Origin: Draconibacterium orientale
Lineage (GTDB): Bacteria; Bacteroidota; Bacteroidia; Bacteroidales; Prolixibacteraceae
Assembly (NCBI RefSeq): GCF_000626635.1
Contig: NZ_CP007451.1
Coordinates: 2,418,001 to 2,482,000 of the forward strand
Length of the DNA stretch: 64,000 nucleotides
Direction of reading: 5' to 3'
This document shows positions 1 to 64,000 of this stretch, in pieces (positions within the stretch are counted from its first letter, which is position 1; every line of letters begins with the position of its first letter). The position numbers and the translations under genes are program-made. The notes under the pieces were generated by a model. It saw only the letters and a list, made by a program, of their open reading frames with translations, did not search any database and had not been told where the DNA came from.

Positions 1-170
1 GGATGGGGCACTTTGGCTACCTGCAACACTTTTAAATCGCGCGATAATGTAGCTTGTGTCAGTTCAAATCCCCGGCGTTTTAATTCAACCAATAATTCGT
101 CCTGGCTGTGTACACTGCCTCGTTGTATTATTTTTCGTATTTCTCGTTGTCGTTGTACTTTATTCTTCAT
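1..170 (-). CDS. argR: Arginine repressor ArgR, N-terminal part (cut by window edge)
   Basis: Reading leftward from an ATG at 170, the first 56 codons give a basic winged-helix N-terminus beginning MKNKVQRQREIRKII and containing TQATLSRDLKVLQVAKV, the recognition-helix signature of ArgR/AhrC repressors. The C-terminal arginine-binding and oligomerisation domain lies outside the window. ArgR is a cytoplasmic arginine-responsive repressor/activator of arginine synthesis and catabolism. Its own promoter carries two ARG-box-like palindromes (171-205), so autoregulation is likely. It is divergent from carA, whose product feeds arginine and pyrimidine synthesis, so the shared intergenic region may regulate both sides. 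Identification is firm; the gene is partial only because of the window boundary. Confidence 0.88.
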   Translation of the reverse strand, partial: MKNKVQRQREIRKIIQRGSVHSQDELLVELKRRGFELTQATLSRDLKVLQVAKVPH

Positions 171-205
171 TGAATAAATATTCATTTATGGTGCAAAAAT
201 ATTCA
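171..205 (-). promoter_or_regulatory. Tandem ARG-box operator overlapping the argR promoter
   Basis: Box 1, TGAATAAATATTCA at 171-184, is a perfect match to the core of the enterobacterial ARG box (TGAATwwwwATTCA). Box 2, TGCAAAAATATTCA at 192-205, matches it at 12 of 14 positions. The boxes start 21 bp apart, the spacing known for paired ARG boxes. On the minus strand box 2 contains TATTTTTG (194-201), a full match to the Bacteroidota -7 element TAnnTTTG. ArgR bound here would therefore cover the promoter and the start region of its own gene. Confidence 0.75.
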
Positions 206-244
206 TTTTTATAAAAGAACTGGTAAGAATTTCAGAATATTTTC

Positions 245-252
245 TATTTTTG
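245..252 (+). promoter_or_regulatory. Candidate -7 promoter element for carA
   Basis: TATTTTTG matches TAnnTTTG. No clear -33 TTTG lies 19 nt upstream. It would give a leader of about 130 nt before carA at 391. No attenuator hairpin is evident in that leader. Confidence 0.35.
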
Positions 253-390
253 TACCGGAAAATGATTTAAAGATCATGTTCTTAACATTATGGCTGAGAA
301 AGTGTATTTGAAAATAAGTATAAAGAATAACTGAAATGCGTTTGAACTATTTTAGGGCAAGCGCATTTTTTTTAATTATTAAATAGGAAT

Positions 391-1476
391 ATGTACAAAG
401 TAAAACAGGCAAAATTAACGCTTGAAGACGGGACGGTTTTTATGGGAAAATCCTTCGGAAGCGAAAAGTCGGTGGCCGGAGAGGTCGTTTTTTATACCGC
501 AATGACAGGGTATCCGGAAAGTTTGACTGATCCATCTTACACAGGACAAATCCTGGTGTCGACCTACCCAATGATTGGGAATTATGGTGTTCCTTTTAAC
601 AGGAAAGAAAACGGAATACACAAGTATTACGAATCGCACAAATTGCACATTTCCGGATTGATAATTTCTGATTATTCATTCGAATTCAGCCACTGGAACG
701 CAGAGAAAAGTTTGAGCGACTGGCTGAAAGAATACGAAGTGCCGGGTTTGTTCGATATCGACACGAGAGCCTTAACAAAAATTTTACGTGAGAAAGGTTC
801 GATGTTGGGGAAGATCGAATTTGAAGATGAAATTGACTTTTACGATCCGAACAAAGAAAACCTGGTAGCGGTTGCAAGTTGTAAAGAGCGCGAAGTTTAT
901 GGCGATGGAGAGCACAAGGTAGTGTTGATTGACTGTGGAGTTAAAAACAACATTATTCGTTGTTTGCTCGATCGCGGAGCTACGGTAATTCGTGTGCCAT
1001 GGGATTACGATTTTACCCATGAAGAATTCGATGGATTGTTTATCTCGAACGGCCCGGGTGACCCGGCAAATTGCGATGTAACGGTTGAGTACATTAAAAA
1101 TGTAATTGCAGCAGAAAAGCCAATTATGGGGATTTGTTTGGGTAACCAATTGCTGGCACGTGCCGCCGGTGCAAAAACCTACAAGCTGAAATTTGGTCAC
1201 CGAAGTCACAACCAACCGGTTTTGCTGCAGGGAACAAACAAATGTTACATCACTTCGCAAAACCATGGATTTGCTGTGGCAACCGAAACATTGTCTGACG
1301 ACTGGGAACCATTGTTTACCAATGTAAATGATGGAACCAACGAAGGAATCAGGCACAAAACAAAGCCTTTCTTCTCAACGCAGTTTCATCCGGAAGCATC
1401 GAGCGGACCGGTTGATACCGAGTTTTTATTCGATGAGTTCATTAAAAATATCGTAGAATATAAAAGCCGGAACTGA
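391..1476 (+). CDS. carA: Carbamoyl-phosphate synthase small (glutaminase) subunit
   Basis: 361 residues, the usual CarA length. The N-terminal CPSase small-chain domain (about 1-140) is followed by a class I glutamine amidotransferase domain. The nucleophile is Cys249 in GICLGNQ; the catalytic His333 and Glu335 lie in QFHPEASSGP; the oxyanion motif SNGPGDP is near 219-225. It hydrolyses glutamine and passes ammonia through a tunnel to CarB, which makes carbamoyl phosphate for pyrimidines and arginine. CarB follows at 1965, but the pair is split by an unrelated four-helix-bundle gene. The ATG at 391 fits the family N-terminus. Confidence 0.97.
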   Translation: MYKVKQAKLTLEDGTVFMGKSFGSEKSVAGEVVFYTAMTGYPESLTDPSYTGQILVSTYPMIGNYGVPFNRKENGIHKYYESHKLHISGLIISDYSFEFSHWNAEKSLSDWLKEYEVPGLFDIDTRALTKILREKGSMLGKIEFEDEIDFYDPNKENLVAVASCKEREVYGDGEHKVVLIDCGVKNNIIRCLLDRGATVIRVPWDYDFTHEEFDGLFISNGPGDPANCDVTVEYIKNVIAAEKPIMGICLGNQLLARAAGAKTYKLKFGHRSHNQPVLLQGTNKCYITSQNHGFAVATETLSDDWEPLFTNVNDGTNEGIRHKTKPFFSTQFHPEASSGPVDTEFLFDEFIKNIVEYKSRN

Positions 1477-1485
1477 TTTAAGAAT

Positions 1486-1520
1486 ATCGATTAACGATTT
1501 TAGATTTAAGATTGCGAGCC
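1486..1520 (+). repeat. Left inverted repeat flanking the four-helix-bundle cassette
   Basis: This stretch, complementary in order to 1908-1954, contains GATTAACGATTTTAGATT and GATTGCGAGCC. Its reverse complement aligns with the right flank: GGCTCGCAATC against GGAGCGACAATC, then TCTAAAATCGTTAATC against TCTAAAATCATCAATCGTTAATC. The repeat ends 3 nt before the ATG of the intervening gene. Confidence 0.6.
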
Positions 1521-1523
1521 GAA

Positions 1524-1886
1524 ATGAACAGATTTGAGTTAGAAGAGAGGTTGATTGTATTTGCTGCAAGGATTATTGAACTGGCAGAAAAACTGCCGAA
1601 TTCTCCAATCGGCAATCATATGAAAGGGCAAATTGTACGTTCAGGAACGTCACCTGCTCTAAATTATGGAGAAGCACAAAGCGCTGAATCGAAAAAAGAT
1701 TTTATTCATAAAATGAGCGTGTGCTTAAAAGAGCTTAGAGAAACTTTCGTTGCCATAAAAATCATAAAATATTCCAAACTTTTAACTGAAGTGGCTTTGC
1801 TGGAGGAGTGTTACGTTGAAAACAACGAATTGATTTCCATTTTTGTTAAAAGTATAGAAACAGTAAAGAAGAATAAAAGCGCATAA
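1524..1886 (+). CDS. Four-helix bundle protein (23S rRNA intervening-sequence protein family)
   Basis: About 120 residues, entirely helical in character, with the signature LAEKLP...G..M..QIVRSGTSPALNYGEAQSAESKKDFIHKMSV typical of the four-helix-bundle (IVS-encoded) proteins scattered through Bacteroidota genomes. A TTG at 1512 would add four residues; the ATG at 1524 matches the family start (MNRFELEERL). The biochemical role is unknown; relatives form pentameric bundles and sit in 23S rRNA intervening sequences or as isolated genes. Here it lies between carA and carB with imperfect inverted repeats on both sides, which suggests a small mobile cassette. It is transcribed with the operon. Confidence 0.88.
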   Translation: MNRFELEERLIVFAARIIELAEKLPNSPIGNHMKGQIVRSGTSPALNYGEAQSAESKKDFIHKMSVCLKELRETFVAIKIIKYSKLLTEVALLEECYVENNELISIFVKSIETVKKNKSA

Positions 1887-1907
1887 TGATATGTTAATAA
1901 GTATTTC

Positions 1908-1954
1908 GGAGCGACAATCTAAAATCATCAATCGTTAATCATCAATCGTTAATC
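1908..1954 (+). repeat. Right inverted repeat with a doubled AATCGTTAATC motif
   Basis: Partner of the left flank at 1486-1520. It contains two direct copies of ATCAATCGTTAATC (1927-1940 and 1941-1954), so this end has an extra tandem copy. It stops 10 nt before the carB ATG. Confidence 0.6.
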
Positions 1955-1964
1955 AATAGTAGTT

Positions 1965-4900
1965 ATGATAGAAACACATATTAAAAAAGCAATTGTTCTT
2001 GGTTCGGGAGCACTAAAAATCGGCGAGGCCGGTGAGTTCGATTATTCCGGTTCACAGGCGCTAAAAGCCTTGAAAGAGGAAGGTGTTGAAACGGTTCTTA
2101 TCAATCCGAACATTGCAACCATTCAAACATCTGAAGACATTGCAGACAAAATTTACTTTTTGCCTGTTACGCCTCATTTTGTTGAAGAGGTAATCAAAAA
2201 AGAAAAACCACAGGGAATTCTTCTGGCATTTGGTGGGCAAACTGCGCTGAACTGCGGAGTTGCACTTTACGAATCGGGAGTTCTCGAAAAATACAATGTT
2301 GAAGTAGTTGGTACGCCGGTTCAGTCGATTATCGACACGGAAGACCGCGATATTTTTGCCAACATGCTTGATGAAATTGATGTTAAGACATGTAAAAGTA
2401 TTGCGGCGTCAAATATGGCTGAAGCGAAAGCTGCCGCAAAAGAGGTTGGCTTTCCAATTATTATCCGCGCAGCATATACGCTGGGAGGTTTAGGCTCGGG
2501 TTTCTGCGAAAACGAAGAGGAGCTGGAAAAGCTGGCCGGTAGTGCATTTTCGTATTCGCCACAAATCCTGGTTGAAGAATCGATTAAAGGATGGAAAGAG
2601 GTAGAGTACGAGGTAGTTCGTGATAAATACGACAACTGTATTACCGTTTGTAATATGGAGAACTTCGATCCGCTTGGAATTCACACCGGCGAAAGTATTG
2701 TTGTGGCTCCGTCGCAAACACTATCGAACTCGGAATATCACAAGCTCCGCGAGATCTCTATTAAAATCATTCGTCGTGTTGGAGTAGTTGGAGAATGTAA
2801 CGTACAGTTTGCACTCGATCCGTACTCGGAAGATTATCGCGTAATTGAGGTAAATGCCCGTTTGTCGCGTTCGTCGGCACTGGCATCGAAAGCCACTGGT
2901 TACCCGCTGGCATTTGTTGCGGCAAAACTGGGGTTGGGTTATGGCTTGCACCAACTTAAAAACTCGGTTACCAAAGTAACAACAGCTTGTTTCGAACCTG
3001 CACTCGACTACTGTGTGGTGAAGATTCCGCGTTGGGATTTGAGCAAATTCGTAGGTGTTTCGAAAAATATCGGAAGTTCGATGAAATCGGTTGGCGAGAT
3101 TATGGCCATCGGACGAACTTTTGAAGAAGCCATTCAAAAAGGTATCCGAATGGTTGGACTTGGCATGCACGGTTTTGTGGCCAACAACGAGGAGATTACC
3201 ATTGAAGCAATAGAGGAGGAGTTGACAAATCCTACCGACCGACGTATTTTTGCCATTGCCGAAGCGTTCAACAAGGGTTACACCATCGATCAGATTCACG
3301 GGAAAACAAAAATCGATTGCTGGTTCCTGCAAAAGCTGAATAACATTTACAAAATAAAACTGGAGCTGAAGAAATTTAACGAATTGGAGAAATTGCCAAT
3401 TCCGCTGTTGAAAGCTTCAAAACAAGCAGGTTATTCTGATTTTCAGATCGCACGTTTGGTGCTGAGAAGTAAGAATGTCAACATGAGTGAAGATATTCTG
3501 AAAGTTCGGGCATATCGGAAAGCGAATGGTATTGTTCCGGTGGTAAAGCAAATCGATACGCTTGCCGGCGAGTATCCTGCACAAACCAATTACCTGTACC
3601 TAACGCATAACGGTACCGAAAATGACGTTACTTATTTAGGCGATCACAAATCGGTGATGGTGCTTGGGTCGGGTGCTTACCGCATTGGAAGTTCGGTAGA
3701 GTTCGACTGGTGTAGTGTAAATACCATCAACACCATTAAAGAGCAGGGGTACCGTTCGGTAATGATCAACTACAACCCGGAAACGGTGAGTACGGATTAC
3801 GATACCTGCGACAGGCTTTATTTTGATGAGCTGACTTTTGAGCGCGTTATGGATGTTTACGACCTGGAGAATCCGCATGGAGTTGTGCTTTCAATGGGCG
3901 GACAAATTCCAAACAACCTGGCCATGAAGCTGGACGGGCAAAATGTTCCGATCCTTGGAACATCGGCCAAAAAAATCGACAATGCCGAAGATCGCGAAAA
4001 ATTCTCGTCATTGCTTGATGATCTTGGAGTTGATCAGCCTCGCTGGGCGCGCCTTTCAACCATTGAAGAAATTCACAAGTTTGTTGATGAGGTGGGTTAT
4101 CCGGTGCTGATTCGTCCGTCGTACGTACTTTCGGGTGCAGCCATGAATGTGGTTTCGAACCCTGATCAGCTGGAGCACTTCCTGCAGATGGCGGCCAATG
4201 TTTCGAAAGAGCACCCGGTGGTTGTTACCGAGTTTATCGAGCAGGCCAAAGAAATTGAGATTGATGCCGTGGCCAATAAGGGCGAAATGGTGGCTTATGC
4301 CATTTCGGAGCACGTGGAGTTTGCCGGAGTTCACTCGGGTGATGCTACCATTGTTTTCCCGCCGCAAAAACTTTATGTTGAAACCATTCGCCGGGTGAAG
4401 AAAATCGCCCGTGAGATTGCAAAAGGACTGGAAATTACCGGGCCGTTCAACATGCAGTTTCTGGCAAAAGACAACGACATTAAAGTTATTGAGTGTAACC
4501 TGCGTGCATCGCGAAGCTTCCCGTTTGTATCGAAGGTGATGAAACTGAACCTGATAGAAATTGCCACAAAAGTGATGTTGGGAATCGATGTGCCGAAACC
4601 GGATAAATCGTTGTTCGAACTGGATTATGTGGGGGTAAAAGCACCGCAGTTCTCGTTTGCACGTTTGCTGAAAGCCGACCCTGTTTTAGGTGTTGATATG
4701 TCGTCGACCGGAGAGGTGGGATGTATTGGCGAAACCTATTACGAGGCGATTCTGAAAGCAATGATGTCGGTGGGGTACAACTTCCCGAAAAAGAACATTC
4801 TGATTTCTTCCGGACCATCGCGCGGTAAGCTGGAGCTACTGAACAGCGCCAGAATGCTGGTTGAAAAAGGCTACAATATTTTTGCTACTGAAGGAACACA

Positions 4901-5198
4901 TAAGTTCTTCCGCGATAACGGCATTGAAAATACGCTGGTACACTGGCCGGATGAGGAAGATCAGTCGCCAAATACCATCGAGATGATCAAGAATAAAAAG
5001 ATAGACCTGGTGGTTAATATCCCGAAAAACCATACCAACCGCGAGTTGAAAAATGGTTACCAGATCCGTCGAAGTTCCATCGATTATAATATTCCGCTTA
5101 TTACGAACGCTCGTGTGGCAAGTGCATTCCTTTACGGAATTTGCAAATACAGCATTGATGATATTCAGGTTAAAAGCTGGGACGAATACAAAGCTTAA
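1965..5198 (+). CDS. carB: Carbamoyl-phosphate synthase large (synthetase) subunit
   Basis: 1077 residues, the standard CarB length. There are two homologous ATP-grasp halves: the first from VLGSGALKIGEAGEFDYSG near residue 12, the second from VLGSGAYRIGSSVEFDW near 566. An oligomerisation linker separates them, and a C-terminal MGS-like allosteric domain occupies about 940-1077 (ISSGPSRGKLELLNSARMLVEKG). It phosphorylates bicarbonate, combines it with ammonia from CarA, and phosphorylates carbamate to carbamoyl phosphate. It belongs with carA although a 363-bp gene and repeats separate the two. A rho-independent terminator follows at 5221. Confidence 0.97.
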   Translation: MIETHIKKAIVLGSGALKIGEAGEFDYSGSQALKALKEEGVETVLINPNIATIQTSEDIADKIYFLPVTPHFVEEVIKKEKPQGILLAFGGQTALNCGVALYESGVLEKYNVEVVGTPVQSIIDTEDRDIFANMLDEIDVKTCKSIAASNMAEAKAAAKEVGFPIIIRAAYTLGGLGSGFCENEEELEKLAGSAFSYSPQILVEESIKGWKEVEYEVVRDKYDNCITVCNMENFDPLGIHTGESIVVAPSQTLSNSEYHKLREISIKIIRRVGVVGECNVQFALDPYSEDYRVIEVNARLSRSSALASKATGYPLAFVAAKLGLGYGLHQLKNSVTKVTTACFEPALDYCVVKIPRWDLSKFVGVSKNIGSSMKSVGEIMAIGRTFEEAIQKGIRMVGLGMHGFVANNEEITIEAIEEELTNPTDRRIFAIAEAFNKGYTIDQIHGKTKIDCWFLQKLNNIYKIKLELKKFNELEKLPIPLLKASKQAGYSDFQIARLVLRSKNVNMSEDILKVRAYRKANGIVPVVKQIDTLAGEYPAQTNYLYLTHNGTENDVTYLGDHKSVMVLGSGAYRIGSSVEFDWCSVNTINTIKEQGYRSVMINYNPETVSTDYDTCDRLYFDELTFERVMDVYDLENPHGVVLSMGGQIPNNLAMKLDGQNVPILGTSAKKIDNAEDREKFSSLLDDLGVDQPRWARLSTIEEIHKFVDEVGYPVLIRPSYVLSGAAMNVVSNPDQLEHFLQMAANVSKEHPVVVTEFIEQAKEIEIDAVANKGEMVAYAISEHVEFAGVHSGDATIVFPPQKLYVETIRRVKKIAREIAKGLEITGPFNMQFLAKDNDIKVIECNLRASRSFPFVSKVMKLNLIEIATKVMLGIDVPKPDKSLFELDYVGVKAPQFSFARLLKADPVLGVDMSSTGEVGCIGETYYEAILKAMMSVGYNFPKKNILISSGPSRGKLELLNSARMLVEKGYNIFATEGTHKFFRDNGIENTLVHWPDEEDQSPNTIEMIKNKKIDLVVNIPKNHTNRELKNGYQIRRSSIDYNIPLITNARVASAFLYGICKYSIDDIQVKSWDEYKA

Positions 5199-5220
5199 AA
5201 TATTTGTTCTTAATGATAAT

Positions 5221-5258
5221 AAAGCTTCGGCCATTGGTCGGAGCTTTTTGTTTTTATT
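5221..5258 (+). terminator. Rho-independent terminator after carB
   Basis: A 12-bp stem, AAAGCTTCGGCC / GGTCGGAGCTTT (two G-T wobbles) with loop ATT, is followed directly by a T-rich run. Confidence 0.85.
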
Positions 5259-5449
5259 AGTGGGCATTAATTGGGATTACACGTAAAGTCCGGAGGATTT
5301 GTATGTTTATAGTAATAAAAAGGTACGACACCGATCGGAGTCGTGTGCACCTCTTTCGGTTTTGCTATAAATAGTTAATGCCGCCGGTATCAGAAGCAAA
5401 ATACACGGCTGGCAGGTACCGAAGTTTCCAGCATTGCCAGCGATTTTTT

Positions 5450-5995
5450 TTAATGACCAGGCTGTATCTCAACCGGAATATCACTAATCACGTTGTGGAT
5501 ATGAAATAATGACTGAATAACCGGATCGGCTTCAATTACCAACATCCCCATGTTCTCTGCAATGCCGCTTACAACTTCCGGGTAAATTGCGCCTGTGGCT
5601 AAAAGCCTGGCTTGTATCTTTACAGGATGTGATCCGGTAATTCTGTGAAATTCTTTTTCAATACATCGAATGAATTTAGTCTGTGTTGGATTTAGCAGCG
5701 TAGCATATTTATTATCGCAGGTAAAGGTTACCTTTAGATTGTCGAAAGCTAAATTCGTATAGTGGCTATCATCCACAGAGATGATAATATCCAAATTAAA
5801 TTCATCTCCTTTTTCGATCTGACTGCCATCCTCTTTATAGGCTTTATAGCTTATTTTTAGTTCGCTGTTCAGTTCTTCATTTATTTCATCAATCAAAGCC
5901 TGTGTTTGATTTGCATGAGCCATCGGTTTAATTTTTCCCGGAATAGGAATGCTGACTCTTCGTTCACTTGTTTTCATGTTACTTAACGGATTCAT
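5450..5995 (-). CDS. Hypothetical protein, 181 aa
   Basis: I do not recognise this protein. It has no signal peptide or membrane segment. The first 25 residues are basic and probably disordered (MKTSERRVSIPIPGKIKP), followed by a helical stretch (QTQALIDEINEELNSELKISYKAYKEDG) and an alternating beta-rich part (FNLDIIISVDDSHYTNLAFDNLKVTFTCD), then VKIQARLLATGAIYPEVVSGIAENMGMLVIEADPVIQSLF. A later Met at residue 7 is an alternative start. It stands alone, convergent with carB and followed upstream by 860 bp of non-coding repeat sequence. Probably a cytoplasmic soluble protein; coding status is supported by length and composition only. Confidence 0.6.
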   Translation of the reverse strand: MNPLSNMKTSERRVSIPIPGKIKPMAHANQTQALIDEINEELNSELKISYKAYKEDGSQIEKGDEFNLDIIISVDDSHYTNLAFDNLKVTFTCDNKYATLLNPTQTKFIRCIEKEFHRITGSHPVKIQARLLATGAIYPEVVSGIAENMGMLVIEADPVIQSLFHIHNVISDIPVEIQPGH

Positions 5996-6241
5996 AGCTA
6001 TTGATTTTAATGGTGTAATTTTAAAATTCTACGGTCGGTAAAAATGATCGTTGCAAGACCTGGCAGGCTGTATTATATACGCATTCAGAAGTGTTCTGTT
6101 ACAATGAAGGGCAGACCAACGAAAGGAGAAATCAATAGCAATTATCTGCTGTAGCTGATACCCTTTTAGCTGACCTTCTAAAGACAAATGGCTGCCCTCC
6201 GGAACGGCCTTTTGTAAATGGATTGGCTACCAGTTGGCAAA

Positions 6242-6302
6242 CGAAGGATTAAATTACGTGTCTGCGGCAACGCCCTAGTCTTTGTCTGTAGCCATTTCCT
6301 CT
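6242..6302 (+). repeat. 61-bp direct repeat, copy 1
   Basis: Nearly identical to 6581-6641 (about 4 differences). It begins CGAAGGATTAAATTA and includes TGCGGCAACGCCCTAGTC and GTAGCCATTTCCTC. The copies are 339 bp apart and bracket the palindromic element at 6391-6539. Confidence 0.8.
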
Positions 6303-6390
6303 AGAGAGAGGAATTCCCAACAGGCTGAGAGAAAAATGGATATTAAAAGTTATTGGTTTTGTCATTACAGTGCATGTCACCAAACGAAAA

Positions 6391-6539
6391 TAATAAGGTT
6401 GGTTGTATTAACTAAACAAGGCTACTAAGGTTACTCAAATTGAAAAGGTTTGTTATAGCTCCCAAAGGAAACCTTATTTTCGAAATAAACCTTAGTAGAA
6501 ACCAACATACAACACCGCAAAACCTTATTAACCTTATTT
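6391..6539. repeat. Nested palindromic (MITE-like) element, ~149 bp
   Basis: The ends are inverted (TAATAAGGTT at 6391 against AACCTTATT at 6531 and 6521). Inside are CTACTAAGGTT (6422-6432) / AACCTTAGTAG (6488-6498) and AAGGTTT (6445) / AAACCTT (6469). The nested inverted repeats let the whole segment fold into one hairpin. No open frame of note. Confidence 0.65.
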
Positions 6540-6580
6540 CCTGTTACGTAAATCCAACAAGCTGGTATGCTTGGAATAGG

Positions 6581-6641
6581 CGAAGGATTAAATTATGCGT
6601 CTGCGGCAACGCCCTAGTCTTTGCCTGTAGCCATTTCCTCA
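6581..6641 (+). repeat. 61-bp direct repeat, copy 2
   Basis: Second copy of the sequence at 6242-6302. It differs at ATTATGCGTCTG (copy 1 ATTACGTGTCTG) and GCCTG (copy 1 GTCTG). Confidence 0.8.
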
Positions 6642-6858
6642 AGCATGGGGAACCAGCTGCAATGTTTGGGTGGAGTTTTTAGTTAATGCTCAAAAATATC
6701 ATTTGTGCTTGCTCCCCCTTGCAAGCTTATTAATACCTTCAGAAAAAAGCGAGCGAGAAAGGCGCAGCACTTCAATAAACGCTACACTTTAGTTCATAAA
6801 TATTCCATAAAATCAGAAATCCTGCTAATTTTAAGCTTTCATTCTAAACAACTTAACC

Positions 6859-7611
6859 GTGACAACTAAAACCTGTATTTACCGCATTGGCATTGCCGTA
6901 CTTCTATTCGTTTTTGTATTAAATTGTAAAGCACAAACCAGTGTTTCGCTGCGTTCGCAATGGCTCGATCCCACCAATCTGTTTACCGAAGAAAAACCAA
7001 CCGGCGAGTTTAGTACGGAGTTTTCGGTTGGTGGCCCCTGGAGTCTGTATTTTTACTATGCCCACGATTTACGAAACCTGACTCCCATATACATGATTGG
7101 CGGGGTGAACCACACGAACGAATCGGAACAAGCCGACAGCCTTGCTTTTGCGCAGCAGGAAGCGCGAGTGATACCAAAGAAGTCGCGGGTAATTTTTGTG
7201 AGCTACCAGTACAGCGAAACAGTTGACCAGCTTTCGTGGATTCAGCCGGTAATTACCTGGAACTGGAATTTTTTACGAAAGCCCTCAAGTTCAGTCCATA
7301 CCTTTACTGCTGAGGTTTCGCCCTGGATGTCGCTGCAACGTGGCGATCGTTACCAGGACGGTGGCTTTATTAACGCCCAGTACAACTACACCAAACATCT
7401 TAAGAAATGGATCCTTTCGGGTAACCTGAAAACCATTGCAGTTAAAGTGGTGGAGAAAGAATGGGATGCTTTTGTTTTAGGAGAAGTTCTTGATCTCTCT
7501 GCCGAATTTGTCCCCCTGAAAACAGCGCTTGATGTTGTTCTCAACCGGCCGCTTATTACCGACGAAGCCGATGACCTGGGATTTACTATCGGAATAATTA
7601 AAGAATTCTGA
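6859..7611 (+). CDS. Secreted, beta-rich hypothetical protein (likely outer-membrane associated)
   Basis: 250 residues, apparently starting at GTG. Residues 1-25 form a signal peptide (RIGIAVLLFVFVLNCKAQ) with cleavage expected after CKA. The mature part is rich in alternating hydrophobic and aromatic strands (WSLYFYYAHDL, SRVIFVSYQYSE, WIQPVITWNWNF, GGFINAQYNYTKHL) and ends in Phe (IGIIKEF), as many outer-membrane barrels do. It resembles the uncharacterised DUF5020/Tsx-like porin families, but I cannot confirm that by eye. It stands alone, convergent with the receiver gene at 7630. Confidence 0.65.
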   Translation: MTTKTCIYRIGIAVLLFVFVLNCKAQTSVSLRSQWLDPTNLFTEEKPTGEFSTEFSVGGPWSLYFYYAHDLRNLTPIYMIGGVNHTNESEQADSLAFAQQEARVIPKKSRVIFVSYQYSETVDQLSWIQPVITWNWNFLRKPSSSVHTFTAEVSPWMSLQRGDRYQDGGFINAQYNYTKHLKKWILSGNLKTIAVKVVEKEWDAFVLGEVLDLSAEFVPLKTALDVVLNRPLITDEADDLGFTIGIIKEF

Positions 7612-7629
7612 TTTTAGTTTGAAATCGTT

Positions 7630-8025
7630 CTAGAAATATTCCCCGATAATCTTTAAAAGATCGGCTTTGCGAATGGGCTTGCTCACGTAATCGTTAAAAT
7701 CGTTTCCGTTTACTATCTCGCTCTGTGTTTCGGGTGCAAAGGCTGATAAAGCAAATATTTTAACCACCTTATCCAATTTTCTGATATTCTTTACGGCCTC
7801 GAAGCCATCCATTTCGGGCATTTTTAAATCCATTAAAATTAAATCGATATCCGAATGCTCTTCATAAAGATTTATGGCTTCAACACCTGTTGAGGCAATT
7901 AGCAGTTCATCGGCAATATCGTTTAGCATGTACGAAAACAGCTTCTGATTAATTTTGTCGTCTTCAGCCAGTAGAATTTTAAGTTTTTTTATGGCGGGTG
8001 CACTACCCGGATTATCTGTTTCCAT
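7630..8025 (-). CDS. Stand-alone response regulator receiver domain (CheY-like)
   Basis: 131 residues with a single receiver domain from about 14. The acidic pair is in LLAEDDKINQKLF, the phospho-acceptor Asp in LILMDLKMPEMDGFEA, the switch Ser in IFALSAFAP and the conserved Lys in DYVSKPIRKADLL. The EDDKINQKL and MDLKMPEMDG signatures are typical of receivers that pair with hybrid histidine kinases. There is no output domain, so it probably acts as a phosphotransfer or protein-binding switch. No cognate kinase gene is adjacent. Confidence 0.9.
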   Translation of the reverse strand: METDNPGSAPAIKKLKILLAEDDKINQKLFSYMLNDIADELLIASTGVEAINLYEEHSDIDLILMDLKMPEMDGFEAVKNIRKLDKVVKIFALSAFAPETQSEIVNGNDFNDYVSKPIRKADLLKIIGEYF

Positions 8026-8190
8026 AGGGTTATCAGGTTATGTGAATATCAGCAATACACAGAAAAAACATTACTGTGCCGGGAAAATAATCCACAATTT
8101 AATTCGTCCTTTTTTTTCTTTTATTGTATAACACAATAAATATAAAGCTTTCATTTTGATTCGCGAAACAAGCGGGTTGCTCATTTTGTT

Positions 8191-8198
8191 TATTTTTG
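8191..8198 (+). promoter_or_regulatory. Candidate -7 element for the 2-hydroxyacid dehydrogenase gene
   Basis: TATTTTTG, 25 nt before the ATG at 8223, matches TAnnTTTG; the -33 region is weak. Confidence 0.5.
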
Positions 8199-8222
8199 AC
8201 ATCAAATTAATAAATCAGAGTT

Positions 8223-9173
8223 ATGAAGATTGTTGTTTTGGATGGCTATGCACTAAACCCCGGGGACTTAAGCTGGGACACTTTAAAGGCATGGGGAGAA
8301 TTAACCGTTTACGACCGTACAACGCCGGAGCAAACCGTTGAGCGCGCTGCCAGTGCCGAAATCATTTATACCAACAAGGTCGTTCTTAACCGCGAAATTA
8401 TTAAACAGCTACCTCAGTTAAAGTTTATTGGTGTATTGGCAACCGGCTACAATGTTGTTGACATAGCTGCGGCCAACGATGCAGGAATTACCGTTTGCAA
8501 TATTCCGGCGTACAGCACGCAGTCGGTAGCGCAATTGGTTTTTGCCCACCTATTGCATTTTACCAATAATGTAGGCTTGCATTCCGAATCGGTTAGCAAA
8601 GGTGAATGGGCCGCAAGCAAAGACTTTGCCTACTGGCTGTCGCCACAAGCCGAGCTGGCCGGAAAAACGCTGGGCATTATTGGTTTTGGGCAAATTGGAC
8701 AAGCCGTTGCCCGTATAGCACTGGCTTTTGGCATGAAGGTAATTTTTAACAACCGAAGCAAAAAAATAACCGACCTCGATGCCCGCCAGGTTGATCTTGA
8801 TACTTTGCTGGAGACCAGCGATTTTATCAGCATAAACTGCCCGCTAACCAGCGAGAACCAGGGGTTTATAAACAAAGAAACCATAGGAAAAATGAAACCA
8901 ACGGCTTTCCTGATAAACACCGGCCGCGGACCACTGATAAACGAGCAGGATTTGGCCGATGCACTAAATGCGGGAAAGATTGCCGGTGCCGGCCTCGATG
9001 TATTGTCGGTAGAACCTGCCTCGCCCGAAAATCCGCTACCCAATGCGAAGAATTGCTTTATAACGCCACACATTGCCTGGGCAACGCTTGAAGCCCGTCA
9101 ACGGTTAATGCAAATTGCGGTTGATAACCTTAAGGCTTTTGTTGATGGAGAACCGATTAATGTGGTGGGCTAA
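8223..9173 (+). CDS. D-2-hydroxyacid dehydrogenase (glycerate/hydroxypyruvate reductase type)
   Basis: 316 residues, the usual length for the family. The Rossmann nucleotide-binding motif is LGIIGFGQIGQAVARI (about 152-167). The catalytic Arg is in LINTGRGPLINE, the Glu in the following AGLDVLSVEP region and the His in CFITPHIAWAT near the C-terminus. It reduces 2-keto acids to D-2-hydroxy acids with NAD(P)H. The closest functional class by eye is hydroxypyruvate/glyoxylate reductase (HprA-like); substrate choice cannot be settled from sequence alone. Single gene with its own promoter element. Confidence 0.88.
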   Translation: MKIVVLDGYALNPGDLSWDTLKAWGELTVYDRTTPEQTVERAASAEIIYTNKVVLNREIIKQLPQLKFIGVLATGYNVVDIAAANDAGITVCNIPAYSTQSVAQLVFAHLLHFTNNVGLHSESVSKGEWAASKDFAYWLSPQAELAGKTLGIIGFGQIGQAVARIALAFGMKVIFNNRSKKITDLDARQVDLDTLLETSDFISINCPLTSENQGFINKETIGKMKPTAFLINTGRGPLINEQDLADALNAGKIAGAGLDVLSVEPASPENPLPNAKNCFITPHIAWATLEARQRLMQIAVDNLKAFVDGEPINVVG

Positions 9174-9268
9174 CATGTTTAAAAATCGTTAAGAATATAT
9201 AAAGCCCGTCCGGGGCACGCAACCTTTTCAGCCCGTCGTGCGTTCTATCAGCACACGAAAAGGTAATT

Positions 9269-9772
9269 GTGTTGCTTAAAATACTACATATCGTATTGCT
9301 GGCATCGGTAAAGTATATTGTTACCCTTCCTTATGCCATGATTATCGGCCTCGATTATAAGTACGCGCTGTTGGCTGTGCTTACCGGGGGAATTGGCGGA
9401 TTTCTGTTTTTTTACTACATCAGCAAACCCTTAAACCGCGGATTAATGCTTTTGTGGCCGTGTTTGTGCAAAGCTATTCCGAACTCCATGCGGGGACGCT
9501 ACCGCAACTGGTGTATCAACAGAATGAAGAAAAAACCCAAACGAATTTTTACCCGCCGAAACCGTTTTATTACCCGCATGAAATCGAACTACGGCTTTTG
9601 GGGTGTTATTATTGCCACACCGGTTATTTTAACCATTCCCATTGGTGCTTTCCTGGCCAATAAATACTATGCCCAACGACGACATACGGTTTTGTTTATG
9701 ATTTTATCAATAATAGGCTGGGCTGGTGTTTTGTCAGGGTTAGTGCATCTTTTTCCCGGCGTATTTCTTTAG
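9269..9772 (+). CDS. Small basic integral membrane protein
   Basis: 167 residues starting at GTG. Hydrophobic segments lie at about 3-25, 27-50, 108-130 and 137-160, separated by a strongly basic cytoplasmic loop (RGRYRNWCINRMKKKPKRIFTRRNRFITRMK). The segment FWGVIIATPVILTIPIGAFLANKY resembles small multidrug-export or SNARE-like membrane proteins, but I cannot assign a family with confidence. Its last 33 bp overlap the 3' end of the convergent Nudix gene. Confidence 0.65.
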   Translation: MLLKILHIVLLASVKYIVTLPYAMIIGLDYKYALLAVLTGGIGGFLFFYYISKPLNRGLMLLWPCLCKAIPNSMRGRYRNWCINRMKKKPKRIFTRRNRFITRMKSNYGFWGVIIATPVILTIPIGAFLANKYYAQRRHTVLFMILSIIGWAGVLSGLVHLFPGVFL

Positions 9773-10156
9773 CCGATCGCGGTTCTCCGCCAGTTGCATC
9801 AACACTTTATCGGCCCCGGCCAAATCCAGTTCATCCAATTCGTCAATCGTTACCCATTTTACTGCGTTATGATCGTTTAATTTTATTTTTCCCGAAATCA
9901 ACTCACAAACAAAAGGAATCAAACGAATGGCTTTAATCTTATAATTGTGTTCAACAGGAGTTAGGGCCTCTACAACCTTTACAGTCAGATTTAATTCTTC
10001 GGCTATTTCGCGAACAATACACGCTTCTTCTGTTTCTCCGGATTTTATTTTTCCACCGGGAAATTCCCACTGAAAAGGATGATCGGAGCTTTCGTTATTT
10101 TGAGCAACAAGAATTTTCCCCTGATGGATTATTATGGCGCAGGTAACTTGAATCAT
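9740..10156 (-). CDS. Nudix hydrolase, MutT-type (8-oxo-dGTP diphosphatase-like)
   Basis: 138 residues. The Nudix box is complete: GGKIKSGETEEACIVREIAEEL fits Gx5Ex7REUxEExGU and lies at about 36-57. The N-terminus MIQVTCAIIIHQGKILVAQ and the FPGGK entry match MutT-type enzymes that sanitise oxidised nucleoside triphosphates. Cytoplasmic and monomeric by analogy. It overlaps the membrane-protein gene on the other strand by 33 bp and is divergent from the gene at 10222. Confidence 0.88.
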   Translation of the reverse strand: MIQVTCAIIIHQGKILVAQNNESSDHPFQWEFPGGKIKSGETEEACIVREIAEELNLTVKVVEALTPVEHNYKIKAIRLIPFVCELISGKIKLNDHNAVKWVTIDELDELDLAGADKVLMQLAENRDRLKKYAGKKMH

Positions 10157-10221
10157 CCGGTAAAAATAGAAACTTGAAGAATAGTTTCTATCTTTTCTGC
10201 TTGTTATGAAATCAACCGCTG

Positions 10222-10758
10222 ATGACAGAACAGGAACTTTTCGAGCACCTCAACGCATGGGAAAACATTGAAGTTGTTGCCGCATCAATACTTAACGATC
10301 CGGAGCAGTTTCATACTCTCGTACAGCTTGCCCTAAACGATACGCGACAAAAAAGCTGGCGCGCAGCTTACCTTGTCGATAAAATTCATGACGAAAAACC
10401 GGAGCTTTTGCAGCCTTATCTTCGGGCGCTGATCGGGCAGTTAGAAACAGAAATGAATGCCAGCAAACGCCGCCACTGGTTAAAGCTTATCAGTATGAAT
10501 GCCTTGCCCAAAGAACACATTGGTTTTCTGTTTGATTATTGCATTGAAGCATTTACCTCGGGCAGCGAGGCCGTGGCTGTGCGGGTGCATGCCATGCAAA
10601 TTCTGTTCAATATCTCGGAGCTGGAACCCGACCTGAAACCGGAGGTTCTGCAGATCATCGAGCAGGAAATGGAATTCCATCCTACAGCAGGTATTCGGTC
10701 GCGGGGTAAAAAACTGGCAACTAAATTATTTAAACAAATTCAACGAAACAGCGGTTAA
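10222..10758 (+). CDS. Hypothetical helical (HEAT-like) protein, 178 aa
   Basis: A soluble, all-helical protein with paired-helix character (WRAAYLVDKIHDEKPELLQPYLRALIGQL; AVAVRVHAMQILFNISELEPDLKPEVLQIIEQE), reminiscent of HEAT/ARM repeats. Small Bacteroidota proteins of this kind lack an assigned function. No signal peptide. Its last 4 bp overlap the end of the convergent DUF2723 gene. It reads as a real gene; the function is unknown. Confidence 0.65.
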   Translation: MTEQELFEHLNAWENIEVVAASILNDPEQFHTLVQLALNDTRQKSWRAAYLVDKIHDEKPELLQPYLRALIGQLETEMNASKRRHWLKLISMNALPKEHIGFLFDYCIEAFTSGSEAVAVRVHAMQILFNISELEPDLKPEVLQIIEQEMEFHPTAGIRSRGKKLATKLFKQIQRNSG

Positions 10759-13700
10759 GAATTGGCTTTAATCTGAAACCGGGCAATCAATTCCTGCAGT
10801 TTGGCATCCAGCTCAGCGAACAACTCATCCTGCTTGTAGTTTCGTGTAAGAATCACCAGGTTTCGCAAATGCGAGATCTGACGGTTTTGTTCGTTTTGCA
10901 CAGCTGCCGCAAAATTGTCGGGTAATGATGCATAATAATCAAGCAGGGCAAAACAGTTATCCGCCATTATACGTACTTTTTCATTTCCTTTTTCAATGGC
11001 TCCGGCACCGTAATACTGTGCTGCCATTTGGAACGAGCTGTAATCAAGCGGAATTTTCTCGTTCGGGAAAAGCTCAAACATTTTATCGGCCACTTCAATG
11101 GCTTTTTCTGTTTCTCCCTCGGCCAGCAAAGCCTGCGACAAACGCGTAAACATATATTGCGTTTGCATAATATTTATCTGCTTGCGGTTGTATTCGTCCA
11201 TATGAATATCCGGATCGTTTACATTTCCCCAAACAAATTTATTCATCACATTATCGTAAAGAATTTCGGCGTCTATTCGTCCGGCAGTTACGCCTTGTTT
11301 TGGCGTTCGTATTGGCACAAACCGGTAGGCTAGTCCTTCAAACTGCAACCAGTCGAGGAAATGAATATTTCCGGTAAATATCAAACTGTGATCGATATAA
11401 ATGGGGCGCTCCCAGTTGTTGGCAGCAATCATATTCAACACGGCCATTTCACTTTTCGAAATCAGATTATCCGAAATCCTGAAGCTTACCCTGTCGGCAA
11501 TAAGATCAGCATCTTTCTGCTTTACGGTTCCCGAATCCAGAACTTTTTGCTTATCAACCGTAATGTGAAAATCGCGCGATGGCAGGTAATCCATCATATC
11601 ACCATTGGTTACCTGTATTTTTGTGCGCACATCGTCGCTGCCTAAAAAATCCATGGCTTCACTCAGTTCTACCGATCCTTTTATGCGACCCTGGAAAAGC
11701 ACCGCATCCATACGGCCCATGTAGTATTTATCTTTTGTGAATGAAAACGGCACCGGATCAGCATCGTAAGTTTTAAACTGCTGCTGACTAATGTACCAGT
11801 CCATTCCCAAATAACTAATGTTTACGATTTTAATATCCCTACGTACACCTTCCACTTCCTGCACATACCACAACGGGAAAGTATCGTTATCGCCATAAGT
11901 AAACAGGATGGCGTTTGGCGCACACGATTCGAGGTAGTTTTTGGCATAATCGCGTGTCATGTATTTTCCCGATCGGTCGTGATCGTCCCAGTTTTGCGAG
12001 GCCAGCACACCCGGCACAGTAATCAACGAAATTGCGGTTGCCAACACTGCTCCCGGTGCTCCTTTCAATACCTTCTTTAATCCGGAGTGAATGGCCAGCA
12101 CGCCCAGTCCAATCCAAATGGCAAAGGCATAAAACGAGCCCGCATAAGCATAATCGCGTTCGCGTGGCTGGTAAGGATACTGGTTCAGGTAAACCACAAT
12201 GGCAATACCGGTAAGAATAAACAGCAGCATGGTAACGGCAAACGTTTCTTTCCCTTTTTTGCCCTGGTTATACTGAAAGAATAAACCCAGAAGCCCCAGC
12301 AACAGCGGTAAAAAGTAATACACGTTTCTGCTCGGATCATTTTTCATCCATTCGGGCATGTTATCGCGCGGCCCGGTTTTTGGCTCATCGATAAACGAAA
12401 TTCCGCTTACCCAGTTTCCATTCTGAAAACCTCCGTGTCCCTGTACATCGTTTTGCCGGCCCACAAAGTTCCACATAAAATAACGCATGTACATGTGTCC
12501 AACCTGGTAGCTAAAAAAGAAGCGAAGGTTTTCGGCAAAGGTTGGCTTTTGCAGCGTTTTTACTTCGCCACGATCGCGCACCCGTACGGGCGTTCCTTTT
12601 ACTTTTCCCCATTCTTTGTATGCCTGAACGTGGTTGGCTTTGTCGGAGTACATCCTCGGGAAAATGGTTTCCATTTTTGACTCATATACCGAACCACCCG
12701 GCATAGTTCCGGTAATTTCATATTTCCCGTCAACTTTATTGTATTGCTCCTTTGGAGCTTTCGTTGCAATTCGCGGAGCATTATAGTAAGGCCCTTTTAC
12801 CAGCGGGCGGTCGCCATACTGTTCGCGGTTCAGATAACGAACCAAAGCAAAGGCATTATCCGGGCTATTTTGGTTCATTGGCGGATTAGCCGACGCACGA
12901 ATAACGATCAATGCAAACGATGAGTAACCTATCAGAATAACAATAACCATTGTAAGTGCGGTGTTTAACACCACTTTGTTTCTTTTTCGGGTGTAATTAA
13001 TTCCCCACACAGAACCGGCTACCACCAGGGCGCCCATAAACAATATTCCCGAGTTAAACGGCAATCCGAATGCATTCACAAAAATACGGTCGAAGATAAA
13101 AGCAACGTGCGGAACTCCGGGAATAATACCATATTGAATTCCCAGCAAGATACCCATTGAGGCGGCCAGCGCATAAATTACACCTTTCCACGAGAATTCG
13201 TATTTCTTGAAATAATAAACCATTCCGATAGCCGGAATAGCCAGCAGGTTCAGCAAGTGAACGCCAATCGACAAGCCCATTAAATAAGCGATAAGCACCA
13301 ACCAGCGGTTCGCGTATTTTTCGTGCGCCACATTTTCCCATTTCAGAATGGCCCAAAATACCATGGCCGTAAACAGCGACGACAGGGCGTAAACCTCGCC
13401 TTCTACCGCCGAAAACCAAAACGAATCGGTAAAAGTAAAAGCCAGCGCTCCAACCAAACCACTTCCCCACACGGCAATTTGTTCGCCGGTGTTTAGCTTT
13501 TCCCCGGGGAAAAGTTTGCGGGCAAGATGCACGATCGTCCAGTACAAAAACATGATGGTTGCGGCACTTGCAATGGCCGACAACGAATTAACCATAACGG
13601 CAGCCTTGGTAACATCGGGAGCAAACAGCGTAAATATCCGGCCCAAAATCATAAAGGTAGGCGCACCCGGCGGGTGACCCACTTCCAGTTTAAAGGCACT

Positions 13701-13832
13701 TGTTATAAACTCTCCGCAATCCCACCAGCTAACTGTGGGCTCAAGAGTAGCAAAATAAGTTATACAAGCGACGATAAAAACAAGCCAACCAAGAATGTTA
13801 TTGATTAATTTTGTGTGTTGCATGATCTGCAT
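10755..13832 (-). CDS. DUF2723 membrane protein (protein O-mannosyltransferase-like glycosyltransferase)
   Basis: 1025 residues. The N-terminal half has about a dozen membrane segments and the DUF2723 signature at 19-60 (ITYFATLEPTVSWWDCGEFITSAFKLEVGHPPGAPTF), where the acidic residue after WW parallels the catalytic Asp of the PMT/GT-C superfamily. A second membrane block (about 505-600) is followed by a soluble region with GDNDTFPLWYVQEVEGVRRDIKIVN. Known family inference: transfer of a lipid-linked sugar to substrates outside the membrane; the substrate is unknown. Met1 or Met4 may be the start. Single gene, next to tRNA-Gln. Confidence 0.88.
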   Translation of the reverse strand: MQIMQHTKLINNILGWLVFIVACITYFATLEPTVSWWDCGEFITSAFKLEVGHPPGAPTFMILGRIFTLFAPDVTKAAVMVNSLSAIASAATIMFLYWTIVHLARKLFPGEKLNTGEQIAVWGSGLVGALAFTFTDSFWFSAVEGEVYALSSLFTAMVFWAILKWENVAHEKYANRWLVLIAYLMGLSIGVHLLNLLAIPAIGMVYYFKKYEFSWKGVIYALAASMGILLGIQYGIIPGVPHVAFIFDRIFVNAFGLPFNSGILFMGALVVAGSVWGINYTRKRNKVVLNTALTMVIVILIGYSSFALIVIRASANPPMNQNSPDNAFALVRYLNREQYGDRPLVKGPYYNAPRIATKAPKEQYNKVDGKYEITGTMPGGSVYESKMETIFPRMYSDKANHVQAYKEWGKVKGTPVRVRDRGEVKTLQKPTFAENLRFFFSYQVGHMYMRYFMWNFVGRQNDVQGHGGFQNGNWVSGISFIDEPKTGPRDNMPEWMKNDPSRNVYYFLPLLLGLLGLFFQYNQGKKGKETFAVTMLLFILTGIAIVVYLNQYPYQPRERDYAYAGSFYAFAIWIGLGVLAIHSGLKKVLKGAPGAVLATAISLITVPGVLASQNWDDHDRSGKYMTRDYAKNYLESCAPNAILFTYGDNDTFPLWYVQEVEGVRRDIKIVNISYLGMDWYISQQQFKTYDADPVPFSFTKDKYYMGRMDAVLFQGRIKGSVELSEAMDFLGSDDVRTKIQVTNGDMMDYLPSRDFHITVDKQKVLDSGTVKQKDADLIADRVSFRISDNLISKSEMAVLNMIAANNWERPIYIDHSLIFTGNIHFLDWLQFEGLAYRFVPIRTPKQGVTAGRIDAEILYDNVMNKFVWGNVNDPDIHMDEYNRKQINIMQTQYMFTRLSQALLAEGETEKAIEVADKMFELFPNEKIPLDYSSFQMAAQYYGAGAIEKGNEKVRIMADNCFALLDYYASLPDNFAAAVQNEQNRQISHLRNLVILTRNYKQDELFAELDAKLQELIARFQIKANS

Positions 13833-13944
13833 TTAATTTTTGAACAAAGGCAAATATAAGCTTTTATACAACAAAGCTTCGAACATGATTCTCAAAATGC
13901 ATTTCACCTTTTTTTTCGAAAGAGAGATTTTTTTTCGCCCAGAT

Positions 13945-13974
13945 ATTGCAGAATAAAAATTTTTTATACTTTTG
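13945..13974 (+). promoter_or_regulatory. Promoter of tRNA-Gln
   Basis: ATTG at 13945-13948 is followed after 18 nt by TACTTTTG (13967-13974), close to the TTTG-N19-TAnnTTTG consensus. The tRNA begins 33 nt downstream. Confidence 0.75.
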
Positions 13975-14006
13975 CACCGTCTTTAACGAAAAGACACAAT
14001 AAGGAC

Positions 14007-14082
14007 TGACCCGTGGTGTAATTGGCAACACGTCTGATTTTGGTTCAGAAGAGTCCAGGTTCGAGCCCTGGCGGGTCAACCA
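14007..14082 (+). tRNA. tRNA-Gln (TTG), CCA encoded
   Basis: Acceptor TGACCCG (14007-14013) pairs with CGGGTCA (14072-14078), then discriminator A and CCA (14080-14082). The anticodon stem TCTGA/TCAGA encloses the loop TTTTGGT with anticodon TTG. The T-arm GTTCGAGCC is present. Confidence 0.96.
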
Positions 14083-14083
14083 C

Positions 14084-14117
14084 GAAAGCCTGTAGTTTTG
14101 CTACGGGCTTTTTTTAT
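14084..14117 (+). terminator. Terminator after tRNA-Gln
   Basis: Stem AAGCCTGTAG / CTACGGGCTT with loop TTTTG, followed by seven Ts. Confidence 0.88.
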
Positions 14118-14235
14118 GGGTGAAATTTGCTGCTGGTTTATTATTCAATCTGAAGGTGGATATTGGATCACCCGTAAAATCCGGTGGAATAAAAATTTTA
14201 TAGAAGCAAGAGAAGAACTGTAACTTTCTGCCTGC

Positions 14236-14628
14236 CGGCGGCTTTCATCTTTGCCTTGAAGCAAAGACGAAACAGAAAATTCAAGGCTGCTTTTGATCCT
14301 TTCCCTGCGTTTTCATAAAACCTAAGTTCGGACGGGTGATCTCCTCGATTCCTCGGAGCTTCCCGCTCTCACTAAGGTTTTATTTCAACTCCGGGCAACG
14401 ATCAAAAGAGGCCGTCCACTTATGCAACGTCGCTGCATCGAAGCATGGCCTCGGCCGGTGAGCCGGAAAACAAGTGGTGACGACGTTAAAAAATTACTGC
14501 TGTTTGAGGAGGTACGACGAGTTCAGTAATTTTAGACGGCATCGCGTAGCTTTTCCGAGGGAAGCGGGCGCAGCCTTGGGTTTTCTGTCTACTCTTTGGG
14601 CTAAACCAAAGAGTAGAATCCGGCTGAT
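14236..14628. repeat. ~390-bp segment bounded by ~45-bp inverted repeats
   Basis: The left end (14249 onward) reads CTTTG-8 nt-CAAAG, then ACAGAAAA and CAAGGCTGC. The right end, read on the minus strand from about 14614, has the same order: CTTTG-8 nt-CAAAG, ACAGAAAA, CAAGGCTGC. GCCGG precedes CTTTG at both ends. Each terminus carries its own small hairpin. The interior has no open frame resembling a transposase, so this looks like a non-autonomous element. Short frames here are not credible genes. Confidence 0.6.
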
Positions 14629-14782
14629 AAGCCAAAATAATGTTGCTTATGCCTGGTCGCTTTTATTCAATATTGAAACTTCTGAGTGAGATATTTTTTA
14701 CTTCTCCACCTACTTTTCAATGTGATCCGCCACCTGCCCCGATCTTCGGGGGAGCCAGGGACACAATGGAAAGTAAAGTGTA

Positions 14783-14821
14783 TAAAAAAACAAAAGGGAG
14801 AAACAATGTTCCTCCCTTTTG
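14783..14821 (-). terminator. Terminator after tRNA-Phe
   Basis: On the minus strand CAAAAGGGAG and CTCCCTTTTG form a 10-bp stem followed by seven Ts. Confidence 0.88.
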
Positions 14822-14894
<73 letters not shown>

Positions 14895-14929
14895 TTTCTA
14901 AAGTTGGGCTTTAAGTAGCACCCCCTTTA

Positions 14930-14984
14930 TTTTGGTGTTGCAAAAGTATACATTTTTTTAAAATCACAAAGTTCAACACCAAAA
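14930..14984 (-). promoter_or_regulatory. tRNA-Phe promoter bracketed by an 11-bp inverted repeat
   Basis: On the minus strand TTTG (14967-14970), 18 nt, TACTTTTG (14941-14948) form a good promoter. Directly outside it lie TTTTGGTGTTG (14930-14940) and CAACACCAAAA (14974-14984), a perfect 11-bp inverted repeat enclosing both promoter elements. Confidence 0.7.
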
Positions 14985-15215
14985 AAAGTGAAAAAAAATT
15001 GATTTTTTCAGCTCTCCGAATTCGGCGTGAGTTTATGTGGTTGATCTTTTTTTTGCGTTTTTATTTGAAACTGAATTACTTGCCCTCCAAATCCTCCGAC
15101 AACGATGTACACACAACTATTTTAGGGGTTCTGGTTTATAATCGATTTTTAATATGCGGCGCATGGTAGGGTTGTAGTTTAAAAATCGGAAGAAGTTGCG
15201 CCTTTGTCATTTTTC

Positions 15216-15383
15216 TCTTCTATCCCCGGGGCTGCGCTCCCTGCGGGTGCTTCCCCCTGGCTATTGATTACGCACCCTTGGTGCTTAAAGCCCCGAAGCG
15301 GGCTACAGGCAATAGCCCGGTGCGAGTGGTTGAGTTTACGAAGACACAAAGCTCCGGGTAAAAGATCGATAAAAAATCGTTCG
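15216..15383. repeat. Dispersed GC-rich repeat, copy A
   Basis: Shares ordered blocks with 37207-37403: CTTCTAyCCCGGGGC at the start, then AAGCCCC, GCAATArCCCGGTGCGA and a final ATCGTTCG. It occupies most of the gap before the M16 gene. A 123-codon open frame through it is not a gene. Confidence 0.65.
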
Positions 15384-15539
15384 GCCTCTAAAGTTGATTG
15401 GAATTGGTCAGCTTGTTCCGAACGAAAAATCGTTATAGAATCATTTGAAAATTTCACCTGTCATCAATGTTTTCGATTTTACATAGAATCCTTTCATGCG
15501 TTTTGTAAGCCGTATGAGTCTGCAATCCAATACTTTTTA

Positions 15540-15547
15540 TACTTTTG
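15540..15547 (+). promoter_or_regulatory. Candidate -7 element for the M16 peptidase gene
   Basis: TACTTTTG lies 20 nt before the ATG at 15568. The -33 element is not evident. Confidence 0.5.
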
Positions 15548-15567
15548 CACGATTAGTTTAAAAGACA

Positions 15568-16797
15568 ATGGTTGATACTGATTATCTGATACATACATTA
15601 CATAACGGCATTCGAATAATTCATCAGCAAACCGATTCGCCGGTGGGGCATCTGGGGGTTTTAATAAATACCGGATCGCGCGACGAAAACGAGGATGAAC
15701 ATGGCCTGGCGCACTTTATCGAACACTCGGTTTTTAAGGGCACAAAAAAGCGCAAGTCGTTTCATGTGCTTAGCCGTATCGAGGGCGTTGGTGGCGAGCT
15801 GAATGCCTACACCACAAAGGAAGAAACCGTGCTGTATGCTACTTTTTTAAGCGAGCATTACGATCGCACGGCCGAATTGCTGAGCGATATTCTTTTTAAC
15901 AGCACCTACCCTGAAAAAGAGCTCAAACTCGAAAAAGAGGTGGTGGTAGAGGAAATAAATTCGTATTACGATACACCGTCGGAATTGATCTTCGATGAGT
16001 TTGAGGAACAGGTTTTCGATGGTCATCCCATTGCCCGTAATATTTTGGGAACAAAAGAAAAGCTGCGTTCTTTTAACCGCGATATGATTTTCAATTTTAT
16101 TGCCAATAACTACCATACCGATCAAATGGTGATCAGTTCGGTGGGGAATATTGATTTTGCGGCTTTGCTAAAAATGCTGGAGAAGTATTTCGGAGAGGTG
16201 GAGCAAAGTTTGCGGCAGTTGAAAAGAGAGCAGTTTGTAAATTATCAGCCGCAATCAAAAACGGTAATAAAAGACACCTTTCAGGCGCACTGTGTAATGG
16301 GTAATGTGGCTTTCGATTTTAAAAACCCGAAGCGTATTGCCATGGTTTTGCTGAACAATGTACTTGGCGGCCAGGCGCTGAACTCGCGTTTAAATCTGGC
16401 CATGCGCGAACGTCGCGGAATGGCGTACAACGTGGAGTCGGCCTACACGGCGTATTCTGATACCGGTTTGTTTAACGTGTATTTCGGTACCGACAAAGAG
16501 AACCTGAATAAAGCGGTAGCACTGGTGCACAAAGAGTTTGACTTGCTGCGCGACAAAAAAATGGGCGCCGTTCAGTTAAGTCGTGCAAAAAAGCAGTTGA
16601 TAGGGCAGATTGCCATTTCAACCGAAAGTCGCGAAGATATGATGCTCACCATCGGGAAAAGTTTTATGCTGTTTGATAAAGTGGATCCGCTGCGTGTAAT
16701 CTTCAAAAAAATCGAGGCCATTAGTGCCGACGATATACAGGAAGTGGCCAATATTATTTTGGATAAAAACCAGATGAGTACGTTGATATATAAATAA
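15568..16797 (+). CDS. M16 family zinc metallopeptidase
   Basis: 409 residues. The inverted zinc motif HFIEH (His49, Glu52, His53) lies in HGLAHFIEHSVFKGT, with the third ligand Glu in the downstream EKEVVVEEINSYYDTPSE helix. The C-terminal half holds the R..Y motif (LAMRERRGMAYNVESAYTAYSDTGLF) of active M16 proteases. The length fits the single-chain processing-protease-like group (PqqL/YmxG type). It probably degrades or processes peptides; no signal peptide is visible, so cytoplasmic. It is followed 5 bp downstream by an O-methyltransferase, indicating co-transcription. Confidence 0.93.
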   Translation: MVDTDYLIHTLHNGIRIIHQQTDSPVGHLGVLINTGSRDENEDEHGLAHFIEHSVFKGTKKRKSFHVLSRIEGVGGELNAYTTKEETVLYATFLSEHYDRTAELLSDILFNSTYPEKELKLEKEVVVEEINSYYDTPSELIFDEFEEQVFDGHPIARNILGTKEKLRSFNRDMIFNFIANNYHTDQMVISSVGNIDFAALLKMLEKYFGEVEQSLRQLKREQFVNYQPQSKTVIKDTFQAHCVMGNVAFDFKNPKRIAMVLLNNVLGGQALNSRLNLAMRERRGMAYNVESAYTAYSDTGLFNVYFGTDKENLNKAVALVHKEFDLLRDKKMGAVQLSRAKKQLIGQIAISTESREDMMLTIGKSFMLFDKVDPLRVIFKKIEAISADDIQEVANIILDKNQMSTLIYK

Positions 16798-16802
16798 CAG
16801 GA

Positions 16803-17441
16803 ATGGACAGGCAAAAGGCATTGCATCAATATATTTTGGATCACATTGATGAGGAAGATCCGGTGTTAACGGAACTCGACCGCGAAACGAACCTGAAAGT
16901 GTTGGGTGCCCGCATGATTTCGGGGCATTTGCAGGGGCAGGTGCTTACGATGCTGGCAAAAATGATCCGCCCGAAAACCATTCTCGAGCTGGGAACATTT
17001 ACCGGTTATTCGGCCATTTGCCTGGCAAAAGGATTGCCCGAAGATGGAAAGCTAATTACCATTGAAGTTGACGATGAGTTGGAGGCGCTGGCCAAAAAAT
17101 ACTTCGAAAAAGCCGGAGTGGCACATTTAATCGAACAAAAAATCGGGGCGGCAACGGAACTGATCCCGTCGCTTGACCAATCGTTCGACCTGGTTTTTAT
17201 CGACGCCGACAAACGGGAGTATGTGGAATACTACCAATTGCTGATTGACAAAATGCAGCCGGGAGCGTACATTATTGCCGACAACACACTTTGGAGTGGT
17301 AAAGTACTGGATAAACCCCGCCACGATGACGGGCAAACCATCGGCATCCTCGAATTCAACAAGCTGGTTAAAAACGACGACCGCGTTGAAAAGGTCATCC
17401 TTCCGCTGCGCGATGGCATGACTGTTATCCGTAAAAAGTAG
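16803..17441 (+). CDS. SAM-dependent O-methyltransferase (family 3, catechol OMT-like)
   Basis: 212 residues. SAM motif I is ILELGTFTGYSAICLAKGLPEDGKLITIEVDDE (about 59-91). The metal-binding aspartates are in VFIDADKREYVEYY and IIADNTLWSGKV, as in cation-dependent OMTs. The start MDRQKALHQYILDHIDEEDP fits family members. It methylates a small hydroxylated acceptor, unidentified. It lies 5 bp after the M16 gene, so translation may be coupled. No hairpin terminator is obvious just after the stop. Confidence 0.92.
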   Translation: MDRQKALHQYILDHIDEEDPVLTELDRETNLKVLGARMISGHLQGQVLTMLAKMIRPKTILELGTFTGYSAICLAKGLPEDGKLITIEVDDELEALAKKYFEKAGVAHLIEQKIGAATELIPSLDQSFDLVFIDADKREYVEYYQLLIDKMQPGAYIIADNTLWSGKVLDKPRHDDGQTIGILEFNKLVKNDDRVEKVILPLRDGMTVIRKK

Positions 17442-17545
17442 TTTGTCGTTGTCTTTCCAGACGGGAAATACTTTTTCTCCCGAAATTTCAAGGACTGAAA
17501 ACGTTTTTCAAAAAAGCCACCGCTGACGATGAAAATAGCAATTAT

Positions 17546-17573
17546 GCGCTAAGCGGTTAGAATCGCTAAGCGC
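17546..17573. repeat. Dispersed hairpin GCGCTAAGCGG..., copy 1
   Basis: GCGCTAAGCG and CGCTAAGCGC flank GTTAGAAT; arms pair except for a central A-A mismatch. The related copy at 28024-28050 has T-T at the same position. Flanking ATnAT is also shared. Confidence 0.6.
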
Positions 17574-17659
17574 CTCTCGGTGTTGATCTTAATCGCTACT
17601 AACGCTGTTAGAGTCACCTCCGAATTAATGTTGCTTATTTAAGGTAATCAGGACTTTGG

Positions 17660-18913
17660 CTAATTCGTATTATTCGACGTTTGTGGTCCCTTTTTAGCTT
17701 GAAACCCCGGTTTCCGTTTTCTGTTCGGATTGTTATTTCTCCGCTTGTTTGGCTTTTTGTTTTTTTCGCCAGCTTCTGAAGCGTTTTGTTTGTTTTGCGG
17801 ATTGTTACTCTTGTTTTCGAAATTCCGGCCTCCCTTTTTGTTGCCTCCCCTGTTGTTGCGTCGTTTTTTGTTGCGCGAAGGTTTTTTATCGTCGAAACGA
17901 TCCAGGCTTTCGTCGAGCGTAACTTCCATTTTGTTTTGCTCTTTTGGTTGAGCGCTTAAGGAATGCACTTCGGGTTTTATGCCTCGTTTGTTTTTCTGAA
18001 TAATATCGCGCACTTGCTTTAACGACAGGTTGAAAGTGGTTCCCATGCTGCCTTCCAATCCATACCAGATTTCCTTTTTCAGGTAGTCGGTTTTAAATGG
18101 TTTGGCCAATCCCGATGCCAGCTCAAGGTCGAGAAGTTCACGCGGGAATTCGTTTCCGGCCTCAATGTAGGCGTCCAGCTCGTAAAGCAAACAGCATTTT
18201 AGTTTTCCGCAGGCACCGGCCATTTTTTGTGCCGATGGCGACAAGCCTTGTTTCAATGCCGCGTCCGACGAGATGCTTGAAAAATCGGTTCGCCAGCTCG
18301 AGCAGCATAATTCACGTCCGCATGATCCAATTCCTCCAATTAAACCGGCTTCCTGGCGGGCGCCAATTTGTTTCATTTCCACTTTAATGCGGAACTCGCG
18401 GGCATATATTTTTATCAGTTCCCTGAAATCAACACGTCCTTCGGCCAGGTAGTAAAAAATTGCTTTTTTGTTGTCGCCTCTGAATTCAACATCGCCAATT
18501 TTCATATCAAGCCCCAGCTCGGTTGCAGCCTGGCGCGCTCTTATCATTGTGATTTTTTCGCGGCTGCGTGCCTCATTCAGTTTCTGAATATCAGCGTCCG
18601 AAGCTTTGCGATAAACCACATTGAGGTTGTAACGCGACGGGTTTTTAATCCGCAGCTTAAATTGTTTTTCGGCCAGGTAACCGGTAAGGGTTACTTCGCC
18701 AACATCGTGCCCCGGCGAGGTAGCAACAACTACGTGGTCTCCACGTTTTAGCGGGAGATTTTCAACATTTTTATAGTATTCTTTGCGGGTTGACTTAAAC
18801 TTAACTTCAACAATATCTGATTTATCGGTGGTGTCTGGCAAATCACTCAGCCAGTCGTATCCTTGTGCTATTGTACTTGTTGAATTATTGAACGAACATC
18901 CATTACAACTCAT
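17660..18913 (-). CDS. PSP1/RicT-like protein (stage 0 sporulation YaaT family) with basic tail
   Basis: The PSP1 core (about residues 15-270 from this start) includes CGRELCCSSWRTDF and ACGKLKCCLLYELDAYIEAGNEFP, the cysteine clusters of RicT/YaaT, which in Bacillus helps bind an Fe-S cluster and modulates RNA processing. The C-terminal hundred residues are low complexity and very basic (KKRRNNRGGNKKGGRNFENKS), suggesting nucleic-acid binding; this tail is typical of Bacteroidota members. I chose the ATG at 18913 (MSCNGCSF); an in-frame ATG at 18958 would add 15 residues. Role in this organism unknown. Confidence 0.88.
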   Translation of the reverse strand: MSCNGCSFNNSTSTIAQGYDWLSDLPDTTDKSDIVEVKFKSTRKEYYKNVENLPLKRGDHVVVATSPGHDVGEVTLTGYLAEKQFKLRIKNPSRYNLNVVYRKASDADIQKLNEARSREKITMIRARQAATELGLDMKIGDVEFRGDNKKAIFYYLAEGRVDFRELIKIYAREFRIKVEMKQIGARQEAGLIGGIGSCGRELCCSSWRTDFSSISSDAALKQGLSPSAQKMAGACGKLKCCLLYELDAYIEAGNEFPRELLDLELASGLAKPFKTDYLKKEIWYGLEGSMGTTFNLSLKQVRDIIQKNKRGIKPEVHSLSAQPKEQNKMEVTLDESLDRFDDKKPSRNKKRRNNRGGNKKGGRNFENKSNNPQNKQNASEAGEKNKKPNKRRNNNPNRKRKPGFQAKKGPQTSNNTN

Positions 18914-19244
18914 ATAATCCTCTCTGCTTTCTGTCTGATGCGTGACCTTTTTGTGCATTTATCGCACTAAACTTCACATGCATCTTGTAAATAATCCCAA
19001 TTGTTTTTCAGTGTGAGCCTTAGGCAAAACGCTGAAATTAAAATGGTTGATGCCGATTGAAAGAAATTGTTGCCTTATAAAGACTCAATTTGATTTCACA
19101 TCGGTATAATTCCATACAAAGATTAGAAAAAGAATTGAATTTTCTAATCTGGAACAAGTCTAAATTAAAATATTGTATTTTATTTACGCGGGAAATGAGC
19201 TTTTTTGTTCCTTTATTGAAAATTAAATAAGGCAGAAAACATTC
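18914..19244. other. Intergenic region between divergent genes
   Basis: Contains one perfect 10-bp inverted repeat, GATTAGAAAA (19121-19130) / TTTTCTAATC (19140-19149), possibly an operator or hairpin. Nothing else recognised. Confidence 0.5.
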
Positions 19245-20429
19245 ATGAATCTCTTAAAGCGGCTTTTAATTGTAGTATTTGTGGCCCTTGCTTTTAATGG
19301 GCTGGCTTTTCAATTGACGGACAAGGCAACGGTTAGCATCATTACCTGTAGCCCGGGTAACGAAATGTATTCGGTTTATGGTCATTCGGCTATTCGGGTA
19401 AATGATCCGGCTTTTAATTACGATGTGGTTTTTAACTACGGAATATTCGATTTTAGCAGCCCCAATTTTTTGTATCGTTTTTGTGCCGGCCAAACCGATT
19501 ACCTGCTTGGTGCTTATCGTTTTCAGACTTTTTTGAATGAATACCGACACGATAAACGCAGTGTTTTTGAGCAGGAACTTAACCTGACGGCGCAGGAAAA
19601 ACAAAAAATACTGGATTTTCTTTTATGGAATGCACAACCCGAAAACCGGGTTTACCGCTATAATTTTTTCTTTGATAACTGTGCCACGCGGGTGCGCGAT
19701 GTGGTTGCCGATAACGTAAATGGTGGCATAACCTACACTGATAGTGCCAGCCATAAAACGCTGCGGACGTTGATAAAAGATTATCACCACAAAATAAGAT
19801 GGCTGAATTTTGGTATCGATTTTCTGGTGGCAGCCGAATCCGACCGGGAGGCAACGCTTGAAGAAGAAATGTTTTTGCCTGATTATGTGATGCAGCATTT
19901 TGCATCGGCAAAAAGAAATGATAACGGCCAGCATATTGCTCAACCGGTTCAGGTACTTTACCAGGCACCTGAGCAAACTCAGCTACTGACATGGCTTTGG
20001 GGGCCGCTGATTGTATTTTCGTTGTTATTGCTGGTGGTTGCTTTTTTCACCTGGAAGCAGTATATAAACGGAGAAATGAAGCCCGCGCTTGATGTTGTTT
20101 TGTACGGAATAAACGGATTGGGCGGATTGTTGCTTACCTGGTTTACCATTTATTCCGAGCATCCGGCAATGAGCCCAAATTACAACCTCATGTGGCTGGT
20201 GCCGCTGAGTCTGCTATTTGCAATTGTTTACTTACGAAAAAAATGGCGTCAGGCGGTGCGTTATTATCACTTTGTTTTTGCCGTGTGGATGATCGTGTTT
20301 TTTGTTTCGGCACCCTTTATGCCTCAAAAATTTCATCCGGTGTTTTTCATCATGGCAGCCACATTCTTTATCCGGGCATTGGCGCATTCGCTGCTAATTC
20401 TGAGGTCTTTAAAAGTGACTCGCAAATAA
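19245..20429 (+). CDS. DUF4105 (Lnb N-terminal periplasmic domain) membrane protein
   Basis: 394 residues. An N-terminal signal/anchor (LLIVVFVALAFNGLAFQ) is followed by the DUF4105 periplasmic domain: ITCSPGNEMYSVYGHSAIRVND...FNYGIFDF, with the conserved His, and YRYNFFFDNCATRVRD with the conserved Asn-Cys. Five or so membrane helices fill about 245-390. The domain is shared with Lnb, which remodels lipoprotein N-termini; the Cys/His arrangement suggests acyl chemistry, but function in Bacteroidota is unproven. Followed by the 146-bp palindromic element. Confidence 0.87.
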   Translation: MNLLKRLLIVVFVALAFNGLAFQLTDKATVSIITCSPGNEMYSVYGHSAIRVNDPAFNYDVVFNYGIFDFSSPNFLYRFCAGQTDYLLGAYRFQTFLNEYRHDKRSVFEQELNLTAQEKQKILDFLLWNAQPENRVYRYNFFFDNCATRVRDVVADNVNGGITYTDSASHKTLRTLIKDYHHKIRWLNFGIDFLVAAESDREATLEEEMFLPDYVMQHFASAKRNDNGQHIAQPVQVLYQAPEQTQLLTWLWGPLIVFSLLLLVVAFFTWKQYINGEMKPALDVVLYGINGLGGLLLTWFTIYSEHPAMSPNYNLMWLVPLSLLFAIVYLRKKWRQAVRYYHFVFAVWMIVFFVSAPFMPQKFHPVFFIMAATFFIRALAHSLLILRSLKVTRK

Positions 20430-20471
20430 TCTGGGCTGACTCTCAGAAATCGATTTTATGAAAAACTATCC

Positions 20472-20617
20472 TTTGCACCGTCTTTTAAGGCGGTGATATT
20501 GGGTTGGTTAGTCCAACCCGGTTTTTCAGGATTTTTGTAAATTTTATTCTACAAAAATCCTGAAAAATCATAATCACTATATCCTATTCGTTACACCGCT
20601 CTAAAGAACGGTGCAAA
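20472..20617. mobile_element. 146-bp nested palindromic MITE-like element, copy A
   Basis: Terminal inverted repeats of about 27 bp: left TTTGCACCGTCTTTTAAGGC..., right ...GAACGGTGCAAA. Inside, a long hairpin has arms TTTTTCAGGATTTTTGTA and TACAAAAATCCTGAAAAA with a 10-nt loop. A third hairpin, GGGTTGG / CCAACCC, sits at 20501-20519. Copy B (61782-61927) has the same length in the opposite orientation. Confidence 0.8.
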
Positions 20618-20793
20618 AAATAGTTTTCGGAACTTGAATCAAAGTCATCAGCGATATTTATTTGTAATCTAATTTCTTTTATCGCAGTTACTTTTGCTTT
20701 TTTCCTTTCAACTTTTTCCTTGATGTCCCCCGATATTGTTGAAAAGTTTGGATGAACAATTAAGTGGTAGATTTCTTCCATGCTTTGAAACAA
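20584..20793 (-). CDS. Small hypothetical protein with its C-terminus encoded by the palindromic element
   Basis: 69 codons: [40 protein letters not shown]... I do not recognise it. The last dozen or so residues ([13 protein letters not shown]) and the stop are read from the terminal repeat of the element at 20472-20617, so the original 3' end may have been replaced. It is divergent from mutS with a 16-bp gap. It may be a genuine small gene, a truncated remnant, or spurious. Confidence 0.35.
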
Positions 20794-20794
20794 T

Positions 20795-20802
20795 TATCTT
20801 TG
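20795..20802 (+). promoter_or_regulatory. mutS promoter -7 element, very close to the start codon
   Basis: TATCTTTG fits TAnnTTTG. Only 7 nt separate it from the mutS ATG (20810), implying a leaderless or almost leaderless transcript. Confidence 0.55.
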
Positions 20803-20809
20803 CTCAACG

Positions 20810-23431
20810 ATGGCAAAAAATGAAAAGAAATATGTAGAAACTCCGCTGATGAAGCAATATTATTCCATCAAGGATAAACATCCTGATGCGGTGTTGCTTT
20901 TTCGTGTGGGCGATTTTTATGAAACATTTGGAGAGGATGCCATAAAGGCGGCAGAAATTCTGGGAATTACCTTAACGCGCCGGGCAAACGGAGCAGCCAG
21001 TTATGTGGAGTTGGCAGGATTTCCGCATCATGCGCTCGATACCTATTTGCCCAAGTTGGTGCGGGCCGGGCAACGGGTGGCAATTTGCGAGCAGCTGGAA
21101 GATCCGAAAATGACCAAAAAGATCGTGAAGCGCGGGATTACCGAACTGGTAACTCCGGGAGTTTCCATCAACGATAATATTCTTGAGAACCGCGAAAATA
21201 ACTTCCTTGCATCGGTTCATTTCGATAAAAAGCGGGCAGGTATTGCCTTTCTCGATATCTCAACCGGCGAGTTTCTGGCTGCCGAAGGAAGTTTTGAATA
21301 CATCGATAAGTTATTGAACTCGTTTCAACCCAAAGAAGTGTTGTTTCAGCGCGGAAGAGGGAAGGAGTTCAACGATCTTTTCGGGACTAAATTTTATACC
21401 TTTAATCTGGAAGACTGGGTATATACCGAAGATGCGGCAAACGACCGCCTGACGCGGCATTTCGAAACCAGTTCGTTAAAAGGTTTTGGTGTGCATAACA
21501 TGCAGTTGGGCATTATAGCCGCCGGTGCTGTTTTGCATTACCTCGATATTACACAGCACCAGAAGCTAAGTCATATTTCGGGATTAAGCCGGATTGAGGA
21601 GGAGCACTATGTTTGGCTCGACCGGTTTACCATTCGTAACCTCGAGTTGTTTGCACCGCTTCACGAAAGTGGAAAGGCGCTCATTAACGTGATTGATAAA
21701 ACCATTACGCCAATGGGATCGCGTTTGCTGAAACGCTGGATGGCGCTGCCCTTAAAAGATATCGATCCGATAAACGAGCGGCTGGAAGTTGTCGAACTTT
21801 TTCTGAAAGATCCGGAAACCAAAGAAAATCTGGAAGAACATCTACGCCAAATGGGCGATTTGGAACGACTGATCTCAAAAGTTGCAGTTGGTCGTATCAA
21901 CCCGCGCGAAGTGATGCAGGTAAAAAATGCTTTGGCCGCAATTGTTCCGATAAAAGCTGCTTGCGCCGGTGTTGAGAATCCGGCCTTAAACCGTTTTGCC
22001 GAGCAATTAAATCCTTGCGATTTGATTCGGGCGCGTATTGAAAAGCAGATTGTTGCCGATCCGCCAACCGCAATTAACAAAGGAAGAGTGATTGCCGAAG
22101 GTGTTTCGGAAGAACTGGATGACCTGCGAAAAATCGCTTATTCAGGAAAAGATTACCTGGCACAAATTCAAAAGCGCGAAAGCGAAAAACATGGAATTCC
22201 ATCGCTGAAGATCAGTTTTAACAATGTTTTTGGGTACTACATCGAGGTGCGGAATACACATAAAGATAAAGTTCCGGCCGAATGGATTCGTAAACAAACG
22301 CTGGTAAGTGCCGAACGATATATTACCGAGGAACTGAAAGAATACGAACAGAAAATTCTGGGAGCCGAGGAGAAAATCCAGGTGCTGGAAGGAAAACTTT
22401 TTGGCGAGCTGATTTTTGCACTTTCTGAATATATTTCGGCGATACAGCTGAACTCGCATATTCTGGCGCAAATCGATTGTTTATTGTCGTACGCCACGTG
22501 TGCAACATCTTATAAATATTTCCGCCCGGAGGTTACTGATGCCACCTCAATTGAAATAAAAGAAGGACGACATCCGGTTATCGAGCACCAACTGCCAATT
22601 GGCGAGTCGTACATTGCCAACGATGTAAAACTCGATCAGGAAGATCAGCAGATCATTATTATCACCGGGCCCAATATGGCGGGTAAATCGGCACTGTTGC
22701 GCCAAACAGCATTAATTGTGTTGATGGCACAAATGGGATCATTCGTTCCGGCTGAAGTAGCAAAAATCGGTTTTGTGGATAAAATTTTCACCCGTGTTGG
22801 AGCTTCGGATAATATATCGCTGGGCGAATCAACGTTTATGGTGGAGATGAACGAAGCAGCCAGCATCCTGAATAATGTTTCCGATCGCAGCCTGATTCTT
22901 TTCGACGAGCTGGGGCGCGGAACATCAACCTACGACGGTATTTCCATCGCCTGGTCGATTGTGGAACATCTGCACGAACATGCTTTTACCAAAGCAAAAA
23001 CGCTATTTGCCACCCACTACCACGAGCTCAACGAAATGGAGGGAGCTTTCCCAAGAGTGAAAAACTTTAACGTTTCCATAAAAGAGGTGGGAAACAAAGT
23101 TATCTTCTTACGAAAGCTGGTTCGTGGAGGCAGTAATCATAGTTTTGGTATCCATGTGGCGGGTATGGCCGGGATGCCAAAATCGGTAATTAAACGTGCA
23201 GAACAGATATTATCGAAGCTGGAAGGCGGAAAAGAGAAGGAAAGTTTAAGTAAACCTTTAGAAGAGATTGGTGAAAAACGCGAAGGTGTACAATTAAGCT
23301 TTTTTCAGTTGGATGATCCTGTGCTAAAGCAAATTAGAGATGAGATAGCCGGGCTGAATGTGAATAATCTGACTCCAATAGAGGCTCTGAATAAGCTGAA
23401 TGAAATAAAGAAATTGACAGGAATTTCTTAA
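20810..23431 (+). CDS. mutS: DNA mismatch repair protein MutS
   Basis: 873 residues, normal for MutS1. The mismatch-recognition domain carries the FxE motif in [16 protein letters not shown] (about 29-44). The lever/clamp middle is intact. The ABC ATPase has Walker [16 protein letters not shown] (about 617-631), signature region [14 protein letters not shown], Walker [17 protein letters not shown] and switch His in [10 protein letters not shown]. The C-terminal SFFQLDDP and helical tail fit beta-clamp interaction. It recognises base mismatches and recruits MutL (not in this window). The N-terminus [18 protein letters not shown] is the usual Bacteroidota form, supporting this start. Confidence 0.98.
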
Positions 23432-23446
23432 TGGACTTCAATAATT

Positions 23447-23477
23447 TTTGTCAGATAAAAAAATAGCAATATATTTG
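23447..23477 (+). promoter_or_regulatory. Strong promoter of the tRNA-Gly/Leu/Gly operon
   Basis: TTTG (23447-23450), exactly 19 nt, TATATTTG (23470-23477): a complete match to the Bacteroidota vegetative promoter consensus. It is the best promoter in the window. The first tRNA starts about 190 nt downstream, after a structured leader. Confidence 0.85.
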
Positions 23478-23522
23478 CATCGCTTTTGAAAAAGCAAGTT
23501 CATTAAAATATGCACGAATCGC

Positions 23523-23622
23523 CAGTCCCGACAAACCGGAAATCTTCGATTTCATCGTTTGCCGAGGATGCTCGAAAAACTTACAAATTATAAATTTGAA
23601 TTTTTTCGGCATTGGTAGAGCA
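23523..23622 (+). repeat. ~100-bp leader repeat, copy 1 (tRNA-like fragment split by a hairpin)
   Basis: Nearly identical to 23867-23964. It contains GCCGAGGATGCTCG, a nested palindrome centred on CAAATTATAAATTTG, then CGGCATTGGTAGAGCA. The outer pieces resemble the 5' half and D-arm of the adjacent tRNA-Gly (GCGAGAATAGCTCAG...TTGGTAGAGCA), with the hairpin inserted in the D-loop. Confidence 0.65.
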
Positions 23623-23665
23623 TAGTTTATTTAATGGATTGAATTGTATAAGTTCTTTAAAATAC

Positions 23666-23738
<73 letters not shown>

Positions 23739-23760
23739 CATTCACGATAATCCAAAGGAT

Positions 23761-23848
23761 GCCCGGGTGGTGGAATTGGTAGACACGTTGGACTTAAAAT
23801 CCAATGATCATTATGATCGTGCGGGTTCAAGTCCCGCCTCGGGTACCA
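23761..23848 (+). tRNA. tRNA-Leu (TAA), CCA encoded
   Basis: Acceptor GCCCGGG pairs with CTCGGGT (two wobbles), discriminator A, CCA at 23846-23848. The anticodon arm TTGGACTTAAAATCCAA gives TAA. The long variable arm TGATCATTATGATCG is class II. T-arm GCGGGTTCAAGTCCCGC. Confidence 0.96.
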
Positions 23849-23866
23849 TTTTTTGCGAGAATAAAT

Positions 23867-23964
23867 CAGTCCCGACAAACCAGAAATCTTTGATTTCATA
23901 GTTTGCCGAGGATGCTCGAAAACTTACAAATTATAAATTTGAGTTTTTCGGCATTGGTAGAGCA
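23867..23964 (+). repeat. ~100-bp leader repeat, copy 2
   Basis: Second copy of 23523-23622, again upstream of an identical tRNA-Gly, showing that leader plus tRNA was duplicated as a unit. The preceding 23856-23871 (GCGAGAATAAATCAGT) looks like another tRNA-Gly 5' fragment. Confidence 0.7.
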
Positions 23965-24003
23965 CCAGAAGTGCCAGGGAAGTAGAGTTTGTTCTTAAAA
24001 AAT

Positions 24004-24076
<73 letters not shown>

Positions 24077-24084
24077 CGAAAACT

Positions 24085-24118
24085 AAGACTGCATATTAAT
24101 TTATGCGGTCTTTTTTTA
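24085..24118 (+). terminator. Terminator of the tRNA operon
   Basis: Stem AAGACTGCATA / TATGCGGTCTT (one wobble), loop TTAATT, followed by seven Ts. Confidence 0.88.
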
Positions 24119-24130
24119 TGCCTTAAAATT

Positions 24131-24257
24131 GCGAGGATTGCTCAACTAGTAGCCCCTGATTTATCTTTTGACGGATCGGGGTCGCGGGCCCTGACGATTC
24201 CAAAGGAATGTCAGGATGCTGACCAAGGCGTCAGCATCCGAGTCCCGTTTCTCGCTC
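24131..24257 (+). pseudogene. Degenerate tRNA-Gly with a two-hairpin insertion in the T-loop
   Basis: The 5' part GCGAGGATTGCTCAACTAGTAG and the middle GATCGGGGTCGCGGG match tRNA-Gly. The 3' part GAGTCCCGTTTCTCGCTCGAAAA is unchanged. Between GCGGG and GAGTCCCGT lie about 50 extra bases holding two hairpins: CCTGAC..ATTCC / GGAAT..GTCAGG, and GGATGCTGAC / GTCAGCATCC. The anticodon arm is also replaced. It cannot be a functional tRNA. Confidence 0.72.
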
Positions 24258-24293
24258 GAAAAAGGCTTCACTTTTTGTGAGGCCTTTTTTTAT
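24258..24293 (+). terminator. Terminator-like hairpin after the degenerate tRNA
   Basis: AAGGCTTCAC / GTGAGGCCTT (one wobble) with loop TTTTT, then seven Ts. Sequence differs from the terminator at 24085 but position is equivalent. Confidence 0.75.
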
Positions 24294-24304
24294 GACTCAA
24301 ATTT

Positions 24305-24478
24305 CGCGAGAATTGCTCGATTAGTCTCCCCAAAGGGGAGCCAGTTTTCGAACGGTGCTGCATTACAAAGTATCATCCCGTTGGTGCGCGGTTGTATCGC
24401 GTTCCGTCAGTATGGATGTCATCTTTTTGTAAAGATGACATCCCTGGGTTGGCCTTTTTTTTGTTCAGAAAACAAGTA
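24305..24478. repeat. tRNA-Gly 5' remnant running into dispersed palindromic repeats
   Basis: GCGAGAATTGCTCGATTAGT (24305-24324) is a decayed tRNA-Gly 5' half. It continues into hairpins CTCCCC/GGGGAG, GCGCGGTTGTATCGCGT and GGATGTCATC / GATGACATCC. The stretch 24335-24404 recurs at 28409-28478. No gene is evident in 24294-24717 apart from these. Confidence 0.65.
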
Positions 24479-24717
24479 TTTACATAATAATTGTTTACAT
24501 TTATTGCACTAAATAACTCATTGCCCGATACATTGAAAACATTATTCGTATTTAGCAAATAACAAAATAATCAATTTATGTTTGGTAAGATGGCATGTGT
24601 GAGTCGTTCGCGAAGGTTGATTGCAGTACACAATGTTGCTGTATAATGTGCAAATGACTTATGAGTTATGCAGAGCACTTTGAATTACAAACAATCGAAC
24701 GCAAGAAAAATATAGCC

Positions 24718-25854
24718 ATGGAAAAGAGAAATGTATTTGTATTAATCATTATTGTTTTATTCTCAATTAGTTGTGAAAAAGAAAACATAGTAGAAGTTTT
24801 TAAAACACATAAGTGGAATAATCATCCTGCTTTTCAATATGATAATTCAATTCTACTAAATAGCTTTAGTGTTGATAGTAGTTATATGGTTATTTCAGGA
24901 ACCGATTTTTTTAGTAAGGTAGGAGATGTCGCTAACCTTGGTGGATACGACAGCATATTTGAAGATGATTTTATAAAACAAAAGAATATTGCTATCAAAC
25001 CGGTAAGTCGTAAAATTCCTATTACATCGCAAATTACTGTTACTTATAAAGAAACAGGATCTTCGGCTGCACAGGTTAATTTTATATCGACGGCTAATTA
25101 TGGTTCAGCCGCCTCGTATTCAACAACCTTGAAAATGGAAGAGGTTGATCCTACATTTTCGGGTTTTAATTTTGAAAGAGCTGCCTGGAACGATTGTATT
25201 GCAATTAACGAAAACGGACAGGTATTAATTCCCTATTATTCAAGGTCAAATGAAGTAGTACAACTACGACTATTATTAGTAAATACCCAACAGACCGGAA
25301 GTAGTATGTTGCCAACAGAAATATTGGATACTAAAATAATAAAAATAGAAGATGAGTATGAGTATCATGTTAACTATTTACAAAGTTCAAATGAGCTGTT
25401 TTTCGTAACTACTGATTCTAAAACTTACAGGATTGACACGGAAGGGAATTTAACCGATAAATTCGATGATTTTCATTTATATGACATGGTTCAACGAAAT
25501 GATACCCTCTATGCATTTGGATATGATTTTACACTTGGGCAGAATGAATTTTTGCATTCGACCAACAATGGAAAGATTTGGAATAAAACAAGTACTTCGG
25601 AATTTGAAATTGCACACCTGAATTTAACAACGATTGAAGATAAGACTATTGGATATTGGAGGTCGCAAATTTGGCAAGTAATGTTTAGTGATAGCGGATA
25701 CAGCGTTGTTGAATTAGATAACGATGGCCTTGCCGGTGAAATCATAACATCCATAACAGCGTATAAGAATAAAGTTTATGTTACAACACGGTCGGGTTTA
25801 TTTTACCGGAATCTATCCAATCTGTTTGAAATTAAAGAAGCAGGAAGTAATTAA
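24718..25854 (+). CDS. Putative lipoprotein with beta-propeller/BNR-like repeats, 378 aa
   Basis: I chose the ATG at 24718 because it gives a lipoprotein signal: MEKRNVFVLIIIVLFSISCEKE, with Cys at the lipobox; an ATG at 24661 would bury it. The rest alternates beta strands; STNNGKIWNKTS resembles an Asp-box, and TRSGLFYRNL a propeller blade, suggesting a YCF48/sortilin-like propeller. Codon use is noticeably AT-rich compared with neighbouring genes. It is the only credible gene within the 23.4-28.8 kb repeat island. Function unknown; likely cell-surface or periplasmic. Confidence 0.7.
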   Translation: MEKRNVFVLIIIVLFSISCEKENIVEVFKTHKWNNHPAFQYDNSILLNSFSVDSSYMVISGTDFFSKVGDVANLGGYDSIFEDDFIKQKNIAIKPVSRKIPITSQITVTYKETGSSAAQVNFISTANYGSAASYSTTLKMEEVDPTFSGFNFERAAWNDCIAINENGQVLIPYYSRSNEVVQLRLLLVNTQQTGSSMLPTEILDTKIIKIEDEYEYHVNYLQSSNELFFVTTDSKTYRIDTEGNLTDKFDDFHLYDMVQRNDTLYAFGYDFTLGQNEFLHSTNNGKIWNKTSTSEFEIAHLNLTTIEDKTIGYWRSQIWQVMFSDSGYSVVELDNDGLAGEIITSITAYKNKVYVTTRSGLFYRNLSNLFEIKEAGSN

Positions 25855-25920
25855 AACACCCCACCTTGTTTTATCAGACTTTAGTGCTTGTGTTTAAAAT
25901 TGTATCGGTTTCACAACATC

Positions 25921-26046
25921 CCTGTCCAATTTAGCTCTTAGCTCTGAATAAAAACCGTTTTTCCTTTTTGAGGGAACCTGCCGGCAGGAATGTCGACAGT
26001 TGAGCTTGCCAAATCCCGTACTTTACGTCGGGGACAAAAGGGTAGG
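25921..26046 (+). repeat. Left copy of the duplicated sequence flanking the 42-bp array
   Basis: Shares GTCGACAGTTGAGCTTGCC, AATCCCGTACTTTACGTC and GGGGACAAAAGGGTAGG, plus TCCAATTTAGCTCTT, with 28239-28345. It carries an extra CCTGCCGGCAGG palindrome absent from the right copy. Confidence 0.85.
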
Positions 26047-26067
26047 AGCACCTTCAAATCCTTTTTG

Positions 26068-27934
26068 TTTTGGGAGCACACCCAAAACAAGAAAACTGCA
26101 TTGGGGAAGCTTTGGGAGTACTTCCAAAGCAAGAAACACGCGTTGGTGAGGCTTTGGGAGTACTCCCAAAGCAAGAAACATGCGTTGGTGAGGCTTTGGG
26201 AGTACTCCCAAAGCAAGAAACATGCGTTGGTGAGGCTTTGGGAGTACTCCCAAAGCAAGAAACATGCGTTGGTGAGGCTTTGGGAGTACTCCCAAAGCAA
26301 GAAACATGCGTTGGTGAGGCTTTGGGAGTACTCCCAAAGCAAGAAACACGCGTTGGTGAGGCTTTGGGAGTATTCCCAAAGCAAGAAACACGCGTTGGTG
26401 AGGCTTTGGGAGTATTCCCAAAGCAAGAAACATGCGTTGGTGAGGCTTTGGGAGTATTCCCAAAGCAAGAAACATGCGTTGGTGAGGCTTTGGGAGTATT
26501 CCCAAAGCAAGAAACATGCGTTGGTGAGGCTTTGGGAGTATTCCCAAAGCAAGAAACATGCGTTGGTGAGGCTTTGGGAGTATTCCCAAAGCAAGAAACA
26601 TGCGTTGGTGAGGCTTTGGGAGTATTCCCAAAGCAAGAAACATGCGTTGGTGAGGCTTTGGGAGTATTCCCAAAGCAAGAAACATGCGTTGGTGAGGCTT
26701 TGGGAGTATTCCCAAAGCAAGAAACATGCGTTGGTGAGGCTTTGGGAGTATTCCCAAAGCAAGAAACATGCGTTGGTGAGGCTTTGGGAGTATTCCCAAA
26801 GCAAGAAACATGCGTTGGTGAGGCTTTGGGAGTATTCCCAAAGCAAGAAACATGCGTTGGTGAGGCTTTGGGAGTATTCCCAAAGCAAGAAACATGCGTT
26901 GGTGAGGCTTTGGGAGTATTCCCAAAGCAAGAAACATGCGTTGGTGAGGCTTTGGGAGTATTCCCAAAGCAAGAAACATGCGTTGGTGAGGCTTTGGGAG
27001 TATTCCCAAAGCAAGAAACATGCGTTGGTGAGGCTTTGGGAGTATTCCCAAAGCAAGAAACATGCGTTGGTGAGGCTTTGGGAGTATTCCCAAAGCAAGA
27101 AACATGCGTTGGTGAGGCTTTGGGAGTATTCCCAAAGCAAGAAACATGCGTTGGTGAGGCTTTGGGAGTATTCCCAAAGCAAGAAACATGCGTTGGTGAG
27201 GCTTTGGGAGTATTCCCAAAGCAAGAAACATGCGTTGGTGAGGCTTTGGGAGTATTCCCAAAGCAAGAAACATGCGTTGGTGAGGCTTTGGGAGTATTCC
27301 CAAAGCAAGAAACATGCGTTGGTGAGGCTTTGGGAGTATTCCCAAAGCAAGAAACATGCGTTGGTGAGGCTTTGGGAGTATTCCCAAAGCAAGAAACATG
27401 CGTTGGTGAGGCTTTGGGAGTATTCCCAAAGCAAGAAACATGCGTTGGTGAGGCTTTGGGAGTATTCCCAAAGCAAGAAACATGCGTTGGTGAGGCTTTG
27501 GGAGTATTCCCAAAGCAAGAAACATGCGTTGGTGAGGCTTTGGGAGTATTCCCAAAGCAAGAAACATGCGTTGGTGAGGCTTTGGGAGTATTCCCAAAGC
27601 AAGAAACATGCGTTGGTGAGGCTTTGGGAGTATTCCCAAAGCAAGAAACATGCGTTGGTGAGGCTTTGGGAGTATTCCCAAAGCAAGAAACATGCGTTGG
27701 TGAGGCTTTGGGAGTATTCCCAAAGCAAGAAACATGCGTTGGTGAGGCTTTGGGAGTATTCCCAAAGCAAGAAACATGCGTTGGTGAGGCTTTGGGAGTA
27801 TTCCCAAAGCAAGAAACATGCGTTGGTGAGGCTTCGGGAGTATTCCCAAAGCAAGAAACATGCGTTGGTGAGGCTTTGGGAGTATTCCCAAAGTAAGAAC
27901 CCTGTGTTGGTGAGGCTTTGGGAGTACTCCCAAA
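26068..27934. repeat. 42-bp tandem palindromic array, ~45 units
   Basis: Forty-five units of exactly 42 bp (the first two and last degenerate). Each unit contains CTTTGGGAGTATTCCCAAAG, an 8-bp stem around GTAT; in units 3-7 and 45 the centre is GTAC and the 20-mer is fully self-complementary. The linker is CAAGAAACATGCGTTGGTGAGG split across units. The centre (units 9-44) is virtually identical, while variants (GTAC, CACGCG, one TTCGGG) cluster at the edges. Because 42 is a multiple of 3 and the unit lacks stops in five frames, long open frames exist on both strands; none has a start context, signal or domain, so I treat the array as non-coding. Confidence 0.93.
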
Positions 27935-28023
27935 AGAGCCGAAAAACAAAAGTCGAACAAGTCCCCGCTGGTGCGCGATTGTATCGCGTTCCGTTTTTGC
28001 AGCCCTCGGACTCTATAATGCGC

Positions 28024-28050
28024 TTAGCGGTTCGGAACCGCTTAGCGCGT
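28024..28050. repeat. Dispersed hairpin GCGCTTAGCGG..., copy 2
   Basis: GCGCTTAGCGGTT / AACCGCTTAGCGC with a central T-T mismatch, homologous to 17546-17573. It lies among GGTGCGCGATTGTATCGCG hairpins repeated at 27970 and 28088. Confidence 0.6.
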
Positions 28051-28156
28051 AGGCTTTTTCAAATGCGAGAGTAAAGTGATGCCCCGCGGTGCGCGATTGT
28101 ATCGCGTTCCCTCAGTAAGGGATGTCATCTTTTTGAAAAGATTATATCCCTGAATT

Positions 28157-28239
28157 GGCCGCCGCTGGTACGATTTTGTAAATCATGCCTCTGCCAGCAA
28201 GGCTGAAAAAGTTGCAACAGCATTTTTATATTAATGGCC
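28157..28239 (+). repeat. 83-bp direct repeat, copy 1
   Basis: Matches 28488-28570 almost base for base; includes the hairpin GGTACGATTT / AAATCrTGCC and ends TTAATGGCC. Confidence 0.85.
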
Positions 28240-28345
28240 CTGGCCAATTTAGCTCTTCATAAAAGCTGTTTTCCCTTTTTGAGGGAAAATGTCGACAGTT
28301 GAGCTTGCCAAATCCCGTACTTTACGTCGGGGACAAAAGGGTAGG
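28239..28345 (+). repeat. Right copy of the duplicated sequence flanking the 42-bp array
   Basis: Counterpart of 25921-26046 in the same orientation, about 2.3 kb away. The last 60 bp are practically identical. Confidence 0.85.
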
Positions 28346-28740
28346 GTTAGTGATATTTGAAATTTAAGGGTTCTTTACCCCTCTCCCTGTAGGGAGCTCC
28401 CCTCAGGAGGGGAGCCAGTTTTCGAACGGTGCTGCATTACAAAGTATCATCCCGCTGGTGCGAGCTTGAATCGCGTTCCGGCAGGGTGGCCGCCGCTGGT
28501 ACGATTTTGTAAATCGTGCCTCTGCCAGCAAGGCTGAAAAAGTTGCAACAGCATTTTTATATTAATGGCCCGCTGGTGCGAGCTTGTATCGCGTTCCGTT
28601 TTTGTAGCCCCGGACTTTTCTTTACAGGAGCTAATCGCATTCGTTGGCCGCAAAACAAAATAGCCCAACAACATTCTCTGGTTTCCAAAGTAAAAGGCGT
28701 GTTACATTTTTGTAATTTTAAATTGCATTAAACGTGGCTT
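28346..28740. repeat. Mosaic of short palindromic repeats upstream of the Pho locus
   Basis: Includes a copy (28409-28478) of the sequence at 24335, the second 83-bp repeat (28488-28570), and two more GGTGCGAGCTTG(A/T)ATCGCG hairpins. No gene is visible. Confidence 0.7.
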
Positions 28741-28776
28741 TGGGAAACAGTTGTTTACGGTGTGTTGCAACAAATA

Positions 28777-28834
28777 AATTAATCGAATTGTAATATTATT
28801 GTAATTCCGGTGTAATCGTGTTGCGTCACTTTTG
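28777..28834 (+). promoter_or_regulatory. Putative Pho box and promoter of the porin-pst operon
   Basis: In-phase 11-mers: AATTAATCGAA, TTGTAATATTA, TTGTAATTCCG, GTGTAATCGTG (28777-28820), then 6 nt and CACTTTTG (28827-28834) as the -7 box. No -33 element is needed if an activator binds the repeats. The start codon is 42 nt downstream. Same layout at 37532 and 43024. Confidence 0.72.
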
Positions 28835-28875
28835 CCCGTGTAAAAAAACAGACAAAATTCAATCTTAAGTTATAA

Positions 28876-29865
28876 ATGAAAAAAATGTTTTTGCTCTTGT
28901 TAATGATTCCAGGAATCGTAATAACAGGATTTAGTCAGGAAAAAGACGAAGCTTTTAAACCAAATGGAAAACCACTGGCGTTGATTTTTACCAACTTTCA
29001 TACTGCATTTTCTGATGGCGAATCTGCCTCGGAGTTTGAAAATACCCGTGCTTATTTAGGTTACGAGTACAATTTTAGCGAGGATTTTTATGCCAAAGTT
29101 GTTTTCGATGTGGGCGATCCGAAGGATGGTGGAGATCATCAATTATCGGCATTTCTGAAAAATGCTTACGTGCAGTATTCGAAAGATAATCTGAAAGCAT
29201 CCTTCGGAATGATTTCAACCACCCAATTCAAAGTTGCCGAAAAATTGTGGGGAAACCGTTACATGATGAAATCGTTTCAGGATGAGTACAAGTTCAACTC
29301 AAGTGCCGACCTTGGTTTTAACATCGATTACCAATTTGCCGATTTTATTAGTGCCGATTTTTCGGTGATCAACGGCGAAGGTTATAAAAAAGTTCAGAGC
29401 GACGATTTATTGCGCTACGGACTGGGTACTACCATTAAACCGGTAAAAAATGTATTGGCTCGTGTGTTTGTGGATCAAACCGGCGACGAGGTAAAACAAA
29501 AGTCGCTGGCTACTTTGTTGGCTTACACCAACGGAAAATTCACATTGGCCGGAGAATATAACTACCAGTCGAACTACAAAATGGTTGACGGTCAGAATCA
29601 TTATGGAACATCGTTCTACAGCTGGTACAAACCAAACAGCAACTGGAAATTGTTTGCCCGTTACGATGATCTGAACTCGGATAAACTGGAAGGCGAAACA
29701 GAAGCATGGAATAGTAGTAAAGATGGTCAATTAATGATTGCCGGTGTTGAATATGCTCCTGTAAAAGGGGTGAAATTTACGCCAAACGTTCGCTTCTTTA
29801 ATCCTGACAAGGTAGATGCAGAGAATATAACCTACCTGTATTTAAGTGCTGAGTTTAAATTTTAA
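28876..29865 (+). CDS. Outer-membrane porin, probably phosphate-starvation induced
   Basis: 329 residues. Signal peptide MKKMFLLLLMIPGIVITGFSQ. The mature chain is a run of amphipathic strands (TRAYLGYEYNFSEDFYAKVVFDVG, NAYVQYSKDNLKASFGMIST, DLGFNIDYQFADFISADFSVING) ending YLYLSAEFKF, with a terminal Phe as in outer-membrane barrels. It resembles phosphate-selective OprO/OprP-like and related porins of Bacteroidota. Position first in the pst operon, behind a Pho-box-like promoter, suggests outer-membrane entry of phosphate for PstS. Substrate is inferred from context only. Confidence 0.82.
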   Translation: MKKMFLLLLMIPGIVITGFSQEKDEAFKPNGKPLALIFTNFHTAFSDGESASEFENTRAYLGYEYNFSEDFYAKVVFDVGDPKDGGDHQLSAFLKNAYVQYSKDNLKASFGMISTTQFKVAEKLWGNRYMMKSFQDEYKFNSSADLGFNIDYQFADFISADFSVINGEGYKKVQSDDLLRYGLGTTIKPVKNVLARVFVDQTGDEVKQKSLATLLAYTNGKFTLAGEYNYQSNYKMVDGQNHYGTSFYSWYKPNSNWKLFARYDDLNSDKLEGETEAWNSSKDGQLMIAGVEYAPVKGVKFTPNVRFFNPDKVDAENITYLYLSAEFKF

Positions 29866-29908
29866 TCAGCCACAGAAAACAGAAAACTAGAAATTTAAAT
29901 AATTAAAA

Positions 29909-30979
29909 ATGAAAAATTTAGCCTTACTGATTTTAACCGTATTTATTCTGGGAGCTTGCTCTAATTCGTCAAACAAACAAGGCGGAGAAAAAGCCGGAAC
30001 CTCGAAAGTGACTTTAACAGCTGCGGGAGCTACTTTCCCGATGCCCTATTACAATATGGTTTTTAAGAACTATACATCTGAGTTTGGTACACTGCTTACT
30101 TATGGCGGAATCGGTTCAGGCGGTGGTATCCGCAGTTTAACCGATAAGGTGGTTGACTTTGGTGCAACCGACGCTTATTTGAGCGACGATAAACTGGCAG
30201 AAATGCCTGCTGAAGTAGTTCATATTCCGACGGTATTGGGTGCTGTTGTTATTGCTTATAACCTTCCTGGTGTTGATGACCTCAAACTATCGAACGAATT
30301 GCTGGAGAAAATTTTCATGGGTGAAATTACCAACTGGAACGATCCGGCAATTAAAGCCAACAACGAAGGTTTGGCACTTCCTGATATGGAAATCACTTTC
30401 GTACATCGTTCGGATGGTAGTGGTACAACTTACATCTTCAGCGACTACATGACTAAAATTAGCCCGAAATGGGCTGATGCAATAGGAACAGGAAAATCGT
30501 TGCAATGGCCGGTTGGTATGGGCGCTAAAGGAAATCCAGGCGTTGCCGGTACCATTAGCCAAACCGAAGGAGCTATTGGTTACATTGGATCGGAATATGC
30601 TTTTGCGCAGAAAATCCAAACTGCATTGGTACAAAACAGCGCAGGCAATTACATCGAGCCTTCAATTGCATCGGTTAGTGCTGCTGCAAAAGGTGAGATT
30701 CCTGCTGATACCCGCATCATGCTTACAAATTCTGCCGATCCTGAATCATACCCGATCAGCGGATTTACCTGGATCATTCTTTACAAAGAGCAAAACTACG
30801 ATGGTCGCTCCAAAGATCAGGCGCTGGCAACAGTTACTTTCCTTGATTGGCTGGTAAGTGCCGATGCACAAGGTGATGCCGAAAAGGTACACTACGCACC
30901 GCTGCCGGATGCAGCTGCCGAAAAAGCCAAAGCAATTTTACGTTCGGTTACCTTCGGTGGGCAACCCTTGTTGAAATAA
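29909..30979 (+). CDS. pstS: Phosphate ABC transporter substrate-binding lipoprotein PstS
   Basis: 356 residues. The lipoprotein signal MKNLALLILTVFILGACSNSS has a lipobox LGAC. Phosphate-contact motifs are present: GAGATFPMPYY near the start, GIGSGGGIRSLTDKVVDFGATDA, and VHRSDGSGTTYIFSDYM. It captures orthophosphate at the outer face of the inner membrane for PstCAB. It lies 43 bp after the porin and 153 bp before pstC; a stem-loop in that gap may keep PstS expression above that of the membrane components. Confidence 0.97.
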   Translation: MKNLALLILTVFILGACSNSSNKQGGEKAGTSKVTLTAAGATFPMPYYNMVFKNYTSEFGTLLTYGGIGSGGGIRSLTDKVVDFGATDAYLSDDKLAEMPAEVVHIPTVLGAVVIAYNLPGVDDLKLSNELLEKIFMGEITNWNDPAIKANNEGLALPDMEITFVHRSDGSGTTYIFSDYMTKISPKWADAIGTGKSLQWPVGMGAKGNPGVAGTISQTEGAIGYIGSEYAFAQKIQTALVQNSAGNYIEPSIASVSAAAKGEIPADTRIMLTNSADPESYPISGFTWIILYKEQNYDGRSKDQALATVTFLDWLVSADAQGDAEKVHYAPLPDAAAEKAKAILRSVTFGGQPLLK

Positions 30980-31021
30980 TTATAGCGCTTCCAGGCTTCC
31001 TAAAAGGGAGTAGAAAATATT

Positions 31022-31108
31022 CAATAACGAATATCCAATGTAAAACAACTTAAAACGGATCAATTTGAAGTTGATTTGGATATTGATTATTCAAAATTGG
31101 ATATTTAG
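31022..31108 (+). other. Inverted repeat between pstS and pstC
   Basis: AATATCCAA (31030-31038) can pair with either TTGGATATT at 31076-31084 or at 31097-31105. There is no T-run, so it may be an mRNA-stabilising or processing structure rather than a terminator. Confidence 0.5.
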
Positions 31109-31132
31109 AATTTTAAGAATTGAAAAAACGAA

Positions 31133-32044
31133 ATGAATAATTCCACGGTAAAAAGTTTTAATAAGTCCCCCATTGGGGGATTTAGGGGGCTTTTTAACAG
31201 CGATAAAATAACAAAAGGCGTTCTCCTGCTTTCTTCGTTCGTAATACTTTTTGTAGCCGGAGGAATGATCTTTTCGTTGGTTGAAGGTGCCATTCCGGCA
31301 CTGAAAAGTTTTGGGCTGCGATTTATTTGGTCGAACAACTGGAACCCAACCGAAGGGAAAGAGAACTACGGAGCGCTTCCGTTTATTGCCGGAACAATCA
31401 TTACATCGGTAGCGGCGCTGCTTATCAGTTTGCCTTTATCATTTTCGGTTTCATTGTTTCTGGGCGAATATTACCGCGGAACCCGAATGGCAAAAATACT
31501 GGGTACTATGGTTGATTTGTTGGCCGGAATTCCTTCAATTGTTTACGGTTTGTGGGGTTTTTATGTGCTTCGCCCGCTGCTTATCGATTTGGGATTACCC
31601 AACCAGGGATTTGGAATTTTCACTGCCAGCATAATTCTGGCGATTATGATTATTCCTTACGCCACTTCGCTAAGTAACGAGATTATTACCATGGTGCCGA
31701 ACGAGCTGAAAGAAGCAGCTTACTCGCTTGGAGCTACCCGTTCGGAAGTGATCTTTAATGTGGTGGTACCATCAGCACGATCGGGAATTATCGCCGGTTA
31801 CATTCTGTCGTTTGGGCGTGCATTGGGCGAAACCATGGCCGTAACAATGCTCGTTGGTAACGCCAATATTGTCCCCGATGGATTTTTCGGTACCGGAAAT
31901 ACAATGGCTTCGGTAATTGCCAATCAGTTTGGCGAAGCCGATGGCTTGAAACTCAGCTCGCTGATTGCGATAGGTTTGTTGTTATTTCTGCTAACAGGTA
32001 TAATAAATGCCATTGGTAAGTTCATTATAAAACGAATGGGATAA
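31133..32044 (+). CDS. pstC: Phosphate ABC transporter permease PstC
   Basis: 303 residues with six membrane helices and the BPD permease loop ELKEAAYSLGATRSEVIFNVVVPSARSGI (EAA motif for contact with PstB). Residues 11-20 (KSPIGGFRGL) are read through a palindromic TCCCCCATTGGGGGA sequence that resembles a Bacteroidota intergenic repeat; no downstream Met precedes the first membrane helix, so this N-terminus is probably real and repeat-derived. PstC and PstA form the inner-membrane channel for phosphate. It is followed immediately by pstA (1-bp gap). Confidence 0.95.
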   Translation: MNNSTVKSFNKSPIGGFRGLFNSDKITKGVLLLSSFVILFVAGGMIFSLVEGAIPALKSFGLRFIWSNNWNPTEGKENYGALPFIAGTIITSVAALLISLPLSFSVSLFLGEYYRGTRMAKILGTMVDLLAGIPSIVYGLWGFYVLRPLLIDLGLPNQGFGIFTASIILAIMIIPYATSLSNEIITMVPNELKEAAYSLGATRSEVIFNVVVPSARSGIIAGYILSFGRALGETMAVTMLVGNANIVPDGFFGTGNTMASVIANQFGEADGLKLSSLIAIGLLLFLLTGIINAIGKFIIKRMG

Positions 32045-32045
32045 G

Positions 32046-32930
32046 ATGAATTCTGCAGCAAAAATAACCGCGGCCAACCTCAGCCGAAGAACTTTGAAAG
32101 ACAAGCTTTTCAAAGGACTGGTGCTCTTTTTATCGCTTATCACCATTTCGCCGATTGTACTGATTATTTACAAATTGGTGGAAAAGGGTTATCGTCAGAT
32201 CAGTTTGAATTTTATCATCAAAACGCCTCCAAATACTTTCGAGGCTATGACAGCTGTTAGCAATGGCGAGCTCATTCCCGGAGGTATTGCAAACGGTATT
32301 ACAGGTACCTTGTTAATGGTGGTTCTGGCGTCGGTTATTTCCATTCCGGTTGGTGTTATTACAGGCATTTACCTGTACGAGAATCCGGGAAAACCACTGG
32401 CAAACCTTACCCGAAACATTTCGGATATCTTGCAGGGTGTTCCTTCTATCGTACTCGGGCTTATTGCTTACATGTGGATTGTAAAACCCATAACCAGCGG
32501 CTTTTCGGCACTGGCAGGTAGTGTGTCCTTGTCCATTATGATGTTGCCAATGATTGTGCGCTCAACGGAGGAAACGCTGAAAATGATTCCTCAATCGATA
32601 AAAGAAGCAGCTGTTGCATTGGGTGTGCCGTATTACAAGGTAATTCTGCGTGTGCTTATCCCCACCGGATTTAGCGGTTTGCTAACTGGAATTCTGCTCG
32701 GTATCTCGCGTATACTCGGAGAAACCGCACCATTAATGCTAACAGCACTGGGCAGCTCGGTAATTAATTTAGACATTACCAAACCAACAAGTGCGATCCC
32801 GTTGTTAATCTGGGAGTTTTACAACGACCCGAATATGGTTGACCTGATTTGGAGCTCATCGTTATTACTGATGGGAATGGTGCTGACCCTAAACCTGGTA
32901 TCGAAACGAATTGCTGCCCGAACGAAATAG
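32046..32930 (+). CDS. pstA: Phosphate ABC transporter permease PstA
   Basis: 294 residues, six membrane helices. Its EAA loop is SIKEAAVALGVPYYKVILRVLIPTGFSGLLTG. SDILQGVPSIVLGLIAYMWIV is the typical PstA core. It pairs with PstC in the membrane. Spacing of 1 bp from pstC and 10 bp to the chosen pstB start indicates one transcript. Confidence 0.95.
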   Translation: MNSAAKITAANLSRRTLKDKLFKGLVLFLSLITISPIVLIIYKLVEKGYRQISLNFIIKTPPNTFEAMTAVSNGELIPGGIANGITGTLLMVVLASVISIPVGVITGIYLYENPGKPLANLTRNISDILQGVPSIVLGLIAYMWIVKPITSGFSALAGSVSLSIMMLPMIVRSTEETLKMIPQSIKEAAVALGVPYYKVILRVLIPTGFSGLLTGILLGISRILGETAPLMLTALGSSVINLDITKPTSAIPLLIWEFYNDPNMVDLIWSSSLLLMGMVLTLNLVSKRIAARTK

Positions 32931-32940
32931 TAAAAAACAA

Positions 32941-33723
32941 ATGAAGGAAGATAATCTAAATATCAAAGATCCTGTACTTTCAATTCGCAATCTATCGGTT
33001 GCGTACGATAAGGGGAGTTATGCTGTAAAGGACGTTTCGGCCGATATTAAACGAAACGCGGTAACAGCAATTATGGGCCCGTCGGGATGTGGAAAAAGTA
33101 CCATGTTGCGTGCCATTAACCGCATGCACGAATTGTACGAAAACATCGAAACAAAAGGATCGCTAATACTAAACGGAAAGGATATTACTGACATGCCAAC
33201 CATTCAATTACGTCGTATGGCCGGAATGGTATTTCAACGTCCGAATCCGTTTCCAACATTGAGCATTTACGACAATGTAATTGCCGGATATAAACTGAAC
33301 GGCATTCGTTTAAAGAAAAAAGAACGCGACGATGTGGTTGAACGCTCGTTGCGCGATGTTACCCTTTGGGACGAGGTTAAAGATACATTGCATAAAAAAG
33401 GAACATTCCTTTCAGGTGGTCAGCAACAACGACTTTGTATTGCGAGGGCGCTGGCTTTTGATCCGGAAGTGATTTTGCTTGATGAACCAACCTCGGCACT
33501 CGATCCTGTAGCGACTTCAAAAATTGAAGATCTGCTGGTAAAGTTGAAAGAGAATTATTCGATACTGATGGTGACACATAACATGTCGCAGGCAGCGCGA
33601 ATCTCTGATTATTCAATGTTTATGTACCTTGGCGAATTGGTAGAATACGGTAAAACAAAAGATATGTTTACCAACCCAAAAGACCGTCGTACAGAGGAAT
33701 ACCTGACCGGAAAATTCGGTTAA
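32941..33723 (+). CDS. pstB: Phosphate ABC transporter ATP-binding protein PstB
   Basis: 260 residues from the ATG at 32941; an in-frame ATG at 32911 would overlap pstA and add 10 non-conserved residues. Walker A is MGPSGCGKSTML, the signature LSGGQQQRLCIARALA, Walker B VILLDEPTSALDP, switch His in VTHNMSQAARISDY, all diagnostic of PstB. It powers phosphate import through PstCA. The N-terminus IKDPVLSIRNLSVAYDKGSYAVKDVS matches the family. Confidence 0.97.
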   Translation: MKEDNLNIKDPVLSIRNLSVAYDKGSYAVKDVSADIKRNAVTAIMGPSGCGKSTMLRAINRMHELYENIETKGSLILNGKDITDMPTIQLRRMAGMVFQRPNPFPTLSIYDNVIAGYKLNGIRLKKKERDDVVERSLRDVTLWDEVKDTLHKKGTFLSGGQQQRLCIARALAFDPEVILLDEPTSALDPVATSKIEDLLVKLKENYSILMVTHNMSQAARISDYSMFMYLGELVEYGKTKDMFTNPKDRRTEEYLTGKFG

Positions 33724-33753
33724 TTTTTTTAACTTCATTAAAATTCTACAGTT

Positions 33754-34437
33754 ATGACTTTAAAGAAGGATGATGCCATAAAAGCGATAATGAGTGATTT
33801 TGAAGACTTCGCTAACCTCGTACTTCACCAGCTCGATTTATTGGAGACGCTCATTTCTACCGGCGAAACACAATTTCCAAAAGAACAAAGTAAGGAGTTG
33901 TACGACAACGAGAATAAGCTGGATAAATTGGAAGTTAAAATTAGCGACAAGATTATTAATACCATTACTTTATATCAGCCGGTAGCTTCCGATATCAGGA
34001 AAATTATGGCCTGTTATCGTATAATTATCAGTCTCGAGCGGGTTGGCGATATGGTAATTAATGTGCTGCGTTTTGTTGAAAGCATTAAAACTCCGAAAGT
34101 GTATACCGAACTTTCTGAAGTGGTTTCAAACATGCTTATTCAAAGTGCCAATATGGTAAACAAATCTTTACTGGCGTTTACCAACGACGATAAAGATTAT
34201 GCAATCTGGACCATTAAAAACGATGCAGTAGTTGATGAGCTCAACAGAAAGATGTTGAAGAAGGCCATCAAAAAAAGCACATCTTCAAACGATGATAAAG
34301 AACTTCTGCTAAGTTTTATTAATATGAATAGTATGGTTACAACCATCGAACGTATTGCCGATCAGGCCACAAATATTGCCGAGGCTGCTATTTATTCCAT
34401 CGAAGGTAAGGATATACGACATAAAGATTTGAAGTAA
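33754..34437 (+). CDS. phoU: PhoU-family phosphate signalling regulator
   Basis: 227 residues of two three-helix PhoU repeats. Conserved motifs are ENKLDKLEVKISDKIINTITLYQPVASDIRKIMACYRIIISLERVGDMVINV and the second-repeat counterpart TTIERIADQATNIAEAAIYSIEGKDIRHK. The E/D-rich faces bind metal. It links PstSCAB transport state to the downstream kinase and restrains phosphate uptake. It sits between pstB and the two-component pair, the classical order. Confidence 0.95.
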   Translation: MTLKKDDAIKAIMSDFEDFANLVLHQLDLLETLISTGETQFPKEQSKELYDNENKLDKLEVKISDKIINTITLYQPVASDIRKIMACYRIIISLERVGDMVINVLRFVESIKTPKVYTELSEVVSNMLIQSANMVNKSLLAFTNDDKDYAIWTIKNDAVVDELNRKMLKKAIKKSTSSNDDKELLLSFINMNSMVTTIERIADQATNIAEAAIYSIEGKDIRHKDLK

Positions 34438-34503
34438 ACTCAGGTTATTATGAAGGATAATGTATTTTTAGTATCCTGAATGTTAGAGTGAAAATTATTT
34501 ATC

Positions 34504-35187
34504 ATGGGATCAAATCCGAAAATATTAATTGTTGACGACGAAAAAGATTTATGTGAAATTTTGGAGTTCAACTTGTCAAGCGAAGGTTTCGAAACATCAG
34601 TGGCACATTCTGCCGAGCAGGCACTAAAATTACCATTGGAAGAATACGACCTGATTTTGCTTGATGTGATGATGGGCGAAATGTCGGGTTACAAAATGGC
34701 TGATAAGATAAGGAGGGAATTACAGCTTACTCTGCCTATTATTTTTATGACTGCCAAAACCGCAGAAAACGATATCCTTACAGGATTTAATGTTGGTGGA
34801 GACGACTATATTTCAAAACCGTTTTCAATTAAAGAAATGGTGGCACGTATTAAAGCTGTGCTGAAACGTGGCCGACAAAACGTAAGGCAAACCAAGGTGT
34901 ACAAAGTTGAAGGTCTTGAGGTGGATGCAAACAGTAAAATGGTACAGATTGACGACGAGCCAATTAGTCTTACCCGAAAAGAATTTGAAATTATTACCCT
35001 TTTGCTAAAACACCAGGGGCAATACATTGGCCGAAACGAAATACTCGACAGGGTGTGGAACGACGATGTTATTGTTACCGAGCGAAACGTGGATGTTAAT
35101 ATTGCACGACTCAGAAAAAAGATTGGCAAATACGGTCAATATATTCAAGGAAAATCAGGATATGGTTACGCTTTTAAGCAGCCATAA
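34504..35187 (+). CDS. phoB: PhoB-like OmpR-family response regulator
   Basis: 227 residues. Receiver domain: acidic pair Asp11-Asp12, phospho-acceptor Asp54 (LILLDVMMGEMSG), Thr83 and Lys105 (ISKPF). The C-terminal OmpR/PhoB winged helix (about 128-227) has LTRKEFEIITLLLKH, GRNEILDRVWND and VDVNIARLRKKIGKYGQYIQGKSGYGYAF. It follows phoU and precedes the sensor kinase, so it is the likely PhoB. PhoB-type regulators bind 11-bp direct repeats, matching those found in three promoters here. The symbol is assigned from context. Confidence 0.88.
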   Translation: MGSNPKILIVDDEKDLCEILEFNLSSEGFETSVAHSAEQALKLPLEEYDLILLDVMMGEMSGYKMADKIRRELQLTLPIIFMTAKTAENDILTGFNVGGDDYISKPFSIKEMVARIKAVLKRGRQNVRQTKVYKVEGLEVDANSKMVQIDDEPISLTRKEFEIITLLLKHQGQYIGRNEILDRVWNDDVIVTERNVDVNIARLRKKIGKYGQYIQGKSGYGYAFKQP

Positions 35188-35232
35188 ACTCTATAAGAAA
35201 TAGAAAAATATAAACAATTAAAACAATACAAA

Positions 35233-37005
35233 GTGCCGATTCAGCAAACATTCAGACGGAAAATCTTTTACTACTTTATAGCGGTATTTTTACTGTTTAC
35301 AGTAGCCATATTGTTGTTTCAGTTGCAGCGCGAGAAAAATTACAAAACATCGCAGCTCGAAAATACATTGCGTAATGTTACCGAAGTTGCCCACAACTAC
35401 ATCGAACATTACAACTTGATGGAAACGCAAAACTTTAGCAGTGCAGATATTTTAAAAGATTTGATACCGCAAGCCAATATTCGCTTAACCATTATCGACA
35501 AGCGGGGAATTGTTTTGTACGACAGTTTTGTGTACGAATATCAAAAAATGGAAAACCATTTCGAGCGTCCCGAAGTGCAAAAAGCATTGTTCGGGGGCGA
35601 GGGAGCCAATATTCGTCACTCGGAAACCACCGGTACCGACTTCTATTATTATGCCCAAAATTTCGACGATTATTTTGTGCGTGCTGCCATGGTTTACGAT
35701 ATTAACGTAGAGAATTTCCTGAAAGCCGAGCGTTTGTTCATCTTCTTTATTATCGCCATTTTCCTGGTAATCTGGCTGGTGATTAATGAGCTTACAAAAC
35801 GTCTTTCCATATCAATTACCAAGTTGAAAGACTTTGCTATAAAAGCCGGAAAGAATGAATCCATAAACGAAGAAGAGGGTAAATTCCCCGACAATGAACT
35901 GGGTGAAATTGGTTCGCAAATAGTAAAAATCTACAATAATTTGCACGATGCAAATAACTCAATTGCGTTGGAAAAAGACCGCCTGGCTAATCACATGAAT
36001 ATTCTGAATGAAGGGATAGGATTTTTTACGCCACAAAAGGAGAAGATGCTGGTGAACAGTAACTTCATACAGTTTGTGAGTATCATTTCTGATACTATGA
36101 CTATCTCTGCAGAAAACTTCTTTACTATTCCGGAATTTGAAAAAATCAACAAATTCCTGGAAAAATACTTACACAAAGACACAGAGTTCCAGAGTAACGA
36201 ACTGCCGCAAATTGAGTTTACTATACAAAAAGACGACAGTTATTTCAAGCTGATGTGCATTGTGTTTGCCGATAAGAGTTTTGAGATTCTGATTACCGAT
36301 GTTACCAAACCGGAAAAACGACGCCTGCTAAAACAGCAGTTGACATCAAATATTGCACACGAGTTAAAAACACCGCTGGCTTCAATAAAAGGATACATCG
36401 AAACATTGATGTCGAATCCGAATATCGACAAGGAGAAACAGCAGTACTTTATCGAAAGAGCAAGTAAACAAGCCGAACGCTTAAATCTGCTTTTAAACGA
36501 CATTTCGTTGCTGAATAACATCGAGGATGCAGGGGAATTGTTCGAGATTAAGCCGGTGCACATCAAAAATATTGTGTCTGACGTGGTTGAGAACCTGGAA
36601 AGCAGAATGGCTGCCAAAAACATAAAGTGTAAACTGGATATTGATAAAGATGTGGTTGTAAACGGAAACGACTCGCTGCTTTCGTCCGTATTCCAAAACT
36701 TGTTGGAGAACTCGATAAATTATGCCGGAGAGGATATAAAAATAGAGATTCGGAATTACCTGGAGGATACCAAATTCCATTATTTCAGTTATTCTGATAA
36801 CGGCAGGGGAATTCCTGAAGAACACCTTAACCGTATTTTTGAACGTTTCTACCGCATTGATTCAGGACGTACCCGCGAACTAGGCGGAACAGGCCTGGGA
36901 CTGTCGATTGTTAGAAACGCCATCCAGTTGCATAAAGGAAATATCTCGGCCCGCAATAAACCTGATGGAGGTGTCGAGTTCCTGTTCTCGCTGGCAAAAC
37001 AGTAA
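35233..37005 (+). CDS. phoR: Membrane sensor histidine kinase (PhoR-like)
   Basis: 590 residues starting at GTG. Two membrane helices (about 11-32 and 168-188) enclose a periplasmic sensor region, unlike the short extracytoplasmic loop of E. coli PhoR. A HAMP-like linker and a PAS-like region (about 240-355) precede the HisKA box SNIAHELKTPLASIKGYIETL, His at about 376. The ATPase has N-box FQNLLENSINYA, G1 YSDNGRGIPEEHLNRIFERFYR and G2 GGTGLGLSIVRN. It phosphorylates the adjacent regulator. Assignment to phosphate sensing rests on gene order. Confidence 0.88.
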   Translation: MPIQQTFRRKIFYYFIAVFLLFTVAILLFQLQREKNYKTSQLENTLRNVTEVAHNYIEHYNLMETQNFSSADILKDLIPQANIRLTIIDKRGIVLYDSFVYEYQKMENHFERPEVQKALFGGEGANIRHSETTGTDFYYYAQNFDDYFVRAAMVYDINVENFLKAERLFIFFIIAIFLVIWLVINELTKRLSISITKLKDFAIKAGKNESINEEEGKFPDNELGEIGSQIVKIYNNLHDANNSIALEKDRLANHMNILNEGIGFFTPQKEKMLVNSNFIQFVSIISDTMTISAENFFTIPEFEKINKFLEKYLHKDTEFQSNELPQIEFTIQKDDSYFKLMCIVFADKSFEILITDVTKPEKRRLLKQQLTSNIAHELKTPLASIKGYIETLMSNPNIDKEKQQYFIERASKQAERLNLLLNDISLLNNIEDAGELFEIKPVHIKNIVSDVVENLESRMAAKNIKCKLDIDKDVVVNGNDSLLSSVFQNLLENSINYAGEDIKIEIRNYLEDTKFHYFSYSDNGRGIPEEHLNRIFERFYRIDSGRTRELGGTGLGLSIVRNAIQLHKGNISARNKPDGGVEFLFSLAKQ

Positions 37006-37042
37006 ATTCCGAGCGAATAGTTCAACGCCAAAATTGATAAAC

Positions 37043-37077
37043 AAAAGGCTTCCGGTAGTTCCGGAGGCCTTTTTTTG
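37043..37077 (+). terminator. Terminator of the pst-pho operon
   Basis: Stem AGGCTTCCGG / CCGGAGGCCT with loop TAGTT-like, followed by seven Ts; sits 40 bp after the kinase stop. Confidence 0.88.
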
Positions 37078-37206
37078 TGGAAGACAATTTTGAATGAAAG
37101 CAATTGTTTCTTTTTGTGCCGCTTTTTAATGGGGCAGTTTTAATTTTCGTCCGGAAATGCCATCAGCGTTGAACAGCTTTCGTCGCCGGACGATGTACAT
37201 AACAAC

Positions 37207-37403
37207 CTTCTACCCGGGGCGACGCAATTCAAAGAATTACTCTGCCCCGGGCTAAAATATCACGCACTTTCAGCGCTTTACATAGTGAAGCCCCAAGGGG
37301 GCGAGAAGCAATAACCCGGTGCGACTGACGGCAGTCAGGAAGCGCCGGGAAGAAGAATGATAAAGATCTCGTCCGGCGAAGAAAGTTGGATAGAGATCGT
37401 TCG
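37207..37403. repeat. Dispersed GC-rich repeat, copy B
   Basis: Related to 15216-15383 in block order and orientation (CTTCTACCCGGGGC, AAGCCCC, GCAATAACCCGGTGCGA, ATCGTTCG). It fills the gap between the kinase gene and the TonB receptor; the rest of 37078-37531 shows nothing else. Confidence 0.65.
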
Positions 37404-37531
37404 TACCCCCGGACGAAAATGAAATAGAGCTTGTGTAGAGAGGGTAAATCAGTACAAGGATTAAGATTCGAAATCACTTATTGCAATAACATTTCACCAT
37501 TCCCCAGATAATTACAAAACCATTAAAACAA

Positions 37532-37589
37532 TGTAATACAAGTTTAAATAGTCTTTAATTTGCCTGTAACATATATCGGGTTGCTTTGC
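37532..37589 (+). promoter_or_regulatory. Putative Pho box and promoter of the TonB-dependent receptor
   Basis: In-phase 11-mers ATGTAATACAA, GTTTAAATAGT, CTTTAATTTGC, CTGTAACATAT (37532-37575), then exactly 6 nt and TTGCTTTG (37582-37589). The leader to the ATG at 37640 is about 45 nt. Confidence 0.65.
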
Positions 37590-37639
37590 CTGTGTAAATT
37601 CTATGAGTTTATAAATAAACACTGCAACTTTTAAAATAT

Positions 37640-40381
37640 ATGAAACGTTTTTTCATTAGCATTCTATTGCTAATTCAGGTAATAGTAGTTACAGCTCAAA
37701 CCGGGACTATCAAAGGAACTGTAACCGACGCCAAAACAAAAGAGGCTCTGATCGGGACCACCGTATTAATCAAAGGAACAACACAAGGAACAATTACCGA
37801 TTTCGATGGAAATTACGTAATACCTAATGTAGCAGTTGGTAGCCATACCATCGCTGTTTCTTTTATTTCGTACGATTCACAGGAATTTCAGGTTGAAGTA
37901 AAACCCGACAATAACGTAGAATTAAATGTAGCGTTATTACCGGCAACACTCGAAATAGAAGGAGTTCAGGTGGTAGCAAAAGCCAGGCGCGAATCGGAGG
38001 CTATGTTGCTTGTCGATCAGAAAAATGCTTCGGGAATTAAAGAGAGTATCGGATCGAAGCGAATGTCGAGCCTCGGCGTTTCTGATGCGGCTACGGCTAC
38101 ATCAAAAATTACGGGCGTTACCAAAAACGAAGGTAGCGGCGATATTTACATTCGTGGTTTGGGCGACCGGTATTTAACTACAACCATGAACGGATTGCCA
38201 ATTCCGTCGGATGATGTGGAGAAGAAAAACATCAATCTGAACCTGTTTTCAACAGACATTATCGGTAATGTTGGAATCAACAAAACCTTTTCAGTTGACA
38301 CCTATGGCGACCAGTCGTCGGGAGCGGTAAATATCGGGTCGAAAACCTATTCTGAAGATTTGGAACTGGAAGTTTCGACCGGAACCTCAACCAATATTGT
38401 AAAAGATGGAACTTTTGGTGATTTTAAAGCCACTCAAAACATTAATGATGTAAACTTATTTGGTGGTTACAGCCGCACTTACGCCACCGGCGATGCTTTA
38501 AAATACCAAAGCTGGAACACTGAGGATCAGAAATTTCCTCTGAACCGTGGTTTATCGTTAATGGGAGGTAAAAAGTTTGAATTGTTTGACAACGATTTCT
38601 CGTTATTTGCATCACTTTCGCACTCAAACGATTTTGAATACCGCACCGGTACCTATCGTAAATACCGCTCGAATGTATTGGACAATTCGTTTACCGATGC
38701 CGAAACATTTCAAACCGAATTCAACACCACCGGTTTGCTCAACCTGGCTTACGATATTGATACAAAGCATTCGTTGAATTTCAACAGTATGGTGATTTTC
38801 AAAACGGTTGATGAGTTGTACGAACAAGGTAGAAACGGCGAAGGATACGCCTACGACCAGTTGCCGCAGCAGGAAGCTGCATTTACACGCGACCAGAACC
38901 TGAAAGAAACGCAGTTAATAATTAACCAGTTACTCGGAACACACGATATTACGGAAAACAACCGCCTGGACTGGGCTATAGGGTATAACATTGTTAATGC
39001 CGACGAGCCAAACCGTATTCATAACGAAGCAAATATGCTGGATGAAAATACAGTTGGGTTTGCTTATGTTGGCGACTTTCAGCAAAAGAAGTCGATGCAA
39101 ACCATTAGCGACAACGAACTGAATGGTTACCTGAAAGACAACATCACTTTTATTGATGAAGATGACAAAACACTGAAACTGAATTTCGGTGGTAATTTCC
39201 GGATGAAAGGGCGTGATTTCTATTCGCTTCCGTATGGAGTTCGGGCAAAAAATGTAACCGTACACTCAATCGACAATATGGATGAAGCATTCCTTAATCT
39301 TGGTCTGTACGAAAGCGGAGACTTACGAATTCGCGAAGTAGATCCTGATTTTTACAATGCTACATTGAATGTTTATGCCGGATTTCTGAACGTTGATTTC
39401 GGAAAAAATAAATTCAGCGGTAACGTTGGAGTACGTTACGAACGCGATGATTTGGAGGTGAATTGGAACGTAACCAACTATGTAGGACGAGTTGGCAGCC
39501 TTAATGAATCGTACGATAATATTTTGCCGGCCTTAATGTTAAAATACCAGGCTACCGAAAAACAATCGTTACGTTTTGTAGCCAGTAAAACAATTACACT
39601 TCCTGAGTTTAAGGAATTAGCGCCCTTTGAATATGTTTCCCCAACCGGCCGTGTAACAAAAGGTAACCCTGACCTGATAAAATCCGATAACTATAACTTC
39701 GACCTGAAATGGGAATTCTTCCCTGCTCGCGGAGAGTTGTTTTCGGTAACGGGGTTCTATAAAATGATTAATGATCCGATAAATAGGGCACAAACACGAG
39801 GTTCATCAGGTAACTTTTATTTTGCGAATACCGGCGAACGTGCCGACGTTTACGGAGTGGAAGCTGAAGCCCGCTTTGGTATCATTAAAGCAGAAACTAC
39901 CGGAACACCGGATTTGAATATGACACTGAACGCTACCAAAATGTGGCACAATCAGGATCTGTACGATATTTTCCAATACAACAGTAAAACCGAAACTGAA
40001 TTACAGGGAGCTGCCGGATTTATTTTTAACGGTGCTTTAAGTTATTCAACCAATACCGATAATGAGTTTCAGGCAACGTTAACCGGTAACTATTCATCGG
40101 ATAAAATTCTGGCATTGGGTGCACCTGAAGACTATGTAAACAGTGCAACTTTATTCAATAACGAAATTATAGAGAAAGGATTTACTACGGTAGATTTTGT
40201 AGCGAGCAAAGTGATAAACAAAACATTCGCGGTGAAATTTTCTGCGAAAAACCTGTTAAATCCTGAAATCGAGCAAACACAGGAAATAAAACCTTTATCG
40301 GATGAGGCCTTCACCGATGTGGTCAACTCCTACAAAAAAGGTATCAACCTAAGTTTAACTCTTAAGATAAGTCTGAATTAA
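37640..40381 (+). CDS. TonB-dependent outer-membrane receptor with carboxypeptidase-regulatory-like N-domain
   Basis: 913 residues. Signal peptide MKRFFISILLLIQVIVVTAQ; a CarboxypepD_reg-like domain at about 22-105 (GTIKGTVTDAKTKEALIGTTVLIKGTTQGTITDFDGNY); plug domain about 130-240 (DIYIRGLGDRYLTTTMNGLPIPSDD); then a 22-strand barrel ending in LSLTLKISLN. It imports a ligand across the outer membrane using TonB-ExbBD energy. The Pho-box-like promoter and the position directly after the pst-pho operon suggest a phosphorus-containing ligand (organophosphate, phytate or nucleic-acid derived), an inference. Followed by its lipoprotein partner at 40418. Confidence 0.93.
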   Translation: MKRFFISILLLIQVIVVTAQTGTIKGTVTDAKTKEALIGTTVLIKGTTQGTITDFDGNYVIPNVAVGSHTIAVSFISYDSQEFQVEVKPDNNVELNVALLPATLEIEGVQVVAKARRESEAMLLVDQKNASGIKESIGSKRMSSLGVSDAATATSKITGVTKNEGSGDIYIRGLGDRYLTTTMNGLPIPSDDVEKKNINLNLFSTDIIGNVGINKTFSVDTYGDQSSGAVNIGSKTYSEDLELEVSTGTSTNIVKDGTFGDFKATQNINDVNLFGGYSRTYATGDALKYQSWNTEDQKFPLNRGLSLMGGKKFELFDNDFSLFASLSHSNDFEYRTGTYRKYRSNVLDNSFTDAETFQTEFNTTGLLNLAYDIDTKHSLNFNSMVIFKTVDELYEQGRNGEGYAYDQLPQQEAAFTRDQNLKETQLIINQLLGTHDITENNRLDWAIGYNIVNADEPNRIHNEANMLDENTVGFAYVGDFQQKKSMQTISDNELNGYLKDNITFIDEDDKTLKLNFGGNFRMKGRDFYSLPYGVRAKNVTVHSIDNMDEAFLNLGLYESGDLRIREVDPDFYNATLNVYAGFLNVDFGKNKFSGNVGVRYERDDLEVNWNVTNYVGRVGSLNESYDNILPALMLKYQATEKQSLRFVASKTITLPEFKELAPFEYVSPTGRVTKGNPDLIKSDNYNFDLKWEFFPARGELFSVTGFYKMINDPINRAQTRGSSGNFYFANTGERADVYGVEAEARFGIIKAETTGTPDLNMTLNATKMWHNQDLYDIFQYNSKTETELQGAAGFIFNGALSYSTNTDNEFQATLTGNYSSDKILALGAPEDYVNSATLFNNEIIEKGFTTVDFVASKVINKTFAVKFSAKNLLNPEIEQTQEIKPLSDEAFTDVVNSYKKGINLSLTLKISLN

Positions 40382-40417
40382 AAAATTAGTGGAACGTATA
40401 ATTTAAACGATTTTAAA

Positions 40418-42394
40418 ATGAAAAAATTAACAATCAAATTTTTAAGTCTTGCTTTATTAGCAACAGCAGTTTTTATAAGCTGCGATGACGATGATCCTAT
40501 TACACCAACGCTTACTGTTGTTGAAAAACTCGACAATGGTATTATGGAAGGAACCCTTGAAGAGAATTACACGCTTAGCGCAGGAATGTCGTACAACCTG
40601 AGTAGTTCTTTTATTGTAGCCGATGGTGCAACACTTACTATTCCTGCCGGAACAAACATTATTGCCGAAGCAGGTGGTACCGATGTTTACCTTGCGGTAT
40701 TAATGGGTGGTAAAATTGAAATCAACGGTACTGCAAGCAGCCCTGTTGTAATGTCTTCGCCCAATGCCAATCCCGGCGATTGGGGTGGTTTAACCATCTG
40801 TGGTAAAGCTACTACTACTGCCGGAGCGAATTCAGAAGCTGAAGTGGGTGGTTTTATCTATGGTGGCGATGATGATACCGATAATTCAGGATCGGTTACG
40901 TACCTGGTTATTAAAGGAACAGGTGCACAAATCAACGAAGAATCGCAATACAACGGTGTTTCTTGTTATGCATTGGGTTCGGGAACAACGCTGAGTAACA
41001 TCGCGGTAATCAACGGATCGGATGATGGTATCGAGTTTTTTGGCGGAACAGTTTCGGTTACTAACATCTTTTTGCAGAATAACGAAGACGATGCTATCGA
41101 CTGGACTGAAGGTTGGAGCGGAACAGTTAACAACGCCTATGTTGAGCATACTATCGAAGGTTTTTCAACTGTAATTGAAGGCGATAAAGACAATAACAAT
41201 CCTAAAATTAACAACCTGACAGCGGTTTCTACAACCGGTGGTACTGCATTGCAGTTCAAAAAAGAATCAGGAATGACTATCACCGGCTTGTCGTTGAGCG
41301 GTTATTCAGTATCTATCGATATGAAAGACGATGGCCCCTTGGCTAACGTAATTATCGATGGCGAAGAGGCAGACCCTACAAAAAGTTACAATGCTCCTGC
41401 AACGGTTGATCCAAGTGAGTGGACATGGATTGACGCAGAACTGGCAGAGGTGGTAGAATTGAGTGGAAATGTTGACTCGGATGTTACACTTGATGCCAGT
41501 AAAACTTACCGTTTAACCGGTTCGTACATTGTTCAGGATGGTGCTTCCCTGACTATTCCTGCGGGAACAAAAATTCACGCTGATAACGGTGGTACTGATG
41601 TTTACATCGCAGTATTGATGGGTGGTCAGATCTTTATTAACGGAGAAAATGATAATCCTGTTGTAATTGCATCAGACTTAAGCCAGCCGGGCGACTGGGG
41701 AGGTTTAACAATTTGTGGTAAAGCAACAACTACTGCCGGCGAAAATGCAGAAGCTGAAGTTGGTGGATTTATTTACGGTGGTACTGATGATTCGGACAAT
41801 TCGGGATCAGTTACTAACCTTGTAATTCGCGGAACAGGTGCACAAATCAACGAAGAATCACAGTATAACGGTGTATCATTGTATTCTGTTGGATCAGTTA
41901 CTACTTTGGAAAACCTTGCAATTTTCGACGGATCTGATGATGGCATCGAATTCTTTGGAGGCACTGCATCAGTTACAAATATTTATGTTGAAAACTGCGA
42001 AGACGATGCGATCGACTGGACTGAAGGTTGGAGCGGAGGAATTACCAATACTTATGTATCGCATACTATCGCTGGTTTCTCAACGGTTTTCGAAGGCGAT
42101 AAAGACAACAATAATCCCGTATTTACCAATGTAACGGCTATTTCAACTGTTGACGGAACAGGGTTGCAGTTCAAAAAAGAATCGGGAGCTACAATTACCA
42201 ACTTGCATATGGAAGGTTATGCAATCGACCTGGATATGAAAGACGGAGGTGCTTTATCGAACGTACAAATTGATGGCGCCAATCCAGACGTTACCTTAAT
42301 GGATGGCGAAACCAGCAAATACACCCTGAATTCAGGTAAAGATGCTGATGCCATCGACATTTCAGGCTGGACATGGATTAACGCTGAGTTATAG
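40418..42394 (+). CDS. Surface lipoprotein with two tandem beta-helix domains
   Basis: 658 residues. Lipoprotein signal MKKLTIKFLSLALLATAVFISCDDDD. The rest is an internal duplication: residues about 37-330 and 345-655 repeat the same blocks, including DWGGLTICGKATTTAG, EAEVGGFIYGG, GTGAQINEESQYNGVS and DDAIDWTEGWSG, each half a right-handed parallel beta-helix with many Asp/Asn turns suited to calcium. It lies 36 bp after the TonB receptor, as SusD-like or accessory lipoproteins do, but it is not SusD-like. A ligand-capture role, possibly for a phosphorylated polymer, is inferred from the neighbourhood only. Confidence 0.85.
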   Translation: MKKLTIKFLSLALLATAVFISCDDDDPITPTLTVVEKLDNGIMEGTLEENYTLSAGMSYNLSSSFIVADGATLTIPAGTNIIAEAGGTDVYLAVLMGGKIEINGTASSPVVMSSPNANPGDWGGLTICGKATTTAGANSEAEVGGFIYGGDDDTDNSGSVTYLVIKGTGAQINEESQYNGVSCYALGSGTTLSNIAVINGSDDGIEFFGGTVSVTNIFLQNNEDDAIDWTEGWSGTVNNAYVEHTIEGFSTVIEGDKDNNNPKINNLTAVSTTGGTALQFKKESGMTITGLSLSGYSVSIDMKDDGPLANVIIDGEEADPTKSYNAPATVDPSEWTWIDAELAEVVELSGNVDSDVTLDASKTYRLTGSYIVQDGASLTIPAGTKIHADNGGTDVYIAVLMGGQIFINGENDNPVVIASDLSQPGDWGGLTICGKATTTAGENAEAEVGGFIYGGTDDSDNSGSVTNLVIRGTGAQINEESQYNGVSLYSVGSVTTLENLAIFDGSDDGIEFFGGTASVTNIYVENCEDDAIDWTEGWSGGITNTYVSHTIAGFSTVFEGDKDNNNPVFTNVTAISTVDGTGLQFKKESGATITNLHMEGYAIDLDMKDGGALSNVQIDGANPDVTLMDGETSKYTLNSGKDADAIDISGWTWINAEL

Positions 42395-42486
42395 GATCTA
42401 ATAATGAATTTAAACGACAATCAAAAAGAGGTTATAAAGCATTGATAATGCAGTGTTTATTAAAGTCGGCCTAAAAACCGATTTTA

Positions 42487-42522
42487 AAAGCTCCGGTTCT
42501 TCCGGGGCTTTCCTCTTATTGA
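42487..42522 (+). terminator. Terminator after the beta-helix lipoprotein
   Basis: AAAGCTCCGG / CCGGGGCTTT (one wobble) around TTCTT, followed by a pyrimidine-rich TCCTCTTATT run. Moderately strong. Confidence 0.7.
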
Positions 42523-42538
42523 GTTCACACGTATAAGA

Positions 42539-42997
42539 ATGAAGAAATTATTGGTTTTAGTTGGATTTTTGGCTTTGATAACCACTGCATCGAAAGCACA
42601 AAAAATTGAAGAAATTGATGGAATTTATTACAAGAATTCCAAAAAGTACACCGGAACTTACCAGGGGTATTACGACGATAATACGTTGCAAAGCGAGGTG
42701 AAAATAAAGAATGGCGAAAAACACGGAAAAGCAACCATTTATTTTAAAAACGGGCATGTTAACGAAATACGTTCGTACAAACACAACCAGATGCACGGCA
42801 AGTGGGTGATGTATAACGAGCACGGAATTAAGGTGTCGGTTGCACGGTACAAAAACGGCAAAAAACATGGTAAATGGATTATTTGGAACGACTACGGAAA
42901 TTTATTGTATGAACTGGAATATGATAATGGAGAAAAAAACGGAGTCTGGAAGAAATACGACGAGCAGGGAAACCTGATAAGCGAACGAAAATATTAA
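42539..42997 (+). CDS. Secreted MORN-variant (YwqK-like) repeat protein
   Basis: 152 residues. Signal peptide MKKLLVLVGFLALITTASKAQ. Five or six MORN_2-type units follow, each with a G-x-W/x-x-Y-x-x-x-G pattern: KHGKATIYFKNGHVNE, MHGKWVMYNEHGIKVS, KHGKWIIWNDYGNLLY, KNGVWKKYDEQGNLIS. These repeats form short beta-hairpins; database names call such proteins antitoxin YwqK family, but no toxin gene is next to it and no such role should be assumed. It starts 16 bp after the upstream terminator. Confidence 0.85.
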   Translation: MKKLLVLVGFLALITTASKAQKIEEIDGIYYKNSKKYTGTYQGYYDDNTLQSEVKIKNGEKHGKATIYFKNGHVNEIRSYKHNQMHGKWVMYNEHGIKVSVARYKNGKKHGKWIIWNDYGNLLYELEYDNGEKNGVWKKYDEQGNLISERKY

Positions 42998-43023
42998 TTG
43001 TTTTCCAGCACAATTTAAAACGG

Positions 43024-43081
43024 ATTTAATTAAACTGTAATCGTAGTGTAACCTCGCCGTAATTGTCATCCTGTATTTTTG
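43024..43081 (+). promoter_or_regulatory. Putative Pho box and promoter of the small CarboxypepD-like gene
   Basis: In-phase 11-mers ATTTAATTAAA, CTGTAATCGTA, GTGTAACCTCG, CCGTAATTGTC (43024-43067), then exactly 6 nt and TATTTTTG (43074-43081), a perfect TAnnTTTG. ATG 25 nt downstream. Confidence 0.72.
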
Positions 43082-43106
43082 TAGTACAAGATCGACAAAA
43101 CAAAAA

Positions 43107-43469
43107 ATGAATAGTATGAAGAAGTTACTAATTGCAGCGTTACTTGTTATTTCAGTTTTAGCGGTAAATGCAAAAGAATACGATAACAAATCGAAAAGTA
43201 CTGATGCCGAAAGCCAGGCAACAATGGTAGTTTCAGGTTCTATCGCCGACGAATTATCAGGGGAGTCGCTTGTAGGTGTTGAAGTAAAGTTGGAAGGAAC
43301 CGATAGGAAAGCTTACACCGATTTTGATGGAAACTTTACGTTTACAGGTGTTAAGCCGGGAGAATATAAGATTGTTACAACCTACATTTCTTACGAGAAA
43401 AAATCGGAAGTTGTAAATGTTGAAGCTAACAACGACAATATTAAAATAAAGCTGCAATCTTCTAAATAA
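43107..43469 (+). CDS. Small secreted protein with one carboxypeptidase-regulatory-like domain
   Basis: 120 residues. Signal peptide (MKKLLIAALLVISVLAVNAKE; Met1 or Met4 as start). One CarboxypepD_reg-like beta-sandwich follows: VSGSIADELSGESLVGVEVKLEGTDRKAYTDFDGNFTFTGVKPGEYKIVTTYISYEKKSEVV. It is the same fold as the N-domain of the TonB receptor at 37640, but free-standing. Its Pho-box-like promoter places it in the phosphate response. It could be a periplasmic partner of the receptor or TonB; this is inference. Confidence 0.82.
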   Translation: MNSMKKLLIAALLVISVLAVNAKEYDNKSKSTDAESQATMVVSGSIADELSGESLVGVEVKLEGTDRKAYTDFDGNFTFTGVKPGEYKIVTTYISYEKKSEVVNVEANNDNIKIKLQSSK

Positions 43470-43495
43470 GAGGTTGTAGTAACTTAAGATTGAAT

Positions 43496-43525
43496 CCGCC
43501 TCTGAGAGCAGAGGCGGTTTTTGTC
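43496..43525 (+). terminator. Terminator after the small CarboxypepD-like gene
   Basis: Perfect 9-bp stem CCGCCTCTG / CAGAGGCGG, loop AGAG, followed by TTTTTG. Confidence 0.9.
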
Positions 43526-43596
43526 GTTTTTATTTTTTGGGGAAATAGAGTGTTAAGTGAAAACCCTGGAATTAGCAATATGCTATATATCAAATG

Positions 43597-43629
43597 AAAA
43601 CCATGCGTCAGCTGACGCATGGTTTTTTT
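43597..43629 (+). terminator. Second perfect terminator-like palindrome
   Basis: AAAACCATGCGTCA meets its complement TGACGCATGGTTTT with almost no loop (GC), then Ts. It insulates the AAA ATPase gene from the Pho genes. Confidence 0.7.
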
Positions 43630-43654
43630 GTGGCTCAAATGTTACATTTTGTAA

Positions 43655-43683
43655 TTCGCATTTTGTATATTGCAAAATGCGAA
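43655..43683 (+). promoter_or_regulatory. Palindromic operator before the AAA ATPase gene
   Basis: TTCGCATTTTG (43655-43665) and CAAAATGCGAA (43673-43683) form a perfect 11-bp inverted repeat, spacer TATATTG, ending 13 nt before the ATG. A second CATTTTGTA lies just upstream at 43645, in direct repeat with the left arm. Confidence 0.6.
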
Positions 43684-43696
43684 AAAATAAAACAAT

Positions 43697-44830
43697 ATGA
43701 AAACGTTGCAGCCAACAACACCTTTTGTTACAACAGGTTATTTCGGTCCGCAATATTTTTGCGACAGAGAAAAGGAAACGGAAACACTGATTTCGAATAT
43801 TAACGGAGGCCTGTCTACTACTTTAGTTGCCATCAGAAGAATTGGAAAAACTGGACTAATACAGCATCTGGAACAAAAATTGTCAGCTAATTTGATTTGT
43901 ATTTATGCCGATATTCTGGCAACAGAGAATACGAATGATTTCTTAAATAGCCTGGCAACAGCCATTCTGAATTCGGTGCCGGAGAAAACCGGAGTTGGTA
44001 AAAGAATCTGGAATTTCATAAAATCTTTGCGTCCGGTAATTTCTTTCGATTCATTATCAGGCGAACCAAATGTTACATTCACAGTTCAGGAAAAAGAAAG
44101 TGAACATCACATAGCATCGCTTTTTGCCTTTCTTGAGCAGCAGGATAAGCGGGTTTTGTTTGCAATCGACGAGTTTCAGCAAATTCTTAATTATCCTGAA
44201 AAAAATACAGAGGCGTGGTTGCGTACCATTATTCAACAGTTAAAAAACGTGGTTTTTATATTTTCAGGTAGTCAGCAACATTTAATGAGCGATATGTTTT
44301 CAAATCCTGCCCGGCCATTTTTTCGAAGCACTCAGTTTCTAAAATTGGATAAAATTAGCTTTGAAAAGTACCAGTCGTTTATTGTAACGAAATTTGCGGA
44401 GCATAAAAAAAACATTTCTTCTGAAACTGCTGCCGAAATACTGCGATGGACAAATAGGCATACCTATTTTGTGCAATTGCTTTGTAATCGGGTTTATATT
44501 CATGCGGGGAAAAATATAAGTACTAAAACCTGGAATGAAGAGGCATTGAAGATTTTGAAAGAGCAGGAGTATGTGTTTTTTGGCTATCGCGATATGCTCA
44601 CCAAACAGCAATGGAATTTATTAAAAGCAGTAGCTTCCGACGGAAAGGTTTACAACATAACATCGAAAGATTTTATGCAAGATCATAAACTGGGAAGTCC
44701 GTCAACGGTTAACCGTTCTGTGAATTCGCTATTAAAAAAAGAGTTGATTTTTCAGGAACGAGGCATTGATGGAAAACAATTCTACAGCGTTTACGATGTT
44801 CTTTTTCAGCGTTGGATTCAAAATTTGTAA
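43697..44830 (+). CDS. AAA-type ATP-binding protein with C-terminal winged helix (archaeal-ATPase-like)
   Basis: 377 residues. The N-terminus PFVTTGYFGPQYFCDREKETETLISNINGGLSTTLVAIRRIGKTGLIQHLEQKL has the P-loop in the RRxGKT form of the STAND/archaeal ATPase clan. Walker B is VLFAIDEFQQIL, sensor FIFSGSQQHLM. The C-terminal 90 residues form a winged helix (DHKLGSPSTVNRSVNSLLKKELIF). Function unknown; relatives are common as mobile accessory genes. The palindromic operator just upstream suggests tight, perhaps autogenous, control. The lplA start follows its stop by 2 bp. Confidence 0.85.
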   Translation: MKTLQPTTPFVTTGYFGPQYFCDREKETETLISNINGGLSTTLVAIRRIGKTGLIQHLEQKLSANLICIYADILATENTNDFLNSLATAILNSVPEKTGVGKRIWNFIKSLRPVISFDSLSGEPNVTFTVQEKESEHHIASLFAFLEQQDKRVLFAIDEFQQILNYPEKNTEAWLRTIIQQLKNVVFIFSGSQQHLMSDMFSNPARPFFRSTQFLKLDKISFEKYQSFIVTKFAEHKKNISSETAAEILRWTNRHTYFVQLLCNRVYIHAGKNISTKTWNEEALKILKEQEYVFFGYRDMLTKQQWNLLKAVASDGKVYNITSKDFMQDHKLGSPSTVNRSVNSLLKKELIFQERGIDGKQFYSVYDVLFQRWIQNL

Positions 44831-44832
44831 TT

Positions 44833-45780
44833 ATGATTTGTATTGTACTAAAAAACAATAACCCTTTTTACTGCCTGGCTAGCGAAGAGTATCTGCTAAA
44901 AAATTTCGACGACGATATTTTTATGCTTTGGCAAAGCGATAAAACCGTGGTGGTGGGCAAACACCAAAACGCACTGGGCGAGGTGAATTACCGCTACGTG
45001 CGCGAGAATGCGATTACTGTTACACGTCGTATTTCGGGTGGCGGAACCGTTTATCACGACGCCGGAAATGTAAATTTTGCCTTTATCAAAAACGTAAAAA
45101 GTCCGGCAGAAATTTCGTTTAAACAGTTTACCGAACCGGTGGTGGAAGCATTGGCCCAGTTAGATATTGAAGCTACAACATCGGGCAGAAACGATTTGCT
45201 GATTAAAGGGTTAAAGATATCGGGAAATGCCGAGCATGTTTTTAAAAACCGCGTGTTGCACCATGGTACTTTGTTGTTTAACTCCGATCTGGAAAATCTG
45301 GGAAATAGCATAAAAGTTATTCCCGGGAAATACACGAGCAAAGCCGTACAGTCGAACCGAAGTAAAGTGGCTAATATTTCTCCGTTCCTGAAAAACGAAA
45401 TGGATATTGAGGCATTTATCGATTTCCTGATTGGCGTACAATTGAAAAAAGATGGCGCTGAAAGTTATACGATTTCAGCGGCCGATAACGAAGCAATAAA
45501 CAAGTTGGTTGACGACAAATTTACTACCTGGGAATGGCGCTGGGGCTACTCGCCAAAATACACTTTTACGAATAAAGTGGAAATCGATGGACGAACACTC
45601 GAAATTCATCTGGAAGTAAAAAAGGGGCATATCGAAAGTGCCAATTTGCAAGGCAACTATTTTGACGCCGCGTACCTGGCCGAATTAACAGCAGCACTGG
45701 TAGGGAAGCAGCACTTTTACGAAACTATTCGCGATGTTCTAAAAACGGATAACGAAGAGTTGATTTACGCTTTCTTCTAA
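44833..45780 (+). CDS. lplA: Lipoate-protein ligase A
   Basis: 315 residues from the ATG at 44833 (an upstream in-frame Met lies inside the ATPase gene). Lipoyl-ligase motifs: VTRRISGGGTVYHDAGNVNFAFI (RRxxGGGxVxHD), SGRNDLLIKGLKISGNAEHVFKNRVLHHGTLLFN with the catalytic Lys, and a C-terminal accessory domain (about 240-315). It activates free lipoate with ATP and attaches it to E2 and GcvH subunits. lipB and lipA at 55-56.6 kb give the separate endogenous route. Confidence 0.94.
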   Translation: MICIVLKNNNPFYCLASEEYLLKNFDDDIFMLWQSDKTVVVGKHQNALGEVNYRYVRENAITVTRRISGGGTVYHDAGNVNFAFIKNVKSPAEISFKQFTEPVVEALAQLDIEATTSGRNDLLIKGLKISGNAEHVFKNRVLHHGTLLFNSDLENLGNSIKVIPGKYTSKAVQSNRSKVANISPFLKNEMDIEAFIDFLIGVQLKKDGAESYTISAADNEAINKLVDDKFTTWEWRWGYSPKYTFTNKVEIDGRTLEIHLEVKKGHIESANLQGNYFDAAYLAELTAALVGKQHFYETIRDVLKTDNEELIYAFF

Positions 45781-45840
45781 ACAATAAAAAAGGCAGCCGA
45801 TGCAAAGAAGGCTTGTGCTGTACGACCGAATGTTTTTATT

Positions 45841-46005
45841 TTATACCAATTTGATTATAAAATGCCGTATTGGATATGCCGGTTATTTTCCGTTTGTACA
45901 AGGCGAAAAATTTTAGCATAGCCGAGCTACGTTATAATTTTTCAACGCAGTAGAAACGGAAAATAACAAATTTATATGCGGCATTTTGTGGTCATTTTGG
46001 TATTA
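45841..46005. repeat. ~165-bp full-length hairpin element
   Basis: Left ATACCAAT...AAAATGCCG...GGTTATTTTCCGTTT matches, as reverse complement, AAACGGAAAATAAC...CGGCATTTTG...TTGGTAT on the right. The centre is AGCATAGC-CGA-GCTACGT. The whole element folds back on itself. It supplies the sequence of a false N-terminal extension of ybaK. Confidence 0.8.
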
Positions 46006-46035
46006 ATCCCATTTTTGCAGGTAAATTATTTCGAA

Positions 46036-46509
46036 ATGAAGAAAACAAATGCTGCCCGTTTACTCGACAGCAAAAAGATAGCGTACGAGCTGGTTGAATA
46101 CCATGTTGATGAGGTGGATTTAAGTGCCACACATGTTGCCGAATCGTTGGGACAGAATGTGGAGCAGGTTTTTAAAACCCTGGTTCTGCGAGGCAATAAA
46201 ACAGGCGTTTTTGTAGCTGTAATTCCCGGAGCCGCCGAACTTAATTTGAAAAAGGCCGCAAAAATATCGGAGAATAAAAGTGCAGAAATGGTGCTGATGA
46301 AAGAATTGTTGGGGCTCACCGGTTACATTCGTGGCGCGTGTTCGCCAATGGGCATGAAAAAACCGTACCCGATCTTTATTCACGAAACCTGCATGAATTT
46401 CGAAACCATTTTTGTGAGTGCCGGGAAACGCGGTATGCAGATAAAAATCAATCCCAAAGATATGGTTGTCTGCACCGGAGCCCAGGTTGCCGACCTGATT
46501 GATTCGTGA
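46036..46509 (+). CDS. ybaK: Cys-tRNA(Pro)/Cys-tRNA(Cys) deacylase YbaK
   Basis: 157 residues from ATG 46036 (MKKTNAARLLDSKKIAYELVEYHVDEVDLSA). The 20 codons before it in frame derive from the hairpin element and do not belong to the family. Conserved features: VFKTLVLRGNKTGVFVAVIPG with the essential Lys, and GYIRGACSPMGMKKPYPIFI, diagnostic of YbaK/EbsC. It hydrolyses mischarged Cys-tRNA(Pro), a translation-fidelity function, in the cytoplasm. Confidence 0.93.
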   Translation: MKKTNAARLLDSKKIAYELVEYHVDEVDLSATHVAESLGQNVEQVFKTLVLRGNKTGVFVAVIPGAAELNLKKAAKISENKSAEMVLMKELLGLTGYIRGACSPMGMKKPYPIFIHETCMNFETIFVSAGKRGMQIKINPKDMVVCTGAQVADLIDS

Positions 46510-46598
46510 TTTCCTCCCGTTTTTCATCAATACGGCTTCTTCTGTATTAATTTTTAGATCATAAGGAATTTTATTTTTTTACTTTCCCCACGAATCTC

Positions 46599-46606
46599 TA
46601 TTTTTG
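46599..46606 (+). promoter_or_regulatory. Candidate trpS promoter -7 element
   Basis: TATTTTTG with TTTT 19 nt upstream (46576-46579), near consensus; 61 nt before the trpS start at 46668. Confidence 0.55.
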
Positions 46607-46667
46607 CACTCACTTAAAAATCAGATGGCTTTGCGCATTGCGCACAACACCATATAAAAAACAAATA

Positions 46668-47669
46668 ATGAATAAACCGACAGTTGTAAGCGGTATACGA
46701 CCGACTGGATATTTGCACCTTGGAAACTACTTTGGAGCCGTGCAGAATTTCTTAAAAATGCAGGACGATTTTAACTGCTACTTTTTTATTGCTGACATTC
46801 ACTCGCTGACTACGCACCCAACGCCTGAGAATTTACAATCGGGAGTGCGCCAGGTGCTGGCCGAGTATCTGGCTTGCGGCATCGATCCTGAAAAATCAAC
46901 GATTTTCATTCAGAGCGATGTTCCTGAAGTTTCGGAATTGTACGCTCTATTAAACATGAATGCCTACTTGGGCGAACTGGAACGTACAACATCGTTTAAA
47001 GATAAAGCTCGTCAGAACCCGGATAACGTAAATGCCGGATTGTTGACTTACCCCGTTTTAATGGCTTCGGATATTATTATTCATAAAGCACATTTTGTAC
47101 CGGTGGGAAAAGACCAGGAGCAAAACCTGGAAATGGCGCGTAAATTTGCCAAACGTTTTAACCGCATGTACAAAGCCGATGTATTCCCGATTCCACGTCC
47201 GTATACTTTTGGTGGCGGCGATATGATTAAAGTTCCGGGATTGGACGGCAGCGGAAAAATGGGAAAATCGGAAGGCAACGCCATCAACCTTTACGAAGAT
47301 CCAAAATCGATTCGCAAGAAGGTGATGCGTGCGGTTACCGATTCAGGTCCAACAGAAATGAACCAGGAAAAACCGGAAGCTATTCAGAACCTGTTTACAC
47401 TGCTGGATATTGTTTCTACACCCGATACAGTGGCGCATTTCGATGAATTGTACAACAAGTGCGAAATCCGTTATGGCGATCTGAAAAAACAACTGGCAGA
47501 AGATATTATCGCTTACACATCGCCAATTCGCGAGCGGATTATCGAGATTCTGCAAGACGATGCTTACCTGGCAAAAGTGGCTAAGATGGGTGCGGATAAG
47601 GCCCGCGAATCAGCCGCAAAAACATTGCAGGAGGTGAAAGATGTAATCGGTTTTAAGAAACTGTTTTAG
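46668..47669 (+). CDS. trpS: Tryptophanyl-tRNA synthetase
   Basis: 333 residues from the ATG at 46668 (MNKPTVVSGIRPTGYLHLGNYFGAV); ten upstream in-frame codons are not conserved. Class I signatures: HIGH-like YLHLGN, KMSKS-like KMGKS in GSGKMGKSEGNAINLYEDP. The Rossmann body and C-terminal helices are complete. It charges tRNA(Trp). No T-box-like leader is seen; regulation is unremarkable. Confidence 0.97.
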   Translation: MNKPTVVSGIRPTGYLHLGNYFGAVQNFLKMQDDFNCYFFIADIHSLTTHPTPENLQSGVRQVLAEYLACGIDPEKSTIFIQSDVPEVSELYALLNMNAYLGELERTTSFKDKARQNPDNVNAGLLTYPVLMASDIIIHKAHFVPVGKDQEQNLEMARKFAKRFNRMYKADVFPIPRPYTFGGGDMIKVPGLDGSGKMGKSEGNAINLYEDPKSIRKKVMRAVTDSGPTEMNQEKPEAIQNLFTLLDIVSTPDTVAHFDELYNKCEIRYGDLKKQLAEDIIAYTSPIRERIIEILQDDAYLAKVAKMGADKARESAAKTLQEVKDVIGFKKLF

Positions 47670-47687
47670 GAAGAACATAAAATAAAT

Positions 47688-47766
47688 TGTCATTTCGACG
47701 ACGAAGGAGGAGAAATCTGTTCATTGAAGCGAAAGATTTCTCAGTCATGCTTCCTTCGAAATGACA
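47688..47766. repeat. 79-bp nested palindrome (TGTCATTTCGA family)
   Basis: TGTCATTTCGA (47688) and TCGAAATGACA (47756) are perfect terminal inverted repeats; inside, AGAAATCT pairs with AGATTTCT. A frequent Bacteroidota-type intergenic repeat. Related in design to 54884-54951. Confidence 0.8.
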
Positions 47767-47778
47767 GGAACAATCAAA

Positions 47779-48354
47779 ATGAGTATAGAAAGAGAATTGC
47801 AAAAACACACTTCGGTTTGTGAATTATGCGGATCGGAAGATAACCTGGGGGTTTACACCGTGCCGCCGGCAACACAGGAAAGCGAAAAAGACAGCATTTA
47901 TATTTGTGCAACCTGCTCGGGCCAGATTAACGATCCGGAGACAATGGATGCCAACCACTGGCGTTGTTTAAACGACAGCATGTGGAGCACCGTTCCGGCT
48001 GTTCAGGTAGTGGCCTGGAGAATGTTAAACCGACTGAAAGCTGAAGGCTGGCCACAAGACCTGCTTGATATGCTTTACCTCGACGAAGAAACTAAAGAGT
48101 GGGCCGAAGCAACCGGTGAAGGAATTGATCCGGACGATGTGGTAAAACACCTCGACAGCAATGGCGCTGTTTTACAAGCCGGCGATACCGTTGTGTTGAT
48201 TAAAGACCTGAACGTAAAAGGCGGTGGATTTACTGCAAAACGTGGAACAGCGGTTCGTAACATTTCGCTGGTACACGATAATCCTGAGCAAATTGAAGGA
48301 AAAGTTAGTGGTCAGCAGATTGTTATTCTTACACAGTATGTGAAGAAGAATTAG
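47779..48354 (+). CDS. PhnA-type zinc-ribbon protein
   Basis: 191 residues from ATG 47779; the earlier in-frame ATG at 47761 lies inside the palindromic repeat. The N-terminal zinc ribbon is CELCGSEDNL...CATCSGQI (four cysteines). The C-terminal PhnA domain reads LQAGDTVVLIKDLNVKGGGFTAKRGTAVRNISLVHDNPEQIEGKVSGQQIVILTQYVKK. Despite the name, PhnA proteins are not shown to act in phosphonate breakdown in most bacteria. Its stop codon sits at the edge of the repeat starting at 48351. Confidence 0.9.
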   Translation: MSIERELQKHTSVCELCGSEDNLGVYTVPPATQESEKDSIYICATCSGQINDPETMDANHWRCLNDSMWSTVPAVQVVAWRMLNRLKAEGWPQDLLDMLYLDEETKEWAEATGEGIDPDDVVKHLDSNGAVLQAGDTVVLIKDLNVKGGGFTAKRGTAVRNISLVHDNPEQIEGKVSGQQIVILTQYVKKN

Positions 48355-48473
48355 GAAGAGTTTATTCCTGATAAGAAAAGATGCCATCTTTATTTACTTT
48401 AGGTAGAAAGATGGCATCTTTGTTTTAGGAGAGTGATAGCCTCACTTTGAGTGAGACTATCACTTTTTTTATA
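48351..48473. repeat. Duplicated double-hairpin element, copy 1
   Basis: Shared with 48922-49040: TTAGGAAGA, AAGAAAAGATGCCATCTTT, AAAGATGGCATCTTTGTTTTAG, then an AGTGATAG / CTATCACT hairpin followed by Ts. It probably terminates phnA. Confidence 0.8.
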
Positions 48474-48574
48474 GCATTTTTGTTTTAATAACTTCTTGCA
48501 AAACGGTAGTCTGTTAGCCATAAAAACTTTTCAATTATTGCACGGCTGGCGATATCGTTACACAATTATTTTTT

Positions 48575-48870
48575 CTTTGCCGCAGGGTTGCATCAGGCAA
48601 ACCATAAAGTTTAGACCCGTGTTGCAATGTTGCGAGAGGGGTCTAACGAAGTTTAGACCTATGTTGCAGAGCTGCGGGAGGCTCGCCACAAAAATTTCAG
48701 CCTGTTACACAGCTGCAGGAAGCCTTCCACAAAAGTTTCCGGGGTGTTACACAGTTGCGGGAAGCAATCCATAATATTTTTTTGCTTGTTGCAGTGCTGC
48801 GGCAAGGGTGCAAAAAAGTTTTCTGGGGTATTACACGGCTGCAGGAGGCCTGTTTGTGAGGTGATTACAG
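48575..48870. repeat. Degenerate 42-bp-period tandem repeat, about 7 units
   Basis: Successive units begin GTTGCAATGTTGCG, GTTGCAGAGCTGCGGG, GTTACACAGCTGCAGG, GTTACACAGTTGCGGG, GTTGCAGTGCTGCGGC and ATTACACGGCTGCAGG, spaced 41-43 bp. Both strands stay partly open with a 14-residue period, but no frame makes a convincing protein. Confidence 0.75.
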
Positions 48871-48921
48871 GATTCTGCGAAAAAATAGCGATAGCGTCAC
48901 CCGGAGTGAAGCTATCGCTAT

Positions 48922-49040
48922 TTAGGAAGAATTTATTCGGAATAAGAAAAGATGCCATCTTTCTACATAACGTAAAAAAAGATGGCATCTTTGTTTTAGA
49001 GACAGGTGATGGTCTCACTCCGAGTGAGGCTATCACTCTT
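48922..49040. repeat. Duplicated double-hairpin element, copy 2
   Basis: Second copy of 48351-48473 in the same orientation. It ends at the stop of the DUF1080 gene. Just before it ATAGCGATAGC / GCTATCGCTAT (48887-48921) makes a further perfect hairpin. Confidence 0.8.
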
Positions 49041-49046
49041 TTACCA

Positions 49047-52000
49047 TTATTCGCTCAAATCTTTAATTCTGATGTTCTTGAACCACAATTCTGAGCCGTG
49101 CCCCAGGAATCCGATAAAACCTTTATCGTTTTGTAATCCCGGGTGGTTTTTACCGTCCTTGGTACCGTGCTCGCGAGCATCAGCAATATCGCCATCCAGT
49201 ATCACTTCGCCGTTTAAGGTAATTTTAATCTTAGTTCCTTTAACGATTACTTCTTGCACGTTCCATTCGCCAACCGGTTTCTGGAAGCCGCGTTTTGCAG
49301 CGATGGTTCCGTAAACCGAACCGTGGTACTGGTACTCGTGCAGGTTGGCATAAATTGGCGCGGTATTATCCAGAATTTGTAATTCCATACCCACATAAGC
49401 GGCATCGCCTTCAAGTGGGGCACGAATTCCCAGACCGTTATTGGCGCCCGGAGTGAGTTTAAACTCAAAACGGAAAACAAAGTCGCTGTATTCTTTTTCG
49501 GTGAAAAGGTTGCCGTGGCCGCCCATTTGAGGGTTTACTACCAACTCGCCGTTTTCGGCATAATAATCGGTCTTGTTACCTTGCCAGCCGTCGAGGTTTT
49601 TACCGTTGAAAAGTGACACAAATCCTTCGTCGATCTCTTCCTGCGTTAATCCAATTTCTTTGGTGTTGATCTCACGAACATACACATCGCGGAAAGCCAG
49701 CTCGTTGCCGTGCGCCTGCAGTTCGATTGTTCCTTCGCTGAAAATCGGAATGCTGCGGTCCCAGTAGTTGTCCATTTTTACGTTGTCAACCACCAGTTCA
49801 CCATTCAGGTAAACCGTTACATTTTCGCCAATCATGGTAATGCGGAAAGTGTTCCACTCGTCAATCGGGTTATCGGCAACCAGCAATGGATCGCGCACAT
49901 TGTCGGCATTGTTGTTATACAAACCACCCGAGCCAACCTGGGCACCTACTTCAACGCGCGAGGTATCCCAGATTTGCACCTGAGGTGTTCCGCGCAGGTA
50001 AATGCCGCTGTCGCCTTCTTTGCTGATGCGCCAGTCAACAATCATATCAAAATCGCGGTAATTTTTTGTCGATACCAGGTTGCCGCCATGACCATTGAAA
50101 ACAATGCATCCATCTTTTACGCTCCAGTTTTCCAGCATCGCTTTGTTGGCTTCCTGCTGCGCTTTGGCACGTTCTTTTTCGCTCATTTTGGCAATGGCAA
50201 TTGGGTTGCCACCGGCAATCATTCCCTGCCAGCCATCAAGGTTTTTGCCATTGAACATCGATACAAAACCATCGCCTTTCGGCATGTTGTTCAGGTAGTT
50301 TTCAATGTCGATTTTGTAGTACTGGCTGTCGCCGCCTTCCATAACCGAAGCTGCTTTTTCAAGGGCACCACGAACAATGTTGCCATAAAATTTACCTTGT
50401 AATGCAATGTCTTTAATTCCAAGAGCCGCACTTTGTTTTAAGGCCTTGTTGTCGAGGAAACTTTCGAGGTACACCAGCGCCAGGAAGGTGCGCAGGTTGC
50501 CAATCGATTTTACCATGTAGTTTTTATCAGCATCCGAACCGGCATATTCCATAATCTTACGGAATTGCAGTAACTTCTGGTCGTCGGGCAGTTGAGCCGA
50601 ATTTACCATGCGGGCAAAGTTGATGGCCGCTTTTGCCTGGTAGTCGCCGGTGCTGTTTTGGCAAATTTCGTATAACGATTTCGCGGCGGAATAATCTTTC
50701 CAGTTGATTAAAGCTAAAAAGGCTGCTTGTTTTTGTTCGCCCGAAGAGGTGTTGAAATAGTTACTTACAGTTTTAAGGGCAGCGTCGCCGCCAATTTCGG
50801 GTAGTACAGGGAAAATCCTGGCTTTTTTGCTGGTAGCGGCAAGTGCCGAAAGTACCTTTCCATTGGCTTGTTGTTCTGCGTTTTGGCCTTTAGTTGCTGC
50901 AACCAATGCCATTTGTACGGCTGTAATTTCGCTTTCGTTCGAAACCGAAAGTAACAATTTTAGCAAGGCATCGGTATTCTCGTAGGTTGAAACGTGTTTT
51001 AAAGCATCGAAAGCTGCAGCTTTTTCAGCAGCATTGGCTGAGGCGGTTGCAGCCAAAATTGCATCGAAAGATTGCGATCCGGCTTTGGCACCGATAAGAT
51101 CGATGAAAGCGGCTTTGGTTTTCCCGGTTGATTGGTCGAGGTTCGCGGCGATCAGGAATAAATGTTCTTTGTCAAGCAGGGTGTTCAACACCTTTGTTAT
51201 TGCTTCAATGTCTTTTCCCTCTGCCAAATGTGCTGTTAATGTTGGAATGGCTTCACTTCCCTGTAGTTTTGCCAAAGCGGTTATTGCTTCTGTACGAACA
51301 ACTTCAGCATCCGAATTAAGGCTGGCCAAAACAAAATCGTTCGCCTGCTTGCAACCCCGTCTTCCCAGCATGTCTATAATCTCTGCCTTAACTTCTGCGT
51401 TGGCAGTTTCTGCTTTGGCAATCCAATTTCGTGTGTCGGCAACTCCGCCGGTTTTTTCAGCAATATGTAAAGCTGAATAGCGGAAAGCTTTGTCGGCATT
51501 ATCGACAGCATCGAGCAAAAGCGGAGTGGCTTCGTAACCCAAATATTTGGCAGAAATGGCCAGGGCTGCCGAGTAGTTGTGTAATTTATCGGTAGCTGTG
51601 TTGGCTTTAAAAATGGCTTTGCAGGCTTTCTCCATCAGTACCAGTTCTCCGTTTGCCCCCAGTTGGTTGGTGTAAGCAATAAATGCTTCGGCAGCGTTGG
51701 TGGCTTCGTAATTAAAGTCGCCGGCGGCTTTTAATAATGTTTTGTATGAATCAGGAGATCCGATATTTGCCAGCGCTGCCAGTGCTGTTTTTTGCATTGG
51801 CTCGTTTTCGGCCTCAACCAAAGGAGTGATCAGTGGTACGGCGCGTTTACATTTTAATTCGCCTAAAGCTCGAACGATGGTCATTTGTGTATTTCCTTCA
51901 GTTTTTGGAAATGCCGCAAGAAACACCTCTGCTGTTTTCGGATCTTTAGTAGAGAGGATGGTTTGTGCTGCCGGTTCTGCCAGGTGCTCATCGGTTAAGT

Positions 52001-52427
52001 AGTTTTTTACCTGCTCAACCGTTTTCTCGCCTGCAACCAGGTTCAGTTGGTTAAGCAAATACGTTTTTACCTCCACGTCGTTCTCCTTACTGAGCGCTTT
52101 TAAAAGGTTCTCTTCGGCAAAAGCACGTTCATCAGTTTTGCCAAACTGGCTGGCATAACGCGAAAAACTATTCAGCGCAAAACGCACTGCAGTATCGTCG
52201 CCGGTACCCAGCGGAACAAGTTGTGCTGCCAGTTTCTGATAGCCTTCGTTGCCCATCAAAAAGATTTCGTTCATCGCTTTGTCGCGGTGCGTGAGGTTTT
52301 TCGTTGGCATTTGTGCCAGAACATCGGCAACTTTGGTGTCGAGTGTTCGCTTGTCCTGCGCCATTCCGGCCATACTCAGGCAGGCCAGCAACAGAATCGT
52401 AGTAATTTGTACTATGTATTTTTTCAT
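49047..52427 (-). CDS. Secreted HEAT-repeat protein with two DUF1080 (3-keto-disaccharide hydrolase) domains
   Basis: 1126 residues from the Met at 52427 (a Met two codons earlier is possible). Signal peptide MKKYIVQITTILLLACLSMAGMAQ. About 25-690 is a HEAT-like helical solenoid. Two concanavalin-like DUF1080/3-keto-glucoside hydrolase domains follow, from GFVSMFNGKNLDGWQG near 719 and GFVSLFNGKNLDGWQG near 934, each with a SGIYLRG/NGLGIRAP-type loop. The family cleaves 3-keto-glycosides. The Gfo/Idh/MocA oxidoreductase encoded directly upstream would make or reduce the 3-keto sugar. Both are exported, so chemistry is periplasmic. Confidence 0.9.
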   Translation of the reverse strand: MKKYIVQITTILLLACLSMAGMAQDKRTLDTKVADVLAQMPTKNLTHRDKAMNEIFLMGNEGYQKLAAQLVPLGTGDDTAVRFALNSFSRYASQFGKTDERAFAEENLLKALSKENDVEVKTYLLNQLNLVAGEKTVEQVKNYLTDEHLAEPAAQTILSTKDPKTAEVFLAAFPKTEGNTQMTIVRALGELKCKRAVPLITPLVEAENEPMQKTALAALANIGSPDSYKTLLKAAGDFNYEATNAAEAFIAYTNQLGANGELVLMEKACKAIFKANTATDKLHNYSAALAISAKYLGYEATPLLLDAVDNADKAFRYSALHIAEKTGGVADTRNWIAKAETANAEVKAEIIDMLGRRGCKQANDFVLASLNSDAEVVRTEAITALAKLQGSEAIPTLTAHLAEGKDIEAITKVLNTLLDKEHLFLIAANLDQSTGKTKAAFIDLIGAKAGSQSFDAILAATASANAAEKAAAFDALKHVSTYENTDALLKLLLSVSNESEITAVQMALVAATKGQNAEQQANGKVLSALAATSKKARIFPVLPEIGGDAALKTVSNYFNTSSGEQKQAAFLALINWKDYSAAKSLYEICQNSTGDYQAKAAINFARMVNSAQLPDDQKLLQFRKIMEYAGSDADKNYMVKSIGNLRTFLALVYLESFLDNKALKQSAALGIKDIALQGKFYGNIVRGALEKAASVMEGGDSQYYKIDIENYLNNMPKGDGFVSMFNGKNLDGWQGMIAGGNPIAIAKMSEKERAKAQQEANKAMLENWSVKDGCIVFNGHGGNLVSTKNYRDFDMIVDWRISKEGDSGIYLRGTPQVQIWDTSRVEVGAQVGSGGLYNNNADNVRDPLLVADNPIDEWNTFRITMIGENVTVYLNGELVVDNVKMDNYWDRSIPIFSEGTIELQAHGNELAFRDVYVREINTKEIGLTQEEIDEGFVSLFNGKNLDGWQGNKTDYYAENGELVVNPQMGGHGNLFTEKEYSDFVFRFEFKLTPGANNGLGIRAPLEGDAAYVGMELQILDNTAPIYANLHEYQYHGSVYGTIAAKRGFQKPVGEWNVQEVIVKGTKIKITLNGEVILDGDIADAREHGTKDGKNHPGLQNDKGFIGFLGHGSELWFKNIRIKDLSE

Positions 52428-52474
52428 TGTCATTAATCCTTTTTATTAATCCTTACTAATTCATCCTTCATCCT

Positions 52475-53743
52475 TTAAATCGTCCACGGTGCGCGCATTG
52501 GTTGATTGATCAGACGGTTTGCCCCTTCATCATCAATAAACTCCAGTTTTTCAGGATCGAAATGCAATGTGCGTCCCAATCGAACTGCAGTAATACCAAG
52601 GTTCACAAGTGTTGCCGACCGGAATCCGTTGGTCTCGTTCAGTGCAAACTTCTTGCGGGTTTTTACCGATTCAGAGAAAATGCCGATCTGCGGTTCAGGA
52701 TCAGGTAAGGTTTTAATAAAGCTTTGCAGGTTAGGAATGTCTGATTTGAAGCCCTGGTAGATTTTTCCGTGTGGTCCTTCAATGTAGGCTGCATCTTTGT
52801 CGCGGTTTTCGCCATCAAGAATGATTTGGCAACCATCGGCATAAGTATAAGTCACACGTCGCCAGGTACCCACGGCATCGTAATGTTGTTGTGGTGCGTC
52901 AACCTCAATTTTTACCGGGCTGGTATCGTCTTTGCCCAGCATGTATTGAACAGGGTCGAGGTAGTGTTGCCCCATATCGCCCAATCCGCCGCCATCGTAA
53001 TCCCAGTAGCCCCGGAAGTTGGCATGAACACGCTCGGCATTGTAAGGTTTGTACGGCGCAGGCCCCAACCACATATCGTAGTTAAGGTTTTTCGGTACCG
53101 GTTGCGGAGCAAGGTTGTGTTTGCCTTGCCAGTAAAATTTCCAGTTGTAGCCGGTAATTCCGCTTACGGTAACTTTTAGCGGCCAGCCCAGAATCCCGCT
53201 ATCGATTACTTTTTTTAGTGGCTTAACATCGGTTCCCAGTCCGTAAAACTGGTCTTTAAAACGGAACCAGGTGTTCAGACGGAACATACGTCCGTGGGCA
53301 TTTACGGCTTCCATTACTTTCTTTCCTTCGCCAATGGTACGGGTCATTGGTTTTTCGCACCAAATGTCTTTTCCGGCTTTGGCGGCTTCAACAGCCATAA
53401 TGCCGTGCCAGTGAGGTGGCGTAGCAATATGCACAATGTCAACTTCGGGGAGTTGGCATACTTCCCGGAAATCAGTGAATTGTTTCACATCGTAATCAAT
53501 CAGGTTTTTGGCCAGTTTCAGGTGTTCGGTGTCCACATCGCAAATGGCAACTACACGCGTGCCCTCGTAAGGAATATGACCGCGGCCCATTGAGCCAACA
53601 CCGATAATAGCTTTTGTTAATTGGTCGGATGGTGCAAGATATCCGTTGCCGCCCAACACGTGGCGCGGAACGATAACCAGGCCGGCTCCTGCAGCCAGCG
53701 CACCTTTTATGAAACTTCTTCTCGAAGTCGATTTCGTACTCAT
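52475..53743 (-). CDS. Tat-exported Gfo/Idh/MocA family oxidoreductase
   Basis: 422 residues. A twin-arginine signal starts the protein: STSRRSFIKGALAAGAGLVIVPRHVLGG. The Rossmann domain has IIGVGSMGRGH with VVAICDVD, and the family motif CEKPMTRTIGEGKKVMEA holds the Glu-Lys-Pro triad. Tat export fits a folded, NAD(P)-loaded enzyme. It lies 41 bp upstream of the DUF1080 gene on the same strand, so the two form an operon. Likely a glycoside 3-dehydrogenase or related sugar redox enzyme; the substrate is unknown. Confidence 0.92.
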   Translation of the reverse strand: MSTKSTSRRSFIKGALAAGAGLVIVPRHVLGGNGYLAPSDQLTKAIIGVGSMGRGHIPYEGTRVVAICDVDTEHLKLAKNLIDYDVKQFTDFREVCQLPEVDIVHIATPPHWHGIMAVEAAKAGKDIWCEKPMTRTIGEGKKVMEAVNAHGRMFRLNTWFRFKDQFYGLGTDVKPLKKVIDSGILGWPLKVTVSGITGYNWKFYWQGKHNLAPQPVPKNLNYDMWLGPAPYKPYNAERVHANFRGYWDYDGGGLGDMGQHYLDPVQYMLGKDDTSPVKIEVDAPQQHYDAVGTWRRVTYTYADGCQIILDGENRDKDAAYIEGPHGKIYQGFKSDIPNLQSFIKTLPDPEPQIGIFSESVKTRKKFALNETNGFRSATLVNLGITAVRLGRTLHFDPEKLEFIDDEGANRLINQPMRAPWTI

Positions 53744-53967
53744 TGTTAATTGGTTATAGATTAAAATTTAAAATCAGTTTGAATGGATAAAAATATAAAA
53801 GTAATGAAAATAAATTCCTAAGAAATTAAAGACTTATTAAAAAAATGCAAAACCAAGCTGATTGATTATGGCTTCAATTCATTTTTTCCACACGCCAAAG
53901 TTTCATTCGCCTGCCTTTTTTCTATCTTTAAATCCTTTCGATTAGTAGAATCGCTAAAACTATTAAA

Positions 53968-54852
53968 ATGAAAAACATTCCGGTGATTTCGATAACAGGA
54001 AAATCGTTGGCCGAAGCTTACGAAACTGCACTTATTTACTTGTATGGAAAAGGAACCCGTTTTAAAACACAGTACGACCGGCCGGGAGATCCGTTGAGTA
54101 TTGATTGTACGATGAATTTAACGATTCTGGAGCCAGAGACCGATCCGATGATACACATGGCCTTTCCGGGTGGTGTTGAAGATTTGCGCGAATACGTGTT
54201 GGAACTGGAAGGATTGAAAGACCACCTGGTTAAAAACATGAATGATCCGGAAGATAAACGTCCGGAATATACCTATCACGGGCGTTTACAAAACTATGGT
54301 GTTTGGAAAGAACTGGTGGACGGAGAATCAAAAGAAGTTGGTGATTTTAAGGTTGACCAGATAAAAAATGTGATTAATAAACTGGCCGAACAGCCTTTTA
54401 CGCGGCAGGCACAAATGATTACCTGGATGCCCAATGTTGATTTTGCCTGCGACGATCCGCCAAGTTTACAATCGTTGTGGTACCGTATCCTGGAAGACGA
54501 AGACGGTACCTGGTGGCTGAACAGCAACATCCGCTACCGAAGCAACGATGCCTGGAATGCCGGATTTTTGAATATGTTCGGATTTATTCAATTCAGTAAA
54601 GATGTTATTGCAGCCGGAATTGCCGAAAAAACCGGTAAAGCCGTAAAACTGGGGCGTATGAACTGGCAGGCCGATTCGTACCATATTTACGGAAAAGATA
54701 TTCGCACGGCAAAAGAACGCCTATTTGGGCGCATTAACGATATGGCTTTTGAAGAGCGCACCATGAATTTTAACGATCCGCTAATTCGGAAAGTGTACGA
54801 CAATGCTGAAGGCGAAATAATTGAAAAGATTAACAAATTAGGTCACCAATAA
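53968..54852 (+). CDS. Thymidylate-synthase-superfamily protein with Ser at the nucleophile position
   Basis: 294 residues. The C-terminal part carries thymidylate synthase landmarks: RYRSNDAWNAGFLNMFGFIQ (equivalents of the Arg-Ser-x-Asp and Asn that bind dUMP) and SYHIYGKD (the His-x-Tyr pair). Where TS has Pro-Cys-His, this protein reads DDPPSLQS, Ser166; the nearest Cys is 161. The N-terminal 150 residues diverge from standard ThyA. It may be a hydroxymethylase-like or non-catalytic relative, or a TS using another residue. Cytoplasmic, single gene. Confidence 0.7.
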   Translation: MKNIPVISITGKSLAEAYETALIYLYGKGTRFKTQYDRPGDPLSIDCTMNLTILEPETDPMIHMAFPGGVEDLREYVLELEGLKDHLVKNMNDPEDKRPEYTYHGRLQNYGVWKELVDGESKEVGDFKVDQIKNVINKLAEQPFTRQAQMITWMPNVDFACDDPPSLQSLWYRILEDEDGTWWLNSNIRYRSNDAWNAGFLNMFGFIQFSKDVIAAGIAEKTGKAVKLGRMNWQADSYHIYGKDIRTAKERLFGRINDMAFEERTMNFNDPLIRKVYDNAEGEIIEKINKLGHQ

Positions 54853-54883
54853 TTAGAATCACACCAAATATATAAATCCGTTA

Positions 54884-54951
54884 CGTCATGCTGAATTTAT
54901 TTCAGCATCTTTCTTTTCGTAGAGAGATTCCGAAACAAGTTCGGAATGACG
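54884..54951. repeat. 68-bp double-hairpin repeat (CGTCATGCTGAA family)
   Basis: CGTCAT (54884) and ATGACG (54946) are inverted ends; inside are ATGCTGAA / TTCAGCAT and ATTCCGAA / TTCGGAAT hairpins. It lies between convergent genes and may act as a bidirectional terminator. Confidence 0.75.
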
Positions 54952-54987
54952 TGCCCGAAATTTAAGACTTAACGTGCTAGTAGATAT

Positions 54988-55656
54988 TTAAAACGCTTCA
55001 TTAAACTTCTCCATCGCAATTCTTTTTACCTCTTCCATCGGAATTTCTCTACCCAGCTCTTGCTGAATGGAAGTAACTGCCGACGAGGCAAATCCACACG
55101 GATTAATGTAATTGTAGTAACGCATGTCGGTATTTACGTTTAGCGCAAAACCATGCATGGTAACATAGCGACTCACACGCACACCGATTGCACAAATTTT
55201 TCGTGCACGTACTTTATGGTCGGGTTGCAGCCACACGCCGGTAGCTCCTTCTTTTCGTCCGGCTTCCAACCCGTATTCGGCAACGGTTGCAATAATGGCA
55301 TCCTCCATTCTTTCGATGTATTCGCGTACGCCGATTTTATAGTATTCCAGGTCGATAATCGGGTAACCAACCAATTGCCCCGGGCCGTGGTAGGTAATAT
55401 CGCCACCACGGTTTATCTTGAAATAGGTGGCTTCAATCTTTTTCAGAAATTCGGCATTAGCCATCATGTTGGCTTCGTCGCCACTTTTACCCAGGGTGTA
55501 AACATGCGGGTGTTCCACCAAAATAAAATGATTGTGAGACGTGGGTTTGCCCGTGCTTCTTTTTTCGGCTATGGTTTCCTGAAGTTTTTCTTCCTGGTAA
55601 TCCCAACATGCTTTGTATTCTTTTAAGCCAAGATCGACGAAATTAAAATCTGCCAT
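54988..55656 (-). CDS. lipB: Octanoyltransferase LipB
   Basis: 222 residues. Motifs: HPHVYTLGKSGD, RGGDITYHGPGQLVGYPIIDL, KICAIGVRVSRYVTMHGFALNVNTD with the catalytic Lys, and NPCGFASSAVTSI with the catalytic Cys. It moves octanoate from acyl carrier protein to lipoyl domains, the first step of de novo lipoylation. lipA lies directly upstream on the same strand, 55 bp away, forming a lipA-lipB operon. Confidence 0.96.
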   Translation of the reverse strand: MADFNFVDLGLKEYKACWDYQEEKLQETIAEKRSTGKPTSHNHFILVEHPHVYTLGKSGDEANMMANAEFLKKIEATYFKINRGGDITYHGPGQLVGYPIIDLEYYKIGVREYIERMEDAIIATVAEYGLEAGRKEGATGVWLQPDHKVRARKICAIGVRVSRYVTMHGFALNVNTDMRYYNYINPCGFASSAVTSIQQELGREIPMEEVKRIAMEKFNEAF

Positions 55657-55711
55657 TTTGCTCTAGATTGAATCAGATTGATAAGAGATTGAATTAGATT
55701 GATTGTACAAC

Positions 55712-56575
55712 TTATGCTTTAACATGTTCTTCGGCGCGGTACGAACTGCGCACCAGCGGCGAACTCTCCACAAACTTAAAACCTTTGCGGATGCCGATGT
55801 TGCGGTATTCTACAAATTTCTCTGGAGTAATGTATTCAACCACAGGCATGTGTTTAGTTGTTGGCGCCAGGTACTGACCGATGGTCATTACTTTACAACC
55901 GGCTTCCAGCAAGTCGTCCATTGTTTTCAGCACATCTTCGTGTGTTTCGCCCAAACCAAGCATAATCCCTGATTTTGCCCGGCCAAAATTGTCGGCAACG
56001 TATTTTATTACCTCCAGGCTACGGCGGTATTTTGCAGCAAAACGAATAAACGGAGTGCGTTCTTCGGTGGTTTCCAGGTTATGCGAAATCACGTCCGGAC
56101 CGGCATCGATTACCTGCTGTATCAATTCTGTTTTTCCTCTGAAATCAGGAATCAGCACTTCAATTTTTGTTTCCGGATTTACGCGTTTCACTTCGCGAAT
56201 GGTTTCGGCCCAGATTCCGGCACCCTGATCTTCCAGATCGTCGCGGTCAACCGAAGTTATAACGCAGTGTTTTACGCCCATAATACGCACCGATTCTGCC
56301 AGCTTTTTAGGTTCTTCCAAATCAGGAGCAAGCGGCATTCCATTTGGTACGGCACAGAATTTACATTTGCGGGTACAGATGTTTCCTAAAATCATAAACG
56401 TGGCTGTTCCGCGGTTCCAGCATTCGCCAATATTCGGGCAGTTTCCGCTGGTGCAAATGGTGTGCAAACCATGTTTATTTACCAGGTTTTTTACCTTCGA
56501 ATAGCTTTCTCCCTTCGGCATTTTCATCTTCATCCACTTGGGCAGGCGTTCCCTGCCATTCAACTCATGTGCCAT
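55712..56575 (-). CDS. lipA: Lipoyl synthase LipA
   Basis: 287 residues, radical-SAM. Auxiliary 4Fe-4S ligands are in CTSGNCPNIGECW; the radical-SAM cluster motif CxxxCxxC is CTRKCKFCAVPNG. SAM-binding and C-terminal RSSYRAEEH with the conserved Arg-Ser-Ser are present. It inserts two sulphurs into protein-bound octanoyl groups. It precedes lipB in one transcript. Confidence 0.97.
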   Translation of the reverse strand: MAHELNGRERLPKWMKMKMPKGESYSKVKNLVNKHGLHTICTSGNCPNIGECWNRGTATFMILGNICTRKCKFCAVPNGMPLAPDLEEPKKLAESVRIMGVKHCVITSVDRDDLEDQGAGIWAETIREVKRVNPETKIEVLIPDFRGKTELIQQVIDAGPDVISHNLETTEERTPFIRFAAKYRRSLEVIKYVADNFGRAKSGIMLGLGETHEDVLKTMDDLLEAGCKVMTIGQYLAPTTKHMPVVEYITPEKFVEYRNIGIRKGFKFVESSPLVRSSYRAEEHVKA

Positions 56576-56683
56576 AACAAATTAATTTTGTGCAAATGTA
56601 AAAGTTTAAAATCAAACTAAAATTGATTAAACTCCTAACTCTCAAAATTGTTTTGAAAAAAAGCATAGTTTAAACAACTGTGT

Positions 56684-56691
56684 TATTTTTG
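56684..56691 (+). promoter_or_regulatory. Candidate -7 element of the TPR gene
   Basis: TATTTTTG, 18 nt before the ATG at 56710; -33 not evident. Confidence 0.5.
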
Positions 56692-56709
56692 TATTACAAG
56701 CTGAAAACA

Positions 56710-58599
56710 ATGAGACAATTCATTATACTACTCCTCTTAATAACGGGATTGAATACCGGATTTGCGCAACAACAGCGCTCCGAGGTGCAAACGAAATCGA
56801 GTTTGGCCATTCGTTATTACAATGCAAAGGACTTTGAAAAAGCAGCGCCTTTGTTAAAAGAGGTGTACGAGTTGACGCGCAACAGCACGTACTTCCGATA
56901 TTACATCAACAGCCTGATAAGTTTAAATGAATTTGCTGAGGCAGAGTCGGAGCTTCAACGTGAGATAAAAAAACAGAAAACGCCGCGGCCGGAATATTAC
57001 GTACATCTGGGGCAGGTTTATAAAAGCCAGAACCGTAATGAAGAAGCCCTGCTAATGTTTCAGGATGCGATTAGCAAAATACCCGCCAACCGCGGCGCTT
57101 ATTTAACTACTGCCAATTCGTTTTTGGGCTGGGGCGAATACGGTTTGGCGCGTGATACCTATTTAAAAGGGAGAGCAACTTTGCCCGAAGAATCGTTTAA
57201 TTACGAACTGGCGCGTTCACATCTGTATTTGCGCGATTACACCAATATGATGGAAGAGTACCTGAACCTGTTGCGCGAAGATGAAAAACACCTGGCGCGG
57301 GTGCAAAGCAGTTTGTCGTCGGCTATGCGGCTGGATATCGACGATGGTTTGCGCGACCAGTTTCGGGGGCAGGTACTAAAACGTATTCAGGCCGAACCTA
57401 GAATAATTGGCTACAATCGTTTGCTGATCTGGTTTTTTCTGCAGGAAAAGAAATTTTCGAGTGCGCTGCGCCAATCGGTTGCTCTAGATAAACGAACCGG
57501 AGCAGAAGACGGGCAGATTGCACAATTGGGCGATATGGCCTTGCGAAATAAGGAGTATGCCCAGGCTCAAAAAGCCTACGAATATTTGATGGATAAAGGA
57601 GAAGAAACACCATATTTCTCACAGGCTTATGCCCGGAATATTCATGCCAAATACATGGAATACACCAACGAGGGAGGCGGTAATCTGGAGCAGGGGCAAG
57701 CTTTAGCCACCGATTTTGAGAACGGATTACTTTACCTGAGCATTGGCCCGGCAACTTTGAATTTGGTGCGCGAGTATGCGCATTTGCTGGCCTTCTACCT
57801 GGATGATACCGAAAAAGCTATTACAGTACTGGAGAAAGGAGAGAAAGTTCCGCAGCTGAAACCCGAAGAACTGGGGCTGCTAAAAACGGAAATGGCTGAT
57901 ATTTATGTATATGCCGACGATCCGTGGGAAGCCATGCTCATTTATTCGCAGGTAATTGAAGCCAATAAAAAGAATTCGCTGGGCGACGAGGTGAAGCTGA
58001 AAAAAGCAAAACTGGGTTACTATATGGGCAACTTTAGCTGGGCAAAAGCACAGTTGGATGTGTTAAAAGCCAGCACTTCGAAACTAACGGCCAATGATGC
58101 AATGGAGCTGTCGATGCTGATTGGAAATAACCTTAACCTCGATACAACGGCAGTTCCTTTAACCATGTTTGCGAAAGCTGATTTGCGCTTTTTTCAAAAC
58201 AAAAGCGATGAGGCCATGACCATTCTCGATGGTTTGGCAGAATTATATCCGTATCATTCGCTGGTGGATAATATCCTGTTCCGCAAGGCTAAAATTGAAA
58301 TTGATAACCAGAACTACGCCATGGCTGCCGAATACCTGCAAACTATTGTTACCGATTTTAGTTACGACCTGCTGGGCGACGATGCTTTGTACCTGCTGGC
58401 CGAAATTTACAACTACCACCTGGGGCAGGAAGAAAAAGCCAAAGAGCTGTACAAACAAATGCTAACCAGTTACCCGGGAAGTGTGTTTACCGAAGAATCG
58501 CGCGAGAAATACCGGGAGCTTCGAAAAGTTTATCCTGATAAAGAGCCGGAAAATAAAGAAGGGTTGTTTATGCGGGCTATTGAGGAGGCGGAGTTTTAA
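56710..58599 (+). CDS. Secreted tetratricopeptide-repeat protein
   Basis: 629 residues from the ATG at 56710, which opens the signal peptide MRQFIILLLLITGLNTGFAQQ; ten earlier in-frame codons would spoil it. At least ten TPR-like helical pairs follow (PEYYVHLGQVYKSQNRNEEALLMFQDAISKIPANRGAYL, EKAKELYKQMLTSYPGSVFTEESREKYREL). It is probably a periplasmic scaffold; the C-terminal arrangement resembles YbgF/BamD-like or Bacteroidota cell-envelope TPR proteins. Partner unknown. Single gene. Confidence 0.85.
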   Translation: MRQFIILLLLITGLNTGFAQQQRSEVQTKSSLAIRYYNAKDFEKAAPLLKEVYELTRNSTYFRYYINSLISLNEFAEAESELQREIKKQKTPRPEYYVHLGQVYKSQNRNEEALLMFQDAISKIPANRGAYLTTANSFLGWGEYGLARDTYLKGRATLPEESFNYELARSHLYLRDYTNMMEEYLNLLREDEKHLARVQSSLSSAMRLDIDDGLRDQFRGQVLKRIQAEPRIIGYNRLLIWFFLQEKKFSSALRQSVALDKRTGAEDGQIAQLGDMALRNKEYAQAQKAYEYLMDKGEETPYFSQAYARNIHAKYMEYTNEGGGNLEQGQALATDFENGLLYLSIGPATLNLVREYAHLLAFYLDDTEKAITVLEKGEKVPQLKPEELGLLKTEMADIYVYADDPWEAMLIYSQVIEANKKNSLGDEVKLKKAKLGYYMGNFSWAKAQLDVLKASTSKLTANDAMELSMLIGNNLNLDTTAVPLTMFAKADLRFFQNKSDEAMTILDGLAELYPYHSLVDNILFRKAKIEIDNQNYAMAAEYLQTIVTDFSYDLLGDDALYLLAEIYNYHLGQEEKAKELYKQMLTSYPGSVFTEESREKYRELRKVYPDKEPENKEGLFMRAIEEAEF

Positions 58600-58748
58600 A
58601 GATAACAGTGGTGATATGAGGTCGTGGCGGTCAGGCGAGAGTCTGAGTGTCTGACCGAAACTGAGGATGTGACGAGATTCGACTTATCGCCCCGAAGCTT
58701 CGGTGCTTACCCCAGGTATGACTTATTCCTCGCGTTAGGTTTATTTTT

Positions 58749-59705
58749 TTATTTGTATTTATATTTTGTTGTTCTTTTATCTCCATATTTTTCTATAATC
58801 CCATTGTCAACAGCAGATTTTAAATCTCTACTCGCAGTTGCCTGAGATATATTTTTGAATGCCCTTAAGTAGTCTTGTCTTGAAAACATTCTTGTTCCGA
58901 TGATTTCTTTAAAATTCATGATTCTGTCATCGTTCGTCAGACTGATATTTTGAACTTTTAACAAATCTTCCAATGCATCTTTTATTATTTCGAGCATGAA
59001 CTCTATAAAAAAAGTTGAGTTTCCTTGTTTGTCCGATTTCCCTAAAACACCATAATATTCTTTTTGCTTTTGTTTTATGAGACTTTCAATGGGAAGAAAT
59101 TCGAAAACAGGGGAGTGTTCTTTTAAAATCATGGTTTGCCAAAGTCTTCCAATTCTGCCATTCCCATCAATAAACGGATGTATAAATTCAAATTCGTAAT
59201 GGAACACACAACTTTTAATCAGAACTAAATCATCATCGTTCTTTAGATAGTTAAACAAATCAGACATTAGCGAACGAACCAAAGCTCCGGGAGGTGCAAT
59301 ATGGGCGATATCACTACCTTTAACAATTCCAACCGAACCGGTTCGAAGTTTTCCCGGATTCTCAATCAAGTCTTTCATTAAAATCTTATGTGCTTTACAC
59401 AACGATTTTAATTCGAAGACTTTGAATTTATTAAGTTGATTGTAAATGCTGATGGCATTTTTTACTTCCAAAATATCTTTCTTCGGAGCAAGAATTCTTT
59501 TGTTTTCCAGTAAGTCTGTAATTTGCTCAACTGTCAACGTGTTCCCTTCAATTTCGAGTGAGGATTGAATCGTTTTTATCCGATTTCTTTTTCTTAATTC
59601 TGTTGGAGGTTTATTTAAATGAGCAGCATTAACTTCTCCAATTTTTTCTGAAATAGAAGCAATTAAGTTTAAAATCTTACTTGTTATTTCGTATGGTGGT
59701 TTCAT
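58749..59705 (-). CDS. Fic family protein (AMPylator type, class II) with C-terminal winged helix
   Basis: 318 residues. The catalytic Fic motif HPFIDGNGRIGR starts at His176, complete for adenylyl transfer. An inhibitory helix motif (S/T)xxxE(G/N) occurs as SLEIEG (Ser49-Gly54), N-terminal to the Fic core: class II, auto-inhibited. The C-terminal 60 residues look like a winged helix (FSRQDYLRAFKNISQATASRDLKSAVDNGIIEKYG). It likely modifies a Ser/Thr/Tyr on a target protein with AMP. Its promoter has paired palindromes, suggesting autoregulation. Confidence 0.92.
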   Translation of the reverse strand: MKPPYEITSKILNLIASISEKIGEVNAAHLNKPPTELRKRNRIKTIQSSLEIEGNTLTVEQITDLLENKRILAPKKDILEVKNAISIYNQLNKFKVFELKSLCKAHKILMKDLIENPGKLRTGSVGIVKGSDIAHIAPPGALVRSLMSDLFNYLKNDDDLVLIKSCVFHYEFEFIHPFIDGNGRIGRLWQTMILKEHSPVFEFLPIESLIKQKQKEYYGVLGKSDKQGNSTFFIEFMLEIIKDALEDLLKVQNISLTNDDRIMNFKEIIGTRMFSRQDYLRAFKNISQATASRDLKSAVDNGIIEKYGDKRTTKYKYK

Positions 59706-60020
59706 AGTTTATTTATTTGATACTATCATTTGATATTATCAAAAATAGTCATAATTGTTTATGCGGCAATTCTTTTTCCCAATTAAACCTAAAGTATATA
59801 TAACTGTATTTTAAATATATATCTTAATGGTGGTTGCTAGTGTAACTTGCAGATATTGTTTGTTTTGTCCTCGAAAATATGGCCTGACAGATTTTGTAAT
59901 GTGCAAATTACACGCGAAAAATCTCCTTTGGCTAATCCGTGTTGTTGTTTTTTTGCATAGCATTAGGCAGAAAACCATTCAATTTCTTTTTGTACTTTGG
60001 TGTACTTATTTTACCCGTTT
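59706..60020. other. Intergenic region between divergent fic and EamA genes
   Basis: Holds the fic promoter/operators (59718-59747) and an AT-rich stretch with TATATATA-like sequence near 59795-59822. A 69-codon frame at 59827 has no support as a gene. Confidence 0.55.
59718..59747 (-). promoter_or_regulatory. fic promoter with two tandem palindromic operators
   Basis: TGATACTATCA (59718-59728) and TGATATTATCA (59731-59741) are 11-bp palindromes spaced 13 bp centre to centre. The second touches CAAAAATA (59740-59747), which reads TATTTTTG, a perfect -7 box, on the minus strand. Confidence 0.7.
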
Positions 60021-60908
60021 ATGTCGCAAACCGTAAAAACCTATTTATACGCCGGATTGGCGGTGTTATTCTGGTCAACCGTGGCCACATCGTTTAAACT
60101 GGCGTTGCACGAGTACGATTTTATTCAGCTTATATTTTATGTGTCGGCAGTAACGGTAGTGTTGCTGTTTTTTGTTTTGGTAGCCCAACGAAAAACGCAT
60201 TTAATATTTCGGCAGACCAAACGCGAGTGGTTGTATTCGCTGCTAATGGGGGCTTTTAATCCGCTGCTTTACTACCTGGTTTTGTTTAAAGCTTATTCGC
60301 TGCTTCCGGCGCAGGTGGCGCAACCGCTGAATATGATCTGGCCCATAACGTTGGCACTGCTGTCGGTACCGATGCTCAAACAGAAGATCAGCTGGATAAG
60401 TTTTGTGGCGCTGCTCATCAGTTTTGTTGGCGTGTTTTTTATCTCGTCGCAGGGTGGTTTCGATGGATTTGGCAGTACAAACCCGCTGGGTGTTGTGCTG
60501 GCGGTTGGAAGTTCCGTACTGTGGTCGTTGTACTGGATTTTTAATGTAAAAGATACCCGCGATCAGGTAGTGAAACTCTTTCTCAACTTTGCTATTGGTC
60601 TTATCTACCTCATTCCTGTTGTGGCACTATTCTCATCGTTTAAAGTATATTGGGGCGAAGCATTTATTGCCACCATTTACTCTGGTGTTTTTGAGGTGGG
60701 TATTACTTACGTATTGTGGTTAAAAGCCATGAACCTGACCAGCAGCAACGCCAAAATTGGCAATCTGGTATTTTTTGCTCCTTTTCTGTCGCTTGTATTT
60801 ATTCACCTTATTTTAAAAGAAACCATCTACTTTACAACTTTTATTGGTTTGCTATTTATTGTTTCGGGTGTGCTGGTTCAGCAACTCGACCGGAGAAAAC
60901 GGAGGTGA
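60021..60908 (+). CDS. EamA/DMT-superfamily membrane transporter
   Basis: 295 residues from the ATG at 60021 (MSQTVKTYLYAGLAVLFWSTVATSFKLAL). Ten hydrophobic helices in two EamA repeats; the first begins LFWSTVATSFK and the second at VVLAVGSSVLWSLYWIFNV. Substrates of such exporters include amino acids, sugars or nucleobases and cannot be read from sequence. Inner membrane. Single gene; an ATG at 59997 would add 8 residues of doubtful value. Confidence 0.88.
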   Translation: MSQTVKTYLYAGLAVLFWSTVATSFKLALHEYDFIQLIFYVSAVTVVLLFFVLVAQRKTHLIFRQTKREWLYSLLMGAFNPLLYYLVLFKAYSLLPAQVAQPLNMIWPITLALLSVPMLKQKISWISFVALLISFVGVFFISSQGGFDGFGSTNPLGVVLAVGSSVLWSLYWIFNVKDTRDQVVKLFLNFAIGLIYLIPVVALFSSFKVYWGEAFIATIYSGVFEVGITYVLWLKAMNLTSSNAKIGNLVFFAPFLSLVFIHLILKETIYFTTFIGLLFIVSGVLVQQLDRRKRR

Positions 60909-60962
60909 ATGATGATTTGCGAATTTTCAATGACATTGTGAAACTTAGTGAGTACTTAGGGC

Positions 60963-60993
60963 CCTTTGTGGTAAAAATTGAACCACAAAGATT
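60963..60993 (+). terminator. Hairpin CTTTGTGGT/ACCACAAAG downstream of the EamA gene
   Basis: A perfect 9-bp stem with a 9-nt loop. There is no T-run after it, so termination is uncertain; CACAAAG motifs repeat on its right side. Confidence 0.45.
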
Positions 60994-61150
60994 CACAAAG
61001 AAGGCACGAAGTAACACAAAGAATGATTAACGATTTGTGATTGAATAGGTAATTGGCAAATAGAAATAGGCAATCAAAAAAAAACTTTTAATTAAGAAAG
61101 TAATCGAATGTGCTCTATGTGTCTATTGTGGTTCAAAAAAACAATATCAG

Positions 61151-61158
61151 TACCTTTG
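61151..61158 (+). promoter_or_regulatory. ruvC promoter -7 element
   Basis: TACCTTTG fits TAnnTTTG; TTG lies about 22 nt upstream. Its position rules out the longer ruvC start at 61110. Confidence 0.55.
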
Positions 61159-61193
61159 ACGGCAGCTTAGCAACAAATTACTATTTTCAACGA

Positions 61194-61745
61194 ATGGATA
61201 AACCGCTTCGTATATTGGGCATCGACCCCGGCACAACGGTAACCGGCTATGGTTTGGTAGAGATTAGAAATAAAAAACCGGTGATTTTGCACATGGGAAA
61301 CATTACGCCCGGGAAATTCAAGGACCATTATCAGCGCTTGAAAGTGTTGCACGAGCGGGCACTGCACCTTGTAAAAGAATATCATCCCGATGTGATGGCC
61401 ATTGAAGCGCCTTTTTACGGCAAAAACGTACAGTCGATGTTAAAACTGGGGCGCGGACAAGGCGTGCTTATGGCTGCCGCATTGATGTTCGATGTGCCGA
61501 TTCACGAATACGCTCCCTTGCTGGTAAAACAATCCATTACCGGAATGGGACGCGCCTCGAAAGAGCAGGTGGCTTATTTTCTGCAAAAAGTGTACGACCT
61601 GAAAGACTTGGATAAGGTACTCGACGAAACCGATGCAGTTGCCGTAGCCATTTGTCATTTTATACAAATGAACAAGCCGCAAAAATCGAAGGCGTATAAA
61701 AACTGGGGCGACTTTGTTAAAAAGAATCCGGGTAAGGTAAAGTGA
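61194..61745 (+). CDS. ruvC: Crossover junction endodeoxyribonuclease RuvC
   Basis: 183 residues from ATG 61194 (MDKPLRILGIDPGTTVTGYGLV). Acidic active-site residues: Asp in GIDPGT, Glu in AIEAPFYGKNVQS, and the Asp pair in DETDAVAVAICHF. It resolves Holliday junctions with RuvAB as a dimer. Twenty-eight upstream in-frame codons are not RuvC-like and lie above the promoter. The 146-bp palindromic element begins 37 bp after its stop. Confidence 0.96.
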   Translation: MDKPLRILGIDPGTTVTGYGLVEIRNKKPVILHMGNITPGKFKDHYQRLKVLHERALHLVKEYHPDVMAIEAPFYGKNVQSMLKLGRGQGVLMAAALMFDVPIHEYAPLLVKQSITGMGRASKEQVAYFLQKVYDLKDLDKVLDETDAVAVAICHFIQMNKPQKSKAYKNWGDFVKKNPGKVK

Positions 61746-61781
61746 GTTTGATCTGGAACACGATCACTGCTAATTGTATTT

Positions 61782-61927
61782 TTTGCACCGTTCTTTAGAG
61801 CGGTGTATGAAGGCAGTAACAGAGTAATTGATTTTTAAGGATTTTTGTAAATTCAATTCTACAAAAATCCTTAAAAATCTGATTAAGATGGCGAAATCCG
61901 TATCACCGCCTTAAAAGACGGTGCAAA
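61782..61927. mobile_element. 146-bp nested palindromic MITE-like element, copy B
   Basis: Same length and design as 20472-20617, reversed. Termini TTTGCACCGTTCTTTAGAGC... and ...AAAAGACGGTGCAAA. The central hairpin has a 20-bp perfect stem from GATTTTTAAGGATTTTTG onward. It sits in the 3' gap between ruvC and the PatB-like gene. Confidence 0.8.
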
Positions 61928-61933
61928 AGTAGT

Positions 61934-63103
61934 TTAAGCAAAAGCTTTTTCCAAGCGCTCAAGCGCTTCCTGCAGCACACTGCGCGGGCAACCGATGTTG
62001 AGGCGAAGAAAACCGTCGCCGCCAATTCCAAAACGCCCGCCATCGTTTAGTGCCACACCCGCTTTTTCAACGGTGAATTTTGCCAGCTCATCGTTTTTCA
62101 TGCCATAATCCGAGAAATCCATCCAGATCAGGTAAGTGGCTTCCGGTTTCATTACTTTAACGCGCGGAAGTTTTTCCTGTACAAATTTTTCAAGCAGCTG
62201 ATAATTTCCCCACAGGTAATCGAGCAGCTGTTCCAGCCATTCGTCGCCGTGTGTATAAGCGGCTTCCAATGCTACCGAGCCAAAAATATTTCCCATTCCC
62301 AGATGTCCAACGCCAATGGTGCGCTCGTAAGCTGCCAGTTTTCGTTTGTTCGGAATGATTACCAGCGATGAGGTAAGCCCTGCAACATTAAATGTTTTAC
62401 TTGGTGCCATACTAACCATGCAGTTCTGCGCCACCTCTTCCGAGATGCTGGCTAATGGAATGTGTTTATGGCCGTTGTAAATCAGGTCCGAATGAATTTC
62501 ATCCGAAATAATCATGATATCATTTTCCAGGCAGATAGCTGTCAGTGCAACCAGTTCTTCGCGTGTCCAAACCATTCCTCCTGGATTTTGCGGATTACAA
62601 AGCAGCAACAGTTTGGTGTTTTCGTCGATCTTCGATTTCAGATCTTCCAGATCGAATGTATAACGACCATTTTCTTTTTTCAGCGGATTCTCGATCATTT
62701 TCCGGTTGGTGCCTTTCACGCTGTCGAAGAACGGGAAATAAACCGGTGGCTGAACGATAACACCGTCGCCCGGTTTTGAAAAGCTTTCAATTGCATAAGT
62801 CAGTCCTGCCACAACACCCGGACTGAACGAGATCCATTCTTTTTTGATGTCCCACTGATGGCGCCGGCTCATCCAGTTAATCACTGCTTCGTAGTAGGAA
62901 TCGGGGCGGAATGTGTAACCAAAAATCTCGTGTTCGGCACGTTTTTTTATGGCATCAACAATAAAATCGGGTGTTTTAAAATCCATGTCGGCCACCCAAA
63001 GTGGCAGTGCATTGGCCGAGTTGAAAAATTGTTCGAGTGCATCGTGTTTTAGGCAGTTGGTTCCTTTGCGCGGAACTATTTCGTCGAAATTGTATTGTTG
63101 CAT
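61934..63103 (-). CDS. PatB/MalY-type PLP-dependent C-S lyase (aminotransferase class I fold)
   Basis: 389 residues. PLP Lys in MVSMAPSKTFNVAGL. NPQNPGGMVW is the cofactor/carboxylate motif and IISDEIHSDLIYNGHKH holds the Asp and the His typical of cystathionine beta-lyase PatB/MalY. N-terminal LPLWVADMDF also matches. It cleaves C-S bonds of cystathionine or cysteine conjugates. Its stop lies 7 bp from the palindromic element. Followed on the same strand upstream by comB. Confidence 0.93.
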   Translation of the reverse strand: MQQYNFDEIVPRKGTNCLKHDALEQFFNSANALPLWVADMDFKTPDFIVDAIKKRAEHEIFGYTFRPDSYYEAVINWMSRRHQWDIKKEWISFSPGVVAGLTYAIESFSKPGDGVIVQPPVYFPFFDSVKGTNRKMIENPLKKENGRYTFDLEDLKSKIDENTKLLLLCNPQNPGGMVWTREELVALTAICLENDIMIISDEIHSDLIYNGHKHIPLASISEEVAQNCMVSMAPSKTFNVAGLTSSLVIIPNKRKLAAYERTIGVGHLGMGNIFGSVALEAAYTHGDEWLEQLLDYLWGNYQLLEKFVQEKLPRVKVMKPEATYLIWMDFSDYGMKNDELAKFTVEKAGVALNDGGRFGIGGDGFLRLNIGCPRSVLQEALERLEKAFA

Positions 63104-63146
63104 TGTTACAAGGCTTTTGTTATTCCTTATTGTATCGGTAAAACGG

Positions 63147-63836
63147 TTAAATTTTAAGCTTCCGAAGATAATTTAAATCGCCAACCTTTTCAACTTTCAG
63201 TATAAAATCAAAACGGTTTAAATCCATGCACAGGTGAAAATCGCTTTCGGGCGACCAGCTTTCGGTAGCCGGATCGAAAAAACGGGCGCCATCGGTTTCT
63301 TTAATCTTTTGTACCATTGCCGGAAAATCGTTTGGCCGGCCTTCCAGTTCTTTTTTTATGTATTCGGCGCAAAGCGAGTCTTCGGCGGTGGGGTAGCGGC
63401 AGGCAAATCCCATGCATACCAGCGATACTTCTTTTGGATTGGTTTTTCGAATGTAATTAACAATAGCGCCTGCATTTACAAAACTGCCGGTAATTATTTC
63501 GTCGGCATTTATGGCATTTGTAATTCCCTGTGTGCCCGAACTTGTGGTCTGAACCATTGTTTTGGCTGTAATAACTGCATTGTTAATATGTGTTGGCGAA
63601 TTCCCAAAATCAAAACCTTCCGGTTTTCGCTCATGTCGCTCGCCAATTAAAAGGTAACCGGGATTATCCTTTTTTAAGCGATAAGCCAAATCGATATCAC
63701 CAACCGGAATAATGGTTTCGACTCCTTTATTAATGGCATAGCAGGCTGTGGAAAAGGCCCGCAAAACATCGATAATAATAACTGTTCCTTTTGCTTCTCT
63801 GGCACCTTCTGCGAGATGCAGGATATTGATATGCAT
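63147..63836 (-). CDS. comB: 2-phosphosulfolactate phosphatase family protein (ComB)
   Basis: 229 residues. ComB landmarks: VIIIDVLRAFSTACYAINKG near the N-terminus, LIGERHERKPEGFDFGNSPT, TTSSGTQGI and CMGFACRYPTAEDSLCAEYI. The family dephosphorylates 2-phosphosulfolactate, a coenzyme M precursor in methanogens. In bacteria such as this the product may be sulfolactate for another purpose; the rest of the pathway is not in the window. It lies 43 bp upstream of the PatB-like gene, probably one transcript. Confidence 0.92.
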   Translation of the reverse strand: MHINILHLAEGAREAKGTVIIIDVLRAFSTACYAINKGVETIIPVGDIDLAYRLKKDNPGYLLIGERHERKPEGFDFGNSPTHINNAVITAKTMVQTTSSGTQGITNAINADEIITGSFVNAGAIVNYIRKTNPKEVSLVCMGFACRYPTAEDSLCAEYIKKELEGRPNDFPAMVQKIKETDGARFFDPATESWSPESDFHLCMDLNRFDFILKVEKVGDLNYLRKLKI

Positions 63837-64000
63837 ATTTTACTATTTATTTAGAAATTACTAAAAATTATTTAACACGCCATAAATGAAAATGGCACGA
63901 AAATTGTGTTTCAAAGTGTCTTCTTTACATAAAGCCTTTTAATAAGGATGTTGTGCAAATTTATAAAAATATATAGTTGGGCTGAATGTTAAATTATCAC

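Follow-up and report, generated by a model that had tools for sequence, protein, structure and literature searches.

What controls the phosphate genes of Draconibacterium orientale, and what are the phased 11-bp repeats found upstream of three of its promoters? A preliminary description of the 64,000-nucleotide stretch of DNA analysed here, hereafter the window, had reported four in-phase 11-mers at these promoters and proposed that they form a Pho box. The four in-phase 11-mers were found again at P1, P2 and P3 (Table 1), and exactly 6 nt separate the last of them from the −7 box in all three, as had been claimed. The start positions given for P1 and P3 were correct, whereas P2 starts at 37531 and not at 37532. 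The proposed unit type, nT(G/T)TAA, held for (G/T)TAA, which occupies unit positions 3 to 6 in all 12 units (the key base being G in eight and T in four), but a T at position 2 is present in just 10 of the 12. Promoters of Bacteroidota follow a −7/−33 consensus, which comprises a TAnnTTTG element at −7 and a spacing to the −33 element. The −7 boxes of P1–P3 are TAnnTTTG-like and end in TTTG, the copies at P1 and P2 being imperfect.

Table 1. Candidate Pho boxes of the window and the genes located behind them (position 1 is the first nucleotide of the window).
Feature	Position	Strand	Composition or model match	Basis
Candidate Pho box P1	28777..28834	+	11-mers 28777-28820: AATTAATCGAA TTGTAATATTA TTGTAATTCCG GTGTAATCGTG; 6-nt gap TTGCGT; −7 box CACTTTTG 28827-28834	sequence
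Porin-like outer-membrane protein, first gene after P1	28876..29865	+	itself without Pfam match; among 9 aligned family members, Porin_4 in 3 and BBP2 in 1	
pstS	29909..30979	+	TIGR00975 337.7 bits, cut-off 205	
pstC	31133..32044	+	TIGR02138 288.4 bits, cut-off 196.45	
pstA	32046..32930	+	TIGR00974 236.8 bits, cut-off 193.45	
pstB (ABC ATPase)	32911..33723	+	PF00005 and location between pstA and phoU	
phoU	33754..34437	+	PF01895; TIGR02135 115.3 bits, under cut-off 130.25	
phoB, proposed reader of the boxes	34504..35187	+	NF053854 317.3 bits, cut-off 270; Arg at E. coli position 201	
phoR, sensor kinase	35233..37005	+	NF053855 665 bits, cut-off 500	
Candidate Pho box P2	37531..37588	+	11-mers 37531-37574: ATGTAATACAA GTTTAAATAGT CTTTAATTTGC CTGTAACATAT; 6-nt gap ATCGGG; −7 box TTGCTTTG 37581-37588	sequence
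TonB-dependent receptor, first gene after P2	37640..40381	+	PF13715, PF07715, PF00593	
Weak pectate-lyase-type protein, after the TonB receptor	40418..42394	+	PF03211 E 7.6e-4, under cut-off	
MORN-repeat protein	42539..42997	+	PF07661	
Candidate Pho box P3	43024..43081	+	11-mers 43024-43067: ATTTAATTAAA CTGTAATCGTA GTGTAACCTCG CCGTAATTGTC; 6-nt gap ATCCTG; −7 box TATTTTTG 43074-43081	sequence
120-aa CarboxypepD_reg-like protein, after P3	43107..43469	+	PF13715	

Arrays were searched for as four KTAA words with N7 between them, followed by N15 and TTTG. Exactly three perfect matches, namely P1, P2 and P3, were present in the 5,132,075-base genome. When up to three mismatches were allowed, the window contained four matches, one of which is a shifted copy of P3, whereas 100 shuffles averaged 0.24 and never reached four; the earlier view that chance is an unlikely source of the arrays is thus borne out. 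At the same tolerance, the whole genome gave 49 matches versus 42 for a reversed-pattern control, which is hardly an enrichment and indicates that only near-perfect arrays carry signal. Three units followed by TTTG, with up to two mismatches, were mostly background in this genome (35 matches versus 24 in the control), and three units alone without mismatch gave seven matches versus three, including P1, P3, the array of a PiT permease gene described below, and sites at 594373 and 2125048.

Three other sequence features were noted. A near-identical 56-base sequence (TTAATCTTGTGG...) occurs 12 times, on both strands, among the genomic matches with up to three mismatches (for example at C1:134917 and C1:628230) and is likely an insertion sequence family. 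Just upstream of P1, an intergenic sequence of the window (28450-28610; GCTGGTGCGAGCTTG..ATCGCGTTCCG) is present twice and has the look of an interspersed repeat. Between 25938 and 28074, five long overlapping ORFs of 608 to 694 aa lie on both strands, which suggests that the coding sequence is repetitive or skewed.

The genes behind the arrays include those of a Bacteroidota-type PhoB/PhoR pair, both proteins scoring above the curated cut-offs of their models (NF053854 and NF053855). The PhoB-like regulator announced in the preliminary description is therefore PhoB itself (317 bits for a cut-off of 270); with the Proteobacterial-type model TIGR02154, the same protein scored 199.7 bits, under the cut-off of 296.2. 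A search of solved structures with the family of the porin-like protein gave no match, and the name "porin" thus rests on the Porin_4 and BBP2 matches of some relatives. The protein encoded at 40418 is possibly similar to Fjoh_0546 (FII) of F. johnsoniae.

A second phosphate-signalling locus lies outside the window (G000:C1:1423864-1430906, corresponding to L049:5864-12906) and comprises PiT permeases in tandem (753 and 756 aa), a PhoR/PnpS-like kinase, and PAR, a PhoP-like paralogue of PhoB (G000:C1:1430229-1430897) that scored 217 bits with NF053854, below the cut-off of 270. Upstream of the PHO4/PiT permease gene encoding the 753-aa protein, an array GTAAT-GTAAT-GTAAC with a degenerate fourth unit is followed by CACCTTTG at the distance seen in P1–P3, and the PAR gene is preceded by a one-mismatch array of the TTAAY type. 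Inspection by eye revealed no clear in-phase array upstream of the gene for the 756-aa permease (L049:8542-10812).

Absence of the repeats from orthologous pst promoters had been named beforehand as an observation that would speak against a Pho box. To locate these promoters, PstC (TIGR02138) was chosen as a handle because the PstS model TIGR00975 performed poorly (13 of 247 genomes); PstC was found in 81 of the 148 genomes of the order. The order sample consisted of 100 PstC upstream regions from 76 genomes. The own genome was excluded, as were the nine rows that scored lowest above the cut-off and all rows below it; four of the 100 regions had no gene call, and a usable gap was available for 89 operons. 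Pairs of (G/T)TAA(C/T) in 176 gaps of pst directons were concentrated at lags of 11, 22, 33, and 44 (72, 46, 35, and 19 pairs, compared with about 6, and between 2 and 13, at other lags), versus 7, 8, 4, and 2 pairs at these four lags in 147 control gaps. Strong arrays, defined by a score of at least 17 of 20 without use of the distance to TTTG, were present in 46 of the 176 pst gaps versus 9 of the 147 control gaps, and their number fell to 14 and 6 when the same 176 gaps were reverse-complemented or reversed, respectively. In 32 of these 46 arrays, TTTG follows the last KTAA at a distance of exactly 15, whereas 100 runs of dinucleotide shuffling gave on average 1.79 arrays and 0.01 at N15 (maxima of 5 and 1). 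The repeats are thus present at orthologous pst promoters in many genomes, with unchanged phase and spacing to the −7 element (39 of the 89 operons have a strong array), though not in all of them: in the other 50 operons of the order sample no array scored at least 17 of 20, so that many pst operons have a weaker or shifted box or none.

A scan of titled records was also performed, and its best 80 of at least 593 stretches, representing 79 loci with a few from archaea or other phyla, were analysed. In these 79 loci, 77, 34, and 24 pairs were counted at lags of 11, 22, and 33. Thirteen loci lacked a gene or a gap, and 48 of the 66 usable ones had a strong array, with TTTG at 15 in 29 cases, at an in-phase distance of 26 in three, and at 37 in nine, the last group including Bacteroides. 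The titled-record and order sets overlap slightly, since two loci (L380 and L390) repeat order-set sites letter for letter. Upstream of pstC in a record titled Fibrobacteria and, by that title, outside Bacteroidota (L351), a weaker array (16/20) was seen, with no TTTG at the expected place.

Matches to the pattern alone, irrespective of any gene, led to the same kind of loci. The strict pattern gave 11 matches (two from the own genome) in ten of the 247 genomes of the class versus none for the reversed pattern; with one mismatch, 93 matches in 55 of the 148 genomes of the order were found versus 22 in the control, ten of which came from one genome. Ten named genomes gave 17 one-mismatch matches, in eight of them, versus one control match. 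Three own sites and three overlapping shifted copies (G270:C5:97160, G351:C459:337 and 348) were dropped from the 93 order matches, and the remaining 87, together with nine class matches, formed a set of 96 foreign matches. Twenty-one of the 87 order matches lie at most 6 kb upstream, on the same strand, of one of the 100 PstC genes, where about 0.05 would be expected for an assumed mean genome of 3.6 Mb.

Gene calls were simple longest-ORF calls, and a relative was defined by a phmmer E value of at most 1e-4 to one of ten queries. The first downstream gene was a relative of the pho-cluster genes, PitA or the two regulators in 48 of the 96 foreign matches, with eight relatives of the porin, seven each of PstS, the pectate-lyase-like protein and the TonB receptor, six of the CarboxypepD_reg protein, four each of PitA and PAR, three of the MORN protein, and two of PhoB. 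Because TonB receptors and CarboxypepD_reg proteins abound in the group concerned, matches to their genes weigh less than those to pstS, pitA or phoB. The first gene matched none of the ten queries in 38 of the 96 cases, and ten others had no gene call, so that up to half of the foreign matches are unassigned or due to chance. Pfam models found among the 86 first genes were PBP_like_2 (10), PHO4 (5), Porin_O_P (3), and PhoU_div (1), and these genes also include some without an evident phosphate link (glycoside hydrolases, a SulP permease, an efflux protein). The same relative test was applied to a small control of 14 own-genome loci with two- or three-mismatch matches, namely those with a downstream ORF among 17 of the 26 loci L013-L038 (copies of the repeated element and three loci of the PitA/PAR region being omitted), and was positive in none. 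The motif search in related genomes thus found the repeats before pst, porin and pit genes, in support of the Pho-box interpretation. SulP-type permease genes (PF00916) of three genomes, including Rufibacter and Sabulibacter, are also preceded by TTTAAT-type 11-bp arrays with the same spacing to TTTG (L056, L414, and L415); these arrays are possibly the sites of another regulator with the same architecture.

The arrays share several properties with the PHO box of E. coli. Both are made of 11-bp direct repeats, which are seen in P1–P3 and as lag peaks across pst promoters; both lie upstream of pst, as part of a siting before phosphate-uptake or scavenging genes that applies to the window genes and to the 48 foreign matches mentioned above; and in both, the last unit is 6 nt from a −10-type element, as in all three promoters of the window, and probably takes the place of the upstream core element. 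E. coli pstS has CTGTCATAAAA CTGTCATATTC CTTACATATAA CTGTCACCTGT, then TTGTCC, then TATTTT, and thus the same number of units as P1–P3, four, whereas E. coli phoA has two (TTGTCACGGCC-GAGACT-TATAGT). We take TATTTT and TATAGT to be the −10 elements of pstS and phoA, respectively. Unlike the E. coli box, P1–P3 are coupled to the TAnnTTTG (−7) element of Bacteroidota. As had been pointed out in the preliminary description, the half-site also departs from the enterobacterial CTGTCAT: it is TGTAAY in Bacteroidota, one base apart from the TGTCAY of E. coli. Since the PHO-box consensus is reported to vary between species (PMC4415409), we regard TGTAAY as a variant feature and not as grounds for exclusion from the PHO boxes.

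In E. coli PhoB, Arg201 is reported to bond a guanine, Thr194 and Val197 to touch thymines, and Arg219 to enter the minor groove (PMC3973317, PMC3264566). All 32 Bacteroidota PhoB sequences compared, that of D. orientale included, have Arg201 and Val197, and 30 have Thr194. The PhoB of the window has Asn at position 194, and Arg219 is not kept in Bacteroidota PhoB, two departures that count against a reading of the boxes by PhoB. TTTG was found at the −33 distance in just one of 32 sites, so that PhoB most likely replaces the −33 element.

From the arrays observed, the conservation of their phase and spacing, the nature of the genes that follow and the assignment of PhoB and PhoR, we consider it highly likely that P1–P3 are Bacteroidota-type Pho boxes read by PhoB, which would activate phosphate genes through the primary sigma factor. 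When phosphate is scarce, PhoR (35233) would phosphorylate PhoB (34504), which would then occupy the four 11-bp units (nTKTAAYnnnn) head to tail, along the same face of the double helix. Because 6 nt separate the end of the last unit from TAnnTTTG (−7) downstream, PhoB would sit at the place of the −33 element and recruit RNA polymerase carrying the primary sigma factor, presumably by touching sigma. P1 would thereby turn on porin-pstSCAB-phoU-phoBR, which may form one operon, P2 the TonB-dependent receptor and its neighbour, and P3 the CarboxypepD_reg protein; the PiT permease encoded elsewhere in the genome would be turned on likewise.

Observations in other Bacteroidota fit this proposal. 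Six in-phase units, with degenerate middle ones, precede pstC in B. timonensis and B. oleiciplenus, and the last of them ends 6 nt before TTTCTTTG. In these Bacteroides arrays (L330 and L332), the fifth of the six units reads GTCAC and resembles the E. coli half-site. The phoB genes of B. oleiciplenus, B. timonensis, and Mediterranea massiliensis (374 to 380 bits with NF053854) also have an array upstream, as does a PHO4 permease gene in Parabacteroides massiliensis. PhoB of B. fragilis (BF1576) is reported to bind a 512-bp pstC promoter fragment directly in a shift assay, and pstC induction to need PhoB, with trace expression in the mutant (PMC3547664); the words motif, consensus and repeat are absent from the main text of that report. 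Binding was reported for the pstC promoter of B. fragilis, whereas the arrays upstream of pstC were read in B. timonensis and B. oleiciplenus. In two Flavobacterium species, an array lies before a PhoU_div (DUF47) gene, and in one of them also before PstS-like and MauG-like genes; F. limnosediminis has an array at a MauG-like gene. The low-phosphate regulon of F. johnsoniae is reported to include a phosphate-repressed TonB receptor and a lipoprotein beside phoBR, as well as PlcP, glycosyltransferase and MauG-like genes (PMC8115612), the words promoter and motif having no occurrence in the main text. TonB-receptor and MauG-like genes are thus common to that regulon and to our data, the array being seen in F. 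limnosediminis.

It is improbable that PAR, instead of PhoB or together with it, is the main reader of the boxes. PAR is the second protein that the PhoB model found in the genome, shares much of the recognition helix with PhoB, and is itself encoded behind a TTAAY array; moreover, four of the 12 units of P1–P3 contain TTAA. However, the other eight units and the PiT array contain GTAA, the type of genomes having an NF053854 PhoB, PAR carries Lys at the position of the Arg201 that bonds guanine in E. coli PhoB, and it is PhoB that is encoded within the gene run of P1.

PhoB recognized by NF053854 was found in 46 of the 148 order genomes. The key position was G in 39 and T in 16 units at 14 sites of genomes with this PhoB, versus 12 G and 50 T at 18 sites of genomes without it; the difference held with one value per genome (Mann-Whitney p 1e-4, 12 versus 15 genomes) and gave p 4e-7 over all 87 order matches, among which matches within one genome are not independent. 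Residue 201 is Arg in 32 of 32 PhoB proteins and Lys in eight of eight PAR-type regulators, own copies included, and PAR genes lie directly behind an array in four of the 96 foreign matches. Since the key base tracks the presence of PhoB and residue 201 tracks the type of regulator, G or T in the box and Arg or Lys in the helix go together. These data suggest a pairing, new here, of GTAAY with PhoB and of TTAAY with the PhoP-like paralogue. Presence of the pattern was not significantly associated with that of an NF053854 PhoB (22 of 46 positive versus 33 of 102 negative genomes, Fisher p 0.098), which counts against PhoB as the reader; such a result would be expected if both regulators use arrays, those of the paralogue being of the TTAAY type. 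PhoP of Riemerella anatipestifer is reported to prefer TTTAACA, an ArcA-like motif (PMC9603813), which resembles, by the motif alone, the TTAAY box of genomes without an NF053854 PhoB; the passages of that paper examined here describe no phased array tied to a −7 box. We tentatively propose a two-letter Pho code, in which PhoB (Arg201) may read GTAAY and the PhoP-like paralogue (Lys201) TTAAY in arrays otherwise identical in architecture. Lineages might then run phosphate uptake on either regulator, genomes that encode the two, like that of D. orientale, could split the regulon, and Arg or Lys facing G or T would be the main discriminator.

A different response regulator of the OmpR family, acting on the same genes by coincidence, is even less probable. 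Eight matches to OmpR-type DNA-binding domains are present in the genome, and other proteins of the family are reported to bind direct 7-bp repeats with 4-bp spacers (PMC4832192), but in B. oleiciplenus, B. timonensis and Mediterranea an array stands in front of phoB, other genomes have arrays in front of pst, pit and porin genes, and pstC of B. fragilis is reported to need PhoB (PMC3547664). Chance, or A/T-rich curvature from phased A/T tracts upstream of strong promoters with no specific protein involved, is hardly credible: the A/T-richness of the units and the near-background counts of loosened patterns in the genome speak for it, but the reversed-pattern controls (0 versus 11 and 22 versus 93) and the lack of an 11-bp peak in control gaps argue against it, and the fixed distance to TTTG would be left unexplained.

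We thus retain PhoB as the most probable reader of P1–P3. No published consensus for a Bacteroidota Pho box was found in a search of open-access papers; putative Pho boxes have been marked near plcP genes of marine bacteria (PMC4796936).

In the gut, Bacteroidota are abundant, and in soil and water they contribute to the turnover of organic phosphorus. As the same repeat lies before phosphate-uptake genes in many other Bacteroidota, it is very probably a DNA switch for phosphate-starvation genes in gut and environmental members of the phylum. A defined box at a fixed position would make phosphate regulons predictable from sequence. The geometry is that of E. coli despite a different −7 element, which suggests that the replacement of the upstream promoter element by PhoB is more constrained than the DNA sequence it recognizes. 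Finally, the GTAAY/TTAAY split, together with Arg or Lys at one position of the helix, may represent a directly testable specificity switch.
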